Assembly: GCA_003167415.1 (NCBI GenBank)
Contig: PMTF01000010.1
Coordinates: forward strand, 1 to 64,000
Reading direction: 5' to 3'
From: Acidimicrobiaceae bacterium
GTDB taxonomy: Bacteria; Actinomycetota; Acidimicrobiia; Acidimicrobiales; RAAP-2
DNA length: 64,000 nt
Shown: positions 1 to 64,000 of the stretch, piece after piece
Numbering within the stretch: position 1 is the stretch's first letter
How the letters are laid out: every line of letters starts with the position of its first letter
Translations under genes and position numbers: made by a program
Notes under the pieces: generated by a model
Told to the model about the DNA's origin: nothing
Databases searched by the model: none
What the model saw: the letters and a program-made list of their open reading frames with translations, nothing else

Positions 1-66
1 GTGCAGTCGTGGAAATTTCATACGGCCCCGTTATATCGCACTTCGATTTGCCGACCAACCGCCGAG

Positions 67-104
67 TCTCCACTCGGAGAATGTGCAAGTCGGCCCTACG
101 AAGC
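67..104 (+). repeat. Array repeat A1 (form A, diverged)
   Basis: First visible copy of the form A repeat. It keeps the CTCGGAG left arm and the GTCGGCCCT centre, but the right arm reads TACGAAG instead of TCCGACA, so the arm pairing seen in better copies is lost. The array may begin before the window. Confidence 0.6.
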
Positions 105-205
105 GAGCATTTTTCGACCCATGAATTATCGAGCGGACGATTAAGACCAGGCGCAAACTCGCGCTGCTTTGTACTCCTCGGTCGTGCGAGTATTGACGGT
201 TATGG

Positions 206-856
206 GTGTCGATTCACCGATTCTTGAAGAACAGAGGACTCGACCAGGAGAGCGACAGACGCCGCGGCAGATTTCTGCCCATCGTCGCGACGATCGGCGT
301 GTGTCTCATTGCCGGCGCTTGCAGTTGGCTGATTGTGAAGCCGGGTGAAAGTCTGTTGTGGCCAATGGCGGTGGACGTGATCATCTTTGCCTTCTTCGGT
401 GCGTTGTGCCGTTTGGTGTTGGCACTTCGAGGCGCCCGGTTTGGTCGCATTGGGCTCTCCTCAATCTTTCTTGGACTCGGCGCCGCAAGTCTTCTGTGGA
501 CGTACTTCGGCGTACTGCCAGCCAGTGTGGGTTTCGACTCGGCAGGCGCGAGTGTCGCTCGTCATGAAATTGCCCAGATGACGCAGGGATGCCGGTTGGT
601 GAAGCAAGGTTCTATCGGAATGCTTCAAGCTCCATACAAGATCTGCACCGAAGTCATTCCGAGATCTTCTAGGGTCGAGTTCGCCACCCTTGGTCTCAAC
701 CGGGGTTACGCGTACGTCAGCGGCGCGATTGGCGAAGGCTGGTTCTCAGACGAGTGCGCACGACATCTGATAGGACACTGGTGGGCGTTCGCGAGTGATC
801 AACAAGCACCGGTCACGGGTTGTCCTTTCGGCTACTCATTTCATGGCGGTGGTTAG
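206..856 (+). CDS. Predicted membrane protein, unknown family
   Basis: 216 residues from a GTG start. Three hydrophobic stretches are visible (about residues 25-45, 52-70 and 82-103), followed by a C-terminal domain of about 110 residues that contains five cysteines. This would place a small helical bundle in the membrane with an extracytoplasmic or cytoplasmic tail. I do not recognise the family. It is the only plausible gene between repeat copies 67-104 and 912-949, so it is the first block of the array. No clear ribosome binding site precedes the GTG, so the start is uncertain, although the next in-frame methionine would remove the first membrane segment. Confidence 0.55.
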   Translation: MSIHRFLKNRGLDQESDRRRGRFLPIVATIGVCLIAGACSWLIVKPGESLLWPMAVDVIIFAFFGALCRLVLALRGARFGRIGLSSIFLGLGAASLLWTYFGVLPASVGFDSAGASVARHEIAQMTQGCRLVKQGSIGMLQAPYKICTEVIPRSSRVEFATLGLNRGYAYVSGAIGEGWFSDECARHLIGHWWAFASDQQAPVTGCPFGYSFHGGG

Positions 857-911
857 TTAGTTCTGCTGCTCCAAATACTCCGAGCCCACTGAAGCAACCC
901 ACTCGCTAATC

Positions 912-949
912 CGCCAGTCGGAGATTGTGGACGACGGCCCTCCGACACC
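912..949 (+). repeat. Array repeat A2 (form A)
   Basis: Near-consensus form A copy. The 7-base arms GTCGGAG and CTCCGAC are perfect complements separated by 16 bases. An inner GGCC centre and a conserved 3' tail (ACACCAATCGGAACT) are present. Confidence 0.8.
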
Positions 950-971
950 AATCGGAACTCAATCGGGTCAA

Positions 972-1019
972 GCTGACAGTGCGAGACGACAGATCTATTG
1001 CGTCGGGCCCCCTGACAGC
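972..1019 (+). repeat. Array repeat B1 (form B, diverged)
   Basis: Form B copy 22 bases after the preceding form A copy. The CAGATCTATTGCGTCGGGCC core matches other B copies closely, while the usual TGCAAGGTTGCA motif has decayed to TGCGAGACGACA. An A/B pair also occurs at 3427-3533, and a B/A pair at 5135-5233. Confidence 0.7.
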
Positions 1020-1099
1020 AGTCCCCAATGCCGGAACCCAACATCAGAATGCGCAAAATCTTCGCGACCGGTGTCACCAGGTCCGGCCTCGGCGGCGTC

Positions 1100-1303
1100 C
1101 TAGTCTCGCTGCGGCAGTTTCGTCCTCTTCTCGCGGGGCCAGAATGCAAGACCAAATAACGCGACGACGTTCAAGACAAGACCAACGCGAAACCAATCGC
1201 TATCGAAAGTTGAGGTCAGGATGAGGATTAGGGCAACAATCGCAACCGCCGCAAAGGGAAGTCTTCGGCGCCTTCTCTCCCAGTATTGACTTGTCATTCC
1301 CAT
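1100..1303 (-). CDS. Small two-helix membrane protein
   Basis: 67 residues if translation starts at the ATG at 1303, which follows GGAAAGG on the minus strand. A second ATG at 1297 is 9 bases from the same site and is an equally good start. Longer upstream extensions lack a ribosome site and read as nonsense. The protein has a basic WERRRRR segment, then two hydrophobic helices (about residues 18-33 and 40-55) and a charged tail, which suggests a small inner-membrane protein with both ends in the cytoplasm. No family is recognised. It is the only gene of the block between repeat copies ending at 1019 and starting at 1458, and it reads against the repeat orientation. Confidence 0.5.
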   Translation of the reverse strand: MGMTSQYWERRRRRLPFAAVAIVALILILTSTFDSDWFRVGLVLNVVALFGLAFWPREKRTKLPQRD

Positions 1304-1457
1304 ACACCTTTCCGTCTCGACATAGAACGTGATGCACGATGATTCGCTCGTTGGGAATTGAGTACTATTACGCACCTTAACTTCCGTCAATCGACGAGGT
1401 CCTAACTCATCGGATCGTTGAAGTCAGACCTGTGACGCTTGGCGAACTAACTGGCTA

Positions 1458-1502
1458 GTCTCCAGTGATTGGTAGCAGAGCTGTCGCGTCGGGTCTCCTA
1501 GG
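1458..1502 (+). repeat. Array repeat B2 (form B)
   Basis: Form B copy with the GCAGAGCTGTCGCGTCGGGTCTCC core. It is followed at once by a small inverted repeat (TTCGATGCAGGGGCGCATCGAA, arms TTCGATGC and GCATCGAA) at 1507-1528. Confidence 0.65.
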
Positions 1503-1592
1503 TGCTTCGATGCAGGGGCGCATCGAAAAGAGTCGGCTCGCCTTTTACGCGGCAGACAGTGACACCCTCAAGGCACGTGATCGGCGCGCGTT

Positions 1593-2183
1593 GTGGGACA
1601 GCTGTCGTTCCCAAATCACTCGAAACCTGCTATTACTCATGGAGTGTCGACCCCGCTTGTGCAGAGCATCGCCCGCAACTTCGATGAAGCGCTGCGGTTG
1701 ATGAAGGCCGCGCTGACGGACTGTCAGGACATCCTGTGGGAGAGGGACCTATGGCCGGACGAGGCGCCCACGGGTCCGACATCGCAAGGGGGAATGCACG
1801 GCTCGGCCCCCTGGTTCCTCGCGTACCATTCGTTGCTGACCCTCGACTATGACCTCGCCGCCGAGTTCGAGCCGTGGAAACCGCCGCAACCCTTCGACGA
1901 GAACACGTACGCCTTTCCCAACCGCGTCTTCACCAGGGCAGAGCTCCTCGGTTACGTCGACTACTGCGGCACCAGGGCACGCCGAACGCTTGACGATCTC
2001 TTCGAGGAGAAAGCGGCCCGGCCCCTCCCCGATGCCCATCGTTACCACGGCATGCTGTATGGAGTCTTGGTCGGTAGTATTCCGTTGCACGTCATTGAGC
2101 ATGCCTCCCAGATTCGCCAGTTCCTTACTACCGCGGGAGTCAGGGTGCAACCCATGCCCGGCGATCGTGGGTACACGCAATGA
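1593..2183 (+). CDS. DinB-like superfamily protein
   Basis: Up to 196 residues. The DinB/YfiT fold is a four-helix bundle that binds a divalent metal through three histidines; many members are thiol-dependent transferases or of unknown substrate. Here candidate ligands are His79 (in AYHSLLTLDYDL) and His166/His170 (in LHVIEHASQI), which gives the family pattern of one histidine in the second helix and an HxxxH near the end. The start is uncertain: the first 17 residues look unlike the family and a GTG at 1644 would give a 179-residue protein beginning VSTPLVQSIARNF. It occupies one repeat-delimited block, and a second, unrelated-looking DinB-like gene lies in another block at 4524. Confidence 0.75.
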   Translation: MGQLSFPNHSKPAITHGVSTPLVQSIARNFDEALRLMKAALTDCQDILWERDLWPDEAPTGPTSQGGMHGSAPWFLAYHSLLTLDYDLAAEFEPWKPPQPFDENTYAFPNRVFTRAELLGYVDYCGTRARRTLDDLFEEKAARPLPDAHRYHGMLYGVLVGSIPLHVIEHASQIRQFLTTAGVRVQPMPGDRGYTQ

Positions 2184-2243
2184 CTCGCGACAGAGATCCG
2201 GACGGGCTCGATCTGATCCTTAAGGCGGAGCCCACGTCGTCAG

Positions 2244-2281
2244 CCTCCAGTCGGAGATTGTTGACGTCGGCCCTCCGAAAC
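2244..2281 (+). repeat. Array repeat A3 (form A)
   Basis: Form A copy with intact GTCGGAG left arm and a one-base-changed right arm (CTCCGAA). The following bases (ACATCGGAATTGAGCC) repeat the tail found after 949, so the conserved unit extends beyond the core. Confidence 0.75.
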
Positions 2282-2316
2282 TTACCAACATCGGAATTGA
2301 GCCGAAAGACTTTACC

Positions 2317-3141
2317 TTGCAGAGCCAATTCCACACGGCGACGGTGCGTGAGAAGAAGGGTATAGAGATCACAAAACTCAACGAATCGTGGAATGCGGTC
2401 GCATTGATCACCGGCGGCGGTTCAGGTATTGGTCGAGCGTCGGCGTTGGCATTTGCCGAACGCGGGTACGTAGTCGTGGTGGCCGGACGGCGCGAAGAAC
2501 CACTATCGGAGGTGGTCAACATCATTCGAACTCACGGCGGGACTGCGTTGGCCGTCAAATGCGACGTGAGCTCTGAAGAAGACGTCCATCAATTGCTCGA
2601 ACGCACAACGCGAGAGTTCGGTCGGGTCGACGCGGCAGTGAATTGTGCCGCTTTGCAACCCGGAGGTGCCATCCTCGATTTGTCGGTGGAGGATTTCGAC
2701 CGGACAATCGCCACGAACCTTCGTGGAGCGTGGTTGACCACCAGATTTGCAGCCTTCGCAATGCGTGAGTCCGGAGGCGGAGTGATCGTTCACGTGTCGT
2801 CCGTCAGCGCAATGAGGGGCGGTCCATCGGATTACTCAGCCAGCAAGGCGGGCGTAGAAGGTCTTACGAGAGGGGCCGCCGAGGAGTTGGCACCCTGGGG
2901 GATTCGCGTAATCGCGCTTCGAGCTGGACTCTTCGACACGCCAATGCTCCATACGGCGTGGGGAACGGGTGAGCACCCAGAAGAAGTTCTGGCACCAGGC
3001 GTTGCGGCAACCATCCTCAAGCGAATCGGCCGACCTGAAGAGGCCGCTGCGGCAATTCTCTGGCTCTGTTCGCCCGACGCTTCCTACATCACCGGTACCT
3101 GTATCGACGTCGACGGCGGCATTTTGGCCCGTTGGCTGTAG
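2317..3141 (+). CDS. Short-chain dehydrogenase/reductase
   Basis: Up to 274 residues of a classical SDR, an NAD(P)-dependent oxidoreductase. The nucleotide-binding motif TGGGSGIG is at residues 32-39, an NAA-like NCAA at about 109-112, catalytic serine near 162-164, Tyr173 and Lys177 in the YSASK motif, and the family-typical TGTCIDVDGG close to the C terminus. The substrate cannot be read from sequence. The TTG start at 2317 is weak; a GTG at 2344 is an alternative, and either leaves an unusually long N-terminal tail in front of the Rossmann fold. The coding region begins only about 36 bases after a form A repeat. Confidence 0.85.
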   Translation: MQSQFHTATVREKKGIEITKLNESWNAVALITGGGSGIGRASALAFAERGYVVVVAGRREEPLSEVVNIIRTHGGTALAVKCDVSSEEDVHQLLERTTREFGRVDAAVNCAALQPGGAILDLSVEDFDRTIATNLRGAWLTTRFAAFAMRESGGGVIVHVSSVSAMRGGPSDYSASKAGVEGLTRGAAEELAPWGIRVIALRAGLFDTPMLHTAWGTGEHPEEVLAPGVAATILKRIGRPEEAAAAILWLCSPDASYITGTCIDVDGGILARWL

Positions 3142-3175
3142 CCGTCTCGGCAATTGCGGACCAGATCTACTAATC

Positions 3176-3407
3176 GTGGCAGCCATTTCATTGGCTCCGA
3201 TCGGGCTGTTTATGTTGACAATTGTCGATGAGTCATTCCACGCGAAGCGTGACTTCTATGAAGCGGGTTCCTCCAAGAGGGCGTGGATCGTCGTGACGGC
3301 CCTTTTCGCTTTCTTCTATGCCCGGTTGTTCGATCGCGCTCTACCTAATTCGAGTGCGTCCGAAGGTTCGCAATATCGAGGCCCATCTAACTCAGTCACT
3401 CAGTTAA
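3176..3407 (+). pseudogene. DUF2516-like small membrane protein, frameshifted
   Basis: From a GTG at 3176, one frame encodes two hydrophobic helices (AAISLAPIGLFMLTIV and AWIVVTALFAFFYA). The end of the family-like sequence (ALYLIRVRPKVRN) is read only after a shift to another frame near 3315-3340, ending at a TAA at 3405-3407. Small actinobacterial DUF2516-type membrane proteins characteristically end in a similar YLxRVRPxVR motif, so I infer one ancestral gene of about 75 codons broken by an indel. A sequencing error is the alternative. Left unshifted, the first frame would run on into the repeats at 3427 and 3487. Confidence 0.5.
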
Positions 3408-3426
3408 GCAGTTCGCCAATGGGCGA

Positions 3427-3464
3427 TTCTCCAGTCGGAGATTGTTGCCGTCGGCCCGCAGAAC
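3427..3464 (+). repeat. Array repeat A4 (form A, right arm replaced)
   Basis: The left half and centre are form A, but after GTCGGCCC the sequence switches to GCAGAACAGAACCC, which is the tail seen after B copies in the 4237-4413 cluster. This copy is therefore a hybrid between the two forms. Confidence 0.7.
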
Positions 3465-3486
3465 AGAACCCACAACTCTTAGCCCA

Positions 3487-3533
3487 GTCGCCAATGAAAG
3501 GTGACATAACTGTCACGTCGGGCCTCCGACACC
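3487..3533 (+). repeat. Array repeat B3 (form B)
   Basis: Full form B copy starting GTCGCCAATGAAAGG and ending GGGCCTCCGACACC. The right part can fold as GTCGG-GCCT-CCGAC. The tail CAGTCAGAACGCAATTG continues the similarity with the copies at 912 and 2244. Confidence 0.8.
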
Positions 3534-3649
3534 AGTCAGAACGCAATTGCATTGAGCCGTCGCCCCGTGTGATTGTGCAGAGGTGATGTAGGTGATTCTT
3601 GGGCGGTAGATCGGTGCGGAACGGGGGGCCCGTCGATACCATCGTGAGT

Positions 3650-4189
3650 ATGCGCCACACCGCCAACCAGTGGGACTCGACGGCTGCGCTCCTCGCGGCT
3701 ACCCCTGCGCCTGCTGGCCGTGAAGCGGTGTGGGCCCACGCGCTGGCGTTCCTCGATGCCGGTCATTGTGACGGCGCCCATCTGGTGGCCAGCGTGCTCG
3801 TCGTCGAGACCGGTGGGCTGGTGCTGCTCGCCCGCCATCGCCGCTACGGGCAGTGGGGCCCGCTCGGTGGGCACCTCGACTCCGGCGACGCCAGCCTCAG
3901 CGCTGCCGCTGCTCGAGAGCTCCTCGAGGAGGCGGCGCTCACGGCGCACGTCCAACCGGCGCCCATCGACGTCCGCCTCTCGTCCTACCGGTGCCGGACC
4001 GCCGAGCCGTTGCTCCATCTCGACGTGCTCTTCGCCGCGATTGTCGCTGCGCCCGCTCCGGCTCTCGTCGCCAACGATGAGCTGACGGGTCTCGAGTGGT
4101 TCGCCACCCGCGATCTACCCGCGCCCCTGACACCGGTCACCGCGGAGTTGGTCGGTCTTGCGACTGCGGCGGCCACCTTGCGGCGCTGA
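3650..4189 (+). CDS. NUDIX hydrolase
   Basis: 179 residues from ATG 3650 (GTG 3644 is possible). NUDIX enzymes hydrolyse nucleoside diphosphates linked to another moiety, using a metal held by the glutamates of the Nudix box. The box is visible at about residues 73-97: GGHLDSGD, then RELLEEAAL with Glu90, Glu93 and Glu94; the residue before the second half is Asp rather than Glu, as in many GGHxxxGD members. The gene is strikingly GC-rich compared with the flanking repeats and the DinB gene downstream, which suggests a separate origin. It is alone in its block between repeats ending at 3533 and starting at 4237. The substrate is unknown. Confidence 0.85.
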   Translation: MRHTANQWDSTAALLAATPAPAGREAVWAHALAFLDAGHCDGAHLVASVLVVETGGLVLLARHRRYGQWGPLGGHLDSGDASLSAAAARELLEEAALTAHVQPAPIDVRLSSYRCRTAEPLLHLDVLFAAIVAAPAPALVANDELTGLEWFATRDLPAPLTPVTAELVGLATAAATLRR

Positions 4190-4523
4190 CTGCTCACCGA
4201 GTGCGACATAACCATTACGCAATCACACGGGGAGCCGCCAGTGCAAAGATGCAGAACTGTCAAGCCGGGCCGCGGATTTGAACCCACAAGGACTAACCGA
4301 GGCGCCAGTGCAAGGTGGCATTTCCGTTAAGCCGGGCCACAGATCAGAACCCGCACGGACTAGCCCAACCGCCAGTGCAGGGTTGCATTCCTGTCACGTC
4401 GGGCCTCCGAGACCGATCAAGTCTTTATGAGTTCAAGCCGCCGGTCCATGACCATAAGCGCGCGGGCCCTCAAACGTTGGATTTTCAGTTCTGTCAGGTT
4501 GATCGATTGGTTAGTTTTGTTCT
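4190..4523 (+). repeat. Three tandem form B repeats with exact 67-base period
   Basis: This gene-free stretch is mostly repeat. Units start at 4237, 4304 and 4371, exactly 67 bases apart, and the third core ends near 4413. Each reads GCCAGTGCA, a short self-complementary stretch, then a GTCAAGC, GTTAAGC or GTCACGT element, GGGCC, and a tail of CAGAACCC followed by GGACTA. The tail of unit 2 ends in GCCCAAC just before unit 3. GTTAAGC and GCCCAAC match the integron core-site patterns GTTRRRY and RYYYAAC; the other units match only partly. The spacing shows that the true repeat unit is about 67 bases, with the shorter cores elsewhere being truncated or diverged forms. Confidence 0.85.
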
Positions 4524-5048
4524 GTGATTGAGACACGTGCTTCGTTGATCGGAGTTTTCGACTTCGCGTGGGACCGACTTGAATCTCGTATGCAAGGACT
4601 AAGCGACGCGGAGTATCTCTGGGAACCTGTCGCCCATTGTTGGTCGATCCGGGAGAGCGACTCCGGTGGATGGACTTTGGATAATGAAAGAGAGTCCAGT
4701 AGTCCGCCACCGCTGACGACGATTGCGTGGCGAACATGCCATCTCGGTGGTCATGTCCTCGGAGGGTTTGCCAATTGGCTCTGTGATGGTGGATCGCCCT
4801 TCGAAGGCGACAACGATATTCCCACTCACGCGGTTACTGGCAGGAGTTGTCTGGAGCGCAATTACCAACGTTGGCGACGAGGCATGGTCTCGTTCCCTGA
4901 GGAACGCCTAGGACTCCCCATTGGGCCTGAGTTTGGCCCCTTCGCCGAGGATTCCGCGGTCGACCTCATGCTGCACGTTCTCGACGAGTTCATCCACCAT
5001 GCTGCGGAAATCGCACTGTTACGCGATCTTTACCACAGGCTGAGCTGA
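4524..5048 (+). CDS. DinB-like superfamily protein
   Basis: 174 residues from a GTG start. The layout is that of the DinB four-helix family: a WEPVAHCWSIRE segment after helix 1, TIAWRTCHLGGHV with His73 in helix 2, and HVLDEFIHHAAEIALLRDLY with His158/His159 near the end. These histidines are the likely metal ligands. Several actinobacterial relatives act as mycothiol-dependent enzymes or are uncharacterised, so no substrate is proposed. It begins 110 bases after the triple repeat and ends about 90 bases before the next copy. It shares fold but little sequence with the DinB-like gene at 1593, so the pair does not look like a recent duplication. Confidence 0.8.
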   Translation: MIETRASLIGVFDFAWDRLESRMQGLSDAEYLWEPVAHCWSIRESDSGGWTLDNERESSSPPPLTTIAWRTCHLGGHVLGGFANWLCDGGSPFEGDNDIPTHAVTGRSCLERNYQRWRRGMVSFPEERLGLPIGPEFGPFAEDSAVDLMLHVLDEFIHHAAEIALLRDLYHRLS

Positions 5049-5134
5049 CACCTCTGGCGCCCAGCGCGTCGGGCTCGTGATACTGAGAACTGTGTTAGAG
5101 AGGTTCTTCGACGGCAATCAATTTGCTGGAGCAA

Positions 5135-5181
5135 GTCGCCAATGCGAGGTTGCAGATCTGTTGCGTCGGGCCTCCGACAGC
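5135..5181 (+). repeat. Array repeat B4 (form B)
   Basis: Near-consensus form B copy (GTCGCCAATGCGAGGTTGCA). TTGC-GTCGG can pair with CCGAC-A-GCAG around a GCCT loop, giving a stem with one extrahelical A. Confidence 0.8.
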
Positions 5182-5195
5182 AGAGCGGAGACAAT

Positions 5196-5233
5196 CCTCC
5201 AGTCGGAGATTGTTGACGTCGGCCCTCTGTCTG
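5196..5233 (+). repeat. Array repeat A5 (form A)
   Basis: Form A copy 14 bases after the preceding B copy. The left half and centre are intact; the right arm has changed to CTCTGTCTG. Confidence 0.75.
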
Positions 5234-5305
5234 CACAATCACTGGGTCGAGTCGAGATGCTGAGTCTGGCCGCGTGTATGCGGCTGCTCCACGAACGTCT
5301 GGACA

Positions 5306-6370
5306 TCAGTTACAACTCTTCGAGGGCGTGACGCGAAGAAAGTAGTCCGTGAGATCGCGTTCGAAGAGCACGTAAGTTCGGCTCGCGTACGTCGTGACCG
5401 ACCCCCAGACCCCCAATGGGCCACCCCATGCTCGGACGTGACCGGTTGACATGTCGAAACAGTCGGTCGACCCCTGACCTCCGGAATCGACCAACCAGAT
5501 CACTCCGACCCCGGGGTACAGCGAGGTGTCAAATGGGTAGCCACCTCGCGCAGCGGAAGGGACAAGTCGGGCGCCTTCGTAGTAGCGCGCAGAGGCGGTC
5601 TTGTTGTTGAGATTGTCGGTAGCCACCCACACACCTCGCGCGGTCGTGGCGAGCGGTCCACCGGTCGCGCCAGGAAGCAGACGCTTAGCAATCCTTCGAC
5701 CCGACGTCGCGTCGTAAGCGGTCACGAACTGCTTTGACCCGCTCGAACCGAGCACGTCAAGGTACTTGCCATGTCCGGATGGTGACATATCGGTCGGTGT
5801 GAAACCCACGACGACCTTCACCAGGACGCGCCCGGACCCGGGGTCGAGTCTGATGAGCATCATAGGGGTCGCCACCCATAGTGACGACCCGACAACAGTC
5901 ACCAGGAGGGTCCGATTCGGAAGGACGTAGGTGCTCTCTCGATGCAAATTCGTCGGATCAATCTTGAACAGCACTCGCCCATTATCTGGCGCTGGAATAT
6001 CGAAAGCATTTTGGCCCGTTGCCCACCAGAGGGCGCCGTCACCGAACGCGACGCTGGTCTCATTAGGGAACCTCGCCGCGGCCGCGATACGCCACGTTTT
6101 CAGATCGACTCGGATGAGGTCATTAACCGCGCCCTTCGAGCGGTCAAAAGTTCCGATAATGAACATCGAATCGCTCCCCGTCGCCACGATGCTCGGGTCG
6201 GAGCCATAGGTGTCCAGTTTGAGGATTCGGCTGACAGAGAAGAGTGAGGTCGAATTCGGGGGTGTCGCGGGGGTGCTTGCATTGGACGAAGACACTGGAG
6301 AAAGGGTGAATGCCGTTATCGCTGCGACTGTGAGGACAGCGACTCTCCAAGTGATTCGACGCACACTCAC
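5306..6370 (-). CDS. Secreted beta-propeller-like protein
   Basis: 354 residues from the GTG at 6370, which has GAGAG about 9 bases upstream; a TTG at 6397 would add nine residues. An N-terminal signal peptide (RRITWRVAVLTVAAITAF, then SPVSSSNAS) is followed by repeated blocks of the type VGSSLWVATP, ARGVWVATDN and DGALWWATG with RVDLKTW or KIDPTN strands between them. That pattern of short Trp-containing strand repeats suggests an NHL/YncE-like beta-propeller exported from the cell. The ligand is unknown. Two cysteines near the C terminus (TDCFD and SKSCN) could form a disulphide. It reads against the repeats that flank it. Confidence 0.65.
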   Translation of the reverse strand: MSVRRITWRVAVLTVAAITAFTLSPVSSSNASTPATPPNSTSLFSVSRILKLDTYGSDPSIVATGSDSMFIIGTFDRSKGAVNDLIRVDLKTWRIAAAARFPNETSVAFGDGALWWATGQNAFDIPAPDNGRVLFKIDPTNLHRESTYVLPNRTLLVTVVGSSLWVATPMMLIRLDPGSGRVLVKVVVGFTPTDMSPSGHGKYLDVLGSSGSKQFVTAYDATSGRRIAKRLLPGATGGPLATTARGVWVATDNLNNKTASARYYEGARLVPSAARGGYPFDTSLYPGVGVIWLVDSGGQGSTDCFDMSTGHVRAWGGPLGVWGSVTTYASRTYVLFERDLTDYFLRVTPSKSCN

Positions 6371-6434
6371 CGCCAATCTCTCGCTCCCTGTGTGCAACGG
6401 TACAGCAATTGTTGGAAAATGTGCATTGCGTTTC

Positions 6435-6506
6435 GGGCCACAGAGCAGAACACGTACGGTCTAGTTCAGACGCCAATGCAAGGTTGCAGAACTGTCACGT
6501 CGGGCC
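6435..6506 (+). repeat. Array repeat B5 (form B with full 5' tail)
   Basis: An almost complete 67-base-type unit. The tail half (GGGCCACAGAGCAGAACAC, then GGTCTAGTTCAGA) comes first and the form B core CGCCAATGCAAGGTTGCAGA follows. It has the same order as between units 2 and 3 of the 4237 cluster, which supports the longer repeat definition. Confidence 0.75.
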
Positions 6507-6541
6507 AACGTTGCACTCGGAGCCGTCGGGCTCGTGCCGCC

Positions 6542-7291
6542 TCACGGCGCCGATCTCAGCACGGCGACTTCGGGCATCTCCTCGGACGGTCCGAAGCCGT
6601 GCTCGACCAGCCAGCGGACGTTAAGCAGGCATCGCAACGACCACCACGCGCGGATGAGGTCGCGGTCGACGTTGGTGCCGTAGCCGGCGACGACGTCGCC
6701 AAGGTGCTCCACGTGTCCGAGCGTGAGGGTGGCGAGGTCGAAGAGCGCGTCGCCCTGGGACGCCTCGGACCAGTCGACGACGCCGGTGACCTCGTCACCA
6801 GCGACGAAGACGTGGTCGACCTGCAGGTCACCGTGGATGAACACCGGTGTCCACGGCCGGAGCGCAGTCTCGGCGAGCCGACGGTTGCGCGTGACCACCT
6901 CGGTGGGAAGGACGTCGTTGGCGACGAGCCACTCGCACTCGTGGTCGAGCTGTGACGCGTACTCGTCGACGGTCCGACCGGGCCATGGAGGCAGCGGCGC
7001 GGAGTGCAGCGTCCGAACGGTGGTACCGGCCGCAGCCCACGCCGCCGACGACGCGGTCGACGGCTCGCCGAGGTGGCCGAGTGCCATCCCCGGGAGAGCG
7101 GCGAGCGCGAGCACGGGCGGCTTCCGCCACAGGATCTCCGGGGTCGGGATCGGCGCCATCGCCATCGCCTCGACCTCGACGTCGGTGCGGGTCTGATCAG
7201 CGTCGATCTTCAGGAACACGTCGCCGACGCGCAGAGTCGCGCGCTCGTTATGGGCGACGACAACCTCGATCTCCTCCACGTCGGCCATCAT
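6542..7291 (-). CDS. Aminoglycoside-phosphotransferase-like kinase
   Basis: 249 residues from the ATG at 7291 (ATG 7288 is equally possible). The APH/choline-kinase fold transfers phosphate from ATP to a small hydroxylated molecule. The catalytic loop HGDLQVDH is at residues 153-160 (Asp155), and the metal-binding GVVDWSEASQGD follows at about 170-181. Upstream extension to 7618 is possible by frame but reads as low-quality basic sequence and crosses no ribosome site. Members include resistance enzymes, but the family is broad and the substrate here is unknown. The gene is much more GC-rich than the block that follows it, and it lies between repeats ending 6506 and starting 7671. Confidence 0.8.
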   Translation of the reverse strand: MMADVEEIEVVVAHNERATLRVGDVFLKIDADQTRTDVEVEAMAMAPIPTPEILWRKPPVLALAALPGMALGHLGEPSTASSAAWAAAGTTVRTLHSAPLPPWPGRTVDEYASQLDHECEWLVANDVLPTEVVTRNRRLAETALRPWTPVFIHGDLQVDHVFVAGDEVTGVVDWSEASQGDALFDLATLTLGHVEHLGDVVAGYGTNVDRDLIRAWWSLRCLLNVRWLVEHGFGPSEEMPEVAVLRSAP

Positions 7292-7670
7292 CGCAGACGA
7301 CCACTGACGTCGCCGCGTATATCGCGTGCGACCGCGCTGCTGGGCCGCATCGCTGCCCGGATTCTTCGTCCGCGCCACCAACCGCTGGCGGGTCGAGCAC
7401 TGCCTCCGTTCGCCGGGCCTCGCCACGTGGTCCGTGGAGCCAAGCGCACCCGTCGCGGTCGGTGACCGAGACGCGACGATGCGGTTCGATGACATCGAGC
7501 GAGCGCCGTTCCCTAATGGCAGAGCGCGGAAACTCGGTCGTCCGGTTGCTGGGTGAATCCGCTCCCTACGCGTCGGCGCGCCCGAATCGACGATCTGCGC
7601 TTGCCAGAAACAGCGCAAACCTTGCCGGTGGGGGCACTAGCTCTTTGCTTTGCATGGCCATCGTTGGAGG

Positions 7671-7707
7671 CGCCACTCGGAGATGGTTGACGTCGGCCCT
7701 CCGACAC
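7671..7707 (+). repeat. Array repeat A6 (form A)
   Basis: Form A copy reading CGCCACTCGGAGATGGTTGA. The pairing arms are CTCGGAG (left) and CTCCGAC (right), with one mismatch. The centre GACGTCGGCC is intact. Confidence 0.75.
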
Positions 7708-7770
7708 TGGGTGATTAGCCGGATGCTTCGCGAGGAGCCATGGCTTGTTGCGATTCTCTTGGTAGTTGTC

Positions 7771-8040
7771 CTAAGGCTGCACAATGGCGTGAAGCTCGAA
7801 GTACTCAGTGGACATGGCATCCGGATCCGGCAGGTTGGGCGTCACGAATTCGTTGTACCAGGTTTCTTGTTGGGCTTTGCTCTCCCACACTTCGCCGACG
7901 GCGAATCCGCCGGGAATCGGATACGCGACGTGCATGATGAAGCCGGGTTGCTTCTTCAGAAGTGGGTGAAGTTCAGGGGCCAACTGGTCGTAGGTCGCTT
8001 CATCCATTCCTGTGGCGGAAATTCTGACAAGTACGGTCAT
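7771..8040 (-). CDS. ABM-fold (dimeric alpha/beta barrel) small protein
   Basis: 89 residues from the ATG at 8040, which has AAAGGGAG five bases upstream. The frame stays open further upstream but without a start signal. The pattern MTVLVRISATGMDEATYDQL, then KQPGFIMHVAYPIPGGFAVGEVWESKAQQETWYNEFV, fits the antibiotic-biosynthesis-monooxygenase/dimeric ferredoxin-like fold used by small monooxygenases and heme-degrading enzymes, but no active-site residue is diagnostic. It is likely cytoplasmic and dimeric. It is the only gene between repeat copies ending 7707 and starting 8208. Confidence 0.7.
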   Translation of the reverse strand: MTVLVRISATGMDEATYDQLAPELHPLLKKQPGFIMHVAYPIPGGFAVGEVWESKAQQETWYNEFVTPNLPDPDAMSTEYFELHAIVQP

Positions 8041-8620
8041 TGGGTCTCCCTTTGCAATTGTGGTGTGGAGGGAGGATACACCTGTTGCCCTGTAAATCCC
8101 AACGATGGAATGGAAAGGTGTTGTTGTCAGTGTCGAAGCAAGTCCGGACCACTCGTATGCCGGGCAGCAACAGGTCACGTGCCGCGCCGTGGCGGGCGAT
8201 CATTCAAGTCGCCAATGCAAGGTTGCATTTCTGTCACGTCGGGCCTCCGACCCCAACAATCTCCGGTACGCTCAACTCCGCGTTCTTGTCATGAATTGCC
8301 GTCGACCATCTGAACCCGCAGGTGCTGTGATACACACGCACCCTCTAAGGAGGCGGATCTACCTTTGCTCTGAATCGTTGTTCATCGAGTCATTGCCTAA
8401 GCGATCGAGCCGCATATCTCTTTTTGCATTAGGCGCATTAATGCCGCCATACGGTTAAGGTCCTAGACGACATTTACCACTCTGCCCCAAGGTCTCGGCC
8501 ATCGCCCAATGAGCCTTCACTCACTCAAACCCGCTGCTCTGATAGCGGAAGCGATCCCAAGCCCGATAATTGATACCAATCCCCCTAGGATTGGTTCGCG
8601 TTACAGGGAAGGATTTTCCA
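8041..8620. other. Gene-free stretch around one repeat
   Basis: Apart from the form B copy at 8208-8254 I see no convincing gene on either strand. Open frames here are short, change composition midway, or run through the repeat. The stretch is AT-rich toward 8400-8620, leading into the nuclease gene, and may hold its promoter. Confidence 0.5.
8208..8254 (+). repeat. Array repeat B6 (form B)
   Basis: Best match to form B consensus: CGCCAATGCAAGGTTGCA with the perfect palindrome TGCAA-GG-TTGCA, then CTGTCACGTCGGGCCTCCGAC. Confidence 0.85.
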
Positions 8621-9157
8621 ATGAGTTATAGCTATATGGGTTATTACTTCTTACCCGACGCAATTGCCTCAATCAACGACATTGAGAATGAAGAAGAAAA
8701 GCACCGTGCCGAAAACGAAGCACGGGAAACCGAAGAACTGCAGGAAGCCGGACGCGGTGCTGCTCTGTCAGGGGACCTTGAGTTAATCTTGGCCCTCTCA
8801 CGAACACAATTCGAGTACACAATGGCCGCCATCCTACGGATGCTCGGGATGACCGAAATCCAACGAGTTGGCGGCAGAGGTCACCTCGGTGTCGATATCA
8901 CCGCCCGTGACGCTTCGGGCCGCTCCATGCTGGTCCAGTGCAAGAGGCGTGCGAGGACCAAGAAGATTGGTTCTCCGGAGATCCAGAAATTCATTGGTAT
9001 GGCTCATCTGCACCACCACGCAGATCTAAAACTGTTCGTCACGACTTCGGAGTACACCGACCACGCTCAGGCGCTTGCACAACTACACGGTATCCAGCTC
9101 ATGAACGGATCAGACATAGAAGACTTGGCGCGAATACAACGGGGCTCAACTCCCTAG
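8621..9157 (+). CDS. Mrr-like restriction endonuclease domain protein
   Basis: 178 residues from ATG 8621, preceded by GGGAAGGA at good spacing. An acidic, probably helical N-terminal part (about residues 20-45) leads into a PD-(D/E)XK nuclease domain. Visible motifs are FEYTMAAILRMLGM (helix with Glu65), GGRGHLGVDITARD with Asp92, and VQCKRR with Gln106 and Lys108, then the Mrr-typical KLFVTTSEYTDHAQALA. This is the arrangement of Mrr/type IV restriction proteins, which cut modified DNA. No methyltransferase or DNA-recognition partner is encoded in this block, so it may act alone. The gene is noticeably AT-richer than neighbouring blocks, as expected for acquired DNA. Confidence 0.8.
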   Translation: MSYSYMGYYFLPDAIASINDIENEEEKHRAENEARETEELQEAGRGAALSGDLELILALSRTQFEYTMAAILRMLGMTEIQRVGGRGHLGVDITARDASGRSMLVQCKRRARTKKIGSPEIQKFIGMAHLHHHADLKLFVTTSEYTDHAQALAQLHGIQLMNGSDIEDLARIQRGSTP

Positions 9158-9295
9158 TCGGCGACCGCGTTCACGAGGAACAAATTCTTTGGGCTTTGAG
9201 CATCGGTTCGGTTCTGTCACCGTCTCACCGAAATTGCCAACGCTCGCTTGCACGTCCCAAGCCTACGTTCGACACTGTCAAGAATGAGATGACCA

Positions 9296-9343
9296 GTCTC
9301 CAACGTGGGGTTGCAGATCGATCACGTCGGGCCTGCGACCCGC
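9296..9343 (+). repeat. Array repeat B7 (form B)
   Basis: Form B copy with CTCCAACGTGGGGTTGCAGATCG left part and CACGTCGGGCCTGCGAC right part. One change (T to G) breaks the terminal GTCGG/CCGAC stem. Confidence 0.7.
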
Positions 9344-9606
9344 AGCGTTTGCTGGCTTCGTAAGCGTCTATGCGTCGTAACCTTTGGAGATCGTGGAATC
9401 AGAACCCTTCGCTGAAATGTTGCCGAATCATTCGCGGCGACTTCCATGGGCAATACGACATCGCCATCCTCAAAACCGTCTGCTGCGGCGACTTTCTTGG
9501 ATTTGGAGCAATCCAATCACCATTGCCATCCCAAGTCAGATTCACAATCGTCGAGCTGACATCCGCCGTCTGATCGGGCGCCTTAGCCTACGTTCTTAAT
9601 CGATCA

Positions 9607-9652
9607 GTCTCCAATGCAAGGTGGCAGAACTGTTGCGTCGGGCCTTCGACAC
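9607..9652 (+). repeat. Array repeat B8 (form B)
   Basis: Form B copy: CTCCAATGCAAGGTGGCAGA, then CTGTTGCGTCGGGCCTTCGACAC. Its left half is closest to unit 2 of the 4237 cluster. Confidence 0.75.
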
Positions 9653-9712
9653 GATGAGAGGTAGTTCAAAGCAGATTCTGGTCACGAAGATGCGGACTCG
9701 CGAGCGAAGTCG

Positions 9713-9892
9713 ATGGGTTGCGGTTGCGAAATTCGCTACGAATACGCGGAGATGTAGATTCCGGTCGGCAAGAAGGGCCGGCGCGAACTCGGGTCAGCGC
9801 TTGTTGACTTGCCCGCCGAGGGTTGGGAACTATTCATGGCAGTTCCCATCATTGGGCTCACTTCGATTATTCCGGGCATTTCTGGCAGCTGA
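9713..9892 (+). pseudogene. DUF4177-like gene with an in-frame stop
   Basis: From ATG 9713 the frame reads a short N terminus with RYEYAEM, then a TAG stop at 9755-9757, then continues IPVGKKGRRELGSALVDLPAEGWELFMAVPIIG to a TGA at 9890-9892. The YEY motif followed by an EGWEL motif is the hallmark of the small DUF4177 family (about 55-65 residues, function unknown). The stop sits between the two, so the product would be cut after 14 residues. Translation restart at a non-standard codon or a sequencing error are the alternatives. It is the only gene-like sequence between the repeats ending 9652 and starting 9935. Confidence 0.5.
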
Positions 9893-9934
9893 ACGAACGC
9901 AATCATTCACTATTTGCGCCGACCAGTTGATTGA

Positions 9935-9990
9935 GCCACCAGTGCATGGTGACATTCCTATTGCGTCAGGCCCAGACTCCCTCCGACACC
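9935..9990 (+). repeat. Array repeat B9 (form B, with insertion)
   Basis: Diverged form B copy. CCACCAGTGCATGGTGACATTCC is followed by TTGCGTCAGGCCC, then about seven extra bases before CTCCGACACC. CACCA-GTGCA-TGGTG forms a local hairpin in place of the usual TGCAAGGTTGCA. Confidence 0.6.
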
Positions 9991-10004
9991 ATCAGTGTGA
10001 ACTT

Positions 10005-10799
10005 TCACGACGCACGTACGGTCACGGTGACGAAGAAGAGCCGGCTCGGCATTAGGCACTGGGGGTAGCAGGCTGGGTTGCCGACGGAGGAGTCACGAGC
10101 GGTGCCGGGCGCATGGGCGCGGAAGACGAAGAGACCGGCGACGGGGTTCATCTCGGGCAGGGAGATCAAGACCCGCGGATCAGAGGAGACCGCCGGGGTC
10201 CAGACCAGCGGCGAGGCGAGCAGTCGCACGGTCAAGAGGTCGCCAACGGCGAGGACGTAGTGGTGGCCGGAGTCGGCCAGGGTGACTGTGACGTTACGGG
10301 GCCGAGTGAGGACGAAAGAGGTGGTGGTGCGAAGAGTCACTCCTAGGAGTTTCACGTTGAAGGTGTAACGGCCGGCGGCCACGGCCAGATCGGGATGACC
10401 GGTCCGCTGATCCCAGGTGAGCCGGTCGCGGTACGTGGCCCCCGGGGCGAGGGTGCGATGGAGGAGGTAGTCCGCGCAAGGGGCGGGGCCTCCACCAAAC
10501 CAGCACGAACCCCAGACGGTGACGCCGGCGGAGTTGGTGAGGACGAAGTTGGGCGAGAAGGGACCGGTGGCGTATGAGCAGGCGCTGGCGGAGTGGTTGT
10601 GCACCGCGACAGTGACGTGTACCCGGGTGCCCGATGTATAGAGCGAATGGTCGGGAGTGGCCGAAAGCGTGACCTGGGTCCGAGAACAGGCGGAGGGGGT
10701 AGTGGTGGCCGCGACGGCAGAGGGCGCGCTGATGAGGACGGGTAGGGCGGCGAGTACGAGTACAAGAGTCGCGACGAGGAGACGGCTACATGGTCGCAC
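10005..10799 (-). CDS. Secreted protein, protease-inhibitor-like domains
   Basis: 264 residues from a GTG preceded by a perfect AGGAGG. A signal peptide (about residues 1-31, ending SAPSAVA-A) precedes two probable domains. Residues 38-165 resemble an Ig-like BsuPI/DUF4232-type domain, with VTVAVHNHSASACSY and a proline/cysteine-rich middle. Residues 170-262 have the chagasin/I42 inhibitor look: LAVGDLLTVRLLAS, then a Trp at about 200, and FRAHAPGTARDSS. Chagasin-type proteins inhibit papain-like cysteine proteases, but key loop residues differ, so the role is only suggested. Six cysteines suggest disulphides outside the membrane. The gene is very GC-rich relative to the next block. Confidence 0.65.
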   Translation of the reverse strand: MRPCSRLLVATLVLVLAALPVLISAPSAVAATTTPSACSRTQVTLSATPDHSLYTSGTRVHVTVAVHNHSASACSYATGPFSPNFVLTNSAGVTVWGSCWFGGGPAPCADYLLHRTLAPGATYRDRLTWDQRTGHPDLAVAAGRYTFNVKLLGVTLRTTTSFVLTRPRNVTVTLADSGHHYVLAVGDLLTVRLLASPLVWTPAVSSDPRVLISLPEMNPVAGLFVFRAHAPGTARDSSVGNPACYPQCLMPSRLFFVTVTVRAS

Positions 10800-10976
10800 T
10801 AAGACCTCCTAGGAACACTTCTTACTGTTTACTGTCCGGTCGGAGCGAAGTGTTACCCACGGCACCAGACATTTCGCGAACCGGCAAGGGCCTATGAGAC
10901 CGAAGGGTCGGTGGCGGAGGAGCGAGTGAGGCATTGATTCCTTGGCCACCGGCGGTGTCACTCCCAGGCATTGATC

Positions 10977-11014
10977 CGCCAGTCGGAGATTGTGAACGTC
11001 GACCCTCCGATACC
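10977..11014 (+). repeat. Array repeat A7 (form A)
   Basis: Form A copy CGCCAGTCGGAGATTGTGAA with right half CGTCGACCCTCCGATACC. The arms still pair as TCGGAG with CTCCGA. Confidence 0.75.
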
Positions 11015-11044
11015 TCAGGTTGGCAACCTTGTGTCAGTCCAACC

Positions 11045-11428
11045 TCATCTAAGGCGACGATTGTCTCCCTCGGACCCCTCCGTCTTCCGATGGACCTGTC
11101 TGCGAAGTTGAAAGATGCGCATCGAGCCCAGTGCCAGCGCCATGAGTGCGCCCAAAATCACCGCGCCAAGGAGTGCTACCGAGAGCGGAAGCGTGCCAGA
11201 GAGTGTGAAAAGGCTCACCTTTGCGTCCTTAGGATTCTGAAACACAAACACCAAGATGACAACCAAGACGATCAGTATGGGAAGTAACCGTATCCACGCT
11301 CTCGACGTTCGTGTCGACAAGATCACTTCCGAAGTAGCACCTGCCTCACCTCCAGCCTCGACTGGAACATCTCCTTGCTCAGGGTTAGCTAAAGGTGCAT
11401 TATCTTCGTCGTCTGGCTGGTTATCCAT
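11045..11428 (-). CDS. LapA-domain (DUF1049) membrane protein
   Basis: 127 residues from ATG 11428, which has TAGGAGC just upstream; the in-frame extension to 11470 lacks such a site. An acidic cytoplasmic N terminus (DDEDNAPLANPEQGD) is followed by two transmembrane helices (about residues 49-65 and 81-103) joined by FQNPKDAKVSLFTLSG and a basic tail RRQVHRK. The two-helix form with an FxxQNxxxVxLxxL-type linker is typical of the lipopolysaccharide-assembly-protein-A-like domain found in many bacteria lacking LPS. Its function is unknown. It is the last gene of the repeat array. Confidence 0.8.
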   Translation of the reverse strand: MDNQPDDEDNAPLANPEQGDVPVEAGGEAGATSEVILSTRTSRAWIRLLPILIVLVVILVFVFQNPKDAKVSLFTLSGTLPLSVALLGAVILGALMALALGSMRIFQLRRQVHRKTEGSEGDNRRLR

Positions 11429-11601
11429 CAGGGCTCCTATCTGCTCCTCAAGCGAAGCGAAACAAACCATTCGGAGCCCGACCTACTCTTCAGGACGAAC
11501 GATCCGTGTTGCTTCTGATTATGCATCATTGAAGACCAGGCGAAGGCAGCCCGCATCCGATCTTCAACTGATCGCCTCCAAAGCCCTCTCCATTCCTGAA
11601 G

Positions 11602-11639
11602 ACGCCAGTCGCAGATTGTGGACGTCGGCCCCCCGACAT
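11602..11639 (+). repeat. Array repeat A8 (form A), last copy
   Basis: Form A copy CGCCAGTCGCAGATTGTGGA with right half CGTCGGCCCCCCGACATT. The arm pairing is weakened by two changes (GTCGCAG against CCCCGAC). Confidence 0.75.
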
Positions 11640-12108
11640 TGGCCAGCATTTCCGCAAGATACAGTTCTTTCGGCCGGAGTAGATCTTCTCCTTCTTAAGT
11701 TTCTTGTCGCTTCAGAATGCAAGGAATTCAGACGAACGGTGGGGTCATTGGTGTCAAGGGTTAATTAGAAAATTGAATCCGCCTGAGAATCCAGACCAGC
11801 TTTTTCAAGAGGAACTCATCGCGACAATCGGAGAGAATTTAACGACCGTGGAACGACGATTCAATTGAGCGGTATTGAGGTTCGAGCGGGCACGTGCTCG
11901 ATAATTCCGAGCTCGGCGTTGGTTCCGCACTTCCACGTCCGCGTCACATTAAGTACAACGCTGCTTCGTCGTTATTACGTTGATTGAGGTTGCAACATTT
12001 TTGTCACGCAATTGTCATGCTCGATCCAGCGAAATAACTCGTTTGGTAGCAAACGAAAATGCGATGAAGTGACTTTGGACCCCGGAATTGCACGGTTCTT
12101 GCGAACAA

Positions 12109-12147
12109 CCGATTTTTAAGATTGGTGTTACACGATTGGTAAATCGG
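12109..12147 (+). promoter_or_regulatory. Hairpin overlapping the ribosome site of the next gene
   Basis: CCGATTT (12109-12115) and AAATCGG (12141-12147) are perfect complements. The right arm runs into the GGAAGGAAA ribosome binding site of the gene at 12158. The loop contains ATTGGT twice. Folding in the mRNA could partly hide the ribosome site. Confidence 0.35.
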
Positions 12148-12157
12148 AAGGAAATCT

Positions 12158-12820
12158 ATGAGGATTCGACAGAGTTCACACCGCACAAGTTCTGCAGTTT
12201 CGACCAGCCGCAAGGTAATCGCGATGGGGGCAATTGGTCTCGTGACCACCCTTGGAATCGCACTCCCCGCAGGAGCGGTCAACGCGACATCGCTGACGCC
12301 AGCGGCGCACGTCACCCTGTCGAGCCGCGTAGCGGCGACGAAAAAGGTCACCAAGATCAAGCACGTCGCCTTCAAGGGGACGTATGCCGGCACGATGGCG
12401 CTGCTCTGGAGCAGCACCGGTGTCACCGCGACCTCCGTAACAGGCCACGGGACTGGAACCTATGGTGCCAACACCATGAAGGGTTCGGGCGGGGGATCGG
12501 CCGCGAATACCTGTGACCCCTTCTCGGGAGCGGGCAGCGTGGTGGGCGCGAGTGGTTTGAAGTTGAGCATCGTGGCATCGACCAAGACGCAAGCCTGCGC
12601 CGTCAATAGCGCGGCACCGTCACCGGTCACCGTGAATGGCGTGGCGAAGATCGTGAGCGGCACCGGCAAGTTCAAGGGCGCCACCGGCACCTTGAGTTTC
12701 AAGGGCCAGTTCTCGATTCAGGCCACCACGGCCGGTTCGACCGAGAACGATTCGTTCAACGCCACGATCACCGGAACAGTCACGATCAAGACGGTCACGA
12801 CCGTCCCCGTCAAGAAGTAG
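12158..12820 (+). CDS. Secreted protein, unknown family
   Basis: 220 residues from an ATG with GGAAGGAAA upstream. The N terminus is a long basic leader with a hydrophobic stretch (about residues 19-38, ending LPAGA-V), so a secreted product is expected. The mature part is Gly/Ser/Thr/Ala-rich with alternating short strands such as GTYAGTMALLWSSTG, GTGKFKGATGTLSFKGQF and NATITGTVTIKTV, resembling a beta-sandwich or barrel; two cysteines may bond. It contains a basic KKVTKIKHV segment after the signal and ends in PVKK. Together with the two genes downstream it forms a set of three secreted proteins. The second starts only 28 bases after this stop, so co-transcription is likely. Confidence 0.65.
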   Translation: MRIRQSSHRTSSAVSTSRKVIAMGAIGLVTTLGIALPAGAVNATSLTPAAHVTLSSRVAATKKVTKIKHVAFKGTYAGTMALLWSSTGVTATSVTGHGTGTYGANTMKGSGGGSAANTCDPFSGAGSVVGASGLKLSIVASTKTQACAVNSAAPSPVTVNGVAKIVSGTGKFKGATGTLSFKGQFSIQATTAGSTENDSFNATITGTVTIKTVTTVPVKK

Positions 12821-12848
12821 TCGTTACCTAAGCAAGAGGAGAATCAAT

Positions 12849-13772
12849 ATGAAGAGAATCATGTCAATGATTGTCATAGGGTCTCTGGCCCTGGGCAGCG
12901 TCATAACCTTCGGGGTGGGATCGGCCTCGGCGGCCACCACAACACCCACCATCGTTTTGAGCGGTGGAAAGGGAGAGTTTCCCGGGTCGACCGCAGCTAA
13001 CCCGGCGACCATCGTAGCGACGACCAGCGTGGCCGGGGCGGTTACGTTCACCCTGGGCGGAACCACCATCGCCGGTTGCTCCTCGGTAGCTACTACTGCC
13101 GCTACACCCTTCCTCGCGACCTGCCCGTGGGTTCCTACCGCCGCGGGGCCAGCCGTGTTGGGCGCTTCATTCGTACCCACTGACACGACCGACTACGCCA
13201 ACGCCACGGCCAAGACATACAACGTGGTCACCGCCCCGCCGATCCAAGGCAACGCCGCCGGCCCGATCTCGTTCATCGTGGACACGGTGGGCAGCGCGAA
13301 CAATTGCGGGATCCAGTCAGAATTCGTGGTCGGCGACGGAATCGTCTTCCGCGTCACCGCCAATGATGCCGATCTGGGTGGCGCCGCGCTGACCTCTGCG
13401 AACGTCAGCACTGCGACCCTCACCGTTAACGGCTACGCGACCACGGTTGCCCTGGCCTACGGGAACCACGGTGGTCTCGGTATGTGGACCGGTGTGCTGC
13501 AGACGGGAACCGCGACTGGCAACTACAGCCCCACGGGTGCCATTCCCTACACCATCACCATGAAGACAATCGCCGTTCCGGCGGTGACCAAGAAGGTCAC
13601 TGTCGTAACCCACAAGCGAGTCAAGGTCAGGGGTAAGTTCGTGACCCGCTCGTACCGCACGATTAAGACCATTGTCGTGACCAAGGCAGTTGCCGGCGCC
13701 ACAGGGACGTTCAGTCCCAGCGGCACGATGTCGGTGCTGACGTTGCTCGCGGCTCCCGTCACGTTGAAGTAA
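12849..13772 (+). CDS. Secreted Ig-like protein with a basic insert
   Basis: 307 residues from an ATG preceded by GAGGAG. A signal peptide (about 1-28, ending GSASA-A) is followed by an Ig-like region (GAVTFTLGGTTIAGCSS... CPWVPTAAGPAVLGASF), as in bacterial repeats that build extracellular stalks. A second beta-rich region follows, with LTVNGYATTVALAYGNHGGLGMW. Near residues 240-275 lies a strongly basic run rich in Lys and Val (KKVTVVTHKRVKVRG), unusual for an exported protein and reminiscent of the basic patch in the preceding gene product. The function is unknown; cell-surface or matrix binding is only a guess. Confidence 0.65.
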   Translation: MKRIMSMIVIGSLALGSVITFGVGSASAATTTPTIVLSGGKGEFPGSTAANPATIVATTSVAGAVTFTLGGTTIAGCSSVATTAATPFLATCPWVPTAAGPAVLGASFVPTDTTDYANATAKTYNVVTAPPIQGNAAGPISFIVDTVGSANNCGIQSEFVVGDGIVFRVTANDADLGGAALTSANVSTATLTVNGYATTVALAYGNHGGLGMWTGVLQTGTATGNYSPTGAIPYTITMKTIAVPAVTKKVTVVTHKRVKVRGKFVTRSYRTIKTIVVTKAVAGATGTFSPSGTMSVLTLLAAPVTLK

Positions 13773-13810
13773 CCAGCAACCCGATGTAGAGCATTACGCA
13801 GTGTCCAAGT

Positions 13811-13853
13811 AGTCCCGAGTGAACGAACCAGCTTTCACAGTTCACTCGGGACT
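13811..13853 (+). terminator. Perfect 14-bp inverted repeat between secreted-protein genes
   Basis: AGTCCCGAGTGAAC (13811-13824) and GTTCACTCGGGACT (13840-13853) are perfect complements around a 15-base loop. There is no T tract after it, so it may be a transcript-end or processing hairpin that sets different amounts of the flanking genes, or a DNA operator, rather than a simple intrinsic terminator. Confidence 0.5.
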
Positions 13854-13939
13854 CGTGGCATCAGCGCATAGCCCAGAGTCCAAAGACACTCGCCAAAGTC
13901 CCAAGAACATCTGGCAGCGAGTGGAAGAGAGAGGAAACC

Positions 13940-15763
13940 ATGAAAGCGTCCCAACAGAAGAGGTCCCGCGGTTCAATCACCGCACGGCTCGCGGCGGCTA
14001 TCGCCATGCCGATTGCCTTGCTGGCCACGACGAGTGGCGCCGCCACGGCCCCACCGCTCAACCCGATTCAATTGACCGCGCCGAGCGGTCTTCCGGGTAC
14101 GGCGCTCCCCTTCAGCGGGATTACCGCTACGACCTTCACGGCGTCAGCCAATTTCCAAAAGCTCACGACCAGTCCGGACGCCGGCGTCACCGGCACGCCC
14201 ATCACGGTGAGCGGAACGGGGCTGACCCCCAATACAGCGCTGCAACTCACCTGGGGCACCAATACGGCCACGTGGAGCGTGGACCCGGAGCCCAACACCG
14301 TTGACTACCTGGGGTCGGTCTACTCTCCGACATTAGCTACCTCTCTCCTCAACAACAGCAACTCGATGTACGTGAACCTGGCGACGGTGACATCTGACGC
14401 CAGCGGCGACTTCAGTCTCAAGGCGACGGCGCCGACGGACTTCGGTGGCAACCATGACATCTGGGCGGTCGCCGGTGGCGTCGGCGTCGCCAATGGTTCC
14501 TTCGACTTGTTGCGCACCGTGACGATCTCACCGAAGAGCGGACCGGTCGGCACTCCGATCACCGTCACCTACACGTCCATGGACGCGAATGCCTACGGTG
14601 GCGGGGGATCGATCCTCTGGGACAATCACTACGCCGGTGAGATCATGGGCAACTGGACTCGCGGCACCGCGAGTGTGACCATACGGGCGGCGGGTGCCGT
14701 TGGTACCCATTACGTCCAGGTCGGTGACGCCATCAGCTTCCAGTACATGAACCCCATCCAGTCGCCGATCACCGATGACAACGGCGCAGTGCGCGCCTTC
14801 AAGGTCACCCGGGGCAACGCCCTGCCGAAGCCTTCGATAACGTGGCCCACCAGTGTCACGCCGAATGTCAGCGCCACCCAGCTGACGACCATGTACAACA
14901 GCGCGCTGGGTGCGAAGGCCGACCAGCCCACCGCCCTTGACCCCGCTAGTTCTGCGGTCGCAACTCTGTCACCGAACAGTGGTCCCGTGGGGACGAAGAC
15001 CGCGCTGCACGTCACCGGTCTGGCCGCCTCAACCACCGGCAGTGTCGAAGTGGATCTGGTCTCGGTCACCGGTAGCCGCGTCAACTGCACCGGCACCTGC
15101 TGGGGCTATACCTACACGTCCCTGGGCAAGGCTGTGGTGGCCAACGGAACGTTGGACCAGAGCGTCACCATTCCGAACAACCCCGGTGTCAACACCCTCG
15201 GTGGCTGGCACGCCATCGTGGTCATCAAGGGCGCCATGGGCACCGACGGTGCCGGCAACCGGGTGCCCGGCGTTGGCAGCCTGGTCGAGGTTCAAGTCCC
15301 CTTCTACGTGAAGGAGAGCATCATGCCCTTCTACAACAAGGCGGGTACGTTGCTCTCGATGGGCGTGGCGACCGCGAAGGACACGGTAGCGCTCGCCAAC
15401 GGAGTCGGTGGTCAAGTCGGAACGGGCACGTACACCTTCAAAGAAGGCCAGGAGTTCACCATCAACATCCTGGGTGTCGGCTGGACGCAACTCGACAACA
15501 CCTTGGCGGTCGATTACGACAACAGCTACATCGGCTACGGCTGCGGGTTCCACTCCAACGGCTACATGGCCGTCCACCTGACGGCTACCGGCGGGCCCGG
15601 CATCCACATCATTGACCTCTACCCACTGCTGTATTCGGTGTCGCCCAACGAAGGCACCTACTACGGCATGGTGCCTATGCTCTCAGGCAATCACGACGAC
15701 CCGGGTCTAGCCCTCGGTTACCAGGTTCCGGCGATCCACTTAGCCATTCGTGTCGTGAAGTAA
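13940..15763 (+). CDS. Large secreted protein with IPT/TIG-like repeats
   Basis: 607 residues from an ATG with GAGAGGAAA upstream. A signal peptide (about 1-37) follows a basic QQKRSRGSITARLAAA start. Three stretches carry the IPT/TIG-like signature: GVTGTPITVSGTGLTPNTAL near 75, KSGPVGTPITVTYTSMDAN near 200 and NSGPVGTKTALHVTGLA near 345. Such Ig-like domains are common in cell-surface proteins that bind ligands or form filaments. The C-terminal third is different and aromatic-rich (DYDNSYIGYGCGFHSNGYM). No anchor motif is visible. The 168-base gap before it contains the 13811 inverted repeat, so it may be expressed separately from the two upstream genes. Confidence 0.7.
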   Translation: MKASQQKRSRGSITARLAAAIAMPIALLATTSGAATAPPLNPIQLTAPSGLPGTALPFSGITATTFTASANFQKLTTSPDAGVTGTPITVSGTGLTPNTALQLTWGTNTATWSVDPEPNTVDYLGSVYSPTLATSLLNNSNSMYVNLATVTSDASGDFSLKATAPTDFGGNHDIWAVAGGVGVANGSFDLLRTVTISPKSGPVGTPITVTYTSMDANAYGGGGSILWDNHYAGEIMGNWTRGTASVTIRAAGAVGTHYVQVGDAISFQYMNPIQSPITDDNGAVRAFKVTRGNALPKPSITWPTSVTPNVSATQLTTMYNSALGAKADQPTALDPASSAVATLSPNSGPVGTKTALHVTGLAASTTGSVEVDLVSVTGSRVNCTGTCWGYTYTSLGKAVVANGTLDQSVTIPNNPGVNTLGGWHAIVVIKGAMGTDGAGNRVPGVGSLVEVQVPFYVKESIMPFYNKAGTLLSMGVATAKDTVALANGVGGQVGTGTYTFKEGQEFTINILGVGWTQLDNTLAVDYDNSYIGYGCGFHSNGYMAVHLTATGGPGIHIIDLYPLLYSVSPNEGTYYGMVPMLSGNHDDPGLALGYQVPAIHLAIRVVK

Positions 15764-15783
15764 CGACCACACGATCTTTGGGT

Positions 15784-17940
15784 CTACTGCTCCGCCCCTC
15801 GACTGTTACGGGGCGGGGCAGTCACCCGTAGTGCCTTCGCGGCCCAGGAGGGTAACCACCAACTGCGTTCGCCGAGCAGTGTCATGACGCTGGGCAATAG
15901 GAACCCCCGCACGATCGTCGCGTCGACCAGGACGCCGAGAGCGAGTCCGACGCCAAGTTCTTGAAGTCCGGCAATATGACCGAAGACCAGTCCGCTTAAG
16001 GCCGCGACCATGATCAGGGCGGCGCTGGTGACGACGGCGCCCGTGTTGGACAGCCCTTCGACGATGGCGTCGGAACTGTTCGAGCCGCTGACCCAGAATT
16101 CTCGAATACGCGCAACGATGAAGACCTCGTAGTCCATCGAGAGCCCGAACAACATCGCGAAGAGGAAGACGGGAACCCAACCCTCGATCTGGCTCACGTG
16201 GTAGGTGCCCAGGAGTTGCGACCCGACTCCGAAGCGAAAGACGACCACGAGGAGGCCGTAGGCCACACCGACCGACACCAGGCTGAGCAACGTGGCGATG
16301 AGTGGCAACACGAGTGATCGAAAAGCGCGGGCGAGTACGAGGTACGCGAGTAACAAGGCCAATACGAGAATCCAGGGGAAGGTTCCGTACACGACGTTGA
16401 GAAAGTCGACCCCTTGGGCCGGAGCGCCGCCGACCAAAACCTTGGTGCCCGCGGGAAAGGTCATCGAAGGAATCGTCGTGTCACGAAGGACGGCGACCAG
16501 ATGCTGCGAACCGGCGCTCCCGAAGTATTCGCGACTGACCACCAGGATCTGTTCGTAGCGGCGAGTCCGGTCGACGAAGGGCACCGTGTGTCCGATGGCG
16601 ACGATCGCGACCTCAGGATTCTTCAAGATCAACTTCGCCAGGGCCAATCGAGTGCGTGACACCAGACCCGTTACGGCGCCGTCGCGGCGACCAGTATCGA
16701 TAATGATCTGAATCGGCGTGATGCCCCCGGGCCCAAGCCGGCTGCTCGCGAGAGTAAGCGCTCGAGCGGCCTCAATATTGTGCGGGATTGCCGTGGTCGA
16801 TGCGGGTGTCAATTGCAGCCAGAAAATGGAAGACGCCGCGCCACCCAGCACGATGATGGCCGTCACGAGTACGTACAGAGGTCGACGGATGACACGGCGG
16901 GTGGCTCGCGCCCAGAGACCGGTCGAGACATCACGTTGGGCCATGAGACCCTTGATACCCACGGGCCGAACCCCTCGACGCCCAAGAAACGAAAGCAGCG
17001 CCGGTTGCAGACTGAGCGCAGCCGCGAGCGAGAACACGGGGACCACCAGACCGGCCGCGCCAAGCGATCGCACGAAGGGCACCGGCACGAGGAGCAAGGT
17101 AGCCAGACCGATCGCGACGGCGAAGCCGGAGAACGTGACGGTTCTTCCGGCGCTCTGCATGGTCGCGATGATGGCGTCGTCAACGCTCACGTTCTCACGG
17201 TTAATCTCCGTTCGAAATCGATGAACCATGAGCAACGAATAGTCAATGGCGAGTGCGAGTCCGATGAGTCCGACGACATTAGGTACGTAGAGAACCATGA
17301 GAAAATGATGCGCGAGCAAATAGACCACGCCGAGGGTGCCCGCGGACGTCGCTCCCGCGACGAGAAAAGGGATCGCGACCGCCCAGCAGATTCCCAAGAC
17401 GGCGATGAGGAGCAGAAGGGCCAGTACGAAGGCCAGCACCTCTCCCCGATGGAGGTCACTCGTCAGCACCGGCGTGATGTCGTGCTGGAGCGCCGGTGGC
17501 CCCGTCACGAGGGCGTTCGAAAGACCGGCGTCGTGAAGCGCGTGGCGCAAAGTGCCCGTGACGTTCGCCGCCTGGTCCAAGTTCATTGAGGTATTGACGT
17601 TGACGTAGAGCAGCCCACCGATGGCGCGTTCTTCACTTATCGTCCCCGTTGGCACCTTGGTTGCCGCAACTTTGATCTTTGCTTCGAGCGCCGAGATTTC
17701 ACTCGTGGTCGCGCTCTTGAATGGCACGACCACCGTGAAGGTTCCTTCAATGTTTTCGTGGAAGTCGCGGATAAGAATCGCGTTCGCCTGGGCCGAGCTC
17801 GTGCCGGGTACCGAGAGCGACGTGGTGAGCAGACCGGAGAGTCGTGACGCCGAGAATGCTCCGACGACAATGATGGCGACCCATATGGAAATGACAACGA
17901 CGCGTCGCTTGATGACCAGGCGACTCCACCGCTCTAACAC
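15784..17940 (-). CDS. MMPL/RND-family transporter
   Basis: 718 residues from a GTG. The architecture is that of MmpL-like RND exporters: an N-terminal helix, a periplasmic domain, five helices (about residues 165-310), a central helix near 355, a second periplasmic domain and five more helices (about 515-690). Characteristic segments are LALAIDYSLLMVHRFRTE and LFGLSMDYEVFIVARIREFW, which carry the helix-4 and helix-10 aspartate/tyrosine pairs used for proton coupling. Actinobacterial members export lipids or drugs; the substrate here is unknown. It converges on the IPT-domain gene with a 20-base gap, and its 5' end lies 98 bases from the ilvC stop. Confidence 0.9.
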   Translation of the reverse strand: MLERWSRLVIKRRVVVISIWVAIIVVGAFSASRLSGLLTTSLSVPGTSSAQANAILIRDFHENIEGTFTVVVPFKSATTSEISALEAKIKVAATKVPTGTISEERAIGGLLYVNVNTSMNLDQAANVTGTLRHALHDAGLSNALVTGPPALQHDITPVLTSDLHRGEVLAFVLALLLLIAVLGICWAVAIPFLVAGATSAGTLGVVYLLAHHFLMVLYVPNVVGLIGLALAIDYSLLMVHRFRTEINRENVSVDDAIIATMQSAGRTVTFSGFAVAIGLATLLLVPVPFVRSLGAAGLVVPVFSLAAALSLQPALLSFLGRRGVRPVGIKGLMAQRDVSTGLWARATRRVIRRPLYVLVTAIIVLGGAASSIFWLQLTPASTTAIPHNIEAARALTLASSRLGPGGITPIQIIIDTGRRDGAVTGLVSRTRLALAKLILKNPEVAIVAIGHTVPFVDRTRRYEQILVVSREYFGSAGSQHLVAVLRDTTIPSMTFPAGTKVLVGGAPAQGVDFLNVVYGTFPWILVLALLLAYLVLARAFRSLVLPLIATLLSLVSVGVAYGLLVVVFRFGVGSQLLGTYHVSQIEGWVPVFLFAMLFGLSMDYEVFIVARIREFWVSGSNSSDAIVEGLSNTGAVVTSAALIMVAALSGLVFGHIAGLQELGVGLALGVLVDATIVRGFLLPSVMTLLGERSWWLPSWAAKALRVTAPPRNSRGAEQ

Positions 17941-17980
17941 CCTTGAAGCGTACAGTTCGCGATTGATACCCCTCTGGGGA

Positions 17981-18023
17981 CCAACGTCACACGACGTTCA
18001 GCACACGAGCGACGTGACGTTGG
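17981..18023 (-). terminator. 10-bp inverted repeat after ilvC
   Basis: CCAACGTCAC (17981-17990) and GTGACGTTGG (18014-18023) pair perfectly around a 23-base loop that also contains ACGACGTT. It sits just after the ilvC stop (minus strand) and just before the start of the MMPL gene. It may end ilv transcription or serve as an operator for the transporter; there is no T tract. Confidence 0.4.
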
Positions 18024-18038
18024 CGATACTAAGTGGTC

Positions 18039-19073
<1,035 letters not shown>

Positions 19074-19109
19074 GGGGAGTCCTTCATTCAGTTAATTGTG
19101 AGTCTTCGG

Positions 19110-19637
19110 TCAGCCAAGTCTAGGGAGTGCCACGCGACCGGTTCGATGGAGTTCGACCTCGGTGAAGACTTCCAGAGCCCGTTCCAGTTCGTCGCACGCC
19201 GCGGGCGTCCCGGCGAGCATCACCGTCACCGACGTCGGCCCGACGTCGACGATTGAAGCACCGGCGTTCGTGAGGGTGTCGAGCATGGCCGGACGATGCT
19301 TGTAGTCGAGCGGCAACGTCGCCAGTAGCAGTTCACGCTCGACGGCGTCGCGCGGCGCGAGATCGCTGATCGCCACGACGTTCACCAATTTGTCCAATTG
19401 TTGCACGATCTGTTCGAGAGGCGCCGATTCGGCGTCGACGACGATCGTGATTCGAGAGAATCGGGCGTGGCTCTCGGCCGGGGCGACCGCCAGTGAGTAG
19501 ATGTTGAAACCGCGACGGGCAAAGAGGCCGGCGATTCTCGCCAGTACACCGGCTTTGTTCTCGACGAGGACCGACAGGATGTGGTGGCGCACCGGGGTGC
19601 GCGACACCTCGCCTAAATACGGTTCGGGAGGGCTCAT
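19110..19637 (-). CDS. ilvN: Acetolactate synthase small (regulatory) subunit
   Basis: 175 residues; its ATG overlaps the ilvB stop by four bases, so the two subunits are translationally coupled. An ACT domain is visible at about residues 16-90 ([29 protein letters not shown], then [11 protein letters not shown] and QQLDKLVNV), which binds valine in feedback inhibition. A second ACT-like C-terminal domain (about 95-170) includes [19 protein letters not shown]. The subunit activates the catalytic partner and confers valine sensitivity. The symbol ilvH is used for the same family. Confidence 0.95.
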
Positions 19638-21349
19638 CGACGGCGCCCCCGCTGGAGCGGGTGGACCATGATGTCATCGTTGCTCGCGCCCGACGCGACC
19701 ATGGGGAAGACCTTTTCCTCGGCGTCGGTGCGAAAGTCGATCACGACCGGCACGTCGTTGATGGCGTTGGCTTCGTCGATGACCTCATGCATCTCTTTGA
19801 GCGTGCGCGCGCGAAGTCCGACGCAGCCCATCGCCTCGGCCCACTTCACGTAATCCGGGAGATCGGCGCTGAGATAGACCTCGGAGTAACGCTCCTCGTA
19901 GAACATCTCTTGCCACTGTCGCACCATCCCCAGGTAGGCGTTGTTGAGGATCGCCACCTTGATCGGGATTCCCTCCGAACGCGCCGTGGTCAACTCCTGG
20001 GCCGTCATTTGAAAACAGCCGTCGCCGTCGATGCACCACACGGTGCGATCCGGTCGACCGACCTTCGCGCCGATGGCGGCCGGGACCCCGAAGCCCATGG
20101 TCCCCGCTCCCCCGGAGTTGATCCAGGTGCCGGGCTCTTCGAACTTCCAGTGCTGGGAAGCCCACATCTGGTGCTGACCGACGCCGGCCGCGACAATCGT
20201 GCCCGGCGCGGCCTTGGCGGCGATCGCTTCGATGACGTGCTGGGGACGCAGGGGACCTTCGGCCGTTGGTTCGTCGTAAACCAGTGGGTACTGATCGCGC
20301 CAGTCATTGATGGTCTTCCACCACACGTCGAGGTTGCGCGGCATCGCCTGGGCGGCGTCGAACGCCGTAAGGACGGCGCCCACGTTGCTCTGAATCGCGA
20401 CGTCGGCGTGACGCACCTTATTGAATTCGGCTCGATCGATGTCCACGTGGATCACCTTGGCGCCGGCGGCGAAAGTCGGGATCTTTCCGGTCACGCGGTC
20501 ATCGAAGCGAGCGCCGAGCGAGATGAGGAGGTCACTCTTTTGAATGGCGGTGACCGCGGTGTACATGCCGTGCATGCCGGGCATGCCGAGGTGTTGCTCG
20601 TGTGAATCCGGGAAGGCCCCGCGGGCCATCAACGTCGTAACGACCGGCATGCCGGTGCGCTCGGCGAAGACCAGCAGCTCGTTCGCGGCGCGCGACTTCA
20701 AGGTGCCGCCACCCACGTAGAGGACCGGTCGCTCCGATTCTGCGATCAGCGTCACCGCGCGCGCGACCGCCCCTTCGTCGAGAACGACCTCGGGACGATA
20801 GCCCGGCAGGTCGTACTCCTCGATGCTCGCCGGGTACCACCAATCCATCATCGACTGGGTCACGTCCTTGGGCACGTCGATCAGGACCGGGCCCGGTCGA
20901 CCGGTCGTGGCCAAGTGGAACGCCGCGGCGACCGCGCGCGGGATCTCCTGCGCCGATTGGACGAGGAAGTTGTGCTTCGTGATCCCCATGGTGATGCCGG
21001 TGATGTCGCATTCTTGAAAGGCGTCGCTGCCGATGGCGGCGGTCGCCACCTGGCCGGTGATCACGACCAGGGGTGTGGAGTCCATGTGGGCGTTGCCGAT
21101 CGGCGTGACGATGTTGGTCGCGCCGGGACCGCTCGTGACCATCGCGACGCCGGGACGCCCGGTCGCCAGGGCGTAGCCCTCGGCCATGTGACCGGCGCCC
21201 TGTTCGTGGCGCACGAGGATGTGGCGGATTGACGAGTCCAGGAGCGGGTCGTAGACCGGGAGGATGGCGCCGCCGGGCAGCCCGAAGATCGTGTCGACGC
21301 CCTCTTGTTCGAGGCTCCTGATCAGTGCCTGCGCTCCTGTGAGTTGCAC
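19634..21349 (-). CDS. ilvB: Acetolactate synthase large (catalytic) subunit
   Basis: 571 residues from a GTG with AAGGAA at good spacing. It is a ThDP-dependent enzyme that condenses two pyruvates, or pyruvate and 2-oxobutyrate, as the first common step of branched-chain amino acid synthesis. The sequence shows [12 protein letters not shown] with the activating Glu in [13 protein letters not shown] (about 50-62), the FAD-binding middle domain with LMARGAFP and HLGMPGMHG, and the ThDP/Mg motif [12 protein letters not shown] to [12 protein letters not shown] (about 440-480). It is preceded by a leader peptide and attenuator hairpin on the same strand, so expression likely responds to charged Ile, Leu or Val tRNA. 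Confidence 0.97.
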
Positions 21350-21373
21350 AATGTTCCTTTGTTCTTAGATAAG

Positions 21374-21402
21374 CAAAAAGGCCTCCCTTATTTGGGAGGC
21401 CT
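21374..21402 (-). terminator. Attenuator terminator hairpin of the ilv operon
   Basis: Read on the minus strand, AGGCCTCCC pairs with GGGAGGCCT (perfect 9-bp stem, 6-base loop) and is followed by five Ts. It lies between the leader peptide stop and the ilvB start. An upstream GGAGGCCTCC palindrome overlaps the left arm and could form the competing antiterminator. Confidence 0.9.
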
Positions 21403-21423
21403 CCGGAGTACGTGTGAGCGTGA

Positions 21424-21477
21424 CTACCGGCGCCGCGCGCCTACTACCACCACGAGAATGTCGTTACGGGTCGTCAC
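21424..21477 (-). CDS. ilv operon leader peptide
   Basis: A 17-codon open frame from a GTG (21477) to TAG, encoding MTTRNDILVVVVGARRR. Six consecutive branched-chain codons (Ile, Leu and four Val) immediately before an intrinsic terminator are the signature of translation-coupled transcriptional attenuation. When charged tRNAs are scarce, stalling in this run would free the RNA to form an antiterminator. The upstream bases have no clear ribosome site, but an AAGATA-like -10 lies close to the GTG, so a leaderless or near-leaderless start is possible. It was probably missed by gene callers because of its size. Confidence 0.8.
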   Translation of the reverse strand: MTTRNDILVVVVGARRR

Positions 21478-21517
21478 GTACTTATCTTGACACACGGAGC
21501 TTCCCAGCACAAGGCGC

Positions 21518-23197
21518 CTACCTCGTAGTAACCGCTCCCTTCTCCGCGCCCTGGGCCATGCGAGCGAACTTTTCGAGCACGCCGGTGGTGTAGCGAGGGA
21601 CGAAGGGCGCGACGTGCTTGGCGCGTTCGGCGAGTTCGACCGGATCGACGGCGAGTTCGATGGACAACGTCTCGACGTCGATCGTGATCCGGTCACCGTC
21701 GCGTACGAGCGCGATCGGGCCACCGTCGAGCGCCTCCGGCGCCACGTGACCGACGCAGAATCCGTGCGTCCCACCACTGAACCGGCCGTCGGTAATGAGG
21801 GCGCAGTCGCTCCCACGGCCGACGCCCTTCATCGCGCCGGTGACCATCAGCATCTCGCGCATGCCCGGACCGGATTTGGGACCTTCGTAGCGAATGACCA
21901 GCACGGTCTCGGGCTCGATCTCGTTGGCGAGGATCGCCGCGAGCGCGAACTCCTCGCCGTCGAAGACGCGTGCGCGACCACTGAACTGCAGTTGGTCGAT
22001 CCCGGCGACCTTCACGACGGCACCCTTGGGCGCCAACGATCCCCGCAACACCGCGATGCCCCCGCGGTCATGTATGGGGCGAGTGAGATCGTGCACCACC
22101 TCGCCGTCGGGCGTCGCCGCGTGATAGTCCGCGAGGCTCTCGGCCATCGATTTGCCGGTCACGGTCATGACGTCACCGTGCAAGAGGTCGTGATCGAGGA
22201 GATGCTGGAGGACGACCGGTACGCCACCGACCCGGTCGAGGTCACTCATGTGAAAGCGGCCGTGCGGCTTCATGTCGGCGATGTGGGGAACCCGGGCCGC
22301 CACTTTGTTGAAGTCGTCCAGCTCGAGATCGACGCGAGCCTCGTGGGCGATGGCGAGCAAGTGCAAGACGGCGTTGGTCGATCCACCGAGGGCCATCACG
22401 ACGGCAATCGCGTTTTCGAAGGCCGGCTTAGTCATCACCTGGCGCGCGTTGATGCCGCGGTCGAGGAGATTCAATACCGCCAGTCCCGAGTCGTAGGCGT
22501 ACTGGTCCCGACGCGGGTCGATCGAAGGCACCGAGGCGCTGCCGAGTAGCGACATCCCGAGCGCCTCGCCGACGCTCGCCATCGTGTTGGCGGTGAACAT
22601 CCCTGCACAACTGCCCTCACCAGGACAGGCCGCGCACTCGATCGCCGTGAGCTCTTCGTCGCTCATCGCGCCCACGGCGTTGGCGCCGACGGCCTCGAAG
22701 ACCGAGGTGATGTCGAGCGCGCGGCCGTCGAGTTCACCGGGCATGATCGTGCCGCCGTAGAGGAACACGCTCGGCACGTCCAGACGGGCGGCCGCCATCA
22801 ACATTCCGGGGAGCGATTTGTCACATCCGGCCAGGGTCACCATGGCGTCGAAACTCTCGGCGTGCATGACGCACTCCACCGAGTCGGCGATGACCTCGCG
22901 TGAGACGAGCGAGGCGCGCATGCCCTCGTGTCCCATCGAGATGCCGTCGGAGACGGCGATCGTCACGAATTCAAACGGCACGCCGCCAGCGTCGCGTACG
23001 GCGACCTTGGTGCGCTTGGCCAGGCGGTCGAGCGGCAGGTTGCAGGGCGTGACTTCGTTCCAACTCGAGGCAACGCCAATCTGGGGCTTCGTCATATCCT
23101 CGTCGGTGAGGCCCATGGCGCGCAGCATCGAGCGCGCCGGGGCGCGGCTCTTGCCGAGCGTCACGTCGGTACTTCGTGGCGTGGGGTGGATCGTCAT
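21518..23197 (-). CDS. ilvD: Dihydroxy-acid dehydratase
   Basis: 559 residues from an ATG. It dehydrates dihydroxyisovalerate and dihydroxymethylvalerate to the 2-keto acids, the third step of the ilv pathway, using an Fe-S cluster. Cluster cysteines sit in [10 protein letters not shown] (about residue 52), [11 protein letters not shown] (about 124) and [15 protein letters not shown] (about 195). The C-terminal active-site serine region reads [16 protein letters not shown]. It lies upstream of the ilvB leader on the same strand, about 40 bases before the leader start, and may have its own promoter in the short gap before 23198. With ilvBNC it completes the common pathway except for the transaminase. 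Confidence 0.96.
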
Positions 23198-23240
23198 GGG
23201 TGAAGTCTACGAAACGAGGTTGCCGGTCGGCGACGAGGGG

Positions 23241-24248
23241 CTACGAACGCGCGTAGACGCTGACCGTCTCGCCGGTCGCGAGCAACTCGACCCACGTCTG
23301 GCCAGAACGAAGTGCGATCACTTTGCCCGACGCCGAACGATACGCAGTCTTCAGGCGGATGTTGCGGCGGAACCACGTACCCTTTTGCAGGCGTCCGTCG
23401 GAGAAGACCTCGACCGGTCCGGAGCCCACCATCTGGGCGTAAGAACCCTCGACCCCGACCCCTCCGAAGTAGTTCACGCTCATCACGATCACGTTGGTCG
23501 GCGCCACCCGAACACCGGTCGCCGTCACGTCGGGCGTCCCGAAGATCGATCGCAACCATGTGCGGGTCTTGCCGTTCCACTGATAGGACGTGGCGAAGCC
23601 CGAAAGGAAGTTCACAGTGAAGGAACCGACCGGTGCGCCGAGCGCCGGGGCGTTCCTCGACACGTAGGTGAAGAGCGGCGGCGGCGGGTGGACCTTGCCT
23701 CCCTCTTTCATCAGCAGTTCCGCGTTGGCGAACAGGTTGTGGGGCGGTGGCCGGGTGGGGTCGCGGAACATCGCCGCACCGGCGTTCGATTGGTCGATGA
23801 GCTTCACCGGCGCGGTCTCGATGCTCGATAGGGCGTACTGCGCGCCGCCGGAGAAGGCGAAGATGCCGCCGATCGGAAAGACGATCTCTCGATCGGTGCG
23901 TCGCACCGATCGCACCGGTCCGACTTTCGTTGGCAGATTGGAATTGAAGATGGCGGCCAGCCGAGTGATGCCGCCTTCGACAATTTCTTCGTACACGACG
24001 TCGGCTTCGTTGATGCCGTACTGCGGATGCGCCTGCGGCGTGTTGTCCATCTTGATCGTGAGCGCCGAACGACGCTTCGTGACGGCGGTCGGATCGGGCA
24101 GGCCCGTCAACGCGGCGACGCGGCGATGCGGCACTGGCGTGGTGGTGGTGGTCGTCGACGTTGTGGTCGTCGTGTCAGCGGCGCTCGCGCTCGCCGCGAC
24201 ACCACTCAAGAGCACGATCGCCATCACGACGAGGGGAGGGCGGCGCAT
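23241..24248 (-). CDS. DUF3048 (YerB-like) exported protein
   Basis: 335 residues. The N-terminal signal peptide (about 1-24, ending SASA-A) is followed by a pure Thr/Ser linker of about 15 residues. Two DUF3048 domains follow: the N-terminal one contains TGLPDPTAVTKRRSALTIKMDN, EADVVYEEIVEGGITRLAA and GPVRSVRRTDREI, and the C-terminal one AGTVIVM-like VNVIVMSVNYFGG with GRLQKGTWFRR. The family is widespread in Gram-positive bacteria as lipoproteins or exported proteins of unknown function; no lipobox cysteine is present here. The Thr linker is typical of cell-wall-spanning exported actinobacterial proteins. Confidence 0.88.
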   Translation of the reverse strand: MRRPPLVVMAIVLLSGVAASASAADTTTTTSTTTTTTPVPHRRVAALTGLPDPTAVTKRRSALTIKMDNTPQAHPQYGINEADVVYEEIVEGGITRLAAIFNSNLPTKVGPVRSVRRTDREIVFPIGGIFAFSGGAQYALSSIETAPVKLIDQSNAGAAMFRDPTRPPPHNLFANAELLMKEGGKVHPPPPLFTYVSRNAPALGAPVGSFTVNFLSGFATSYQWNGKTRTWLRSIFGTPDVTATGVRVAPTNVIVMSVNYFGGVGVEGSYAQMVGSGPVEVFSDGRLQKGTWFRRNIRLKTAYRSASGKVIALRSGQTWVELLATGETVSVYARS

Positions 24249-24301
24249 AGGAAAAAACTACTGCTTCACGCAGCGATGTTGACGACAGCGTCGTTCTTCA
24301 C

Positions 24302-25729
24302 TCAGCGACGTGCTTGGAGTTCGGCGATGACCTCTTTGCCGTTCGCTTGGCCGCTGGTCAGTTTCATGACTTGGCCGATGAAGAACTGCGCCAGCTTTTC
24401 GTCGCCCGATCGGTAGCGCGACCACTCGTCGGGATTCTCCTCAATCAGTTGGGCTACCACTTCGCCCAGCGCGCCCGAAGCGAGTCGCTCGAATCCTTTG
24501 CTCGCCGCGACGGACGTGGGCTCTCCCCCATTGGCGAGGATCTCAGCGAGCACCGTCTTGGACTGGGTCGCGGATAGCTCACCGCGTTGTTCCATTAGCA
24601 ACGTCGCTACGTACGACTCGACGCTCAATTTGTCCACGCCATCGAGGTCGCTCGCGATTTCGTTCGCGGCGCGAGCGATCGCCGGCTCGGGCGCGACGCC
24701 GGCGTCGAGAGCCGCAACGACAAACGGGTCAAGACCGAGGTCGATAACGACTTCGAGCGCGTCGAGCAGCGCGGGCGCCGGATCCGCGAGTCGCAGGGTA
24801 AGCACCGCACGCCGCTCGGCGGGCATCGGCTTGAGGCCGTCGCGCACGCGGTCTTGCCACGCCTGGTCCGGTACGAGGTCCACGAGATCGGGCTCGCGGA
24901 AGTAGCGGTAGTCGTCGGCCTCCTCTTTCACCCGCATCGTCGAGGTCGAGCCGAGGTTCTCGTCCCAGTGACGGGTCTCCTGGCGAACCCTGGCGCCGCC
25001 CTCGATCATCTCGACCTGTCGCGCGGCCTCGAAGTCGATGGCGTGCACGAGGCTGCGCAACGAGTTCAGGTTCTTGATCTCGCATCGGGTGCCGAACGGC
25101 TCGCCCGTTCGTCGCACCGAGACGTTGGCGTCGATGCGCATCGAGCCTTCTTCCATTCGTCCGTCCGAGGCGCCGGTGGCGATCAAGATGCCGCGCAACT
25201 CCGCGGCGTACGTGCGGGCCTGGGCGGAACTGCGTATGTCGGGTCCCGAGACGATCTCCACCAACGGCACGCCGGAACGGTTGTAGTCGACCAGTGACCG
25301 ATCGGCGTCGTGGATCCGACCGCTGCCGCCCAGATGAGTCGACTTGCCGGTGTCCTCTTCGAGGTGGGCCCGTTCGATCGAGACCCGCGAACCGTCGGGC
25401 AGATCGAGGTAGCCGCCAGCGTTGATCGGCAGGTCGTACTGACTGATCTGAAAGTCTTTGGGCATGTCGGGATAGAAGTAGTTCTTACGGTGAAACGTCG
25501 ACGGCGAGATCGTGCTGTGCAGGGCGGTGCCGATGGCCATCGCCAACTCGACGGCGCGCACGTTGAGTACCGGAAGCGATCCGGGCAGTCCCAAGCAGAC
25601 CGGACAGACGTTGGTGTTCGGCGCGGCGCCGAAGGTGTTCGCGCAGCCGCAGAACATCTTGGTGTTGGTCTTGAGCTCGGTGTGGACCTCGAGTCCGACC
25701 ACCATCTCCCAACCGTCGGGCAGGCTCAC
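24302..25729 (-). CDS. gatB: Asp-tRNA(Asn)/Glu-tRNA(Gln) amidotransferase subunit B
   Basis: 475 residues from a GTG that overlaps the gatA stop by four bases. GatB binds the misacylated tRNA and activates its side-chain carboxylate before amidation. The N-terminal catalytic part shows GLEVHTEL (about 12-19), the zinc-site CGCANTFG and [12 protein letters not shown] (about 28-50), and [13 protein letters not shown]. The tail is the helical YqeY/GatB-C domain ending [17 protein letters not shown], which grips the tRNA. Presence of GatCAB means the organism makes Gln-tRNA and probably Asn-tRNA indirectly. Confidence 0.97.
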
Positions 25730-27150
25730 GGCCGTCCGTCCGCGATTTCCAGGACCCGCGCGCCGGCGAAGAGCTGCGCCTCACTTCGTCCGGGACCGAG
25801 TAGCTGCACGCCGATCGGCAGTCCTGCTTCGCCGGTGCCGAAGGGCACCGAGATTGCTGGCTCGCCGGAGAGGTTGCTGGGAATGGTGAAGACGTCCGAG
25901 AGGTACATCGCCATCGGGTCGGCCGTCTTCGAGCCGAATTCGAAGGCCACCGATGGCGTGGTGGCGCCCAGCAGGAGATCGGCCTCTCGGTACGCGCGGC
26001 GAAAGGCGTCGATGGTGAGCGTGCGGACCTTTAGGGCCTGTCCGTAGTACGCGTCGTAGTAGCCCGCCGAGAGCGCGTAGGTCCCGAGCATGATGCGGCG
26101 CTTCACTTCCTCGCCGAAGCCGGCCGTGCGCGTGGCTTCCATCATCGCGGTCACGTCGTCGGCCTTCACGCGAAGCCCGTAGCGCACACCGTCGAATCGC
26201 GCGAGGTTGCTCGACGCCTCGGCGGGCGCTATCAGGTAATACGCGCTCAATCCCAGACGGAACTCGGGCACCGAGAGCTCGACGATCGCGGCGCCGGCCT
26301 CTTTGAGGACTTCGACCGCGCGCTCAACGGAGGCCACGACGTCGGCGTCGGCGCCGTCAATGAGTTCGCGCACCACTCCGATGCGCTTGCCCGCGACACC
26401 GTCCTCGACGTGTGCGACCAGTGACGGCGATGGTTCCGGGAGCGAAGTCGAATCCAGGGGGTCGTGTCCGGCGATCGCTTCGAGCGCGATGGCGGCGTCG
26501 CTCACCGTCTTGGTAAGCGGGCCGATCTGGTCCAACGAACTGGCGAAGGCGATGAGACCGTAGCGCGAGACGAGACCGTAGGAGGGCTTCACGCCGATGA
26601 GCCCACAGAGCGCGGCCGGTTGTCGGATCGAGCCGCCGGTGTCGCTCCCGAGAGCGAGCGGCGTCATGTCGGCGGCGACGGCCGCGGCCGAGCCGCCCGA
26701 CGAGCCGCCGGGAACCCTCGACGTGTTGTGCGGGTTTCGCGTGGGGCCGAAGGCCGAGTTCTCGGTCGACGATCCCATGGCGAACTCATCGAGGTTGGTC
26801 TTGCCAACGGGAACGGCTCCGGCGGCGAGAAGTCGATCGACCACCGTGGCGCTATACGGCGAACGCCACCCCTCGAGGATCTTGGACGAACAGGTCGTGG
26901 GAATATTCGTCTGACACAGGTTGTCCTTCAGCGCGACCGGCACGCCCGCGAGGCTCCCGACGTTCTCACCGCGGGCGACTCGCTCGTCAACGGCGCTTGC
27001 CGCCGCTCGGGCGCCTTCCTCATCGACGTAAAGAAAGACGTTGAGCTCTTCGTTGCGAGAACGAATCTGGGCGAGCGATTCTTCGAGCACCGACACCGCA
27101 CTGGTGTCGCCATTTTGGACGTCGAGCGCCATTTGACGAGCGCACTTCAC
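25726..27150 (-). CDS. gatA: Asp-tRNA(Asn)/Glu-tRNA(Gln) amidotransferase subunit A
   Basis: 474 residues from a GTG overlapping the gatC stop. GatA is the amidase-signature glutaminase that supplies ammonia. The catalytic triad is visible: lysine in [10 protein letters not shown] (about residue 74), serine in [15 protein letters not shown] (about 150) and the nucleophile serine in [17 protein letters not shown] (about 174). The C-terminal [15 protein letters not shown] segment is typical of GatA rather than other amidases. The three gat genes and the downstream tight overlaps make a single transcription unit likely. Confidence 0.97.
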
Positions 27151-27446
27151 GGCGCCTCGCCCAAGATTCGCGGCACGGCGAAGCGCCCGTTTTCGGCGTC
27201 AGGCGCCATGGCCATGACGACGTCGTGATCGAGACACTCTCGTGGCACGTCGTCGCGTACCACGTTGATGAGGCCGAAGGGGTGCGCCGTCGCGACGACA
27301 CCCTCGAGGTCGAGCGCGTTCATGTCACTGGCGTGATCGAGGACCTGGCCGAGCTGTTCGGTGAACATGTCGAGTTCAGCGTCACTCATGATCAGACGCG
27401 CCAACTTGGCGACGTGCGCGACGTCCTCGCGACGAAGTTCCGGCAT
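27147..27446 (-). CDS. gatC: Asp-tRNA(Asn)/Glu-tRNA(Gln) amidotransferase subunit C
   Basis: 99 residues, the standard length for this subunit, which wraps around GatA and joins it to GatB. The start [35 protein letters not shown] is the conserved N-terminal helix pair, and the tail contains the LRDDVPRE-like [20 protein letters not shown] segment. Its ATG overlaps the TAA of the preceding esterase gene by one base. Confidence 0.95.
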
Positions 27447-28201
27447 TACACCAATACCTTCGCGAGGAACTCGATCGTCGCGCTTTCTACGAGCTCTTGG
27501 TCGTTATCCAGGGTTGCGACGTGATACGACTCTTCGAGCCAGATTCGCTCGACCGGTCCCGAAGACTTCTCAACGATCTCGTCGCCGTTGGCGGGCGCGA
27601 CCGTGTGGTCCTCACGGCTCGAGAGCAACAGACTCGGCGCGGTGATGGAGGCCAGATTGGCGTCCACGACTTCGACGCCTTCGATGACGCTTTGCAGGGC
27701 GCGAAGCGGCCACCCGTCGTACTTCGCTTCGCTGATGCCCTCTTTCTTGATGTCGGAACCGCCGTCGGTCGCCAGAACTTCGAGACCGGAGTCAATTAAG
27801 TCTCGAAGCCCCTGCTCCATCTCGGCGCCGGGTCCTTTGAGCATCGGATTGATGAAGACGCATCCGGCGATCGAGAGGCGCTCCTCGGCGATCAGGGCCG
27901 TGAGTCCCCCACCTACCGAGAGACCGACCACGGCGACCTTGTCGCAACGTTGGGCCAGTTCGTCGTAGGCGCCGAGCGCGACCTCGACAAAGTCGGGCCA
28001 GCGACGCGGCACGAGGTCTTCGAGCGACGTGCCGTGACCGGGAAGTCGCGGCAACTCAACGCTGTAGCCGGCTCGCGCGCAGCGTTCGGCGAGGGGGCGC
28101 ATGGAGTACGGATTGCCGGTGAACCCGTGCAATACGAGCACGCCCATCGAATTTCCGGACGAGGAAAACGGTTCGCAGCCGGGCATAATGTCGTTGGTCA
28201 T
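27446..28201 (-). CDS. Alpha/beta-hydrolase, Est30-like carboxylesterase
   Basis: 251 residues. It has the layout of thermostable Est30-type monoacylglycerol lipases/carboxylesterases: oxyanion motif LVLHGFTGNPYSM (about residues 22-34), PRLPGHGTSLEDL, nucleophile serine in VVGLSVGGGL (about 94), aspartate in SSREDHTVAP (about 197) and histidine in ESYHVATLDND (about 228). The small cap region between these elements is typical of the family. The enzyme is probably cytoplasmic because no signal peptide is present. It is joined to gatC by a one-base overlap, which is probably an accident of operon packing rather than a functional link. Confidence 0.88.
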   Translation of the reverse strand: MTNDIMPGCEPFSSSGNSMGVLVLHGFTGNPYSMRPLAERCARAGYSVELPRLPGHGTSLEDLVPRRWPDFVEVALGAYDELAQRCDKVAVVGLSVGGGLTALIAEERLSIAGCVFINPMLKGPGAEMEQGLRDLIDSGLEVLATDGGSDIKKEGISEAKYDGWPLRALQSVIEGVEVVDANLASITAPSLLLSSREDHTVAPANGDEIVEKSSGPVERIWLEESYHVATLDNDQELVESATIEFLAKVLV

Positions 28202-28405
28202 AGGTTCAAAGCCTATCGGTCACCTCGCGCAGACTTTTCCGAACGGCTTCGCGGAATCGATCGAATGTAGAGCGACGAAAACAGTTGAGGTCCCTCCCGG
28301 CTTCGGTGCCGAGCGTCCCGAAGGCACCCGAACTGGAATCGGTGCGGGCGTTGAGTAGACCGTCGGCGTTTTCGCGATCGACGTGCGCCCCATGGCGCTC
28401 CTCGC

Positions 28406-29284
28406 TCACTGCAACAGCGTGGGCAGTTGTTCGGCCAGTTCGGCGACCGACCAACGATCATTCTTCTCGAGTGTCGTGGTCATCGTCCAGTTCTGGAACT
28501 TGCGCACGGTGCCGCCCTGCACGAAGAAGACCTGTCCGGTGATGTCGCAGTCCTCCATCGCCAGGCTCGCCACCAACGGCGAAATGTTCGCGGGGTCCCA
28601 CGTGTCAAAGACCGACGCGTCCGACGGCGCCACTACGTGATCGGACAGACCGGGCGTCGACTCGGTCATGCGGGTTCGCGCCGCCGGCGCGATCGCGTTC
28701 GCCCGCACGCCGTAACGACCGAGTTCTTCGGCGATGATGACCGTGAACGCGGCGATGCCGGCCTTGGCGGCGCCGTAGTTCGATTGACCGATGTTGCCGA
28801 GTAACCCGGACGTCGAGGACGTGTTGATGATGGCGGCCTTCACCGGATTGCCGGCCTTGGCCTCCTCGCGCCAGTAGTTGGCGGCGTGACGCGTCGGCAC
28901 GAAATGTCCCTTCAAGTGGACGTTGATCACCGAATCCCAGTCCTCTTCACTCAGGTTGACCAGCACGCGGTCGCGCAGGATTCCGGCGTTGTTCACCAAC
29001 ACGTGCAGCGTGCCGTAGGTCTCCAACGCGCACTGCACGAGTCGCTGGCCACCCTCCCAGTCGGCGACGTTGTCGTGATTGGCCACGGCTTCGCCACCCA
29101 TGGCCGTGATCTCGGCCACCACCTCTTCGGCCGGCGAGGCGGCGTGACTCGAGCCGTCCAGCGCGCCGCCAAGGTCGTTCACCACGACCTTGGCGCCCTC
29201 GTGGGCGAAGAGCAGCGCGTGCTCTCGCCCGATGCCGCGACCGGCTCCGGTGATGATTGCTACGCGACCGTCCAGCGCACCCAT
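28406..29284 (-). CDS. SDR, 3-hydroxyacyl-CoA dehydrogenase-like
   Basis: 292 residues from an ATG. It has the SDR cofactor motif TGAGRGIG (about 13-20), NNAGIL (about 101-106), catalytic serines in INTSSTSGLLGN, and YGAAKAG with the Tyr/Lys pair near 169-173. The VVNDLGGALDG motif after the second strand and the long insert before VAEITAMGGEAVANHDNVADW are characteristic of the peroxisomal multifunctional-enzyme type 2 (HSD17B4-like) subfamily, whose bacterial members act on acyl-CoA or steroid substrates. The C-terminal WTMTTTLEKNDRWSVAEL tail is also typical. The substrate is not determinable. The 204 bases downstream to the esterase start show nothing notable. Confidence 0.85.
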   Translation of the reverse strand: MGALDGRVAIITGAGRGIGREHALLFAHEGAKVVVNDLGGALDGSSHAASPAEEVVAEITAMGGEAVANHDNVADWEGGQRLVQCALETYGTLHVLVNNAGILRDRVLVNLSEEDWDSVINVHLKGHFVPTRHAANYWREEAKAGNPVKAAIINTSSTSGLLGNIGQSNYGAAKAGIAAFTVIIAEELGRYGVRANAIAPAARTRMTESTPGLSDHVVAPSDASVFDTWDPANISPLVASLAMEDCDITGQVFFVQGGTVRKFQNWTMTTTLEKNDRWSVAELAEQLPTLLQ

Positions 29285-29336
29285 GGTGACCCCTTTGAAG
29301 AATGATGTGAACCGATTGTACCGACGATGACGAGAC

Positions 29337-29636
29337 CTACTGAGTCCGGCCCCGGCGCCAGAAGTAGGGCGGTCGGGCGTGCGCGTGGTAGTGGTCGGGG
29401 ATGTTGCGCATGTGGTCGTCGTAGGACCAGTTGCCGTCGCCGAACTCGGCGTCAGCGACGGTTCGCAACGCCGAGTGGAGCCGCTCCATCACGTCCTCGG
29501 GCGGCGCGACGTCGTGCTTGATCCAGACGACCATCGGCACCAGGCAGATCTCACAATCGGCGATCCAACAGTCGTCATCTTCGAAGTACCGCGTGGTGAT
29601 GACGGCCGCCTCGCACAGGTCACAGCCGACACTCAT
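29337..29636 (-). CDS. Small Cys/His-rich protein of unknown function
   Basis: 99 residues; its ATG overlaps the stop of the PASTA pseudokinase gene by four bases, so the two are coupled. It begins CDLCEAA and continues with WIADCEICLVPMVVW, giving two CxxC-type pairs that could hold a metal. The C-terminal part is rich in His and Trp, with HMRNIPDHYHAHARPPYFW. The His-x-His cluster is faintly like HIT enzymes, but the HIT spacing is not met. I do not recognise a named family. Its coupling to an envelope-sensing protein is the only functional hint. Confidence 0.75.
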   Translation of the reverse strand: MSVGCDLCEAAVITTRYFEDDDCWIADCEICLVPMVVWIKHDVAPPEDVMERLHSALRTVADAEFGDGNWSYDDHMRNIPDHYHAHARPPYFWRRGRTQ

Positions 29637-31519
29637 TGGACGTGCAGTGTCACCGACGAAAGTTTCTTCACCATCGTGCCGGCGACCGGCGTCTCAGAGA
29701 CCACCTTCGTCCATGTCGGCTTCGTACCGGCGCCGGGTCCGGTCGTGTGGTAGTAGAGATCGGCCGCGGTCATCGCCGCCGACACTTGCGCCTGGTTCAG
29801 GCCGACGACGTTCGGCACCGCGACCAGGGCCTGACTCGCGATCGTCGTGGTGGTCGACGGGACCGTCGTGGTCGTGGTCGTGGTGGCCGGACCGGTGCTT
29901 CGTTCCAGGACGACCGTCGAATGAACGACCGCTGAGGTGATTGACTTGCCGGCGGTATTGACGACGCCAGCGATGCGACCGAGGGGCGTGGTGGCGTTCG
30001 AAATCATCCGAGAGGCCGGACAACTCGCGACGAGGTGCAGATGTACCAGTTGGGGTTCGGCCTGACGGCAGGTCTCACCGATGAGATGGGCGGGCAGTCG
30101 CACGGTCTGTACGCCATCGGAGACCGTCACCGTGATCACCTGACCGCTCTTGGCCTCGGTGTTGAACAGGGGTGTCTGCGTAATGATCGTGCCACTCTTG
30201 GCGCTCGAGGAGAACGCGTGCTTGATGGCGACGACGAAGCCGTCGGCTTTGACGGTCGTACGAAGACTGTTGATGGGCGCGCTAGTGGTGAAACTGGAGT
30301 TCTGGTACTCGCTCAAATTGACGCCGACGAAGTTCGGCACCGAGTTGTCTTGCGTGAAGAGTCCGACCTTCCAGGCGATGCCCCCGCCGATCGCGACGAC
30401 GAGTAGTACCAACGCCGCCACGAGAAAGGCCAGACGACGTGACCGCGGAAGCCCCGCGTAGTCCAGGTCGTCGAAATCGTTGCGAACGCTCCGGCTGCGA
30501 CCCACCGGCGAACTCGTGGTAACCCACTCATCGGCCGGACGGGCGTGACGCGGCGCGCCGTTTCGACCGAGTGAAGATACGACCGCGTTCGCACCGGTGA
30601 TCTGATCGGGCGACGGCGGTCGAAAGCCCACCGAATTTCTGGGTTCGGACGGTCGGTACTGACTGAGCAGCGGCACCTCTCCCCCGGTGGGCGGTATCAC
30701 CAAGGGGGCGAAGTCACTCACGACCGCTCCGAGGCGACTGGCGAACTGCTCGGCGTCGAGTCGTTGACGCGGGTCCGAGACCGCGGCCTGGGCGAGCACC
30801 ATGTCGAGGGTGCCGAGCTCCGGACGCATCGGCAGCGTCGCGTTGATCCGGGCGCGCAGCACCGCCTCGGGCGTCACGCCATCGAAGGGCGTGATGCCGG
30901 TGACCGCTTCGTAGAGAATGAGGGCGAGGGCGTAGACGTCGCTGCGAGCGTTGGCCGGATCACCGATCGCTTGTTCGGGACTGAGGAAGCGCACGTCGTC
31001 GAGCGTCACGCGTTCGCGATACTCCTTGCCGATACCCGCCAACGCGATATCGCTCACGCGAACGCGACCTTCTTCGTCGAGTAACAGCTTCGACGGGGAG
31101 AGCGCGCCGTGCACCATGTCGTTCTCGTGGACGTAGGCCAACGCACTGCCGACGTCGCGACCGAGTCGCGCGCCGTCGTCCACGCTCAACGTACGTCCGC
31201 TCGAGAGCACGTCTTCGAGCGAACCCCCGCTGAGGTACTCACAGATCATGAAGATCGAACCGGACTCTTGGCCACCGTCGAAGACGCGGGCGAGGTGCGT
31301 GTGGCTCAGCGTGGCGGCCTTGATGATTCGCTCGCGAAAGGCGCGTCGAACGTCCTCGTGACCGGCCAGTCGGGGCAACAACACCTTCACCACGACCGCG
31401 CGCTGGAGCGACTGGTCGTCCGCCAAATAGACCTCGGCCGTGTTACCTATTCCCAGGAGCTCCTGGATGCGGTAGCGGTTGACCAGGAGGTGTCCGTTGG
31501 CGAAGGTCGGCGCTGGCAT
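29633..31519 (-). CDS. PASTA-domain pseudokinase, membrane-bound
   Basis: 628 residues from ATG 31519; the frame extends upstream to 31747 but that part is basic nonsense overlapping ligA. A PknB-like kinase domain (about 15-270) is followed by a linker, one transmembrane helix (about 363-384) and two PASTA-like domains (about 394-465 and 570-628). Lys45 is kept, but the HRD loop reads HGALSPSK (Asp replaced by Ala139, the catalytic Lys by Ser, the Asn by Lys), DFG reads DIA, and the glycine loop reads GIGNTA. The fold elements SPEQ and SDVYALA remain. It should bind peptidoglycan or muropeptides outside and act as a scaffold or sensor inside, not as an active kinase. Confidence 0.88.
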   Translation of the reverse strand: MPAPTFANGHLLVNRYRIQELLGIGNTAEVYLADDQSLQRAVVVKVLLPRLAGHEDVRRAFRERIIKAATLSHTHLARVFDGGQESGSIFMICEYLSGGSLEDVLSSGRTLSVDDGARLGRDVGSALAYVHENDMVHGALSPSKLLLDEEGRVRVSDIALAGIGKEYRERVTLDDVRFLSPEQAIGDPANARSDVYALALILYEAVTGITPFDGVTPEAVLRARINATLPMRPELGTLDMVLAQAAVSDPRQRLDAEQFASRLGAVVSDFAPLVIPPTGGEVPLLSQYRPSEPRNSVGFRPPSPDQITGANAVVSSLGRNGAPRHARPADEWVTTSSPVGRSRSVRNDFDDLDYAGLPRSRRLAFLVAALVLLVVAIGGGIAWKVGLFTQDNSVPNFVGVNLSEYQNSSFTTSAPINSLRTTVKADGFVVAIKHAFSSSAKSGTIITQTPLFNTEAKSGQVITVTVSDGVQTVRLPAHLIGETCRQAEPQLVHLHLVASCPASRMISNATTPLGRIAGVVNTAGKSITSAVVHSTVVLERSTGPATTTTTTTVPSTTTTIASQALVAVPNVVGLNQAQVSAAMTAADLYYHTTGPGAGTKPTWTKVVSETPVAGTMVKKLSSVTLHVQ

Positions 31520-31544
31520 AGTTCCTAACCCTACCGATTTGTGC

Positions 31545-34633
<3,089 letters not shown>

Positions 34634-34661
34634 CGTCCTAGTCTGCCAGCCGCGGCGACTC

Positions 34662-35825
34662 CTAAGCCTCGCTGCGCAACTTGTAGACGACGCCGGAAAG
34701 GATCGCGATGACCGCGTCGACCTCTTCGTCGGTCGTCTCGGCCCCCATGGAAAGTCGCAGCGACCCACGGGCGCGCTCGCGCGAGACACCCATCGCAGCC
34801 AGTACGTGACTGGGGCTCGCGGCGCCGCTCGAACAGCTGGCGGCCGCCGATGCGCAGACGCCCTCTTGGTCCAATAGGAACAGAAGTTCGTCGCTCGCCA
34901 GATCTTCGAACGTGACGTGCACCGTCCCCGGCACGCGCAGAGCTCCCAGGCCGGTCACGACGCATCCGGGAATCAGACTCACGGCCGCGACGAGCTTCTC
35001 TTGGAGGTCGAGTACCCGGTCGTTCACTTCGGAGAGTTCTTTCTTCGTCACGCGCACCGCGGCGGCCAGTCCCACGGCGGCCGCGACGTCGACGGTGCCG
35101 CCGCGACGTCCGCGCTCTTGTCCCCCGCCGGGTACGACCGCTTCGAGCGGGATGTCGCTACGCAGGATCAGTGCGCCGCAGTTCACCGGACCCCCGATCT
35201 TGTGCGCGCAGATCGAGATCATGTCGGTCGTGGCCGTCATGTTGGCCAGCGGCACCGACGACGCCGCCGCAATGGCGTCGGTGTGCGTCAAGACGCCCCC
35301 GGGAATGATGGACTTCGAAAGCGCGCTCACGCCGTCGAGCGGCTGTCGCACGCCGGTCTCGTTATTGGCCGCCATCACACTGACCAGCGCGGTGTCGTCA
35401 CTGAGCTGGTTCATGAGCGAGTCGAGGTCGACGACGCCGTCGTGGTCGACGTCGATGTAGCGCACGCACACGTCGTCGTAGTCGCGCGCCATCTTTTCGG
35501 CGGCGTCGCTGACCGCGTGGTGTTCGATACGACTGATCAGAATCTCTGAGCGCTCGTGCGATCGGCGATGGTGGTTGGTGACACCAGCAATGGCGAGGTC
35601 ACAGGACTCCGTGCCGCCGCCGGTGAAGATGACGCCGCCGGGCTTGGCCCCCACGAACGCTGCGACCTCGTCACGGGCCTCTTCGACGGCCCGGCGGGCG
35701 TCGCGCGCGGCCTTGTGGCTGCCCGAAGGGTTGCCGACCACGCCGCGTTGCCAGGGCGCCATGGCGTCGGCGACTTCGTCGCGCCGGGGGGCCGACGCCG
35801 CGTGGTCGAAGTAGTACTGGCTCAC
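34662..35825 (-). CDS. Cysteine desulfurase (NifS/IscS family)
   Basis: 387 residues from a GTG overlapping the aldehyde dehydrogenase stop. It is a PLP enzyme that takes sulfur from cysteine as a persulfide. Visible residues are FDHAAS at the start, HH at 102-103, TDAIAAA, the PLP lysine in CAHKIGGP (Lys209), and the catalytic cysteine in the mobile loop ASCSSGAASPSHVL (Cys331). The Cys-loop context with SSG is that of class I (IscS/NifS) enzymes. No iscU or other cluster-assembly gene is nearby, whereas mnmA follows directly, so tRNA thiolation is the most likely job. Confidence 0.92.
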   Translation of the reverse strand: MSQYYFDHAASAPRRDEVADAMAPWQRGVVGNPSGSHKAARDARRAVEEARDEVAAFVGAKPGGVIFTGGGTESCDLAIAGVTNHHRRSHERSEILISRIEHHAVSDAAEKMARDYDDVCVRYIDVDHDGVVDLDSLMNQLSDDTALVSVMAANNETGVRQPLDGVSALSKSIIPGGVLTHTDAIAAASSVPLANMTATTDMISICAHKIGGPVNCGALILRSDIPLEAVVPGGGQERGRRGGTVDVAAAVGLAAAVRVTKKELSEVNDRVLDLQEKLVAAVSLIPGCVVTGLGALRVPGTVHVTFEDLASDELLFLLDQEGVCASAAASCSSGAASPSHVLAAMGVSRERARGSLRLSMGAETTDEEVDAVIAILSGVVYKLRSEA

Positions 35826-37186
35826 GCCACGAAGAAGGTTTTGACGTTCGTGAACTCGCGTACGCCAAACTCACCCAGTTCACGACCGAAACCGGAATCC
35901 TTCGTCCCGCCGAAGGGCAGTTCCGGCATCGAGGCGACGATGGAGTTGGCGAAGACCATCCCGACGTCGAGACCGGCGATGGCCGCGTCGATCTCCTTCT
36001 GGTCGGTCGCGTGGATCGCGCCACCGAGGCCCCACGGCGTGTCATTGGCGAAGGCAATCGCGGCGTCGAGGTCCTCGACGACTTCGACCACCGCCACCGG
36101 GCCGAAAAGCTCTTCGCAGCCGGCTCGCGTGCCGGTCGGGACGTTGGTCAACACCGTCGCCGGAAAGTAGTACCCGCGCCGTTCGAGCGGTGTGCCCCCG
36201 GTTAAAGCGACAGCGCCCTGGGCGACGGAGTCCGCGACCTGCGCCGTCAACTCGTCGAGCTGCGAGCGGCTCACCACCGGTCCGAGGACGGTCGCGGGGT
36301 CCATGGGATCGCCGGTGGGGACCGCGGCCATGGCCGCGACGAAGCGCTCGATGAACTCGTCGGCGCGCTCGCGCACGACGATGAAGCGCTTGGAGGCAAT
36401 GCAGGACTGACCGTTGTTCTGCAATCGCGCGGTGACCGCCATAGGCACCGTCGCGTCCATGTCGGCTGAGCTGGCCACGATGAAGGGGTCCGAGCCGCCC
36501 AGTTCGAGGACCGACTTCTTCAAGTGCTGACCGGCGACCTCGGCGACCGAGCGGCCGGCGCGGTCCGAGCCGGTGAGCGTCACCGCGGCGATGCGCGGGT
36601 CCGCGATGATGCGCGGGACCTGATCGTGACTGACGAAGAGCGTGGTCACGACGCCCTTGGGGAAACCCGAGCGCGTGAAGAGGTCCTCGATGAACTTGGC
36701 GCACCCGGGCACGTTGGAGGCGTGCTTAAGGACCATCACGTTGCCGGCCATGACGGTCGGCGCGGCGACGCGAATGAACTGCCAGAGCGGATAGTTCCAC
36801 GGCATCACCGCGAGAACGGCGCCGATCGGGTCGTAGCGGATGCCGCTGCGCGATCCACTCGTCGATACATTTTCGTCTTTCAACATCGCCTCGGCGTGCT
36901 CGGCGTAGTAGCGCATCGTCATGGCGCACTTGGCGACCTCACCCTTGGCGGAGGTGAAGGTCTTACCCATTTCGCTGGTCAGGAGTTCGGCGACGACCGG
37001 GATCTCGCTCTCGAGCAGTTCGGCCGCGCGAATCATCAAATGCGCCCGGTCCGATACGGAGGTCGCGCGCCACGCCTCGAAGGCCGTGGCCGCGTGGGCG
37101 AGGGCCCGCTCGACGTCCTCATCGCTGTGGGCGTCAAATTCAGCGACGAACTCTTCGGTGGCGGGATTAATTGCGGTGAATGACAT
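35822..37186 (-). CDS. NAD(P)-dependent aldehyde dehydrogenase, GabD-like
   Basis: 454 residues from ATG 37186 (an ATG/GTG further upstream would add only a short tail). It begins [14 protein letters not shown], has the cofactor-site PWNYPLWQ (about 129-136), [16 protein letters not shown], the general base in [11 protein letters not shown] (Glu228) and the nucleophile in [12 protein letters not shown] (Cys262). Lack of the usual N-terminal extension and the [10 protein letters not shown] motif fit the short succinate-semialdehyde dehydrogenase subgroup. It probably oxidises a short-chain semialdehyde, but the substrate is not certain. It sits immediately upstream of the cysteine desulfurase with a 4-base overlap. 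Confidence 0.9.
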
Positions 37187-37190
37187 GTCC

Positions 37191-38444
37191 CTAGTCTGCC
37201 AGCAAAACAACCGGCTCATTCGGGGTCACGGCGATCTCACGCCAGAACTCGGGTCGCCACAGCGTGACGATTCCCAGTACCAGCGCCAACAAAACGGCGT
37301 CGCACACGCTGACCGGGCGCACCCCCCACGTCCGCGCGAAGGCTGCTTGCACGAGGGCGCCCAGTGGATAGAACATCGACAGCGAGAGGTTGTAGAGCGA
37401 GAGAATTCGCGAGCGTTCACTGGTGGGCGCGTGCAACTGCACTGAGGTGTTGAGCCCGGTCAAGGTGCCGACGTACGCACCACCGAGTACCACCAGGGCC
37501 GCGACGGCCTCCGCCAACGTCTGCGCGAATCCGTAGAGCGCGAGGGCCAACGCCACCGTCGCGAGCGAACCACGCAGGACGGCGATGCGTGACGTACGTC
37601 GAGCGATCGCGGGCAGGGTCACCGCGCCGATGACCGCGCCCACGCCCTGGGCGGCCACGAGCCACGCGACGCCGATCCGCCCGGCGTGCAACGTTTGGAT
37701 GGCCATGGCCGGCACGAGCGCGATGAAGGGACTGGCGATCAACGCAACGGTCCCGATGCCGATGATCGGGTATCGACAGCCCTTGACGGACCACGCGCGG
37801 ATCGCGCCGTATTTCGTTTCCGACCAAATGCGAAGTGACGTGGTCGGCTTGGGTCTGGTCGCCGAACGCACGAAGGAGAACATCACCACGACGAACACGA
37901 AGGACGCCGCGTTAATCGCGAAACAGACGCCGGGCGAGGCGAACGCCAACGTCACGCCGGCCAGCAAGGGCCCGATGATACGACCGAGGTTGAACTGCGC
38001 CGACGAAAGCGACACCGCGGCGAAGACCTCGTCACGATTCACGAGGTCCGGCAACAACGACTGCCACGCCGCCCACGACGCCGAACTGGCGAGTCCCTCG
38101 ACGATGGCCAGGTAGCACGCCAACTCGGGCGTTAAGTGGTGCGTCAAAGCGGCCGTTGCGAGCGCGCTCGCAGTGAGGGCCATCACGAAATTGTTGGCTT
38201 GAATCCAACGTTGTCGCACCACGCGGTCGGCGATCACGCCGCCGAGTGGCGCGCCGATCAGGGCCGGGGTCCACGCGCACACCGTCAAGAGTCCGAGCCA
38301 TAGGGCGTCGTGCGTCGTCTCGGTCAGGTAGACGCCGAGGGCCACCGTCTGCATCCAGGTGCCCGTGGAAGAGACGAACGATGAAGTGAGAGAAAGGGCG
38401 AAGCTTCGGTGACGAAGCGGCGCGAACGACGCAGAAGCCATCAC
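37191..38444 (-). CDS. MFS transporter, EntS-like
   Basis: 417 residues with about 11-12 hydrophobic helices. The opening FAPLRHRSFALSLTSSFVSSTGTWMQTVALGVYL is the typical start of the MFS_3/EntS group (proteins that have the 'LRhRnFrlLw' N terminus), and the loop GGVIADRVVRQRW is the conserved 2-3 cytoplasmic motif. Members export siderophores, macrolides or unknown compounds. ATG 38444 is followed by a second ATG; either may be used. The stop lies four bases before the aldehyde dehydrogenase start, suggesting co-transcription. Confidence 0.88.
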   Translation of the reverse strand: MMASASFAPLRHRSFALSLTSSFVSSTGTWMQTVALGVYLTETTHDALWLGLLTVCAWTPALIGAPLGGVIADRVVRQRWIQANNFVMALTASALATAALTHHLTPELACYLAIVEGLASSASWAAWQSLLPDLVNRDEVFAAVSLSSAQFNLGRIIGPLLAGVTLAFASPGVCFAINAASFVFVVVMFSFVRSATRPKPTTSLRIWSETKYGAIRAWSVKGCRYPIIGIGTVALIASPFIALVPAMAIQTLHAGRIGVAWLVAAQGVGAVIGAVTLPAIARRTSRIAVLRGSLATVALALALYGFAQTLAEAVAALVVLGGAYVGTLTGLNTSVQLHAPTSERSRILSLYNLSLSMFYPLGALVQAAFARTWGVRPVSVCDAVLLALVLGIVTLWRPEFWREIAVTPNEPVVLLAD

Positions 38445-38490
38445 TAAACGCTAATGTCCGGCGGCGACCTCCCCCGGTCGCGCCGACGGG

Positions 38491-38613
38491 CTATTGGTCG
38501 CGCTGCTTGCGGCGCGGGCGAAGGGCGAACCACCAGATCGAGATGATCGAGGCCAGGACGCCCAGGACGCCAATAGTGGACTTCGCGCCTTTGCCCTTCT
38601 GGTTTTCAGCCAT
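38491..38613 (-). CDS. 40-residue single-helix membrane peptide
   Basis: An open frame of 40 codons from ATG 38613 to TAG. It starts MAENQKGKGAKS, has one hydrophobic helix (TIGVLGVLASIISIWWFAL) and ends with a strongly basic RPRRKQRDQ. A short hydrophilic start, one helix and positive tail predict an inner-membrane peptide. It lies between the MFS gene and the terminator downstream of the YceI gene. Codon choice resembles the neighbouring genes. No family is recognised. Confidence 0.6.
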   Translation of the reverse strand: MAENQKGKGAKSTIGVLGVLASIISIWWFALRPRRKQRDQ

Positions 38614-38631
38614 GACCCATCGTAACGAGCA

Positions 38632-38660
38632 AAACGCCGGGGACAACGTCCCCGGCGTTT
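38632..38660 (-). terminator. Intrinsic terminator after the YceI gene
   Basis: AAACGCCGGGGAC and GTCCCCGGCGTTT form a perfect 13-bp stem with a 3-base loop, followed on the minus strand by TTTTGC. It lies 16 bases after the YceI stop and would also work, less well, for reads in the other direction. Confidence 0.9.
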
Positions 38661-38676
38661 CAGCGCAGCTGATCGG

Positions 38677-39249
38677 TTAGACCGCTTGGTGGGCCTCAAC
38701 GGCGAGTTCGATCGCAATCTTGTTGCCGAGGACCAAACTGCCGTTCTCCAGTGTGCCACTGAAGTTGATCCCGAAGTCACGACGGTCGAACTCGGCGCGC
38801 GCTTCAAAACCAGTGACGGAGACACCAGGGGTCATGGAAGGACCGGTACCGAGGTACTCGAGGTCGAACGTGACGGACTTGGTAATGCCCTTGATGGTGA
38901 GGTCAGCGACGACCTCGAAGTCGTCGCCCTTGGCGCTGACTTTGGTCGACGTGAGCGTCAAGGTCGGGAAGGTCTCGAACTCGAGAAAATCCGGACTCTT
39001 GAGGTGCGCGTCGCGCATCTCGTTGTCGGTCGTGATGCTGGCGGCCTGAACGGTCGCTTGAAGGCTCGAGGTTTCGGGCGTGTCGCCAATGGTGATCACA
39101 CCGACGAAGTCGGTGAATCGACCGCGGACCTTGGAGGCCACGAGGTGACGGGCGACAAAGCCGACCGTCGAGTGGACGGCGTCGACGTTGTAGGTGCCGG
39201 CAACGGGCAGGTTGCTGGTGGCAACTTCGGTAGTGGGGGAACTGGTCAT
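38677..39249 (-). CDS. YceI-family protein
   Basis: 190 residues from ATG 39249, which has AGGAG upstream; an extension to 39309 is unlikely. YceI proteins are lipocalin-like barrels that bind polyisoprenoids or amphiphiles, here without a signal peptide. Family landmarks are GTYNVDAVHSTVGFVARHL (about 18-36), ITTDNEMRDAHLKSPDFLEFETFPTLTL, GDLTIKGITKSVTFDLEYLG-type strands and FEARAEFDRRDFGINF. It is divergent from a MarR-type regulator with 110 bases between, an arrangement common for stress-inducible YceI genes. Confidence 0.92.
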   Translation of the reverse strand: MTSSPTTEVATSNLPVAGTYNVDAVHSTVGFVARHLVASKVRGRFTDFVGVITIGDTPETSSLQATVQAASITTDNEMRDAHLKSPDFLEFETFPTLTLTSTKVSAKGDDFEVVADLTIKGITKSVTFDLEYLGTGPSMTPGVSVTGFEARAEFDRRDFGINFSGTLENGSLVLGNKIAIELAVEAHQAV

Positions 39250-39284
39250 TTCGAATCTCCTGTTATCTAGGCACTTACTGTGCT

Positions 39285-39350
39285 GCTCTGAGTATACTTG
39301 CTTATGCAACTACTTGTCAAGCAGTACTTGTTAGGCGAACTATATGGTAT
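39285..39350 (+). promoter_or_regulatory. Divergent promoter/operator region of yceI and marR
   Basis: The 110-base gap contains three TACTTG elements (near 39294, 39310 and 39324), a TTGC-TTAT-GCAA palindrome and CTTG-T-CAAG, all plausible regulator sites. A TATAGT -10 element sits near 39347, only about 7 bases from the marR ATG, so that mRNA would be leaderless. Confidence 0.5.
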
Positions 39351-39359
39351 AGTGTTTGC

Positions 39360-39818
39360 ATGAGTTTCCAAGCCAATTCCTGCCCTTCGGGGGACGAAAA
39401 GGTCCAGTTGTTCGGCCTATTGCTGGAAACCAACGCTCGACTCTCCCGGAGTCTGGGCCTGGAGTTAGAAGCCGAATGCGAACTCCCCCTCGCCTGGTTC
39501 GACGTCCTATTGCAATTACGTCGCTCGCCCGAGGGACGACTCAAGATGAACGAGATCGCCGACGCGATCGTCCACTCGAGCGGCGGCACGACCCGACTCG
39601 TCGATCGCATTGAAGAGGCCGGCCTCGTCGAGCGCCAAAACTGTCCGAGCGATCGCCGTGCGATTCACGTCGCCATCACCGACGCCGGAAACGCCAAGTT
39701 GGACGAAGCGCTCAACGTTCACCTCGAGTACTTGGACGAGAGCCTCGCCAAGCAGCTCACCGAAAGCGAACGCGCGACCCTGGCCTCATTGTTGACGAAG
39801 CTCAACGCCTCTCGTTAA
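39360..39818 (+). CDS. MarR-family transcriptional regulator
   Basis: 152 residues. The winged-helix DNA-binding core is clear: LAWFDVLLQLRRSPEGRLKMNEIADAIVHSSGGTTRLVDRIEEAGLVERQNCPSDRRAIHVAITDAG (about 43-110), with flanking dimerisation helices. MarR proteins usually repress a divergent gene and release DNA on binding a small phenolic or oxidant. The divergent yceI and the repeated TACTTG motifs between them suggest that regulation. A single cysteine lies in the wing (RQNCPSD). No ribosome site precedes the ATG, consistent with a leaderless transcript. The 3' end overlaps ileS by four bases, convergently. Confidence 0.92.
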   Translation: MSFQANSCPSGDEKVQLFGLLLETNARLSRSLGLELEAECELPLAWFDVLLQLRRSPEGRLKMNEIADAIVHSSGGTTRLVDRIEEAGLVERQNCPSDRRAIHVAITDAGNAKLDEALNVHLEYLDESLAKQLTESERATLASLLTKLNASR

Positions 39819-42800
39819 TCCTTCGCGACCCAGGCCCTCGCCTCGCGCTCGTCGTCGAGTTCCAGCACGGTCCCCTCGCCCCAGCCCGGGCCGGTGATTA
39901 CTTCAACGGCCAACACCTCGCTCGCCAAAGTCGCGAAGCCGTCCGCGAGATCGTCGATTCCCGAGACGTGAAGGACGATTCGGTCGGCCACGTCCAAACC
40001 GGAGTTCTTGCGAAGGTCCTGCACCTGGCGGATGACGTCGCGTAGAAATCCCCGGCGACGCAGGTCGTGATCGAGCGTCAAATCGAGGGCGATGACCTCG
40101 CCGCCATCGCGCGACACCGCGTAGCCTTCTTGTCCCTTTACCCGTAGCTCGATGTCCTCGCCGTTCAGTTCGAACGTGCCCGACGAGAGTGTGACGCTGA
40201 GCGATCCGCCCGATTCGAGCGTCTCGGCCGCCGCGACGGAGTCGAGAGCCGCCAACGCCGGTTTTAACTCCTTCACCGCCTCGCCGAGACGTGGACCCAC
40301 GGTTCGGAAGTTCGGCACGAGTTCGAAGGTCAACACATTGGCTAGGTCCGTCGCGTATTCCAACTGATCAACGTTGAGTTCGTCTTCGACCACGCCGGCC
40401 GGCGGCATGGCAGAGAGCGACGGCAAGAACACCAGCGCTTTCGAGAGGGGCTGACGCACTTTCATGCCGGCCTCGGCGCGCGCCGCGCGACCCAGCGACG
40501 TGAGTCGTCGGGCCACGGCCATCGACTCCTCGAGTGCGACATTTCGACGCTCCGGTTCGCCGATGGGCCAGTCGGTGAGATGGACCGAGTCCGTCTCTCC
40601 GACGTCGAACAGTTCGACGTAGAGACGCTCGGCGACGAAGGGACAGAACGGCGCCAGGAGCAACGTCACCCGCTGCAGGACGTCTAGCAGGGTGGCCTGC
40701 GCGGCCAGGGAATCGGAGCGCGGTGCCTTGGGGTCGGTGCGCCAGAAGCGTCGACGGGTTCGTCGCACGTACCAGTTCGACAGGTCGTCAATCAGTTCGC
40801 TCAACGCGTTCGTGCCGCCGAGCGGCTCGTAGCCGTCGAGGGCGCTCGTGACCGCCGCCGTCACGCACTCGAGACGAGAGAGGATCCACTGGTCGATCGC
40901 GGCGCGATCGTGGTGAGCGGGAATCTCCGGGTCTGTCGGGTCGAAGTTGTTGATCGAGGCGTAGAGCGTGAAGAAACTGAAGGTGTTCCAGAGCGTGGCG
41001 AGCGTCTCGCGAAGCGAGGCGTCAATGGCGCCGAAACTCGTGCGAGTGGAGGACCAGGGCGAGCCCTGGGAGAACATCCACCAGCGCAGCGGATCGGCGC
41101 CACGAGTGTTCAACACCTCCCACGGGTCAATCACGTTGCCCACGGACTTGCTCATTTTCTTGCCGTCCTCGTCCACGATGAGGCCGAGGCACAACACGTG
41201 CTCGTACGGTGTGGCGCCGAAGACCAAGGTGTTCACCGCGAGCAAGGTGTAGAACCACCCTCGCGTCTGATCAATGGCTTCCACGATGAGTTGCGCCGGG
41301 AACTGCATCGCCTCGGCGCTCCCTTCAACGTGGGGATAGCCCACCTGCGCCGCGGGCATGGACCCGGCGTCGAACCACGCGTCGATGACCGGTTCCACCC
41401 GGCGAGCCTCTTTCGCGCACGTTCGACACGGCACGAGGACCTCATCGATACCCGGACGATGCGGGTCGAGGTCGCCGAGGTCTCGTCCGGCGAGCGCCGA
41501 AAGCTCGGCGAGCGAGCCGACGCAGGTGAAGTGATCGTCGGGACAACGCCAAATCGGAAGCGGCGTGCCCCAGAAGCGGTCGCGCGATAGCGCCCAATCG
41601 ACGTTGTTGTCCAGCCAGTTGCCGAAGCGGCCGTCGCGAATGTGCTCCGGGTGCCAGTCGATAGTCGCGTTCTCGGCGAGCATTTTCTCGCGGAACTTGC
41701 TCGTCGCCACGTACCAACTCGGTTTGCCCCAGTAGATGAGGACGGTTCCGCAACGCCAGCAGTGCGGCAGCGAGTGGTTGTAGTTGAGCCGGCGGATCAA
41801 GACGCCACGTCGTTCGAGTTCGTCGTTGATGACGTGGTTCGCGGCGCGCACGTCTTGACCTTCGAGCCACGGGATCTCCGTGGTGAACGTGCCGTCCGGT
41901 CCGACGGGATTGACCGTGGGCAGACCATGATCGCGCGCCACCTGGCGGTCGATCTCGCCGAAGGCCGGCGCCTGATGAACGAGTCCGGTGCCTTCTTCGA
42001 TCGTGACGTAGTCCGCCAGCACGACGTAACAGGCGTCCACGTCGTCGGGCAGTGCGGCGTCGGTGAAGGGCCGCTCGTAGTGCACGCCGGCCAAGGCGTT
42101 CCCGGAGAGCGTGGCGCTCGGCACGACACCGGCCCCAAAGACCGACTCGACGAGTTCGGCGGCCACGATGACGCCGTCGACCACGGCGTACGTGATCTCG
42201 GGGTTGACCGCGACCGCCACGTTCGACAGTAACGTCCACGGCGTCGTCGTCCACACGGCGAGATGGGTCGCGCCGGCGAGATCGTGCGCGTCGGCGTCGG
42301 TGATCCGAAGCCGAACGTACGCGCTCTCGTCGACTTCGTCGGAATAGACCTCCGGCTGACCCAGTTCGTGGCTCGAGAGGGACGTGCCGCAGCGAGGGCA
42401 GTACGGAATGACTTTGAGGTCTTCGTACAACAGGCCGCGCTCGAAGAGTTGCTGCAGGTGCCACCAGACCGATTCGACGTACTCCGGATGGAACGTGTAG
42501 TACGCGTGCTCCATGTCGGTCCAGTAGCCAATGCGTTCGGTGAGCCGTTCGAATTCGCCGACGAACGTGAGGACCGATTCGCGGCAGAGTCGCGCGAACT
42601 CCTCGACACCGACCTGCTCGACGATGGCCTTCTTCCCCGAGATGCCGAGTTGCTTTTCCACCTGGACTTCCACTGGTAGTCCGTGAGTGTCCCAACCCGC
42701 TCGGCGCGCCACGAAGCGGCCCTGCATTGTCTGGTAACGACAGAAGAGGTCCTTGTAGACGCGCGCCCACACGTGATGGAGACCGGGCATGCCGTTCGCC

Positions 42801-42946
42801 GTCGGCGGACCCTCGTAGAAGACCCACGGCTCGGCTCCTTCACGATGCTTCATGGACCGTGCGAAGACGTCGTTGGTGCGCCAGCGGGCCAGTTCGGCTT
42901 CTTCGAGAGCCACAAAATCCAGTTCGGCGCTGACGGGGCGAAACAC
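39815..42946 (-). CDS. ileS: Isoleucyl-tRNA synthetase
   Basis: 1043 residues, the length of the type 2 enzymes found in actinobacteria and eukaryotes. It charges tRNA-Ile and edits valine. The class I signature HIGH appears as HHVW in PTANGMPGLHHVWARVYKD (about 46-64), KMSKS as KKMSKSVGN (about 600), and GWDTHGLPVEVQVEK follows the first motif. The CP1 editing region is between. A C-terminal anticodon-binding helical domain and a terminal extension (SLSVTLSSGTFELNGEDIELRVKG) follow. Type 2 enzymes are commonly insensitive to mupirocin, an inference here. Confidence 0.96.
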   Translation of the reverse strand: MFRPVSAELDFVALEEAELARWRTNDVFARSMKHREGAEPWVFYEGPPTANGMPGLHHVWARVYKDLFCRYQTMQGRFVARRAGWDTHGLPVEVQVEKQLGISGKKAIVEQVGVEEFARLCRESVLTFVGEFERLTERIGYWTDMEHAYYTFHPEYVESVWWHLQQLFERGLLYEDLKVIPYCPRCGTSLSSHELGQPEVYSDEVDESAYVRLRITDADAHDLAGATHLAVWTTTPWTLLSNVAVAVNPEITYAVVDGVIVAAELVESVFGAGVVPSATLSGNALAGVHYERPFTDAALPDDVDACYVVLADYVTIEEGTGLVHQAPAFGEIDRQVARDHGLPTVNPVGPDGTFTTEIPWLEGQDVRAANHVINDELERRGVLIRRLNYNHSLPHCWRCGTVLIYWGKPSWYVATSKFREKMLAENATIDWHPEHIRDGRFGNWLDNNVDWALSRDRFWGTPLPIWRCPDDHFTCVGSLAELSALAGRDLGDLDPHRPGIDEVLVPCRTCAKEARRVEPVIDAWFDAGSMPAAQVGYPHVEGSAEAMQFPAQLIVEAIDQTRGWFYTLLAVNTLVFGATPYEHVLCLGLIVDEDGKKMSKSVGNVIDPWEVLNTRGADPLRWWMFSQGSPWSSTRTSFGAIDASLRETLATLWNTFSFFTLYASINNFDPTDPEIPAHHDRAAIDQWILSRLECVTAAVTSALDGYEPLGGTNALSELIDDLSNWYVRRTRRRFWRTDPKAPRSDSLAAQATLLDVLQRVTLLLAPFCPFVAERLYVELFDVGETDSVHLTDWPIGEPERRNVALEESMAVARRLTSLGRAARAEAGMKVRQPLSKALVFLPSLSAMPPAGVVEDELNVDQLEYATDLANVLTFELVPNFRTVGPRLGEAVKELKPALAALDSVAAAETLESGGSLSVTLSSGTFELNGEDIELRVKGQEGYAVSRDGGEVIALDLTLDHDLRRRGFLRDVIRQVQDLRKNSGLDVADRIVLHVSGIDDLADGFATLASEVLAVEVITGPGWGEGTVLELDDEREARAWVAKD

Positions 42947-43019
42947 ATTTCTCCTTCAAAGAGTCATCACATCGTACTGAACCAGGAATCCGCGACGAAC
43001 CGACCCCTACGATGTCCAC

Positions 43020-43493
43020 GTGATTCCCATCACCGTCCTCCCCGAATCCATTGACACCAGCGGCGCTCTCGCCCTCGTGCACGCGGCGAGTGACGAACTC
43101 CAACAGCGCTACGGCGGCGAGGGCGACAATAAGCACCTCGTCGTCGACGAGTTACGCCCGCCACGCGGCCTCTTCCTCGTCGCGCGCCGCGATCATGATC
43201 TCGTGGGCGGCGTCGGTCTTCGATTGATCTGCGAGCCCGGTCTGCACTTCGCCGAGGTCAAGCGGCTTTGGGTGCGACCGGACCTGCGTCGCGAGGGCAT
43301 CGGTCTCGCCTTGATGAACGAGATCGAAACGCACGCCAAGGAACTCGGGTACGTGACGCTCTTCCTCGAGTCCGGACCGGCGCAACCCGAGGCGCTAACG
43401 CTCTATCAGTCAAACGGTTGGACGGAGATCGGTAAGTACCCCGTCGGCGCCTTCAGCCATCCCCAAGCCCGGCGATTCTCGAAGGATCTTTAG
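43020..43493 (+). CDS. GNAT N-acetyltransferase
   Basis: 157 residues from a GTG. The acetyl-CoA binding motif A reads EVKRLWVRPDLRREGIGLALM (about 82-102), with R-R-x-G-I-G as the pyrophosphate loop. Upstream strands LFLVARRDHDLVGGVGLRL and the C-terminal YQSNGWTEIGKYP complete the fold. The substrate is unknown. It ends convergently on the HAD phosphatase gene with a 4-base overlap. Confidence 0.88.
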   Translation: MIPITVLPESIDTSGALALVHAASDELQQRYGGEGDNKHLVVDELRPPRGLFLVARRDHDLVGGVGLRLICEPGLHFAEVKRLWVRPDLRREGIGLALMNEIETHAKELGYVTLFLESGPAQPEALTLYQSNGWTEIGKYPVGAFSHPQARRFSKDL

Positions 43494-44149
43494 GCGAACT
43501 GCTCGTCCAACCAGTCCGGCGACAGTTCCTCGAGCGTGTCCAGCACGAGGTCGGCCAGGAGGAATTCGACGTCGGCGCGGTCTTCGGGCGTCGGCACCAC
43601 GACCAGACGCATGCTCGCGGCCCGCGCTGCGATGACCCCCGCGGTGGAGTCTTCGAAGACCAGACAGCGCGATGGCTCGATGCCGAGTGAGGACGCAGCG
43701 GTAAGAAAGACACCGGGATGAGGTTTGCCGTAAGGCTCGAACTCGGCGGAATGTATGGACGCGAATCGAGTCGTCAAGTTGAAATGTTCGAGACTGCGAT
43801 GGATTAACGCCAACGGTGTGGAGCTGGCCAAGGCTACCGGTCCGCGTTCACTCGTGAGATCGATCGCGCGGATCGCGCCGGGCAGGAGCCGACCCTCGGA
43901 CTCGACGAGTGACCCCACCCGTTCGAGCAACATCTCGACTACCTCGTTGGCGCTCGGTCCGCTCCAGGGATAGCGCGCGTACCAGTAGTCGACGACCTCC
44001 TTGACGAACACGCCCTTGGTCGAACGCCTCGAACTCTCGTAGAGCGGAACGCCGAGGGTGCCGAAGATGTCGACTTCGGCTTTGTGCCACAAGACCTCGG
44101 AGTCGATCAAGAGGCCGTCCATGTCGAACAGCGAGGCCGCAATACTCAC
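43490..44149 (-). CDS. HAD-superfamily phosphatase, beta-PGM-like
   Basis: 219 residues from GTG 44149. HAD motif I is FDMDGLLIDSE (Asp9 nucleophile, Asp11 acid), the cap domain follows, motif II is ALASSTP (about 118), motif III includes GKPHPGVFLTAA (about 151) and motif IV is VFEDSTAGVIAA (about 171). The DGLLIDSE start and short helical cap are those of sugar-phosphate phosphatases such as 2-deoxyglucose-6-phosphatase and of beta-phosphoglucomutases; the exact substrate cannot be read. The upstream frame to 44215 is not used. Confidence 0.88.
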   Translation of the reverse strand: MSIAASLFDMDGLLIDSEVLWHKAEVDIFGTLGVPLYESSRRSTKGVFVKEVVDYWYARYPWSGPSANEVVEMLLERVGSLVESEGRLLPGAIRAIDLTSERGPVALASSTPLALIHRSLEHFNLTTRFASIHSAEFEPYGKPHPGVFLTAASSLGIEPSRCLVFEDSTAGVIAARAASMRLVVVPTPEDRADVEFLLADLVLDTLEELSPDWLDEQFA

Positions 44150-44187
44150 CCGGCAACTCTGGCACACGAGCCACCTAGGGTTGCTCC

Positions 44188-45117
44188 ATGACAACCGTTC
44201 GCCAATTGGAACCAAATGACGTTGAAGCCGTCGTCACACGCATCTGTGATCGTTTGGCTCGCGACGCCGAAAACCAGCCTCTGGTGAACCCGTCGATTTC
44301 CACGCAGCTGCTATCCGATTCCTTGCGCGAAGCGACCGATCAGACCTGGGTCGCAGATCACGACGGCGTCATCGTCGGTCACCTCTACGGTGCGATGTTG
44401 GAGAGTGAGACCTACGGCAACGGCGTGTGGATTGGACCCGACGGCGCCTCCTTCGACACCACCGATATTCTGAGCGATCTCTACAGCGCAGCCGGGGCGC
44501 GATGGATCGAGCACGGAGCTCTCGAGCACTACGTGTGGACCATTGACGACGTCGCTTCTACGCAGCCGTGGTACGAGATGGGCTTTGCGCGGATGCACGT
44601 GCGCGGCGTCATGCGACTCGAGGGACCTTTTGATCACGCCCTACCCGAGGGCTACGCGCTTCGCCGTGGTGGCGTCGACGACCTCGAGATCGCGGTGGCC
44701 TTGGACGACGAACTCGACGCGGTCCAGCGCGTCGGACCGAGCTTCTCCATCGGCCTCGACCACTCTTCCAAAAGTGACAATCTCTTGGAGACTCTCGAGG
44801 ACCCCGAGGTGCACCACTACATCGTGCAATTGGGAGAGGACCCCGTGGCCCAGTGCATCACCTTTCCGCTGCCGCATCGTCGCGGGTCCTTTGAGCACAC
44901 GCTCCACTTGAGCGCCGTGACCGTCGACGCCGAACACCGGCACCTGGGCGTCGGTACGGCCATGGTCGACGCCGCCCTTCGTGACGCGCAGATCGCCGGG
45001 TTCGAGTTCGTGGAAACGAATTGGCGCGTGACCAACCGTCGGGCGAGGAACTTCTGGTTGGACTGCGGATTCGAGCCAACCTACGTGCGACTGCATCGCA
45101 CGATCGGGCTCGGCTAG
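44188..45117 (+). CDS. Protein with two GNAT domains
   Basis: 309 residues. Two acetyltransferase-like halves are visible. The first (about 1-150) is degenerate: VADHDGVIVGHLYGAML and WYEMGFARMHVRGVM appear but no clear acetyl-CoA loop. The second (about 160-305) has LSAVTVDAEHRHLGVGTAMVDAAL, a normal motif A, and NRRARNFWLDCGFEPTYVRL as the closing strand. Tandem GNATs with one inactive half are known, for example mycothiol synthase, but the length and sequence here do not show that function. It starts 38 bases from the divergent HAD gene and converges on the glutathione peroxidase gene. Confidence 0.85.
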   Translation: MTTVRQLEPNDVEAVVTRICDRLARDAENQPLVNPSISTQLLSDSLREATDQTWVADHDGVIVGHLYGAMLESETYGNGVWIGPDGASFDTTDILSDLYSAAGARWIEHGALEHYVWTIDDVASTQPWYEMGFARMHVRGVMRLEGPFDHALPEGYALRRGGVDDLEIAVALDDELDAVQRVGPSFSIGLDHSSKSDNLLETLEDPEVHHYIVQLGEDPVAQCITFPLPHRRGSFEHTLHLSAVTVDAEHRHLGVGTAMVDAALRDAQIAGFEFVETNWRVTNRRARNFWLDCGFEPTYVRLHRTIGLG

Positions 45118-45596
45118 CTCAAGTCCGCTTCGATCGCACTTATGAGGATCGGGTCTTCCGGCGTCACCTTGGGTGCGAAACGTTGCACGGAACCGTCGGG
45201 ACCGATGAGAAACTTTTCGAAGTTCCATCGAATGTCACCGGAGTAGCCCTCGGCGTCGGCCGTTTGATTCAACGTGGCGTAGATGGGACTCTGGTTCTCG
45301 CCGTTGACGTCGATCTTCTCAAAGAGCGGAAAGGTCACGCCGTACGTCGTCGAGCAGAAGGTCTGGATCTCCTCGGCGGTGCCGGGCTCTTGTCCCGCGA
45401 ACTGGTTGCAGGGAAAACCGACGACGCTGAAGTCTCGGTCCGCGTAGGTCTTTTGCAACTGCTCGAGGCCCTCGTACTGCGGCGTCAGGCCGCACTTGGA
45501 GGCGACGTTGACGACCAGGACGGTCTTGCCGTCGTAGGGCGCCAACGAACTCGGTTCGCCATCGAGGGTGTGCAGGGGGACGTCGTAGATGGTCAT
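45114..45596 (-). CDS. Glutathione-peroxidase-family thiol peroxidase
   Basis: 160 residues, cysteine type (no selenocysteine). It reduces peroxides with thiols, in bacteria usually thioredoxin. Visible features are the peroxidatic cysteine in VASKCGLTPQY (Cys35), FPCNQFAGQEPG with a second cysteine (Cys63), CSTTYGVTFPLFEKIDVNG and WNFEKFLIGPDG, whose Trp and Asn complete the catalytic tetrad. The gene name btuE/gpo is used for such proteins in other bacteria. It is divergent, 52 bases apart, from the quinone oxidoreductase gene, another redox function. Confidence 0.93.
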   Translation of the reverse strand: MTIYDVPLHTLDGEPSSLAPYDGKTVLVVNVASKCGLTPQYEGLEQLQKTYADRDFSVVGFPCNQFAGQEPGTAEEIQTFCSTTYGVTFPLFEKIDVNGENQSPIYATLNQTADAEGYSGDIRWNFEKFLIGPDGSVQRFAPKVTPEDPILISAIEADLS

Positions 45597-45648
45597 TTCG
45601 TGACACTAACGGGCCGTCGCCGAAGGTGGCGCGTCGTAGGCTGCACGC

Positions 45649-46599
45649 GTGCGCTGCGTCGTCATCCACGAGGGCAACCTTGAAATACAGGAGCGTGAGA
45701 CCCCGAATCCCGGTCCCAACGACGTCATCGTCGCGGTCCGTGGCGCCGGCATCAACGCGGCCGACCTCATGCAACGCGACGGCCACTACCCCGCTCCCGA
45801 CGGTTGGCCCGTGGACGTTCCCGGTATGGAACTGGCCGGGGTCGTGAGCGCCGTCGGGGAGCGCGTGCACGAGCCACTGTTGGGACGACGAGTCTGCGCG
45901 ATCGTCGGCGGCGGCGCGCAATCGACGCACTGTCTCGTGCCGAGCGAACACCTGCTCTTCGTACCCGATCACGTCAGTTGGGATCAGGCGGGAGGCTTTC
46001 CCGAAGCCTTCACGACCGCCCACGACGCGCTCGTGACCCAAGGACACGTCAGCGCCGGCGAACGGGTTCTGATCTCCGGATCGACCGGCGGCGTGGGCAT
46101 CGCCGCGGTGCAGATCGCCCACGCGCTCGGCGCTCACGTGATCGCCGTCACCAGGACGAGCGAGCACCACGACGCGCTTGGCGAGTACGGCGCCGACGAG
46201 ACCGTCACGCTCGATCAGGTCGGCGAGGTTGGTCGCGTGGACGTAATACTCGAGCTGGTCGGCGCGGCCCACTTGAGCGTCGCCCAAGGACTGCTCAATC
46301 CGTTCGCTCGCGTCGTGGTGATCGGCATCTCCGGCGGCGGCAGCCGCGTCGACGTCGACCTTCGGCTGTTCATGGGCTCGCGTTCGACGCTGACCGGATC
46401 GACCCTTCGTTCGAGGACTCGCCAAGAAAAAGGCGAGGTCGCCGATCGGGTCAGTCAAACGCTCATCCCTCGCTGGCGCACCGGTGAAGTTCGCGTGCCG
46501 GTGGCCCGGAGTTTTGTGTTGGAAGAGGTCGCGCAGGCTTACGAGTACTTCGCCCAACCGGGCAAGTTCGGCAAGGTCGTCTTGCGGATCGAAGAGTGA
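45649..46599 (+). CDS. NAD(P)H:quinone oxidoreductase (zinc-independent MDR)
   Basis: 316 residues from a GTG. It belongs to the medium-chain reductase family: an N-terminal GroES-like part (VRGAGINAADLMQRDGHYP, PGMELAGVVSAVGERV) without the catalytic zinc ligands, then a Rossmann domain with ISGSTGGVGIAAVQIAHALGAHVIAVT (about 143-170). Length and motifs match the PIG3/QOR-like group, which uses NADPH to reduce quinones. The DUF5522 gene starts 19 bases downstream, so both may be co-transcribed. Confidence 0.9.
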   Translation: MRCVVIHEGNLEIQERETPNPGPNDVIVAVRGAGINAADLMQRDGHYPAPDGWPVDVPGMELAGVVSAVGERVHEPLLGRRVCAIVGGGAQSTHCLVPSEHLLFVPDHVSWDQAGGFPEAFTTAHDALVTQGHVSAGERVLISGSTGGVGIAAVQIAHALGAHVIAVTRTSEHHDALGEYGADETVTLDQVGEVGRVDVILELVGAAHLSVAQGLLNPFARVVVIGISGGGSRVDVDLRLFMGSRSTLTGSTLRSRTRQEKGEVADRVSQTLIPRWRTGEVRVPVARSFVLEEVAQAYEYFAQPGKFGKVVLRIEE

Positions 46600-46618
46600 G
46601 CCCCGTTAGTTTGACTCG

Positions 46619-46840
46619 GTGAGTACTCCAGTCCCTCGACCGCATCCGAGTCGATGCGATCCGTCGCGTTCGGACTACGACGCCATCATCGAAGCCCACG
46701 AAGCGGCCACATTCGCCGGTGAGCCGACGTACCGAGATCCGACGTCCGGTCTCATGGTCTTGACGGCGGCCACGCACCTGGCGCGCGGAACGTGCTGTGA
46801 GAGTGGCTGTCGCCACTGCCCTTACGTCGAAGCCGGATAG
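46619..46840 (+). CDS. DUF5522-family small protein
   Basis: 73 residues from a GTG. The C-terminal half contains the family motif: GLMVLTAATHLARGTCCESGCRHCPY, with four cysteines and a histidine (CCxxGCRHC) that could hold a metal or an Fe-S cluster. The N-terminal half is variable. The function of the family is unknown. Its last 19 bases overlap convergently with the DHA2 transporter gene. Confidence 0.85.
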   Translation: MSTPVPRPHPSRCDPSRSDYDAIIEAHEAATFAGEPTYRDPTSGLMVLTAATHLARGTCCESGCRHCPYVEAG

Positions 46841-48363
46841 ACCTCGGTCACGGCTTCGTCGTGTTGTCCGAGGTGGTCTCGGTCGATATTCACCAGCGCG
46901 AAGAACACCATCGCGGCGATGAACAGCATTAAGGATCCGAAGCGGAACGATTCGTCATAGCCGTGGACGTGGGACGTGGCGATCAACAGCAATTTCGCCT
47001 TCGCCGTCATCGCCGGGTGCGAATGCTTCAGGGCGGCCACCATGAACGCGGTCCCACTGGAAACGACGATGGTGTTGGCGATCGCCGTACCGAAGGATCC
47101 ACCGATCTGTTGGGACGTTGTCAGTACCGCCGACGCGGCGCCGGTGTCGTCCGGTCGCACGTTGAAGAGCGCCGTCGAGGCGATCGACACGAAAGCCATG
47201 CCCAGTCCGAGGCTGGTGACGATCATGGCCGGCATGACGCTCGAGACGTACGAGCTGTCGACCTTGATGAAGGAGAGATAGAGGAACCCGAAGGCCGCCA
47301 TCAGGTTGCCGATGGTCGCCAGCGGTCGCGGCCCGAATTTGGGGAGCCATTGACCGGTCATTCCCGCGGCGAGTATGACGCCGATCGAGAACGGCATGAA
47401 CAACAGTCCGGTCTTCACGGCCGAGTACTGCTCGACGTACTGGAAATAGAACGTCATGAAGAGAAACATCCCGAAGAGTCCAAGTCCGACGAACAGCTGC
47501 GCGAGGAAGGCGCCGGCCCGAACCCGGTCGGTGATGAGTCGTAGCGGCAGTAGCGGCTCCTTGATGCGGCTTTCGATGACGAAAAAGACCAGCAGCAAGA
47601 AGGCGCCGAGGACCAGAAACGGCCACGCACTCGTCGAGCCCCAGCCGTCGGTCGAGGCCTGGGAGACCCCGAAGACGACGCTGAGCATGCCCGCCGTCGC
47701 CGTGAGCGCACCCGGGACGTCGTAGTGCGGATGACCCTCGACCTTGGATTCGCGAACGTTCGGCACGGCGAGGGAGAACGCAATGATGGCCATCGGCGTG
47801 TTGACGAAGAGACACCAGCGCCAGGACAAATACTGCGTCAGCAGACCCCCGGCGATCAGTCCGATCGCGCCACCTACCCCGGCGAGGGCGCCGTAGACCG
47901 CGAAGGCCTTGGCCCGCTCCTTGGAGTCCGTGAAGGTCACCGAGATCAGTGACAACGCCGCGGGCGCGAGCAGTGCGCCAAAAAGTCCCTGCAGGGCCCG
48001 CGCGCCGAAGAGCCACTGTTGGTTCTGGGCGAACCCTCCGAGGAGCGAAGCGCCCGCGAAGCCGAGGAGCCCGATGAGGAACGACCGCTTGCGACCCATG
48101 TAGTCACCGATTCGTCCACCGAGCAGCAGGAACCCGCCGAAGGTGAGGGTGTAGGCGGTGATGGCCCACTGATAGTTCCTCTGCGCGATTGCCAAGCCAC
48201 CGAGCACCTTGGGCAGCGAGGCGTGCGGCAGCGCAATGTTCACGATCGAGGCGTCGAGGATCACCATCAATTGCGCGATGCCGATGACGACGAGAGCGAA
48301 CCAACGTCGCGGATCGGGCATTTCGGCGTGAACGACGTGACTGACTGAAGCGTCCGACATCAA
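46822..48363 (-). CDS. DHA2-family MFS drug exporter
   Basis: 513 residues with about 14 hydrophobic helices, the EmrB/QacA type. Helix 1 reads FALVVIGIAQLMVILDASIVNIALP with the family D-x-S/T-I-V-N-x-A-L-P signature (about 22-45). The 2-3 loop has LGGRIGDYMGRKRSF, and motif C in helix 5 is ALAGVGGAIGLIAGG (antiporter motif). It is expected to export hydrophobic drugs by proton antiport. No regulator is adjacent; alanine dehydrogenase lies upstream on the same strand with a 67-base gap. Confidence 0.92.
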   Translation of the reverse strand: MMSDASVSHVVHAEMPDPRRWFALVVIGIAQLMVILDASIVNIALPHASLPKVLGGLAIAQRNYQWAITAYTLTFGGFLLLGGRIGDYMGRKRSFLIGLLGFAGASLLGGFAQNQQWLFGARALQGLFGALLAPAALSLISVTFTDSKERAKAFAVYGALAGVGGAIGLIAGGLLTQYLSWRWCLFVNTPMAIIAFSLAVPNVRESKVEGHPHYDVPGALTATAGMLSVVFGVSQASTDGWGSTSAWPFLVLGAFLLLVFFVIESRIKEPLLPLRLITDRVRAGAFLAQLFVGLGLFGMFLFMTFYFQYVEQYSAVKTGLLFMPFSIGVILAAGMTGQWLPKFGPRPLATIGNLMAAFGFLYLSFIKVDSSYVSSVMPAMIVTSLGLGMAFVSIASTALFNVRPDDTGAASAVLTTSQQIGGSFGTAIANTIVVSSGTAFMVAALKHSHPAMTAKAKLLLIATSHVHGYDESFRFGSLMLFIAAMVFFALVNIDRDHLGQHDEAVTEVYPAST

Positions 48364-48430
48364 TTCCCCCGAGCGGTGTTAGAAGTGCGAGTCCTGGACA
48401 CGGCCACAACACCCATCGGGCCGTCGCCGT

Positions 48431-49549
48431 TTATAGGAGCGAGCGTAGTGGACTGAAGGCCACGCCAAGGGACTCGGCCACCGGTCCGTAGGTGACGGCG
48501 CCCTCGACGACGGTGACGCCCTCGGCCAGAGCGTCGTCGGCCACGACGGCCTCGCGCCATCCGTGGCGCGCCAACTCCATGGCGTAAGGCAACGTAGCGT
48601 TGGCCAGCGCGTAGGTCGACGTGTAGGGAAACGCGCCGGGCATGTTGGCCACGCAGTAGAAAATCGAACCGTTCACCTCGAACACCGGGTCCGAGTGCGT
48701 GGTCGGGTGGGTTGCTTCAAAGCAGCCGCCCTGGTCAACAGAGATATCGACCAACACCGAGCCGTGGCGCATTCGTGCCACCAGCTCGTTACTCACGAGC
48801 TTGGGCGCCTTGGCACCGACCACCAACACGGCGCCAATGACGATATCGGCGTCGAGGCAGGCGTCTTCGAGTGCCAGCGTCGAGGACGCGATGGTCTGGA
48901 CGCGTCCGTCGAAGTGAATGTCGACCTGGCGAAGTCGTTCGAGGTTGCGATCAAGGATCTTGACGTTGGCGTGTAGTCCGGCGGCCATTGTCGCGGCCGC
49001 CAGTCCCGAGACACCCGCACCGATGACGACGACATTGGCCGGCGCGACGCCGGGCACGCCACTGATGAGTGTCCCGTGTCCCCCGCCGGGACGCATGAGG
49101 TGATGCGCGGCCATCAAGGGAGCCATTCGTCCAGCGACTTCGCTCATGGGGGTGAGCAGCGGCAACGAATTGTCGCGCAGACGGACCGTTTCGTAGGCAA
49201 TGGCGACGTTGTTCGCGGCGACCAACGCGTCAGTGCATTCGCGCGAGGCCGCGAGGTGGAGGTACGTAAAGAGCACCTGGTCCTTGTGGGCGCTCAAGCG
49301 GTGATACTCCGGGGCGATCGGTTCTTTCACCTTCATCAGCAGTTCGCTCTCGGACCAGACATCATCGGCCGAATCAACGATGGTCGCTCCGTTGGCCACG
49401 TAGTCGGCGTCGGCGATCGACGAGCCGACACCGGCGCTTCGTTCGATGAGGACACGATGACCGGCCCCGGTCAGTTCTCGCGCGCCGGCCGGCGTCAGCG
49501 CCACGCGGTACTCGTCCGTCTTGATTTCCTTTGGTACGCCGATGATCAT
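48431..49549 (-). CDS. ald: Alanine dehydrogenase
   Basis: 372 residues, the standard size. It interconverts alanine and pyruvate plus ammonia with NAD. Landmarks are MIIGVPKEIKTDEYRVALTP at the N terminus, the lysine in MKVKEP and histidine in TYLHLA (about 74 and 95), VVVIGAGVSGLAAATMAAGL as the Rossmann motif (about 168-187), and DISVDQGGCFEATHPTTHSDP. The start region repeats GATGATCA, making a small palindromic stretch. Alanine catabolism fits the neighbouring transaminase and Lrp-type regulator, since such regulators often control ald. Confidence 0.95.
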   Translation of the reverse strand: MIIGVPKEIKTDEYRVALTPAGARELTGAGHRVLIERSAGVGSSIADADYVANGATIVDSADDVWSESELLMKVKEPIAPEYHRLSAHKDQVLFTYLHLAASRECTDALVAANNVAIAYETVRLRDNSLPLLTPMSEVAGRMAPLMAAHHLMRPGGGHGTLISGVPGVAPANVVVIGAGVSGLAAATMAAGLHANVKILDRNLERLRQVDIHFDGRVQTIASSTLALEDACLDADIVIGAVLVVGAKAPKLVSNELVARMRHGSVLVDISVDQGGCFEATHPTTHSDPVFEVNGSIFYCVANMPGAFPYTSTYALANATLPYAMELARHGWREAVVADDALAEGVTVVEGAVTYGPVAESLGVAFSPLRSLL

Positions 49550-49706
49550 CGTTGATCATCCTTTCTGGTTTTTGTCGCCCCATCCACGGTAGTCACTCGC
49601 CGTGAGCGCGTGCTGCGGTGAGTGATGACCTCACCAACGGCGACGATTGGGCGGTCTGTTCAATCGACGTCGTCGACACCTCTCGCGTCGACGTCTCAAA
49701 GAAGCC

Positions 49707-51134
49707 TCACGACTCGATGTTGTGCATGACGTGCTTCACGCGCGTGTAGTCCTCGAAGCCGTACATCGAGAGATCCTTGCCGTAGCCGGACCTCTTGAAC
49801 CCTCCGTGCGGCATCTCGGCCACCAGTGGAATGTGCGTGTTGACCCACACGCAGCCGAAGTCGAGGTCCCTCGTGAAGCGCATGGCGCGGCCGTGGTCGC
49901 TGGTCCACACCGATGACGCCAGTCCGTAGTCGACGCCGTTGGCCCAGGCGAGCGCCTCGGCTTCGTCGCTGAACTTCTGCACCGTGATCACGGGACCGAA
50001 GATCTCACTCTGGATCATCTCGTCGTCCTGGTGCAGGTCGGCGACGACCGTCGGCTCTATGAAGTAGCCGGCGTCACCCACCTGTTGGCCCCCGGCGGCC
50101 AGCGACGCGTGTCCCGGCGAGCGAGCGAGGAAACCGGTGACGCGCTGGAACTGATTGACGTTGTTGACCGGTCCGAAGAGCGCGTCGTCATTGTCGGGTG
50201 GACCGATGACCGTGTTTCGCGCCTGTTCGGCCAGGGCGTCCACGAAGTCGCCGTACACCTTGGGCCCCGCGAGCACCCGAGTGGCCGCGGTGCAGTCCTG
50301 ACCGGCGTTGAAGTAACCGGCGACCGCAATGTTCTCGGCGGCCGAGGCGATGTCGACGTCATCGAAGACGATGACCGGTGCCTTGCCGCCCAGTTCGAGG
50401 TGGACCCGCTTCAGGGTCTGGGACGCGCTCGAGGCGACCTCCATGCCGGCACGCACTGAGCCGGTCACCGACACCATGGCCGGGATCGAGTGCTCCACCA
50501 GCGCGCGACCGGTGTCGCGGTCACCGCACACCACGTTGAAGACCCCCGCCGGCAGGACCTCCGCCATCAGTTGCGCCATTAACACCGTCGAGGCCGGCGT
50601 CGAATCACCGGGCTTCAACACCATCGTGTTGCCGGCCGCAATCGCGGGCGCCCACTTCCACACCGCCATCATCATCGGGTAGTTCCACGGCGTGACCGCG
50701 CCGCACACGCCGATTGGCTCTCGGCGAACGTAACTCGTCATGCCCTCCATGTACTCCGCCGCACCGCGACCCTCCAAGAGGCGCGCCGCCCCGGCGAAGA
50801 AACGAATCTGGTCGATCATCGGCGGAATCTCTTCACTCATCGTGAGTGAGATGATTTTCCCGCAGTTCTCGGCCTCAACGGCGACGAGCTCTTCGGCGTG
50901 CGCTTCGAGGATGTCGGCGATCTGTTGGAGGGCCCGGCTGCGCTGGGACGGCGTCGTCCGTTTCCAACTTTGGAAGGCCGCGTTCGCCACTTGCAACGCG
51001 TGATCGACGTCGGCGGCGTTGGACACGGGCATCTCGGCGAAAGGCTCACCGGTCGCGGGGTTGATCAGCTCCACGTACTTTTTGCTCTTGGGAGCGACGG
51101 ACTCGCCCCCCACAAAATTGTCCAAACGACGCAT
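49707..51134 (-). CDS. Aminobutyraldehyde-dehydrogenase-like enzyme
   Basis: 475 residues from ATG 51134, with a GGGAGGG ribosome site; the frame beyond it is not used. Aldehyde dehydrogenase features are [13 protein letters not shown] (about 148-160), [13 protein letters not shown], the base in [14 protein letters not shown] (Glu247) and nucleophile in [13 protein letters not shown] (Cys281). The GQDCTAATR motif and the ending [17 protein letters not shown] are those of gamma-aminobutyraldehyde/betaine aldehyde dehydrogenases such as PatD. Being divergent from the Lrp regulator, aminotransferase and oxidase genes, it probably removes aminoaldehydes formed in polyamine breakdown. Confidence 0.9.
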
Positions 51135-51330
51135 TTTTCCCTCCCAGTCACGGGCACCGTCTCGGTGCCGCCCTGAGCCACTCTGCCAGAGATTGCCTGG
51201 GCGCTGCAACCTAGGCTGAAGATATAAGCCCCCTCAAGTAAAAAATACGACGCTTTCCGTCGCTCTAGCCCCCTATACTGTCTCTATCCGCAGCAAGGTG
51301 GCCCTAGGGCTACTTCGCCGGGAGTGACCA
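51135..51330. promoter_or_regulatory. Divergent promoter region of aldehyde dehydrogenase and Lrp-type regulator
   Basis: The gap carries a CGACG-CTTTC-CGTCG inverted repeat near 51249-51263 and a TATACT -10-like box near 51274 pointing toward the regulator. Control of both divergent units by the Lrp-type protein from this gap is the expected arrangement. Confidence 0.4.
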
Positions 51331-51855
51331 ATGCCAGCAACCAAACCACTTCGTCAGACCGAGAAGAGCGCGAAGCGCTCGACTTCGGAACTGATCTCGT
51401 CCGCGCCCAATGGTCTTGATTCCATCGATCGACAGATCATCAGTCACCTACAGCGCGACGGCCGTCGCGCCTACGGGGCCATCGCCACCGAAGTGGGACT
51501 CTCCGAAGCGGGAGTGCGTCGTCGGGTGCAACGCCTGAAGGAGTCCGGGGTGATGCAGATCGTCGCGATCACCGATCCACTGCAACTCGGCTACGGCCGC
51601 GAAGCGCTCATTGGCATTCGCGTGCACGGTGACGTTCGCCTCGTCGCCGACAAGATCGCTTCGATTGACGAAGCGAACTACGTGGTCATGACCGCCGGCA
51701 GCTTCGACATCATCGCCGAGGTCATCGCCGTCGACGACGACGCACTGGTCCACCTCTTGAATGACTCGATTCGGAGCATTCCCGGGGTGACCGAAGTCGA
51801 GACATTTCTGTATTTGAAGCTTTCAAAGCAGACATACGTATGGGGGACCAAGTGA
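51331..51855 (+). CDS. Lrp/AsnC-family transcriptional regulator
   Basis: 174 residues from ATG 51331, with GGGAG upstream. A basic tail of about 28 residues precedes the helix-turn-helix (LDSIDRQIISHLQRDGRRAYGAIATEVGLSEAGVRRRVQRLKESG, about 29-73), followed by the effector-binding RAM/AsnC domain (GIRVHGDVRLVADKIASIDEANYVVMTAGSFDIIAEVIAVD, about 95-135). The C-terminal strand EVETFLYLKLSKQTYVWG is typical. The gene runs 16 bases into the aminotransferase frame, giving coupling, so it very likely regulates that gene and the divergent aldehyde dehydrogenase. Confidence 0.93.
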   Translation: MPATKPLRQTEKSAKRSTSELISSAPNGLDSIDRQIISHLQRDGRRAYGAIATEVGLSEAGVRRRVQRLKESGVMQIVAITDPLQLGYGREALIGIRVHGDVRLVADKIASIDEANYVVMTAGSFDIIAEVIAVDDDALVHLLNDSIRSIPGVTEVETFLYLKLSKQTYVWGTK

Positions 51856-53267
51856 CGCTGAACACCATTAGCGACGGAATCAATTTCACGGACGAGAAAC
51901 ACGCGAGTCATAACTACTCCGAGCGCGCTCGGCGCCACCTCTGGCTCCAGATGTCGCGCATGGGTGCCTACGACGAGCACTCCGAAGTACCGATCATGGT
52001 GCGCGGCGAAGGCACACGGGTCTACGACGCCAACGGCACCGAGTATTTTGACGGACTCTCGGGACTCTTCACCAACATGCTCGGTCACGGTCGCGCCGAC
52101 ATCGCGGCGGCGGCGGCCGAGCAGATGACCACGATGGCCTTCTTCCCCCTGTGGACCTACGCCCACCCCAAAGCCATCGAACTGGCCGAGAAGATCGCGA
52201 GCCTCGCCCCCGGTGACCTCAACCGAGTCTTCTTCACCTCCGGGGGCGCCGAAGCCAACGAGAGCGCCTGGAAACTCGCGCGTCAGTACCACAAGATGCG
52301 CGGCGACACCGATCGCTACAAGGTCATCAGTCGCGACGTCGCCTATCACGGCACCACCATGGGCGCCCTGACGATCACCTCACTCGAGGGATACCGCCAA
52401 CCATTCGAGCCGCTGGTCCCCGGCGCCGTGAAGGTCCCCGCGGTCAACTTCTATCGCGCCGAGCAGTACGGCGACGACTTCGAGGCCTTCGGACTGTGGC
52501 AGGCCCACCAGATCGAAGAGGCGATTTTGCGCGAGGGTCCCGAGACCGTCGCCGCGGTCTTCCTAGAGCCGGTCCAGAACGCCGGCGGTTGCTTCACTCC
52601 CCCGCCGAACTACTGGAAGGCGGTGCGGGAGATCTGTGACCGCTACGGCGTGATCCTCGTCTCGGACGACGTCATCTGCGCTTTCGGTCGACTCGGCACC
52701 TGGTTCGGTGGTCAGAAGTTCGACTACGTGCCCGACATCATCACGTGCGCCAAGGGCATCACGGCCGGCTACGCCCCGCTCGGCGCGATGATCGTGTCGG
52801 ATCGTCTGGCCGAGCCCTTCCAGCACGGCGACGCCTCGTTCGTTCACGGCTTCACCTGGTCCGGACACCCGGTCTCGTGTGCCGTGGCGCTCAAGAGCAT
52901 CGAGATCATGGAGAACGAAAACGTGCTGGAGAACGTCCTGGCCAACGAGGACTACTTCCGTCAGAGTCTCTTGAACTTGCGCGACATCCCCATCGTGGGC
53001 GACGTACGCGGTACGGGCTATTTCTGGGGCGTGGAACTGGTGAAGAACCAGGCGACCAAAGAGACGTGGGCCGGTGAAGACGCCGAACGACTGCTCCGCG
53101 GTTACGTCTCGCCCGAGATGTTCCGCCGCGGTCTCATCTGCCGCTCGGACGACCGGGGTGACCCCGTGGTCCAACTCGCGCCACCGCTGATCTCTACCAG
53201 GGCCGACATCGACTTCATGGTGGGCACCATGCGCGAGGTCTTCACCGGAGCCGTCAAGTTCATCTGA
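51840..53267 (+). CDS. Class III aminotransferase, putrescine/beta-alanine type
   Basis: 475 residues from ATG 51840 (GTG 51852 is possible). It is a fold-type I PLP enzyme of the omega-amino-acid group. Features are LSGLFTNMLGHGRADI, FFTSGGAEANESAWKLARQY (about 131-150), the cofactor aspartate in LVSDDVICAFGRLG (about 276) and the PLP lysine in TCAKGITAGY (Lys305). Pyruvate-dependent putrescine (SpuC-like) and beta-alanine transaminases have this pattern. It ends two bases before the FAD oxidase start. Its product aldehyde would suit the divergent aldehyde dehydrogenase. Confidence 0.92.
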   Translation: MGDQVTLNTISDGINFTDEKHASHNYSERARRHLWLQMSRMGAYDEHSEVPIMVRGEGTRVYDANGTEYFDGLSGLFTNMLGHGRADIAAAAAEQMTTMAFFPLWTYAHPKAIELAEKIASLAPGDLNRVFFTSGGAEANESAWKLARQYHKMRGDTDRYKVISRDVAYHGTTMGALTITSLEGYRQPFEPLVPGAVKVPAVNFYRAEQYGDDFEAFGLWQAHQIEEAILREGPETVAAVFLEPVQNAGGCFTPPPNYWKAVREICDRYGVILVSDDVICAFGRLGTWFGGQKFDYVPDIITCAKGITAGYAPLGAMIVSDRLAEPFQHGDASFVHGFTWSGHPVSCAVALKSIEIMENENVLENVLANEDYFRQSLLNLRDIPIVGDVRGTGYFWGVELVKNQATKETWAGEDAERLLRGYVSPEMFRRGLICRSDDRGDPVVQLAPPLISTRADIDFMVGTMREVFTGAVKFI

Positions 53268-53269
53268 TC

Positions 53270-54658
53270 GTGTCGCCATCGCAGTCACTGTGGTGGTCGT
53301 CACTCGAGCGCCCAGTCACGCCCCGGCCGGCGCTGCGACGTCATCTGGACGTCGACGTTGCGATCGTCGGCGGCGGCTTCACCGGTCTCTGGACCGCGCG
53401 AGAACTGCTGCGCCGAGACCCCACGCTTCGCGTCGCGGTACTCGAGAAAGTGGTCTGCGGATTCGGCGCGTCGGGACGAAACGGCGGGTGGGCCTCGGGA
53501 CTCTTTCCGATGAGTAACGCCAGTGTCATCCGGCGTTACGGCCGAGAGTCCTTCGACCACCAGCGACACCTACTCCAAGAGGCCGTCGTCGAACTCGGGT
53601 CCTCGGCGCGCGAGGACGGCATCGACGCGCGCTTCGTGCACGGTGGCACGATGAAGTTCGCTCGCAGTGATGTCCAAGTCGCGCGACTCGCCGAGGAGAT
53701 CTCGTCGTCGCGCGATGAGGGCCTCGGCGAGGAAGATCTCGCCTGGATCGAGGGGACGGACCTCGACGGGCACGGTCGCGTGGCCGGTGCGCTTGGCGCG
53801 ACGTATTCTCCGCACTGTGCACGGATCGACCCCGCGCGACTGGTTCGGGGACTGTGCGACGTCGTGGAGCACCTCGGCGCCATGATCTTCGAGAACACTG
53901 CGGTCACGCGAATCATCCCGGGCCGTCTCGGCCGTCAGGCGGAGGTCGTCACGATCGGGGCGAACGTGCACGCCGACGTCGTCGTGCGAGCCACCGAGGG
54001 ATTCACGCCGAACCTGCCGCACGAGCGTCGCTCCGTCGTGCCCCTGTACTCCTTGATGATCGCCACCGAACCGCTCGCGAAGGACTTCTGGGATGACGTC
54101 GGTTTCGCGCACTACGAAACCTTCGCCGACGATCGCCACCTCATCATCTACGGCCAGCGCACGAGTGACGACCGGATCGCCTTCGGGGGCCGTGGTGCGC
54201 CCTATCACTTCGGATCCTCCGTCGAACCGGGTTTCGACACCGATCAAAGGGTCTTCGACAAGCTCGAAGTCACGTTGCGTGAGCTCTTTCCGACGTTGGA
54301 CGCCTCGATCACCCACGCCTGGGGCGGCCCCCTCGCGATGCCCCGGGACCATTCGCCGTTCGTGCGCGTCGACTTCGAGTCGGGCCTCGCCGCCGCGGGC
54401 GGTTACACCGGTGACGGCGTCGTGCTCAGCCACGTAGCCGCGACCGCGCTCGCCGATCTGATCACGCGACCGGATAGCGAGACCGCCTTTACCCGCCTGC
54501 CCTTCGTGCAACGCTCGGGGCGTCGCTGGGAGTTCGAACCCTTTCGCTGGATCGGCATCAACGCGGGGCTTTTCCTCGCCGGCTGGGCCGACCGCGTCGA
54601 AGCGAAGCACGCCCGGGTGAGCCGCGCGAGTCGTTGGCTCGATCACCTCGTCGACTGA
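53270..54658 (+). CDS. FAD-dependent amine/amino-acid oxidase (DAO family)
   Basis: 462 residues from a GTG two bases after the aminotransferase stop. The dinucleotide motif VDVAIVGGGFTGLWTARELLRRDP (about 28-51), GASGRNGGWASGLFP (about 66-80) and a C-terminal GGYTGDGVVLSHVAA are typical of the DAO family, and the GRNGGWASG form is like gamma-glutamylputrescine oxidase (PuuB) and related enzymes. It would oxidise a C-N bond and release peroxide. With the coupled aminotransferase and the divergent aldehyde dehydrogenase it points to amine catabolism, though the real substrate is not shown. Confidence 0.88.
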   Translation: MSPSQSLWWSSLERPVTPRPALRRHLDVDVAIVGGGFTGLWTARELLRRDPTLRVAVLEKVVCGFGASGRNGGWASGLFPMSNASVIRRYGRESFDHQRHLLQEAVVELGSSAREDGIDARFVHGGTMKFARSDVQVARLAEEISSSRDEGLGEEDLAWIEGTDLDGHGRVAGALGATYSPHCARIDPARLVRGLCDVVEHLGAMIFENTAVTRIIPGRLGRQAEVVTIGANVHADVVVRATEGFTPNLPHERRSVVPLYSLMIATEPLAKDFWDDVGFAHYETFADDRHLIIYGQRTSDDRIAFGGRGAPYHFGSSVEPGFDTDQRVFDKLEVTLRELFPTLDASITHAWGGPLAMPRDHSPFVRVDFESGLAAAGGYTGDGVVLSHVAATALADLITRPDSETAFTRLPFVQRSGRRWEFEPFRWIGINAGLFLAGWADRVEAKHARVSRASRWLDHLVD

Positions 54659-54661
54659 GGT

Positions 54662-55309
54662 CTAGCGAAGAATGTTGACCGCGCGCGCCGCGACCACGGC
54701 GATGGTGACGAAGGACACGATCGATTCGCCCGCGAACAGCACCTTCATGCGAACCGAGAGGGGCATGGCGTCGGCCGGCGCGAAACTCGTGCCGTTCGCC
54801 AGCGAGGTGTAGAGGTAGTCAATGAAATTAGGGCGCCAGTCCTCGGGCGCCATGTCGGGGTTCTCCATTTGCGGGAACTGCAGATCGGGCATCAGTTTCT
54901 CGCCCGAGGCACGACGATGAGGTCCCCCGCGATCGACCTCCCAGAACCAGAGACCGTAGACAATGACGTTCGTGATCCACACTGCGACCGCCGAAAAGAT
55001 CAACGCTCGTCCTTGAGAAACGTGGCCCGCCAACAAGTGATGCACGAGCAGCACCAACGAGGTGACGTTGGCCAGGGTGACCAAAGCAATGAGGCCAATC
55101 GTGGCGTGGCGAATCCACACGCTCTCGTCGGGGTGACGATGCTTTCGCGCCGAGAGCGGGGCCAGCGGCAGGGCCACCAGTACCGGCACCAGCCAGTGCG
55201 GTCCCACGACCAATCGACTGGGCAGCGCGACGTAGAGCGCGACGCACGCGACCAGGGCGAGTGACGCGGGCCAGCGAGGCTCGGCTCTGACGCGGCTCAC
55301 GGCGCTCAA
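54662..55309 (-). CDS. DUF1345-like membrane protein
   Basis: 215 residues with about six hydrophobic segments (first pair about 14-50, then 70-92, 103-122 and 186-210). The stretch FIDYLYTSLANGTSFAPADAMPLSVRMK resembles the conserved segment of the DUF1345 family and potassium-channel-like proteins. The function is unknown. It converges with the oxidase gene (three-base gap), and its start overlaps the stop of the secreted protein gene upstream by four bases. Confidence 0.75.
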   Translation of the reverse strand: MSAVSRVRAEPRWPASLALVACVALYVALPSRLVVGPHWLVPVLVALPLAPLSARKHRHPDESVWIRHATIGLIALVTLANVTSLVLLVHHLLAGHVSQGRALIFSAVAVWITNVIVYGLWFWEVDRGGPHRRASGEKLMPDLQFPQMENPDMAPEDWRPNFIDYLYTSLANGTSFAPADAMPLSVRMKVLFAGESIVSFVTIAVVAARAVNILR

Positions 55310-56109
55310 CTTACCTGCGCGGTCCCTTGGCCCAACGACGCCAGGTTGTCGGGCAGTAACAACGTGGCGATTGACGTCGAGAAAAGTTGGCGAATCGAGG
55401 AGACCTTGACGGCATTGACGTCGCTCGCCGATGGAGCGGTGATCGTCGTTGGCTTGTTGTACGAGAGGACCTGCAGCGTGATCTTGCTCATGTCGTGTCT
55501 CGAACGTGAGGTCATCGTCGCGCCGGTCACCTCGCCGCCACTGCCGGTCGTGATGGTGATATCGAGCGAGCCGAGGACCGTCTTCTTCGGGGTTCCCAGC
55601 ACGTTGCTCAAGGCGACGTCGTTGCTCGAAAAGTCATACGTCGTGGAGTACCCGCTCGTGGTGACCGTCTTGTGGTCGAAGCTCTTGATCAAATTGAGGT
55701 CCGGCGCCGGTTGCGTCATCTCGAGCGCGATACCGAAAAACGACGGCGCGTGTTCGTCGATCTCGAGCCACTTGCCCGACGAGATGTCGGCCGCCTCGGC
55801 ATAAAGGTGATTGCCGACCAGTCGAAGTTCGACCGAGGTCTGGGTAAACAGCAACGGAAACTGCACGATCGCCTCGGCGCGCGACGTGTCGAAATTGACG
55901 TTGATGGTCGCCGAGACGGTGTACGCCTGACCGTTGGACACGGACATGAGCAGACTCGCCGAACGCGGTGGCACCCCGTTCAAGACCAGCGGGTCCTTGG
56001 GAATGCCCGAGGGATTCGGGTCGGTGGCGGCGAGCACGACCCCCAGGAACGTAAGGGCGGAGGCAAAACAGGCGAGCGCGATTCCCGACGATTTCTTGAA
56101 CGCGGCCAT
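55306..56109 (-). CDS. LppX/LprG-like secreted protein
   Basis: 267 residues. An N-terminal signal (about 1-28, KKSSGIALACFASALTFLGVVLA) has no clear lipobox, though Cys14 is inside the hydrophobic core. The mature part resembles the half-barrel LppX/LprA/F/G fold that carries lipids: strands SASLLMSVSNGQAYTVSATINVNFDTSRAEAIVQF, LRLVGNHLYAEAADISSGKWLEID and YDFSSNDVAL. The match is by pattern, so family membership is probable, not certain. It is translationally coupled to the DUF1345-like membrane protein. Confidence 0.65.
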   Translation of the reverse strand: MAAFKKSSGIALACFASALTFLGVVLAATDPNPSGIPKDPLVLNGVPPRSASLLMSVSNGQAYTVSATINVNFDTSRAEAIVQFPLLFTQTSVELRLVGNHLYAEAADISSGKWLEIDEHAPSFFGIALEMTQPAPDLNLIKSFDHKTVTTSGYSTTYDFSSNDVALSNVLGTPKKTVLGSLDITITTGSGGEVTGATMTSRSRHDMSKITLQVLSYNKPTTITAPSASDVNAVKVSSIRQLFSTSIATLLLPDNLASLGQGTAQVS

Positions 56110-56150
56110 TGGAACACCTTAACTGTTCGAAATTTTCACTCCGGAGCCGT

Positions 56151-57125
56151 TCAGGCCAGTGGCTCTTGCAGTATCTCCAGTAGTAGTTCCAGCGAGATGT
56201 TGCGACCGCTCGCGATGAAGCCGATGCGCGAGGTCGCGTCGTCGATCAGGTCGTTCGTTATCGCCGCGTACGACGCCGACGCCGATCCCTCGATCACGAT
56301 GCCGTTGTTCTCCGCCGCTTCGCGAACGGCTCGACGAATATCAATCTCGGGCACCAAGACGAGGGGGATGTCGTGCGACGCGATCAGTTCATTGGTCACC
56401 GATCCGTCGTCGCCGCCGCCCGCGAGTCCGTCGGCGATCGTGGGACGGTGCACCACCTCGGCCATGGTCGCGCCGCGCAACACGTGATACAGCGCAGCGC
56501 TCTCGTTCGGTTGCACGCCGGTGACGCGAATGTCCGAACGCCCGTGCGCGTCGCGGGAGATGAGCGCACCGGAGAGGAGTCCACCGCCGCCCACCGAGAT
56601 GACGAGGTGCTCGAGCTCGGGCGCCTGGAGCAGTATCTCGTCGAAGACGGTCGACTGTCCGGCGATAACGTCCGAGTTATTGAACGGCGAGATGAAGCGA
56701 ATTGATCGCTCGTCGGCCAACGCCAGGCCGTGGGCCTGCGCCTCGTCGAATGACGATCCGAATTGGATCAGTTCGATCATGTAATTGCCCAGTTTTTTTA
56801 CCTTGGCGGCCGAAGCGTTCTGGGGAACCACGACCGTCGCGGGAACGCCCAGCGCGGAGGAGGCGTAGGCGACGCCCAGTCCGTGATTGCCGGCCGACGC
56901 GGTGATCACGGCGCCGTTGGGATCGTCACGCCGTGCGGCGTCGACCGCGGCCAACGCACCTCGGACCTTGAACGACCCCGTGGGTTGGAAGCTTTCCATC
57001 TTCACCAGTACCGGTCGCCCGCGCAACGAAAGTGTGATGGTGGGCGTCGCGATGAGGTGATCGGCAATGACGCGTCGCGCCGCTTCAATTTGCTCGACGC
57101 TCGGGGGCAAGACCTGACGAATCAT
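56151..57125 (-). CDS. Threonine/serine dehydratase-like PLP enzyme
   Basis: 324 residues, fold-type II PLP family. The cofactor lysine is in PTGSFKVRGAL (Lys53), the phosphate-binding asparagine loop in TASAGNHGLGVAYASSALG (about 75-93) and the glycine loop in SVGGGGLLSGAL (about 180). There is no C-terminal ACT domain, so it is a catabolic-type or serine/threonine dehydratase (or a racemase/eliminase relative) rather than the regulated biosynthetic ilvA. It could supply 2-oxobutyrate for isoleucine synthesis, but it is far from the ilv genes. Confidence 0.88.
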   Translation of the reverse strand: MIRQVLPPSVEQIEAARRVIADHLIATPTITLSLRGRPVLVKMESFQPTGSFKVRGALAAVDAARRDDPNGAVITASAGNHGLGVAYASSALGVPATVVVPQNASAAKVKKLGNYMIELIQFGSSFDEAQAHGLALADERSIRFISPFNNSDVIAGQSTVFDEILLQAPELEHLVISVGGGGLLSGALISRDAHGRSDIRVTGVQPNESAALYHVLRGATMAEVVHRPTIADGLAGGGDDGSVTNELIASHDIPLVLVPEIDIRRAVREAAENNGIVIEGSASASYAAITNDLIDDATSRIGFIASGRNISLELLLEILQEPLA

Positions 57126-57183
57126 CGTTGACAGCCTACAGTGCTCGATTTCTCGCTTTTCTACGGTCAGGTAAGGTCATCGA

Positions 57184-57750
57184 GTGCACACGATTCTCAG
57201 TGTCATTGTCGTGGCCGTCCTCGCGTTTGTCGGAACGATGTTCGACAATTTCTTCGCCTTCGCCGCGCAATTGATCGTCACGGAAAAAAAGCGCTTCCGT
57301 CGTGTGAGTTACGCCCAGGCCCTCGGTGTCGCCACACTGCTCGTTCTCGCCGGGGGCATCGGATCCCTGCTCACCCCGATTCCCCTTCCGTGGATCGGAC
57401 TTCTCTGTTTGGCTCCGTGGGCTCTGGCGTGGTACGCGTGGCGACACCGCGACAGAGCGCCGCACGAGGTCTTTCGACGAGGTGCGCTCACCACCTTCGT
57501 GGTGACGTTGGCCCTCGGCGGCGACAACCTCGCCGTATGGATCCCCCTGCTTCGCGCCGACGGGATCGCCCACGCCTTCGTGACCGTCGTGATATTCGCC
57601 GCCATGGAACTGTTGTTCATAGTCAGCGCTCAGTGGATCAGCGGCCGACCCGGCCTCGTCGCGTGGGGCACGAAACACGCGCCGTTATTTCTACCGTGGC
57701 TGTACTTCAGTCTCGGCGTCTTGATCTTGATCGAATGTGGTTCGCTGTAG
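57184..57750 (+). CDS. CadD-like cadmium-resistance transporter
   Basis: 188 residues from a GTG with five to six helices. The motif GTMFDNFFAFAAQLI (helix 1, about 16-30) and LALGGDNLAVWIPLLR (helix 4, about 108-123) match the CadD family signature (a GTxxDN motif and a GxDNxxxYxPL motif with charged residues in the membrane). Such proteins export Cd2+ or related compounds; the metal here is unproven. It overlaps no neighbour; the threonine-dehydratase gene is divergent. Confidence 0.85.
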   Translation: MHTILSVIVVAVLAFVGTMFDNFFAFAAQLIVTEKKRFRRVSYAQALGVATLLVLAGGIGSLLTPIPLPWIGLLCLAPWALAWYAWRHRDRAPHEVFRRGALTTFVVTLALGGDNLAVWIPLLRADGIAHAFVTVVIFAAMELLFIVSAQWISGRPGLVAWGTKHAPLFLPWLYFSLGVLILIECGSL

Positions 57751-57821
57751 CGCGTATTGCGGTTATCCCTGTCCTTGGCCTTATCGCTTCGCGCGTCGAT
57801 GCAACATTGCTTAACTTCGGT

Positions 57822-58379
57822 TCAAAAGATGAACGGCAGGAGCATCTTGGTCGAGCGCTTATACGCCGGGTAGGTGTCGGGGAACCGCTCGGTCAGGTAG
57901 CGCTCCTCGACGATCGCGCTGTAGATGAAGTAGACCCCGGCGAGCGCCACGGCAATCAGCCACGACCAGCTCAGCGCTACCGCGGTGCCGATACCCGCGA
58001 CCAAAATTCCGGTGTAGATGGGATGGCGAACCAGTCGGTACGGACCGCTGGTCACCAACTCCGGGTCGTCCTTGCGTGACATCGGAGTACCCCAGTTGCG
58101 ACCGAGGTGCACGCGGGCCCAGATGGCGAATCCGAGTCCAACCGCGAAGAGGACGAGCCCGAGAGCTGCGCGTAACGGATCCGAATTGAGACCGCGATTC
58201 CGGAAGGCTCCCAATCGAATCAGGAGGAGTGCGAGGACGACGATGAGCGCCCTGATCCGCAGTTCGCGGCCCCACGACAAGCGCCCCTTCTTCATGGAGA
58301 AAGCTGCCACCAGCCAGTAAATCCAGAACGCCGTCCATCCGAAAGCGAAAACGAGCTCGATCGCGTGCATGCGACTCAT
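57822..58379 (-). CDS. Isoprenylcysteine methyltransferase-like membrane protein
   Basis: 185 residues from ATG 58379 (ATG 58370 is possible); the extension to 58460 lies in unrelated sequence. It has five to six helices. The C-terminal core LVTSGPYRLVRHPIYTGILVAG (about 105-127) followed by EERYLTERFPDTYPAYKRST is the PEMT/ICMT signature, in which the RHPxY and E-E-x-x-L elements bind S-adenosylmethionine. Bacterial members are often of unknown substrate and may methylate lipids or isoprenoid groups. Confidence 0.85.
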   Translation of the reverse strand: MSRMHAIELVFAFGWTAFWIYWLVAAFSMKKGRLSWGRELRIRALIVVLALLLIRLGAFRNRGLNSDPLRAALGLVLFAVGLGFAIWARVHLGRNWGTPMSRKDDPELVTSGPYRLVRHPIYTGILVAGIGTAVALSWSWLIAVALAGVYFIYSAIVEERYLTERFPDTYPAYKRSTKMLLPFIF

Positions 58380-58486
58380 ATTTCCACACGCACTTCGCGG
58401 GATGCCTTGCGTCGCATTTTCGTGCGGCTCGATCTTGGCCCAACCGAATCTCGTCGCCACGAACTCAACGTGACTAGCGTTGAACG

Positions 58487-59644
58487 GTGGCCCAAAGCAC
58501 TCCTCAACAGACTCTGCGACGCCTCACCATCATCGTGGCGATCCAGTGGATGGGCGCCACCTTGGGTCTTCCGCTACTTCCGCTGTTCCTCGAGCACCGC
58601 GGGGGCGTGCCCACGATCATCGGATTCATCATGGCGTCGTTCTTCGTGGCCGGCGTCGTCACCCAGTTCTTTCTGGGACGACTGGCCGACCGATTCGGCC
58701 GACGTCCGGTGCTCATCTACAGCCTCATCGCCTACGGCATCGCCAGCACGGCGTACCTCCTCCCGGTCTCCGCACCGTGGTTCGCCCTCGCGCGAGCAGT
58801 CCAGGGGGCGTCGGCCGGCGCGATCGAGGTGGCGTCGATGTCGGCCGTGGCGGCCCTCTTTTCTGAGAGCGAACGTGGTCGAGCGATTTCGCGCATCATC
58901 GCCGCGCAATTGCTCGGGCTCGCACTCGGACCAATAGCGGGCGTCGTGGTATCAGTGAACAGCCTTGGTTGGGCCTTCTTCGCAGCCGGCATGATCAGCT
59001 TCGTCGCGGCGATCGTCACGTACCGAACGAACTTGGGCGACCGAGCGTTCGATCCGACGCCGCTGCCCAAGTTGCAGTGGAGCCCGCAACTCACGGGTGC
59101 CCTGGTGGCCGCCAGCGCCAGTGGTCTCGTCATCGGCGTCTACGAAGCCTGTTGGAGCCTGTTAATGCACGCCCACCACGCTTCGACGTTGCAGATCCGC
59201 CTGAGCTGGACAATCTTCTGTCTCCCCTTCGTGGCCCTCAGTGGCATCGGGGGATGGTTGGCTGATCACGCCAATCGTCGCTACGTCGCCCTCGCCGGAT
59301 TGCTGAACGGAGCGCTCTTTCTCTCCATCTATCCGCATATTCACAACAACGACCTCATTTTGTTCATGGGGTCACTGGAGTCCATTGGCGCCGCAATGTC
59401 GGCGCCGTCCATTTCGTCGCTGATGAGCCAAGGGGCGGTCCATCGCGAACTCAGTCGGCGCCAGGGCCTCTACGCGACCTCGAATACAGCGGCACTCGCC
59501 GTCGCCGCCGGGACCTCTGGATTCCTCTTCACGATCAATTCGGCGCTTCCCTTTACGCTGCTCGCCGTCGTCTCGGCAGTCTTCGGACTGACGACACTTT
59601 GGTGGTGGCGCGACGTGACGGGCAACATCACCGAAACCGCATGA
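58487..59644 (+). CDS. MFS transporter
   Basis: 385 residues, 12 hydrophobic helices, GTG start. The 2-3 loop FLGRLADRFGRRPVLIYSL (about 62-80) carries the MFS signature and the mirror loop GWLADHANRRYVAL (about 258-271) is in the second half. The arrangement is that of the DHA1/TetA-like drug efflux group, without a distinctive substrate signature. It is divergent from the ICMT-like gene and followed by a strong terminator. Confidence 0.88.
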   Translation: MAQSTPQQTLRRLTIIVAIQWMGATLGLPLLPLFLEHRGGVPTIIGFIMASFFVAGVVTQFFLGRLADRFGRRPVLIYSLIAYGIASTAYLLPVSAPWFALARAVQGASAGAIEVASMSAVAALFSESERGRAISRIIAAQLLGLALGPIAGVVVSVNSLGWAFFAAGMISFVAAIVTYRTNLGDRAFDPTPLPKLQWSPQLTGALVAASASGLVIGVYEACWSLLMHAHHASTLQIRLSWTIFCLPFVALSGIGGWLADHANRRYVALAGLLNGALFLSIYPHIHNNDLILFMGSLESIGAAMSAPSISSLMSQGAVHRELSRRQGLYATSNTAALAVAAGTSGFLFTINSALPFTLLAVVSAVFGLTTLWWWRDVTGNITETA

Positions 59645-59653
59645 TCATGTGGC

Positions 59654-59682
59654 AAAAGGGGGCGGCTCTCGCCGCCCCTTTT
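59654..59682 (+). terminator. Bidirectional intrinsic terminator
   Basis: AAAAGGGGGCGGC pairs with GCCGCCCCTTTT around a TCTC loop, with one bulged G. Both sides have the A/T run, so it can end the MFS gene on the plus strand and the solute-binding gene that converges on the minus strand. Confidence 0.9.
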
Positions 59683-59711
59683 GTTAGTTCTTCAGTTGGT
59701 AGCTACAGCAA

Positions 59712-61607
59712 CTAGCTCTTCCAGATTTGGTCCCAGCGCGCCGCTCCGGCGTCTGGGCTGAGGCAGCGAGTCGTACCATCACCGGCAGTTCCCGATACCC
59801 AGTTCTGCACGTTCGACCTCGCGGCCCACGCATTGACCGTTGTGTCAAGCATGACGTAGGGAATCTCGATCGCGAAGCGACGGTTCACCGCCTGCCACGC
59901 AGTCTTTTCCGCCGCCGAACCGGGACGCGCGGCGAGGGCTGCCAACAAGGAAGTCTCGACCACGGGGTCGGCCTGGTGGGCGAAGTTCACCGCACCCGCG
60001 ATCTGGGTTCCGGCCGGAAGTCCCGCCATGCCCAAACCTCCAACGGCCGGTGATGACGTCGCTGACTGGGAGTTCCACCACACATAGTTCTCCGACTGGT
60101 CGGCGCCACCGAATTGGTTCCAGCCCGCGCAGTCGTACTCGCCGTAAATCACGTTGTTGATGAGCGTGCTCTGGACAGCTGAACGGGGCGTGATCGTGAC
60201 GCCGATCTTCGCAAACTCCTGCTCGAAGAAAGCGAAGGCCTTGGTCGCGCTTGCACTGCCGGATACGATGTCCATGACGAAGGCAACCTTGGATACGTTG
60301 TTCTTCGCCTTGTAGGCGTCGACGAGGGCTTTGGCCTTCGTCGGGTTGTAGGCCGGGTAGCCGGGGTTCTTGTAGAACGGCGAACTCTTTCGGAAGATGC
60401 CATCCGCGATCGCACCCACGCTGTCGTCAATTACCCGGAAGTACGTACTGCGATTGACGGCCATGGCCAAGGCCTGACGAATGCTTTGGTCGTTCACGAC
60501 TGGCTTCATGGTCGTGTCCCACTGCCCCGACGACGGGTTGACGGCGCCCATGGTGCCGATCCAGTCAGCCTCTTGGACCAGCAGCGGCGGCGCCTGACCC
60601 TTCAAGATGTACGGCAGTGAACCAGGCACGGTCGGTGCGAATTCGCCGGCCCACGCGAAGTACTGGTTCATCGTTCCCGTCGTGTTCATGATCAAGAAGT
60701 TGAGCCCTGGGTCGCGCGGCGCGTGGATGTCCGTAACGTAACTGACGCCCTTCATGTGCTTGAAGGCATTAATCTGCGGACCATTCTGTTGAAGGATCAT
60801 GTCCACGTTACCGGCCTGCAGTGCCTGGTTACGGGCTTCGGGGTCGACGATCGTCTTGAAGTGAATGTTGCTCAAGTACGGCAACTGACGACCGTGCGCG
60901 TCCGACTTCCAGTAGTTTCCGTTCTTCGTCAGTTGGGACTCAACGTTCACCTGCCAGGACTTCACCTTGAACGGACCGGTGCCGATGGGGTTGCCCGTGT
61001 ACGTGGGCACGAATGAGGTCGGGTGCGCCATGTAGCTGATCTGTTGCTCGCACAAGAAGATCGGGAACGACGAGAACGGAATCACCAAGTTGTACGCAAC
61101 GGTGAAACTGTCCACTTTCGTTACCGAACCGATGATTGGCTTAATTGCTAGGCCGACCGTGGGGTCGGCGTTGGCGGCGACCCAGTTGGCTACAACTATG
61201 TCGGCGTCCAATGAATCGCCGTTCGTGAAGGTGACGCCCTGGCGAAGGGGAATCGTCCACACCGAGTAATTCGCGTTCGGGGTGGCTGAGAGCGCCAGCA
61301 TCGGCAGCGCGACCTTTCCATTCGCCGACACCACAAAGAGTGGATCGTAGAGCGCGTTGGCGACACAAAAACCTGAGGCGTCCAACTTGCCTTGTGCGCC
61401 GTTAAAAACGTGATAGTTCGGAACATCGGAGAGAGTCCCGACGGTCAGCGTCCCCCCACGCCTCGGCTTTCCATTGTTCACACCAATTGCGGCGGCGCTG
61501 GCCGAGGTGGCAAGAAGATCGTCAACGATCGATCCGGCCAGTGCGACACCACCAATTGTGGCAGCTGAGTGAGTTAGGAACGATCGGCGATCGAACGTGG
61601 ATGACAT
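59712..61607 (-). CDS. ABC transporter solute-binding protein, family 5
   Basis: 631 residues. A Tat-type signal is at the N terminus (DRRSFLTHSAATIGGVALAGSIV, twin Arg at 7-8), so export is probably folded, through Tat. The mature part has family-5 (dipeptide/oligopeptide/nickel) features: GGTLTVGTLSDVPNYH, VWTIPLRQGVTFTNGDSLDADIVVANW, GTGPFKVKSW, LNFLIMNTTG and QSIRQALAMAVNRSTYFRV. No permease or ATPase gene is adjacent, so its partners are elsewhere. The ligand is unknown; the divergent NCS1 permease and the amine genes around 50 kb leave several possibilities. Confidence 0.92.
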   Translation of the reverse strand: MSSTFDRRSFLTHSAATIGGVALAGSIVDDLLATSASAAAIGVNNGKPRRGGTLTVGTLSDVPNYHVFNGAQGKLDASGFCVANALYDPLFVVSANGKVALPMLALSATPNANYSVWTIPLRQGVTFTNGDSLDADIVVANWVAANADPTVGLAIKPIIGSVTKVDSFTVAYNLVIPFSSFPIFLCEQQISYMAHPTSFVPTYTGNPIGTGPFKVKSWQVNVESQLTKNGNYWKSDAHGRQLPYLSNIHFKTIVDPEARNQALQAGNVDMILQQNGPQINAFKHMKGVSYVTDIHAPRDPGLNFLIMNTTGTMNQYFAWAGEFAPTVPGSLPYILKGQAPPLLVQEADWIGTMGAVNPSSGQWDTTMKPVVNDQSIRQALAMAVNRSTYFRVIDDSVGAIADGIFRKSSPFYKNPGYPAYNPTKAKALVDAYKAKNNVSKVAFVMDIVSGSASATKAFAFFEQEFAKIGVTITPRSAVQSTLINNVIYGEYDCAGWNQFGGADQSENYVWWNSQSATSSPAVGGLGMAGLPAGTQIAGAVNFAHQADPVVETSLLAALAARPGSAAEKTAWQAVNRRFAIEIPYVMLDTTVNAWAARSNVQNWVSGTAGDGTTRCLSPDAGAARWDQIWKS

Positions 61608-62412
61608 CTTTGTCCCGCTTTCCCCCTGGAGCTCCGGCCTTGTGCTGGCGCTCCTACTGGTCGCAACTTAGCAAGAACCCATCGAGAAAAAAGGCCACAA
61701 ATCTCCTCGGGTTATAATCCCAGGGCCCGACGGGCAGGGCGACGCCGATCGGACCCTGGGAAACTCATGCGCGGCCGTGTGGGTGACGGCCAGCGAGGGG
61801 TGCAGAGCGTCGTGACATCGATCACGGCGGTAATGGTCGCTGTGATATTCACAACGCGAGTTCCGGCGACTTTGAGTGCCTTCGCCCACTGATTCGCCGT
61901 GAAATGTCGTTGAATCAGCGAGGAGTGTTCGTTCGGAATGGAAGATCGAAACCGGGGTCATTGCAATCGATGCCGCATTCTTGCCGTATATCCCTGGCGA
62001 AAGTGCGGTACTGGCGAACAGTGTTCGACAGGTTCGGGCGCAGTACGTGGTTTCATTTGCCTCGCTGCTTTGCGGTGCCCAGCGACGCGTCGACCGGTCA
62101 GTCACGTCGTCCGTCGTTACCGAGATGAATTCGGTGCGATCAATAGTTCTCACGGTCATGGTGAACATCGTGAAACTCGCCCTCTATCTCGAGTCGCCTT
62201 GCATCGAGACACACCCATCTTCAAAGGTCGGTTTGTGAGAGCCTTGTGAAAGTCCTTCGAGGCACTTTAGATGGCCATAAATGGCGCTTCTTGCCCGATC
62301 GTGGAGTACTCACCCTGTATTTAGCTGATAATGCTCGATCCTTGGCGAGTTCCGCCTGAATCGAGGTAGATAACCATTAAATCGACAAGATTGAGATCGT
62401 CTTTTCTTAAAG

Positions 62413-62508
62413 CAGAGCCCAGACGGAGGGGGGGCCGTCTGGGCTCTGAGAACTGAGGAAGTGGTGCATCAGGGCCCGGATGGTAGGGAGGGACCACCCG
62501 GGCCCTGA
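62413..62508 (+). ncRNA. Two paralogous hairpins with G-rich loops
   Basis: Hairpin 1 pairs CAGAGCCCAGACGG (62413-62426) with CCGTCTGGGCTCTG (62435-62448) around AGGGGGGG. Hairpin 2 pairs TCAGGGCCCGG (62469-62479) with CCGGGCCCTGA (62498-62508) around a loop with TGGT-AGGGAGGG-ACCA inside. Both end in CTGAGA and align base for base, so they are duplicates of one structured element. Compensating changes (CAGA/TCTG in one, CAGG/CCTG in the other) support selection for pairing. The strand is assumed from the downstream permease. No known riboswitch class is recognised. Confidence 0.5.
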
Positions 62509-62598
62509 GATTGTGTCGACACCTATTACTTAGGTGTTCGTTGCTGTGGCACCTCGCGCATTTGCACCGATTCTGCTCGAGGTCACTTCACCAGCGAA

Positions 62599-62694
62599 CC
62601 CGGAAGAAGGTCCTGCGTGTCGTGGGCCTCTCTTCCGGGATCGCTGGTACATGGGAGTTTCGCTTTCTGTCTCGAGTGGGGGATATCGAGACAG
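62599..62694 (+). ncRNA. Two further hairpins before the permease gene
   Basis: Hairpin 3 pairs CCCGGAAGA (62599-62607) with TCTTCCGGG (62631-62639), with AGG/CCT continuing inward. Hairpin 4 pairs CTGTCTCGA (62667-62675) with TCGAGACAG (62686-62694) around GTGGGGGATA, again a G-rich loop. They may belong with the two upstream hairpins to one leader or small RNA. They lie about 190 bases before the permease start. Confidence 0.4.
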
Positions 62695-62883
62695 GGACAT
62701 CTTCCTCAATGAGTGTGTGGATGACATTGGGAGGACGTAAGAAGGAATTAAAACTCGAAGTTCGTCACGAAGTTGTCACGAAGGCCTCATGAACGGATTG
62801 AATTCGGGCATACTGGGCGCGTACGACTAGCACCTCACGGAGTCGTATCAGGGGCACACCAGCTATTAGGGAGGACCACACGA

Positions 62884-64000
62884 GTGGCGACAGGCATTGA
62901 TATTCACGACGGATCATCGGGCGACGAAGCCTTCAAGGTTGAACGACGAGGCATTGACTACGTGCCCGAGAACGAGCGCTGGGCGACCCCGCGCAACATC
63001 GCCGCCCTCTGGGCGGGTACGTCGATCAACGTCGAGTACTTCATCTACGGCGCACTCTTGATGGGCTTCGGCTTCAGCTTCTATACGGCGCTCGCGGTCA
63101 TCATCATCGGCAATCTCTCGTATTTCCTCTTGGGACTCGCGTCACTGCAAGGTCCCGAGGCCGGCACGACGGCCTTCATGATCTCTCGGGCGCCCTTCGG
63201 CATTCGAGGTTCGCGGTTGCTCAGTTTCTTCAACTGGCTCACTCAATTGGGATTCGAGACCGAGGGACTGATCCTGATTGTCGGCGCGGCACTCGTGCTG
63301 ACCCAGATGGCCGGCCTCCACACCTCGAGTGGTTTGAAGGTCGCCTACATCATTCTCGCGGCGGCGATTCAGGCCGTGATGCCCTACCTGGGTCACGCGA
63401 CGATGGTCAAGGTGCTCCGCGCGCTGATCATTCCCTTTGGCGCGATTTTCGTGTTGTTGGCGATCTATGACTTCAAGCACGGGTCCGCGAGTTTCAAGGG
63501 CTTCGGCGGAGGTTGGGAGCTCTTCACCGCGGGGTTGGCCTTCACCTTCGCCCTGTCCGGGGTCGGCTGGACGGAGTGCGGCAATGACTACACCCGCTAC
63601 GTCGCTCGCGACGCGAGCAAGGGATCCATCGTCGGCTGGATGTTCCTCGGCACGGCGATTCCCGAGATCTTCATGATGGTCCTCGGTGCGGCCACGTTCA
63701 CGTTCATCTCCTCGAGTGCGCAGTCGGCTGACTGGAACGGTTCGAATCCCTTCGAGGCGCTGCACGTACAGCACATCATTCCCAGTTGGGTGGTCGCGCT
63801 CTTTCTGATCTTCGCGATCGTGCAGCTGTTCGGCATCAACTCACTCGATCTCTACTCATCCGGCGTCTCGCTCCAGGCGATGGGACTCAAACTCAAGCGC
63901 TACCAGGCCGTCGTTCTCGACAGCTTCCTCGCCTGTGGACTCACGATCTGGGCCATGTTCCAGTCGACCTTCTCGCTCTACATGAGGGAGTTCGTCGGCG
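62884..64000 (+). CDS. NCS1-family nucleobase permease (partial, runs off the window)
   Basis: Starts at GTG 62884, with GGGAGGA about 8 bases upstream, and stays open for 372 codons to the window edge, so the C terminus is missing. Landmarks of the nucleobase:cation symporter-1 (cytosine/purine/allantoin) family are ERRGIDYVPENERWATPRNIAALWAG at the N terminus, LASLQGPEAGTTAFMISRAPFGIRGSRLLSFFNW (helix 2 to 3) and SGVGWTECGNDYTRYVARDASKGS (helix 6 to 7). Many helices follow. The substrate is probably a purine, cytosine or related ring compound. The preceding hairpins could be a leader that controls it. Confidence 0.9.
   Translation, partial: MATGIDIHDGSSGDEAFKVERRGIDYVPENERWATPRNIAALWAGTSINVEYFIYGALLMGFGFSFYTALAVIIIGNLSYFLLGLASLQGPEAGTTAFMISRAPFGIRGSRLLSFFNWLTQLGFETEGLILIVGAALVLTQMAGLHTSSGLKVAYIILAAAIQAVMPYLGHATMVKVLRALIIPFGAIFVLLAIYDFKHGSASFKGFGGGWELFTAGLAFTFALSGVGWTECGNDYTRYVARDASKGSIVGWMFLGTAIPEIFMMVLGAATFTFISSSAQSADWNGSNPFEALHVQHIIPSWVVALFLIFAIVQLFGINSLDLYSSGVSLQAMGLKLKRYQAVVLDSFLACGLTIWAMFQSTFSLYMREFVG

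Follow-up and report, generated by a model that had tools for sequence, protein, structure and literature searches.

A conserved family of C-rich-loop hairpins behind DUF5666 genes and their remains in uncultured Acidimicrobiaceae: a candidate anti-Shine-Dalgarno RNA

Results

Tandem hairpins in the gap between the SBP and permease genes

The 64-kb window analyzed here (the whole stretch of 64,000 nucleotides) carries, in the gap between an SBP gene and a divergent NCS1 nucleobase permease gene, hairpins that are confirmed here and are conserved in a genus of uncultured actinobacteria. Their structure, covariation, synteny and loop conservation, as well as the retention of the hairpin where a neighboring gene of the DUF5666 family is absent, are directly observable in the related genomes. 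We put at even probability the reading that they belong to an RNA specific to the genus, with loops that base-pair to the G-runs of Shine-Dalgarno sequences in the manner of 6C/B11 or sX13, while matching neither Rfam model. The features to which the text refers are as follows:

62413-62448, minus strand: H1, second tandem hairpin, 14 pairs, loop CCCCCCCU, followed on the minus strand by CTTTAAG
62469-62508, minus strand: H2, 3'-end hairpin, 16 pairs, loop CCCUCCCU, anti-Shine-Dalgarno-like; based on the repeat finder, model R1, pair counts and a loop predicted to be unpaired
62530-62652, minus strand: 40-codon relic frame in place of the DUF5666 gene, without a Pfam match, frameshifted in the sister species G034
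62590-62648, no strand assigned: H3, imperfect palindrome inside the relic frame, 18-nt arms 94% complementary with 23 nt between them
62666-62693, minus strand: H4, 5'-leader hairpin, 9 bp, loop UAUCCCCCAC (plus strand: GTGGGGGATA), 13 nt before the relic-frame ATG
62738-62753, minus strand: conserved upstream block TTTA-N5-TTCTTA, a candidate promoter missed by the sigma-70 scan
62176-62222, minus strand: degenerate second copy of the H4 region, a probable trace of tandem duplication of the unit
61715-61763, minus strand: degenerate third hairpin copy near the SBP gene, loop UCGCCC, a weak R1 match
61665-61677, minus strand: conserved stretch TTCTTGCTAAGTT that separates the hairpins from the SBP gene downstream, resembling an extended -10 by eye
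62868-62875, plus strand: AGGGAGGA, presumed Shine-Dalgarno sequence of the permease, with 7-base complementarity to the H2 loop, which makes it a possible target

A preliminary description of this DNA had reported four consecutive hairpins in a noncoding gap of about 1.3 kb, and all four are recovered, both in the sequence and by a repeat finder, with the positions, stems and loops it gave; the gap itself runs from 61608 to 62883 between the flanking genes, 1276 bases. Read on the plus strand, H1 is a perfect 14-bp stem with loop AGGGGGGG and H2 consists of 11 bp, one mismatch and 4 bp with loop AGGGAGGG (sequence and repeat finder for both), whereas on the minus strand the A.C mismatch turns into a G-U pair and H2 into a fully paired 16-bp stem. 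That the two are duplicates, as proposed, is borne out by the CTGAGA common to both and by the paired changes through which the copies differ. H1 and H2 have the top scores among the 11 hairpins scoring at least 30 in the window, and the region folds with z-scores of -8.5 on the plus and -10.6 on the minus strand (0 of 100 shuffles equally stable on each), such that the hairpins exceed chance. Structure prediction leaves the loops of H1, H2 and H4 open. Rfam returned zero matches at gathering score in the window, in line with the suggestion of a possible small RNA of no recognized class, and a sigma-70/consensus scan of 61600-62900 gave 0 promoter-like and 0 terminator-like sites.

The four hairpins do not form a single set: H1 and H2 are paralogous and covary, while H3 falls outside the conserved set and H4 is a separate 5' element without covariation. 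H3 is probably incidental; as a candidate conserved part it was rejected, since it sits in the decayed reading frame and one of its arms is altered in G034. H4-like stems precede the DUF5666 gene in relatives, many of them with C-rich loops; in a 17-row alignment 76% of the H4 cells are paired and there is no two-sided change, and H4 was accordingly dropped as a covarying structure.

A hairpin family conserved across the genus

When 62300-62900 was used as a DNA query against 100 related genomes, G034 matched over its full length at 92% and many others only in the permease leader; when the loci were read individually, the same gap in relatives again contained the same type of hairpin. The covariance model from homologous gaps that the preliminary description had proposed was built from an alignment of 20 hairpins (model R1), and conserved pairing was found. 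R1 matches 50 of the 99 genomes of the genus, our own included, at E <= 0.1, some of these matches being weak. The hairpins it finds nearly always adjoin an SBP_bac_5 gene, a DUF5666 gene or both: among the 30 loci returned by the genus search, 29 have an SBP gene adjoining the hairpin and the remaining one (L066) has a DUF5666 match, and each of five further R1 genomes inspected has one or the other. In an order-wide search, 9 of 397 genomes matched at E <= 0.01; the 3 that lie beyond the genus (E 9e-4 to 0.0085) are weak and near what chance would yield for 397 genomes, and a wider spread in the order was rejected. The genomes compared are drafts.

In an alignment of 37 distinct hairpins read on the minus strand (the 42 available less four degenerate copies near SBP genes and H1 of G034), 99.4% of 517 cells are paired and 11 of the 14 stem pairs show two-sided change. 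Cells with two-sided change number 73, against 20.2 in shuffles, with 0 of 500 shuffles as high, and slid registers of the same alignment give at most 4 pairs with such change. Covariation in alignments of homologous gaps thus upholds the earlier view of tandem paralogous hairpins with conserved pairing.

The same data bear on whether the arms might be a DNA palindrome, operator or mobile repeat with no RNA role. Long inverted repeats do lie near two promoters here, and G017 has a second copy at another locus, but the arms covary instead of keeping a fixed half-site, the spacer between them is itself conserved, and our genome, searched with R1 up to E 10, has matches in this gap only (H1, H2 and the weak copy at 61715-61763); we give this explanation hardly any weight. 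A dispersed repeat was rejected on the ground of that single gap, the exception being G017. The second G017 copy (L155, G017:C39:80740-80786) has loop TCCCCAAT and neither an SBP nor a DUF5666 match in the stretch taken; by eye, it adjoins a frame resembling an MFS transporter.

Strand and position

The preliminary description read the hairpins on the plus strand, as a ligand- or protein-binding leader of the nucleobase permease. This direction is probably wrong: we place the element on the minus strand because in many relatives it lies downstream of the stop codon of a minus-strand DUF5666 gene, its wobble pairs fit that strand, and the permease has a leader of its own. The assignment is supported but not proven. 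With G-U and A-C wobble types scored alike, the minus strand shows 21 G-U against 6 A-C in 42 distinct hairpins and, without the four degenerate copies, 16 against 3 in 38, both counts uncorrected for kinship; C.A mismatches of the plus strand are G-U pairs on the minus. A 20-row plus-strand alignment has 94.6% of cells paired and two-sided change in 9 of 15 pairs, a figure whose comparison with the 99.4% of the minus strand is an indication only, the hairpin sets being different.

In many relatives the minus-strand gene before the hairpin is PF18914 (DUF5666; E 1.9e-8), and the distance from its stop codon to the anchored hairpin is 9-16 nt in 13 of 17 loci; in the other 4, which carry two hairpins, it is 26-90 nt. 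By its position the element looks like the 3'-end element of a minus-strand transcript rather than a permease leader. In favor of the latter are the location of the gap upstream of the permease and loops that are G-rich on the plus strand; against it stand the wobble asymmetry, a gene order in which the hairpin marks the end of a minus-strand gene, a hairpin-to-permease distance ranging from ~0.35 to 1.2 kb across loci, and the permease's own conserved leader, closer by, at 62803-62888, which together leave the permease leader very unlikely.

The leader at 62803-62888 is strongly conserved in its own right. It comprises the site CATACT, a stem built around CTAGCACCTCACGG and, upstream of the GTG start, a conserved TTAGGGAGGACCAC; it has no Rfam match at gathering score.

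The C-rich loop and the DUF5666 gene

To count loops that were not selected for their sequence, strong hairpins were sought at 78 loci, one per genome, of which 21 lacked an anchor and were not scored and 7 were anchored with no listed hairpin. The remaining 50 of the 78 have a strong hairpin here, and in 45 of these 50 its loop is C-rich (CTCCC, CCCC or CCTCC). One of the seven, G115, nevertheless has a C-loop in the locus survey, as does the unanchored G118 by eye. Among the other hairpins of the window (1-61600), CTCCC or CCCC loops occur in 0 of 27 on the plus and 0 of 34 on the minus strand. In a set of 38 hairpins CCTCCC is found in 31, CTCCC in 32 and CCCC in the other 6, counts that are no fair test since these hairpins, like those of the locus survey, the wobble counts and the 37-row alignment, were picked for C-rich loops; the unselected count is the 45 of 50. 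Two or more C-rich loops are present in 10 of 45 C-loop genomes, and in G003 one of the two hairpins has a loop without CCC. Six genomes missed by R1 have a wholly different stem with loop ACGCCUCCCC or AUGCCUCCCC, containing CCTCCCC.

The five strong hairpins without a C-rich loop are those of G058, G101, G114, G021 and G030, and behind the gene G058 has loop CAAAGACTT, G101 TCATCGCGCCTG, and G021 and G030 GCGA. Outside the anchored count, G019 has a hairpin with a GAAA loop and a T-run, and in G132 a gene fragment is followed by a plain stem. Because G058, G101, G021, G030, G019 and G132 have another hairpin there, the C-loop is not obligatory, and a plain terminator can take this position.

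The C-loop hairpin is present in 24 of 26 genomes with the DUF5666 gene (exceptions G021 and G030) and in 21 of 23 without it; the two gene-less exceptions, G049 and G114, have both SBP and permease. In the window the gene is replaced by the relic frame, which in G034 stops after 22 codons. Between these two species, a single sister comparison, H1, H2 and H4 have substitutions at 0 of 101 aligned positions and the rest at 33 of 393, with indels changing loop length in H1 and H2. On a tree of 49 SBP sequences the presence of the DUF5666 gene requires 9 changes, at least 4 of them forced by well-supported branches, where presence was entered by hand, the fragment holders G026 and G005 were scored as without, and changes rather than losses were counted. 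Relic frames and fragments point to loss rather than gain, a direction that is supported, not proven. The decayed gene region of G008 (L053) also contains, 260 nt upstream of the SBP start, a long and nearly perfect stem capped by an AGTC loop.

Scored with spacers of 4-6 allowed, the upstream block is exact in 19 of 19 tested gene-less C-loop genomes and in 0 of 6 gene-less genomes without the C-loop. Of 18 tested genomes with both gene and C-loop, 12 have it exactly, 5 have a near match and 1 lacks it; gene-bearing genomes in which it is absent include G123, G021, G030 and G058. The degenerate H4 region at 62222-62176 and the hairpin at 61763-61715 suggest that the RNA unit was once duplicated, which may explain part of the long gap.

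These distributions also frame the strongest competing explanation, in which the hairpin is a terminator or stabilizer at the 3' end of the DUF5666 transcript, halting transcription or acting as a barrier to exonucleases ahead of the SBP promoter; its C-rich loop would be inherited and partnerless. Its position closely behind the DUF5666 stop in relatives speaks for this, as do the ordinary hairpins at the same place in other genomes, one of them (G019) with a T-run, the TTTTTT that follows the second hairpin of the G010 pair, and the strong hairpin just past the stop of a DUF5666 paralog elsewhere. Conversely, most copies have no T-run, the gap has no terminator-like site, the loop stays C-rich as the stem varies, even where the whole stem is different, and the hairpin is found in nearly all gene-less genomes. 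We regard this explanation as a serious possibility, if short of even. The paralog in question (L110, G000:C3:8566-9216), in our own genome, is 37% identical, and the loop of its hairpin is GTA.

Flanking genes and candidate targets

As seen from the SBP gene the hairpin lies upstream, beyond the conserved TTCTTGCTAAGTT. Being on the same strand, and ~110-240 nt before the SBP start in most surveyed loci, it could be a cis-regulatory leader, with transcription running from the upstream block through the hairpin into the SBP gene and attenuated by the hairpin. We hold this to be improbable: the promoter-like TTCTTGCTAAGTT intervenes between the two, the C-loop hairpins are ~270-915 nt away in the window's clade, where the SBP-proximal copy has no CUCCC loop, and G049 and G114 have the SBP gene without such a hairpin. 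The SBP leader itself (61608-61677, minus strand) contains CACAAGG and GGGGGAAAGCAGGA-like stretches, conserved upstream of the ATG in most aligned loci.

Were the loops instead to act by pairing with Shine-Dalgarno sequences, candidate partners are available on both sides of the gap. The predicted pairing of the H2 loop with the permease AGGGAGGA has an energy of -13.6 kcal/mol, and those of the H1 and H4 loops with the GGGGGAAA region of the SBP gene -12.5 and -13.3 kcal/mol. Such loop-Shine-Dalgarno pairing spans 7-8 bases, and the motif is common in Shine-Dalgarno sites. Loop-target covariation, sought across relatives for the permease Shine-Dalgarno sequence, was not seen; L051 has AAGGAGGA there with an unchanged loop.

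A hairpin near the permease of G131 (L141, 243-287 in the SBP orientation) has 20 bp and the loop CCCCC, with TTTATTT behind it; the stretch taken has no DUF5666 or SBP match, and this is perhaps another C-loop RNA.

Discussion

In light of these observations, we propose that the gap would encode one minus-strand RNA unit of ~300 nt, comprising the upstream block, H4, the decayed reading frame and the tandem hairpins H2 and H1. The unit would derive from the transcript of a DUF5666 gene with one or two hairpins with CYUCCC-type loops at its 3' end; the window's species and other lineages presumably lost the coding part but kept the C-loop hairpins. It may act as a small RNA or as a regulatory 3' UTR. 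Each stem would present an unpaired C-rich loop to G-rich Shine-Dalgarno sequences, the nearest candidate targets being the AGGGAGGA of the divergent permease and the GGGGGAAAG of the SBP gene, and this pairing would block ribosome binding, as has been reported for 6C/B11 and sX13. Transcription of the unit, target pairing and repression are steps that we infer. The fuller evolutionary account, namely a noncoding regulatory RNA arising from a DUF5666 mRNA with anti-Shine-Dalgarno hairpins, from which the coding part was lost several times to leave a 6C-like small RNA consisting of the upstream block and the 3' hairpins, and whose coding part living species still show as intact, broken or deleted, is offered tentatively.

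To our knowledge, the origin of C-rich-loop small RNAs is little documented. If the unit is such an RNA, dozens of related genomes display stages on the way from a protein-coding transcript to an RNA of hairpins only, and it would represent a new RNA family, in a group of Acidimicrobiaceae that has received little study and where nothing exceeds the cut-off of the 6C model.

Three known types of element invite comparison. The first is the intrinsic terminator, which the hairpin resembles in being a GC-rich stem close behind a stop codon in relatives with the DUF5666 gene, and from which it differs in mostly lacking a T-run (except in the second G010 hairpin), in its conserved loop and in being kept in gene-less genomes.

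The second comparison is with 6C/B11 (RF01066) of Actinobacteria. Its model has no match at gathering score in the window and is absent from the 6 Rfam matches of the gap up to E 5; membership was rejected on this score. Across the genus it scores 0 of 99 genomes over the cut-off, the best reaching 24.9 bits against 47, a weak test given that 0 of 14 control genomes were over it either and only 1 of these 14 known genomes was found at all; in the order 1 of 198 genomes is over the cut-off. Weak 6C matches occur in 7 of the 99 genus genomes, read by eye only. The 24.9-bit match, in G025 (L033, 1501-1578), is a sub-threshold 6C-like hairpin with a C7 loop, in a genome that has no R1 match at E <= 0.1.

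Small RNAs with C-rich loops are known from distant bacterial groups (PMC10470900, PMC3771888). The sX13 RNA of Xanthomonadaceae (RF02232) belongs to another phylum and has three loops, and membership was rejected, the score being 18.8 bits (E 0.68) where the cut-off is 50. The likeness lies in stable stems with C-rich loops: sX13 has stable stems with 4C/5C loops and represses mRNAs with G-rich motifs near their start sites (PMC3771888). In Mycobacterium abscessus, either loop of B11 can repress a reporter with a six-G tract in its 5' UTR (PMC10470900). The hairpins described here differ from B11 in their location, the 3' end of a DUF5666 gene or of its relic, in being single in many cases, and in having CYUCCC oftener than a pure C-run; what they share with it are C-rich-loop hairpins in an actinobacterium, of which the window has two, H2 and H1, on the minus strand.
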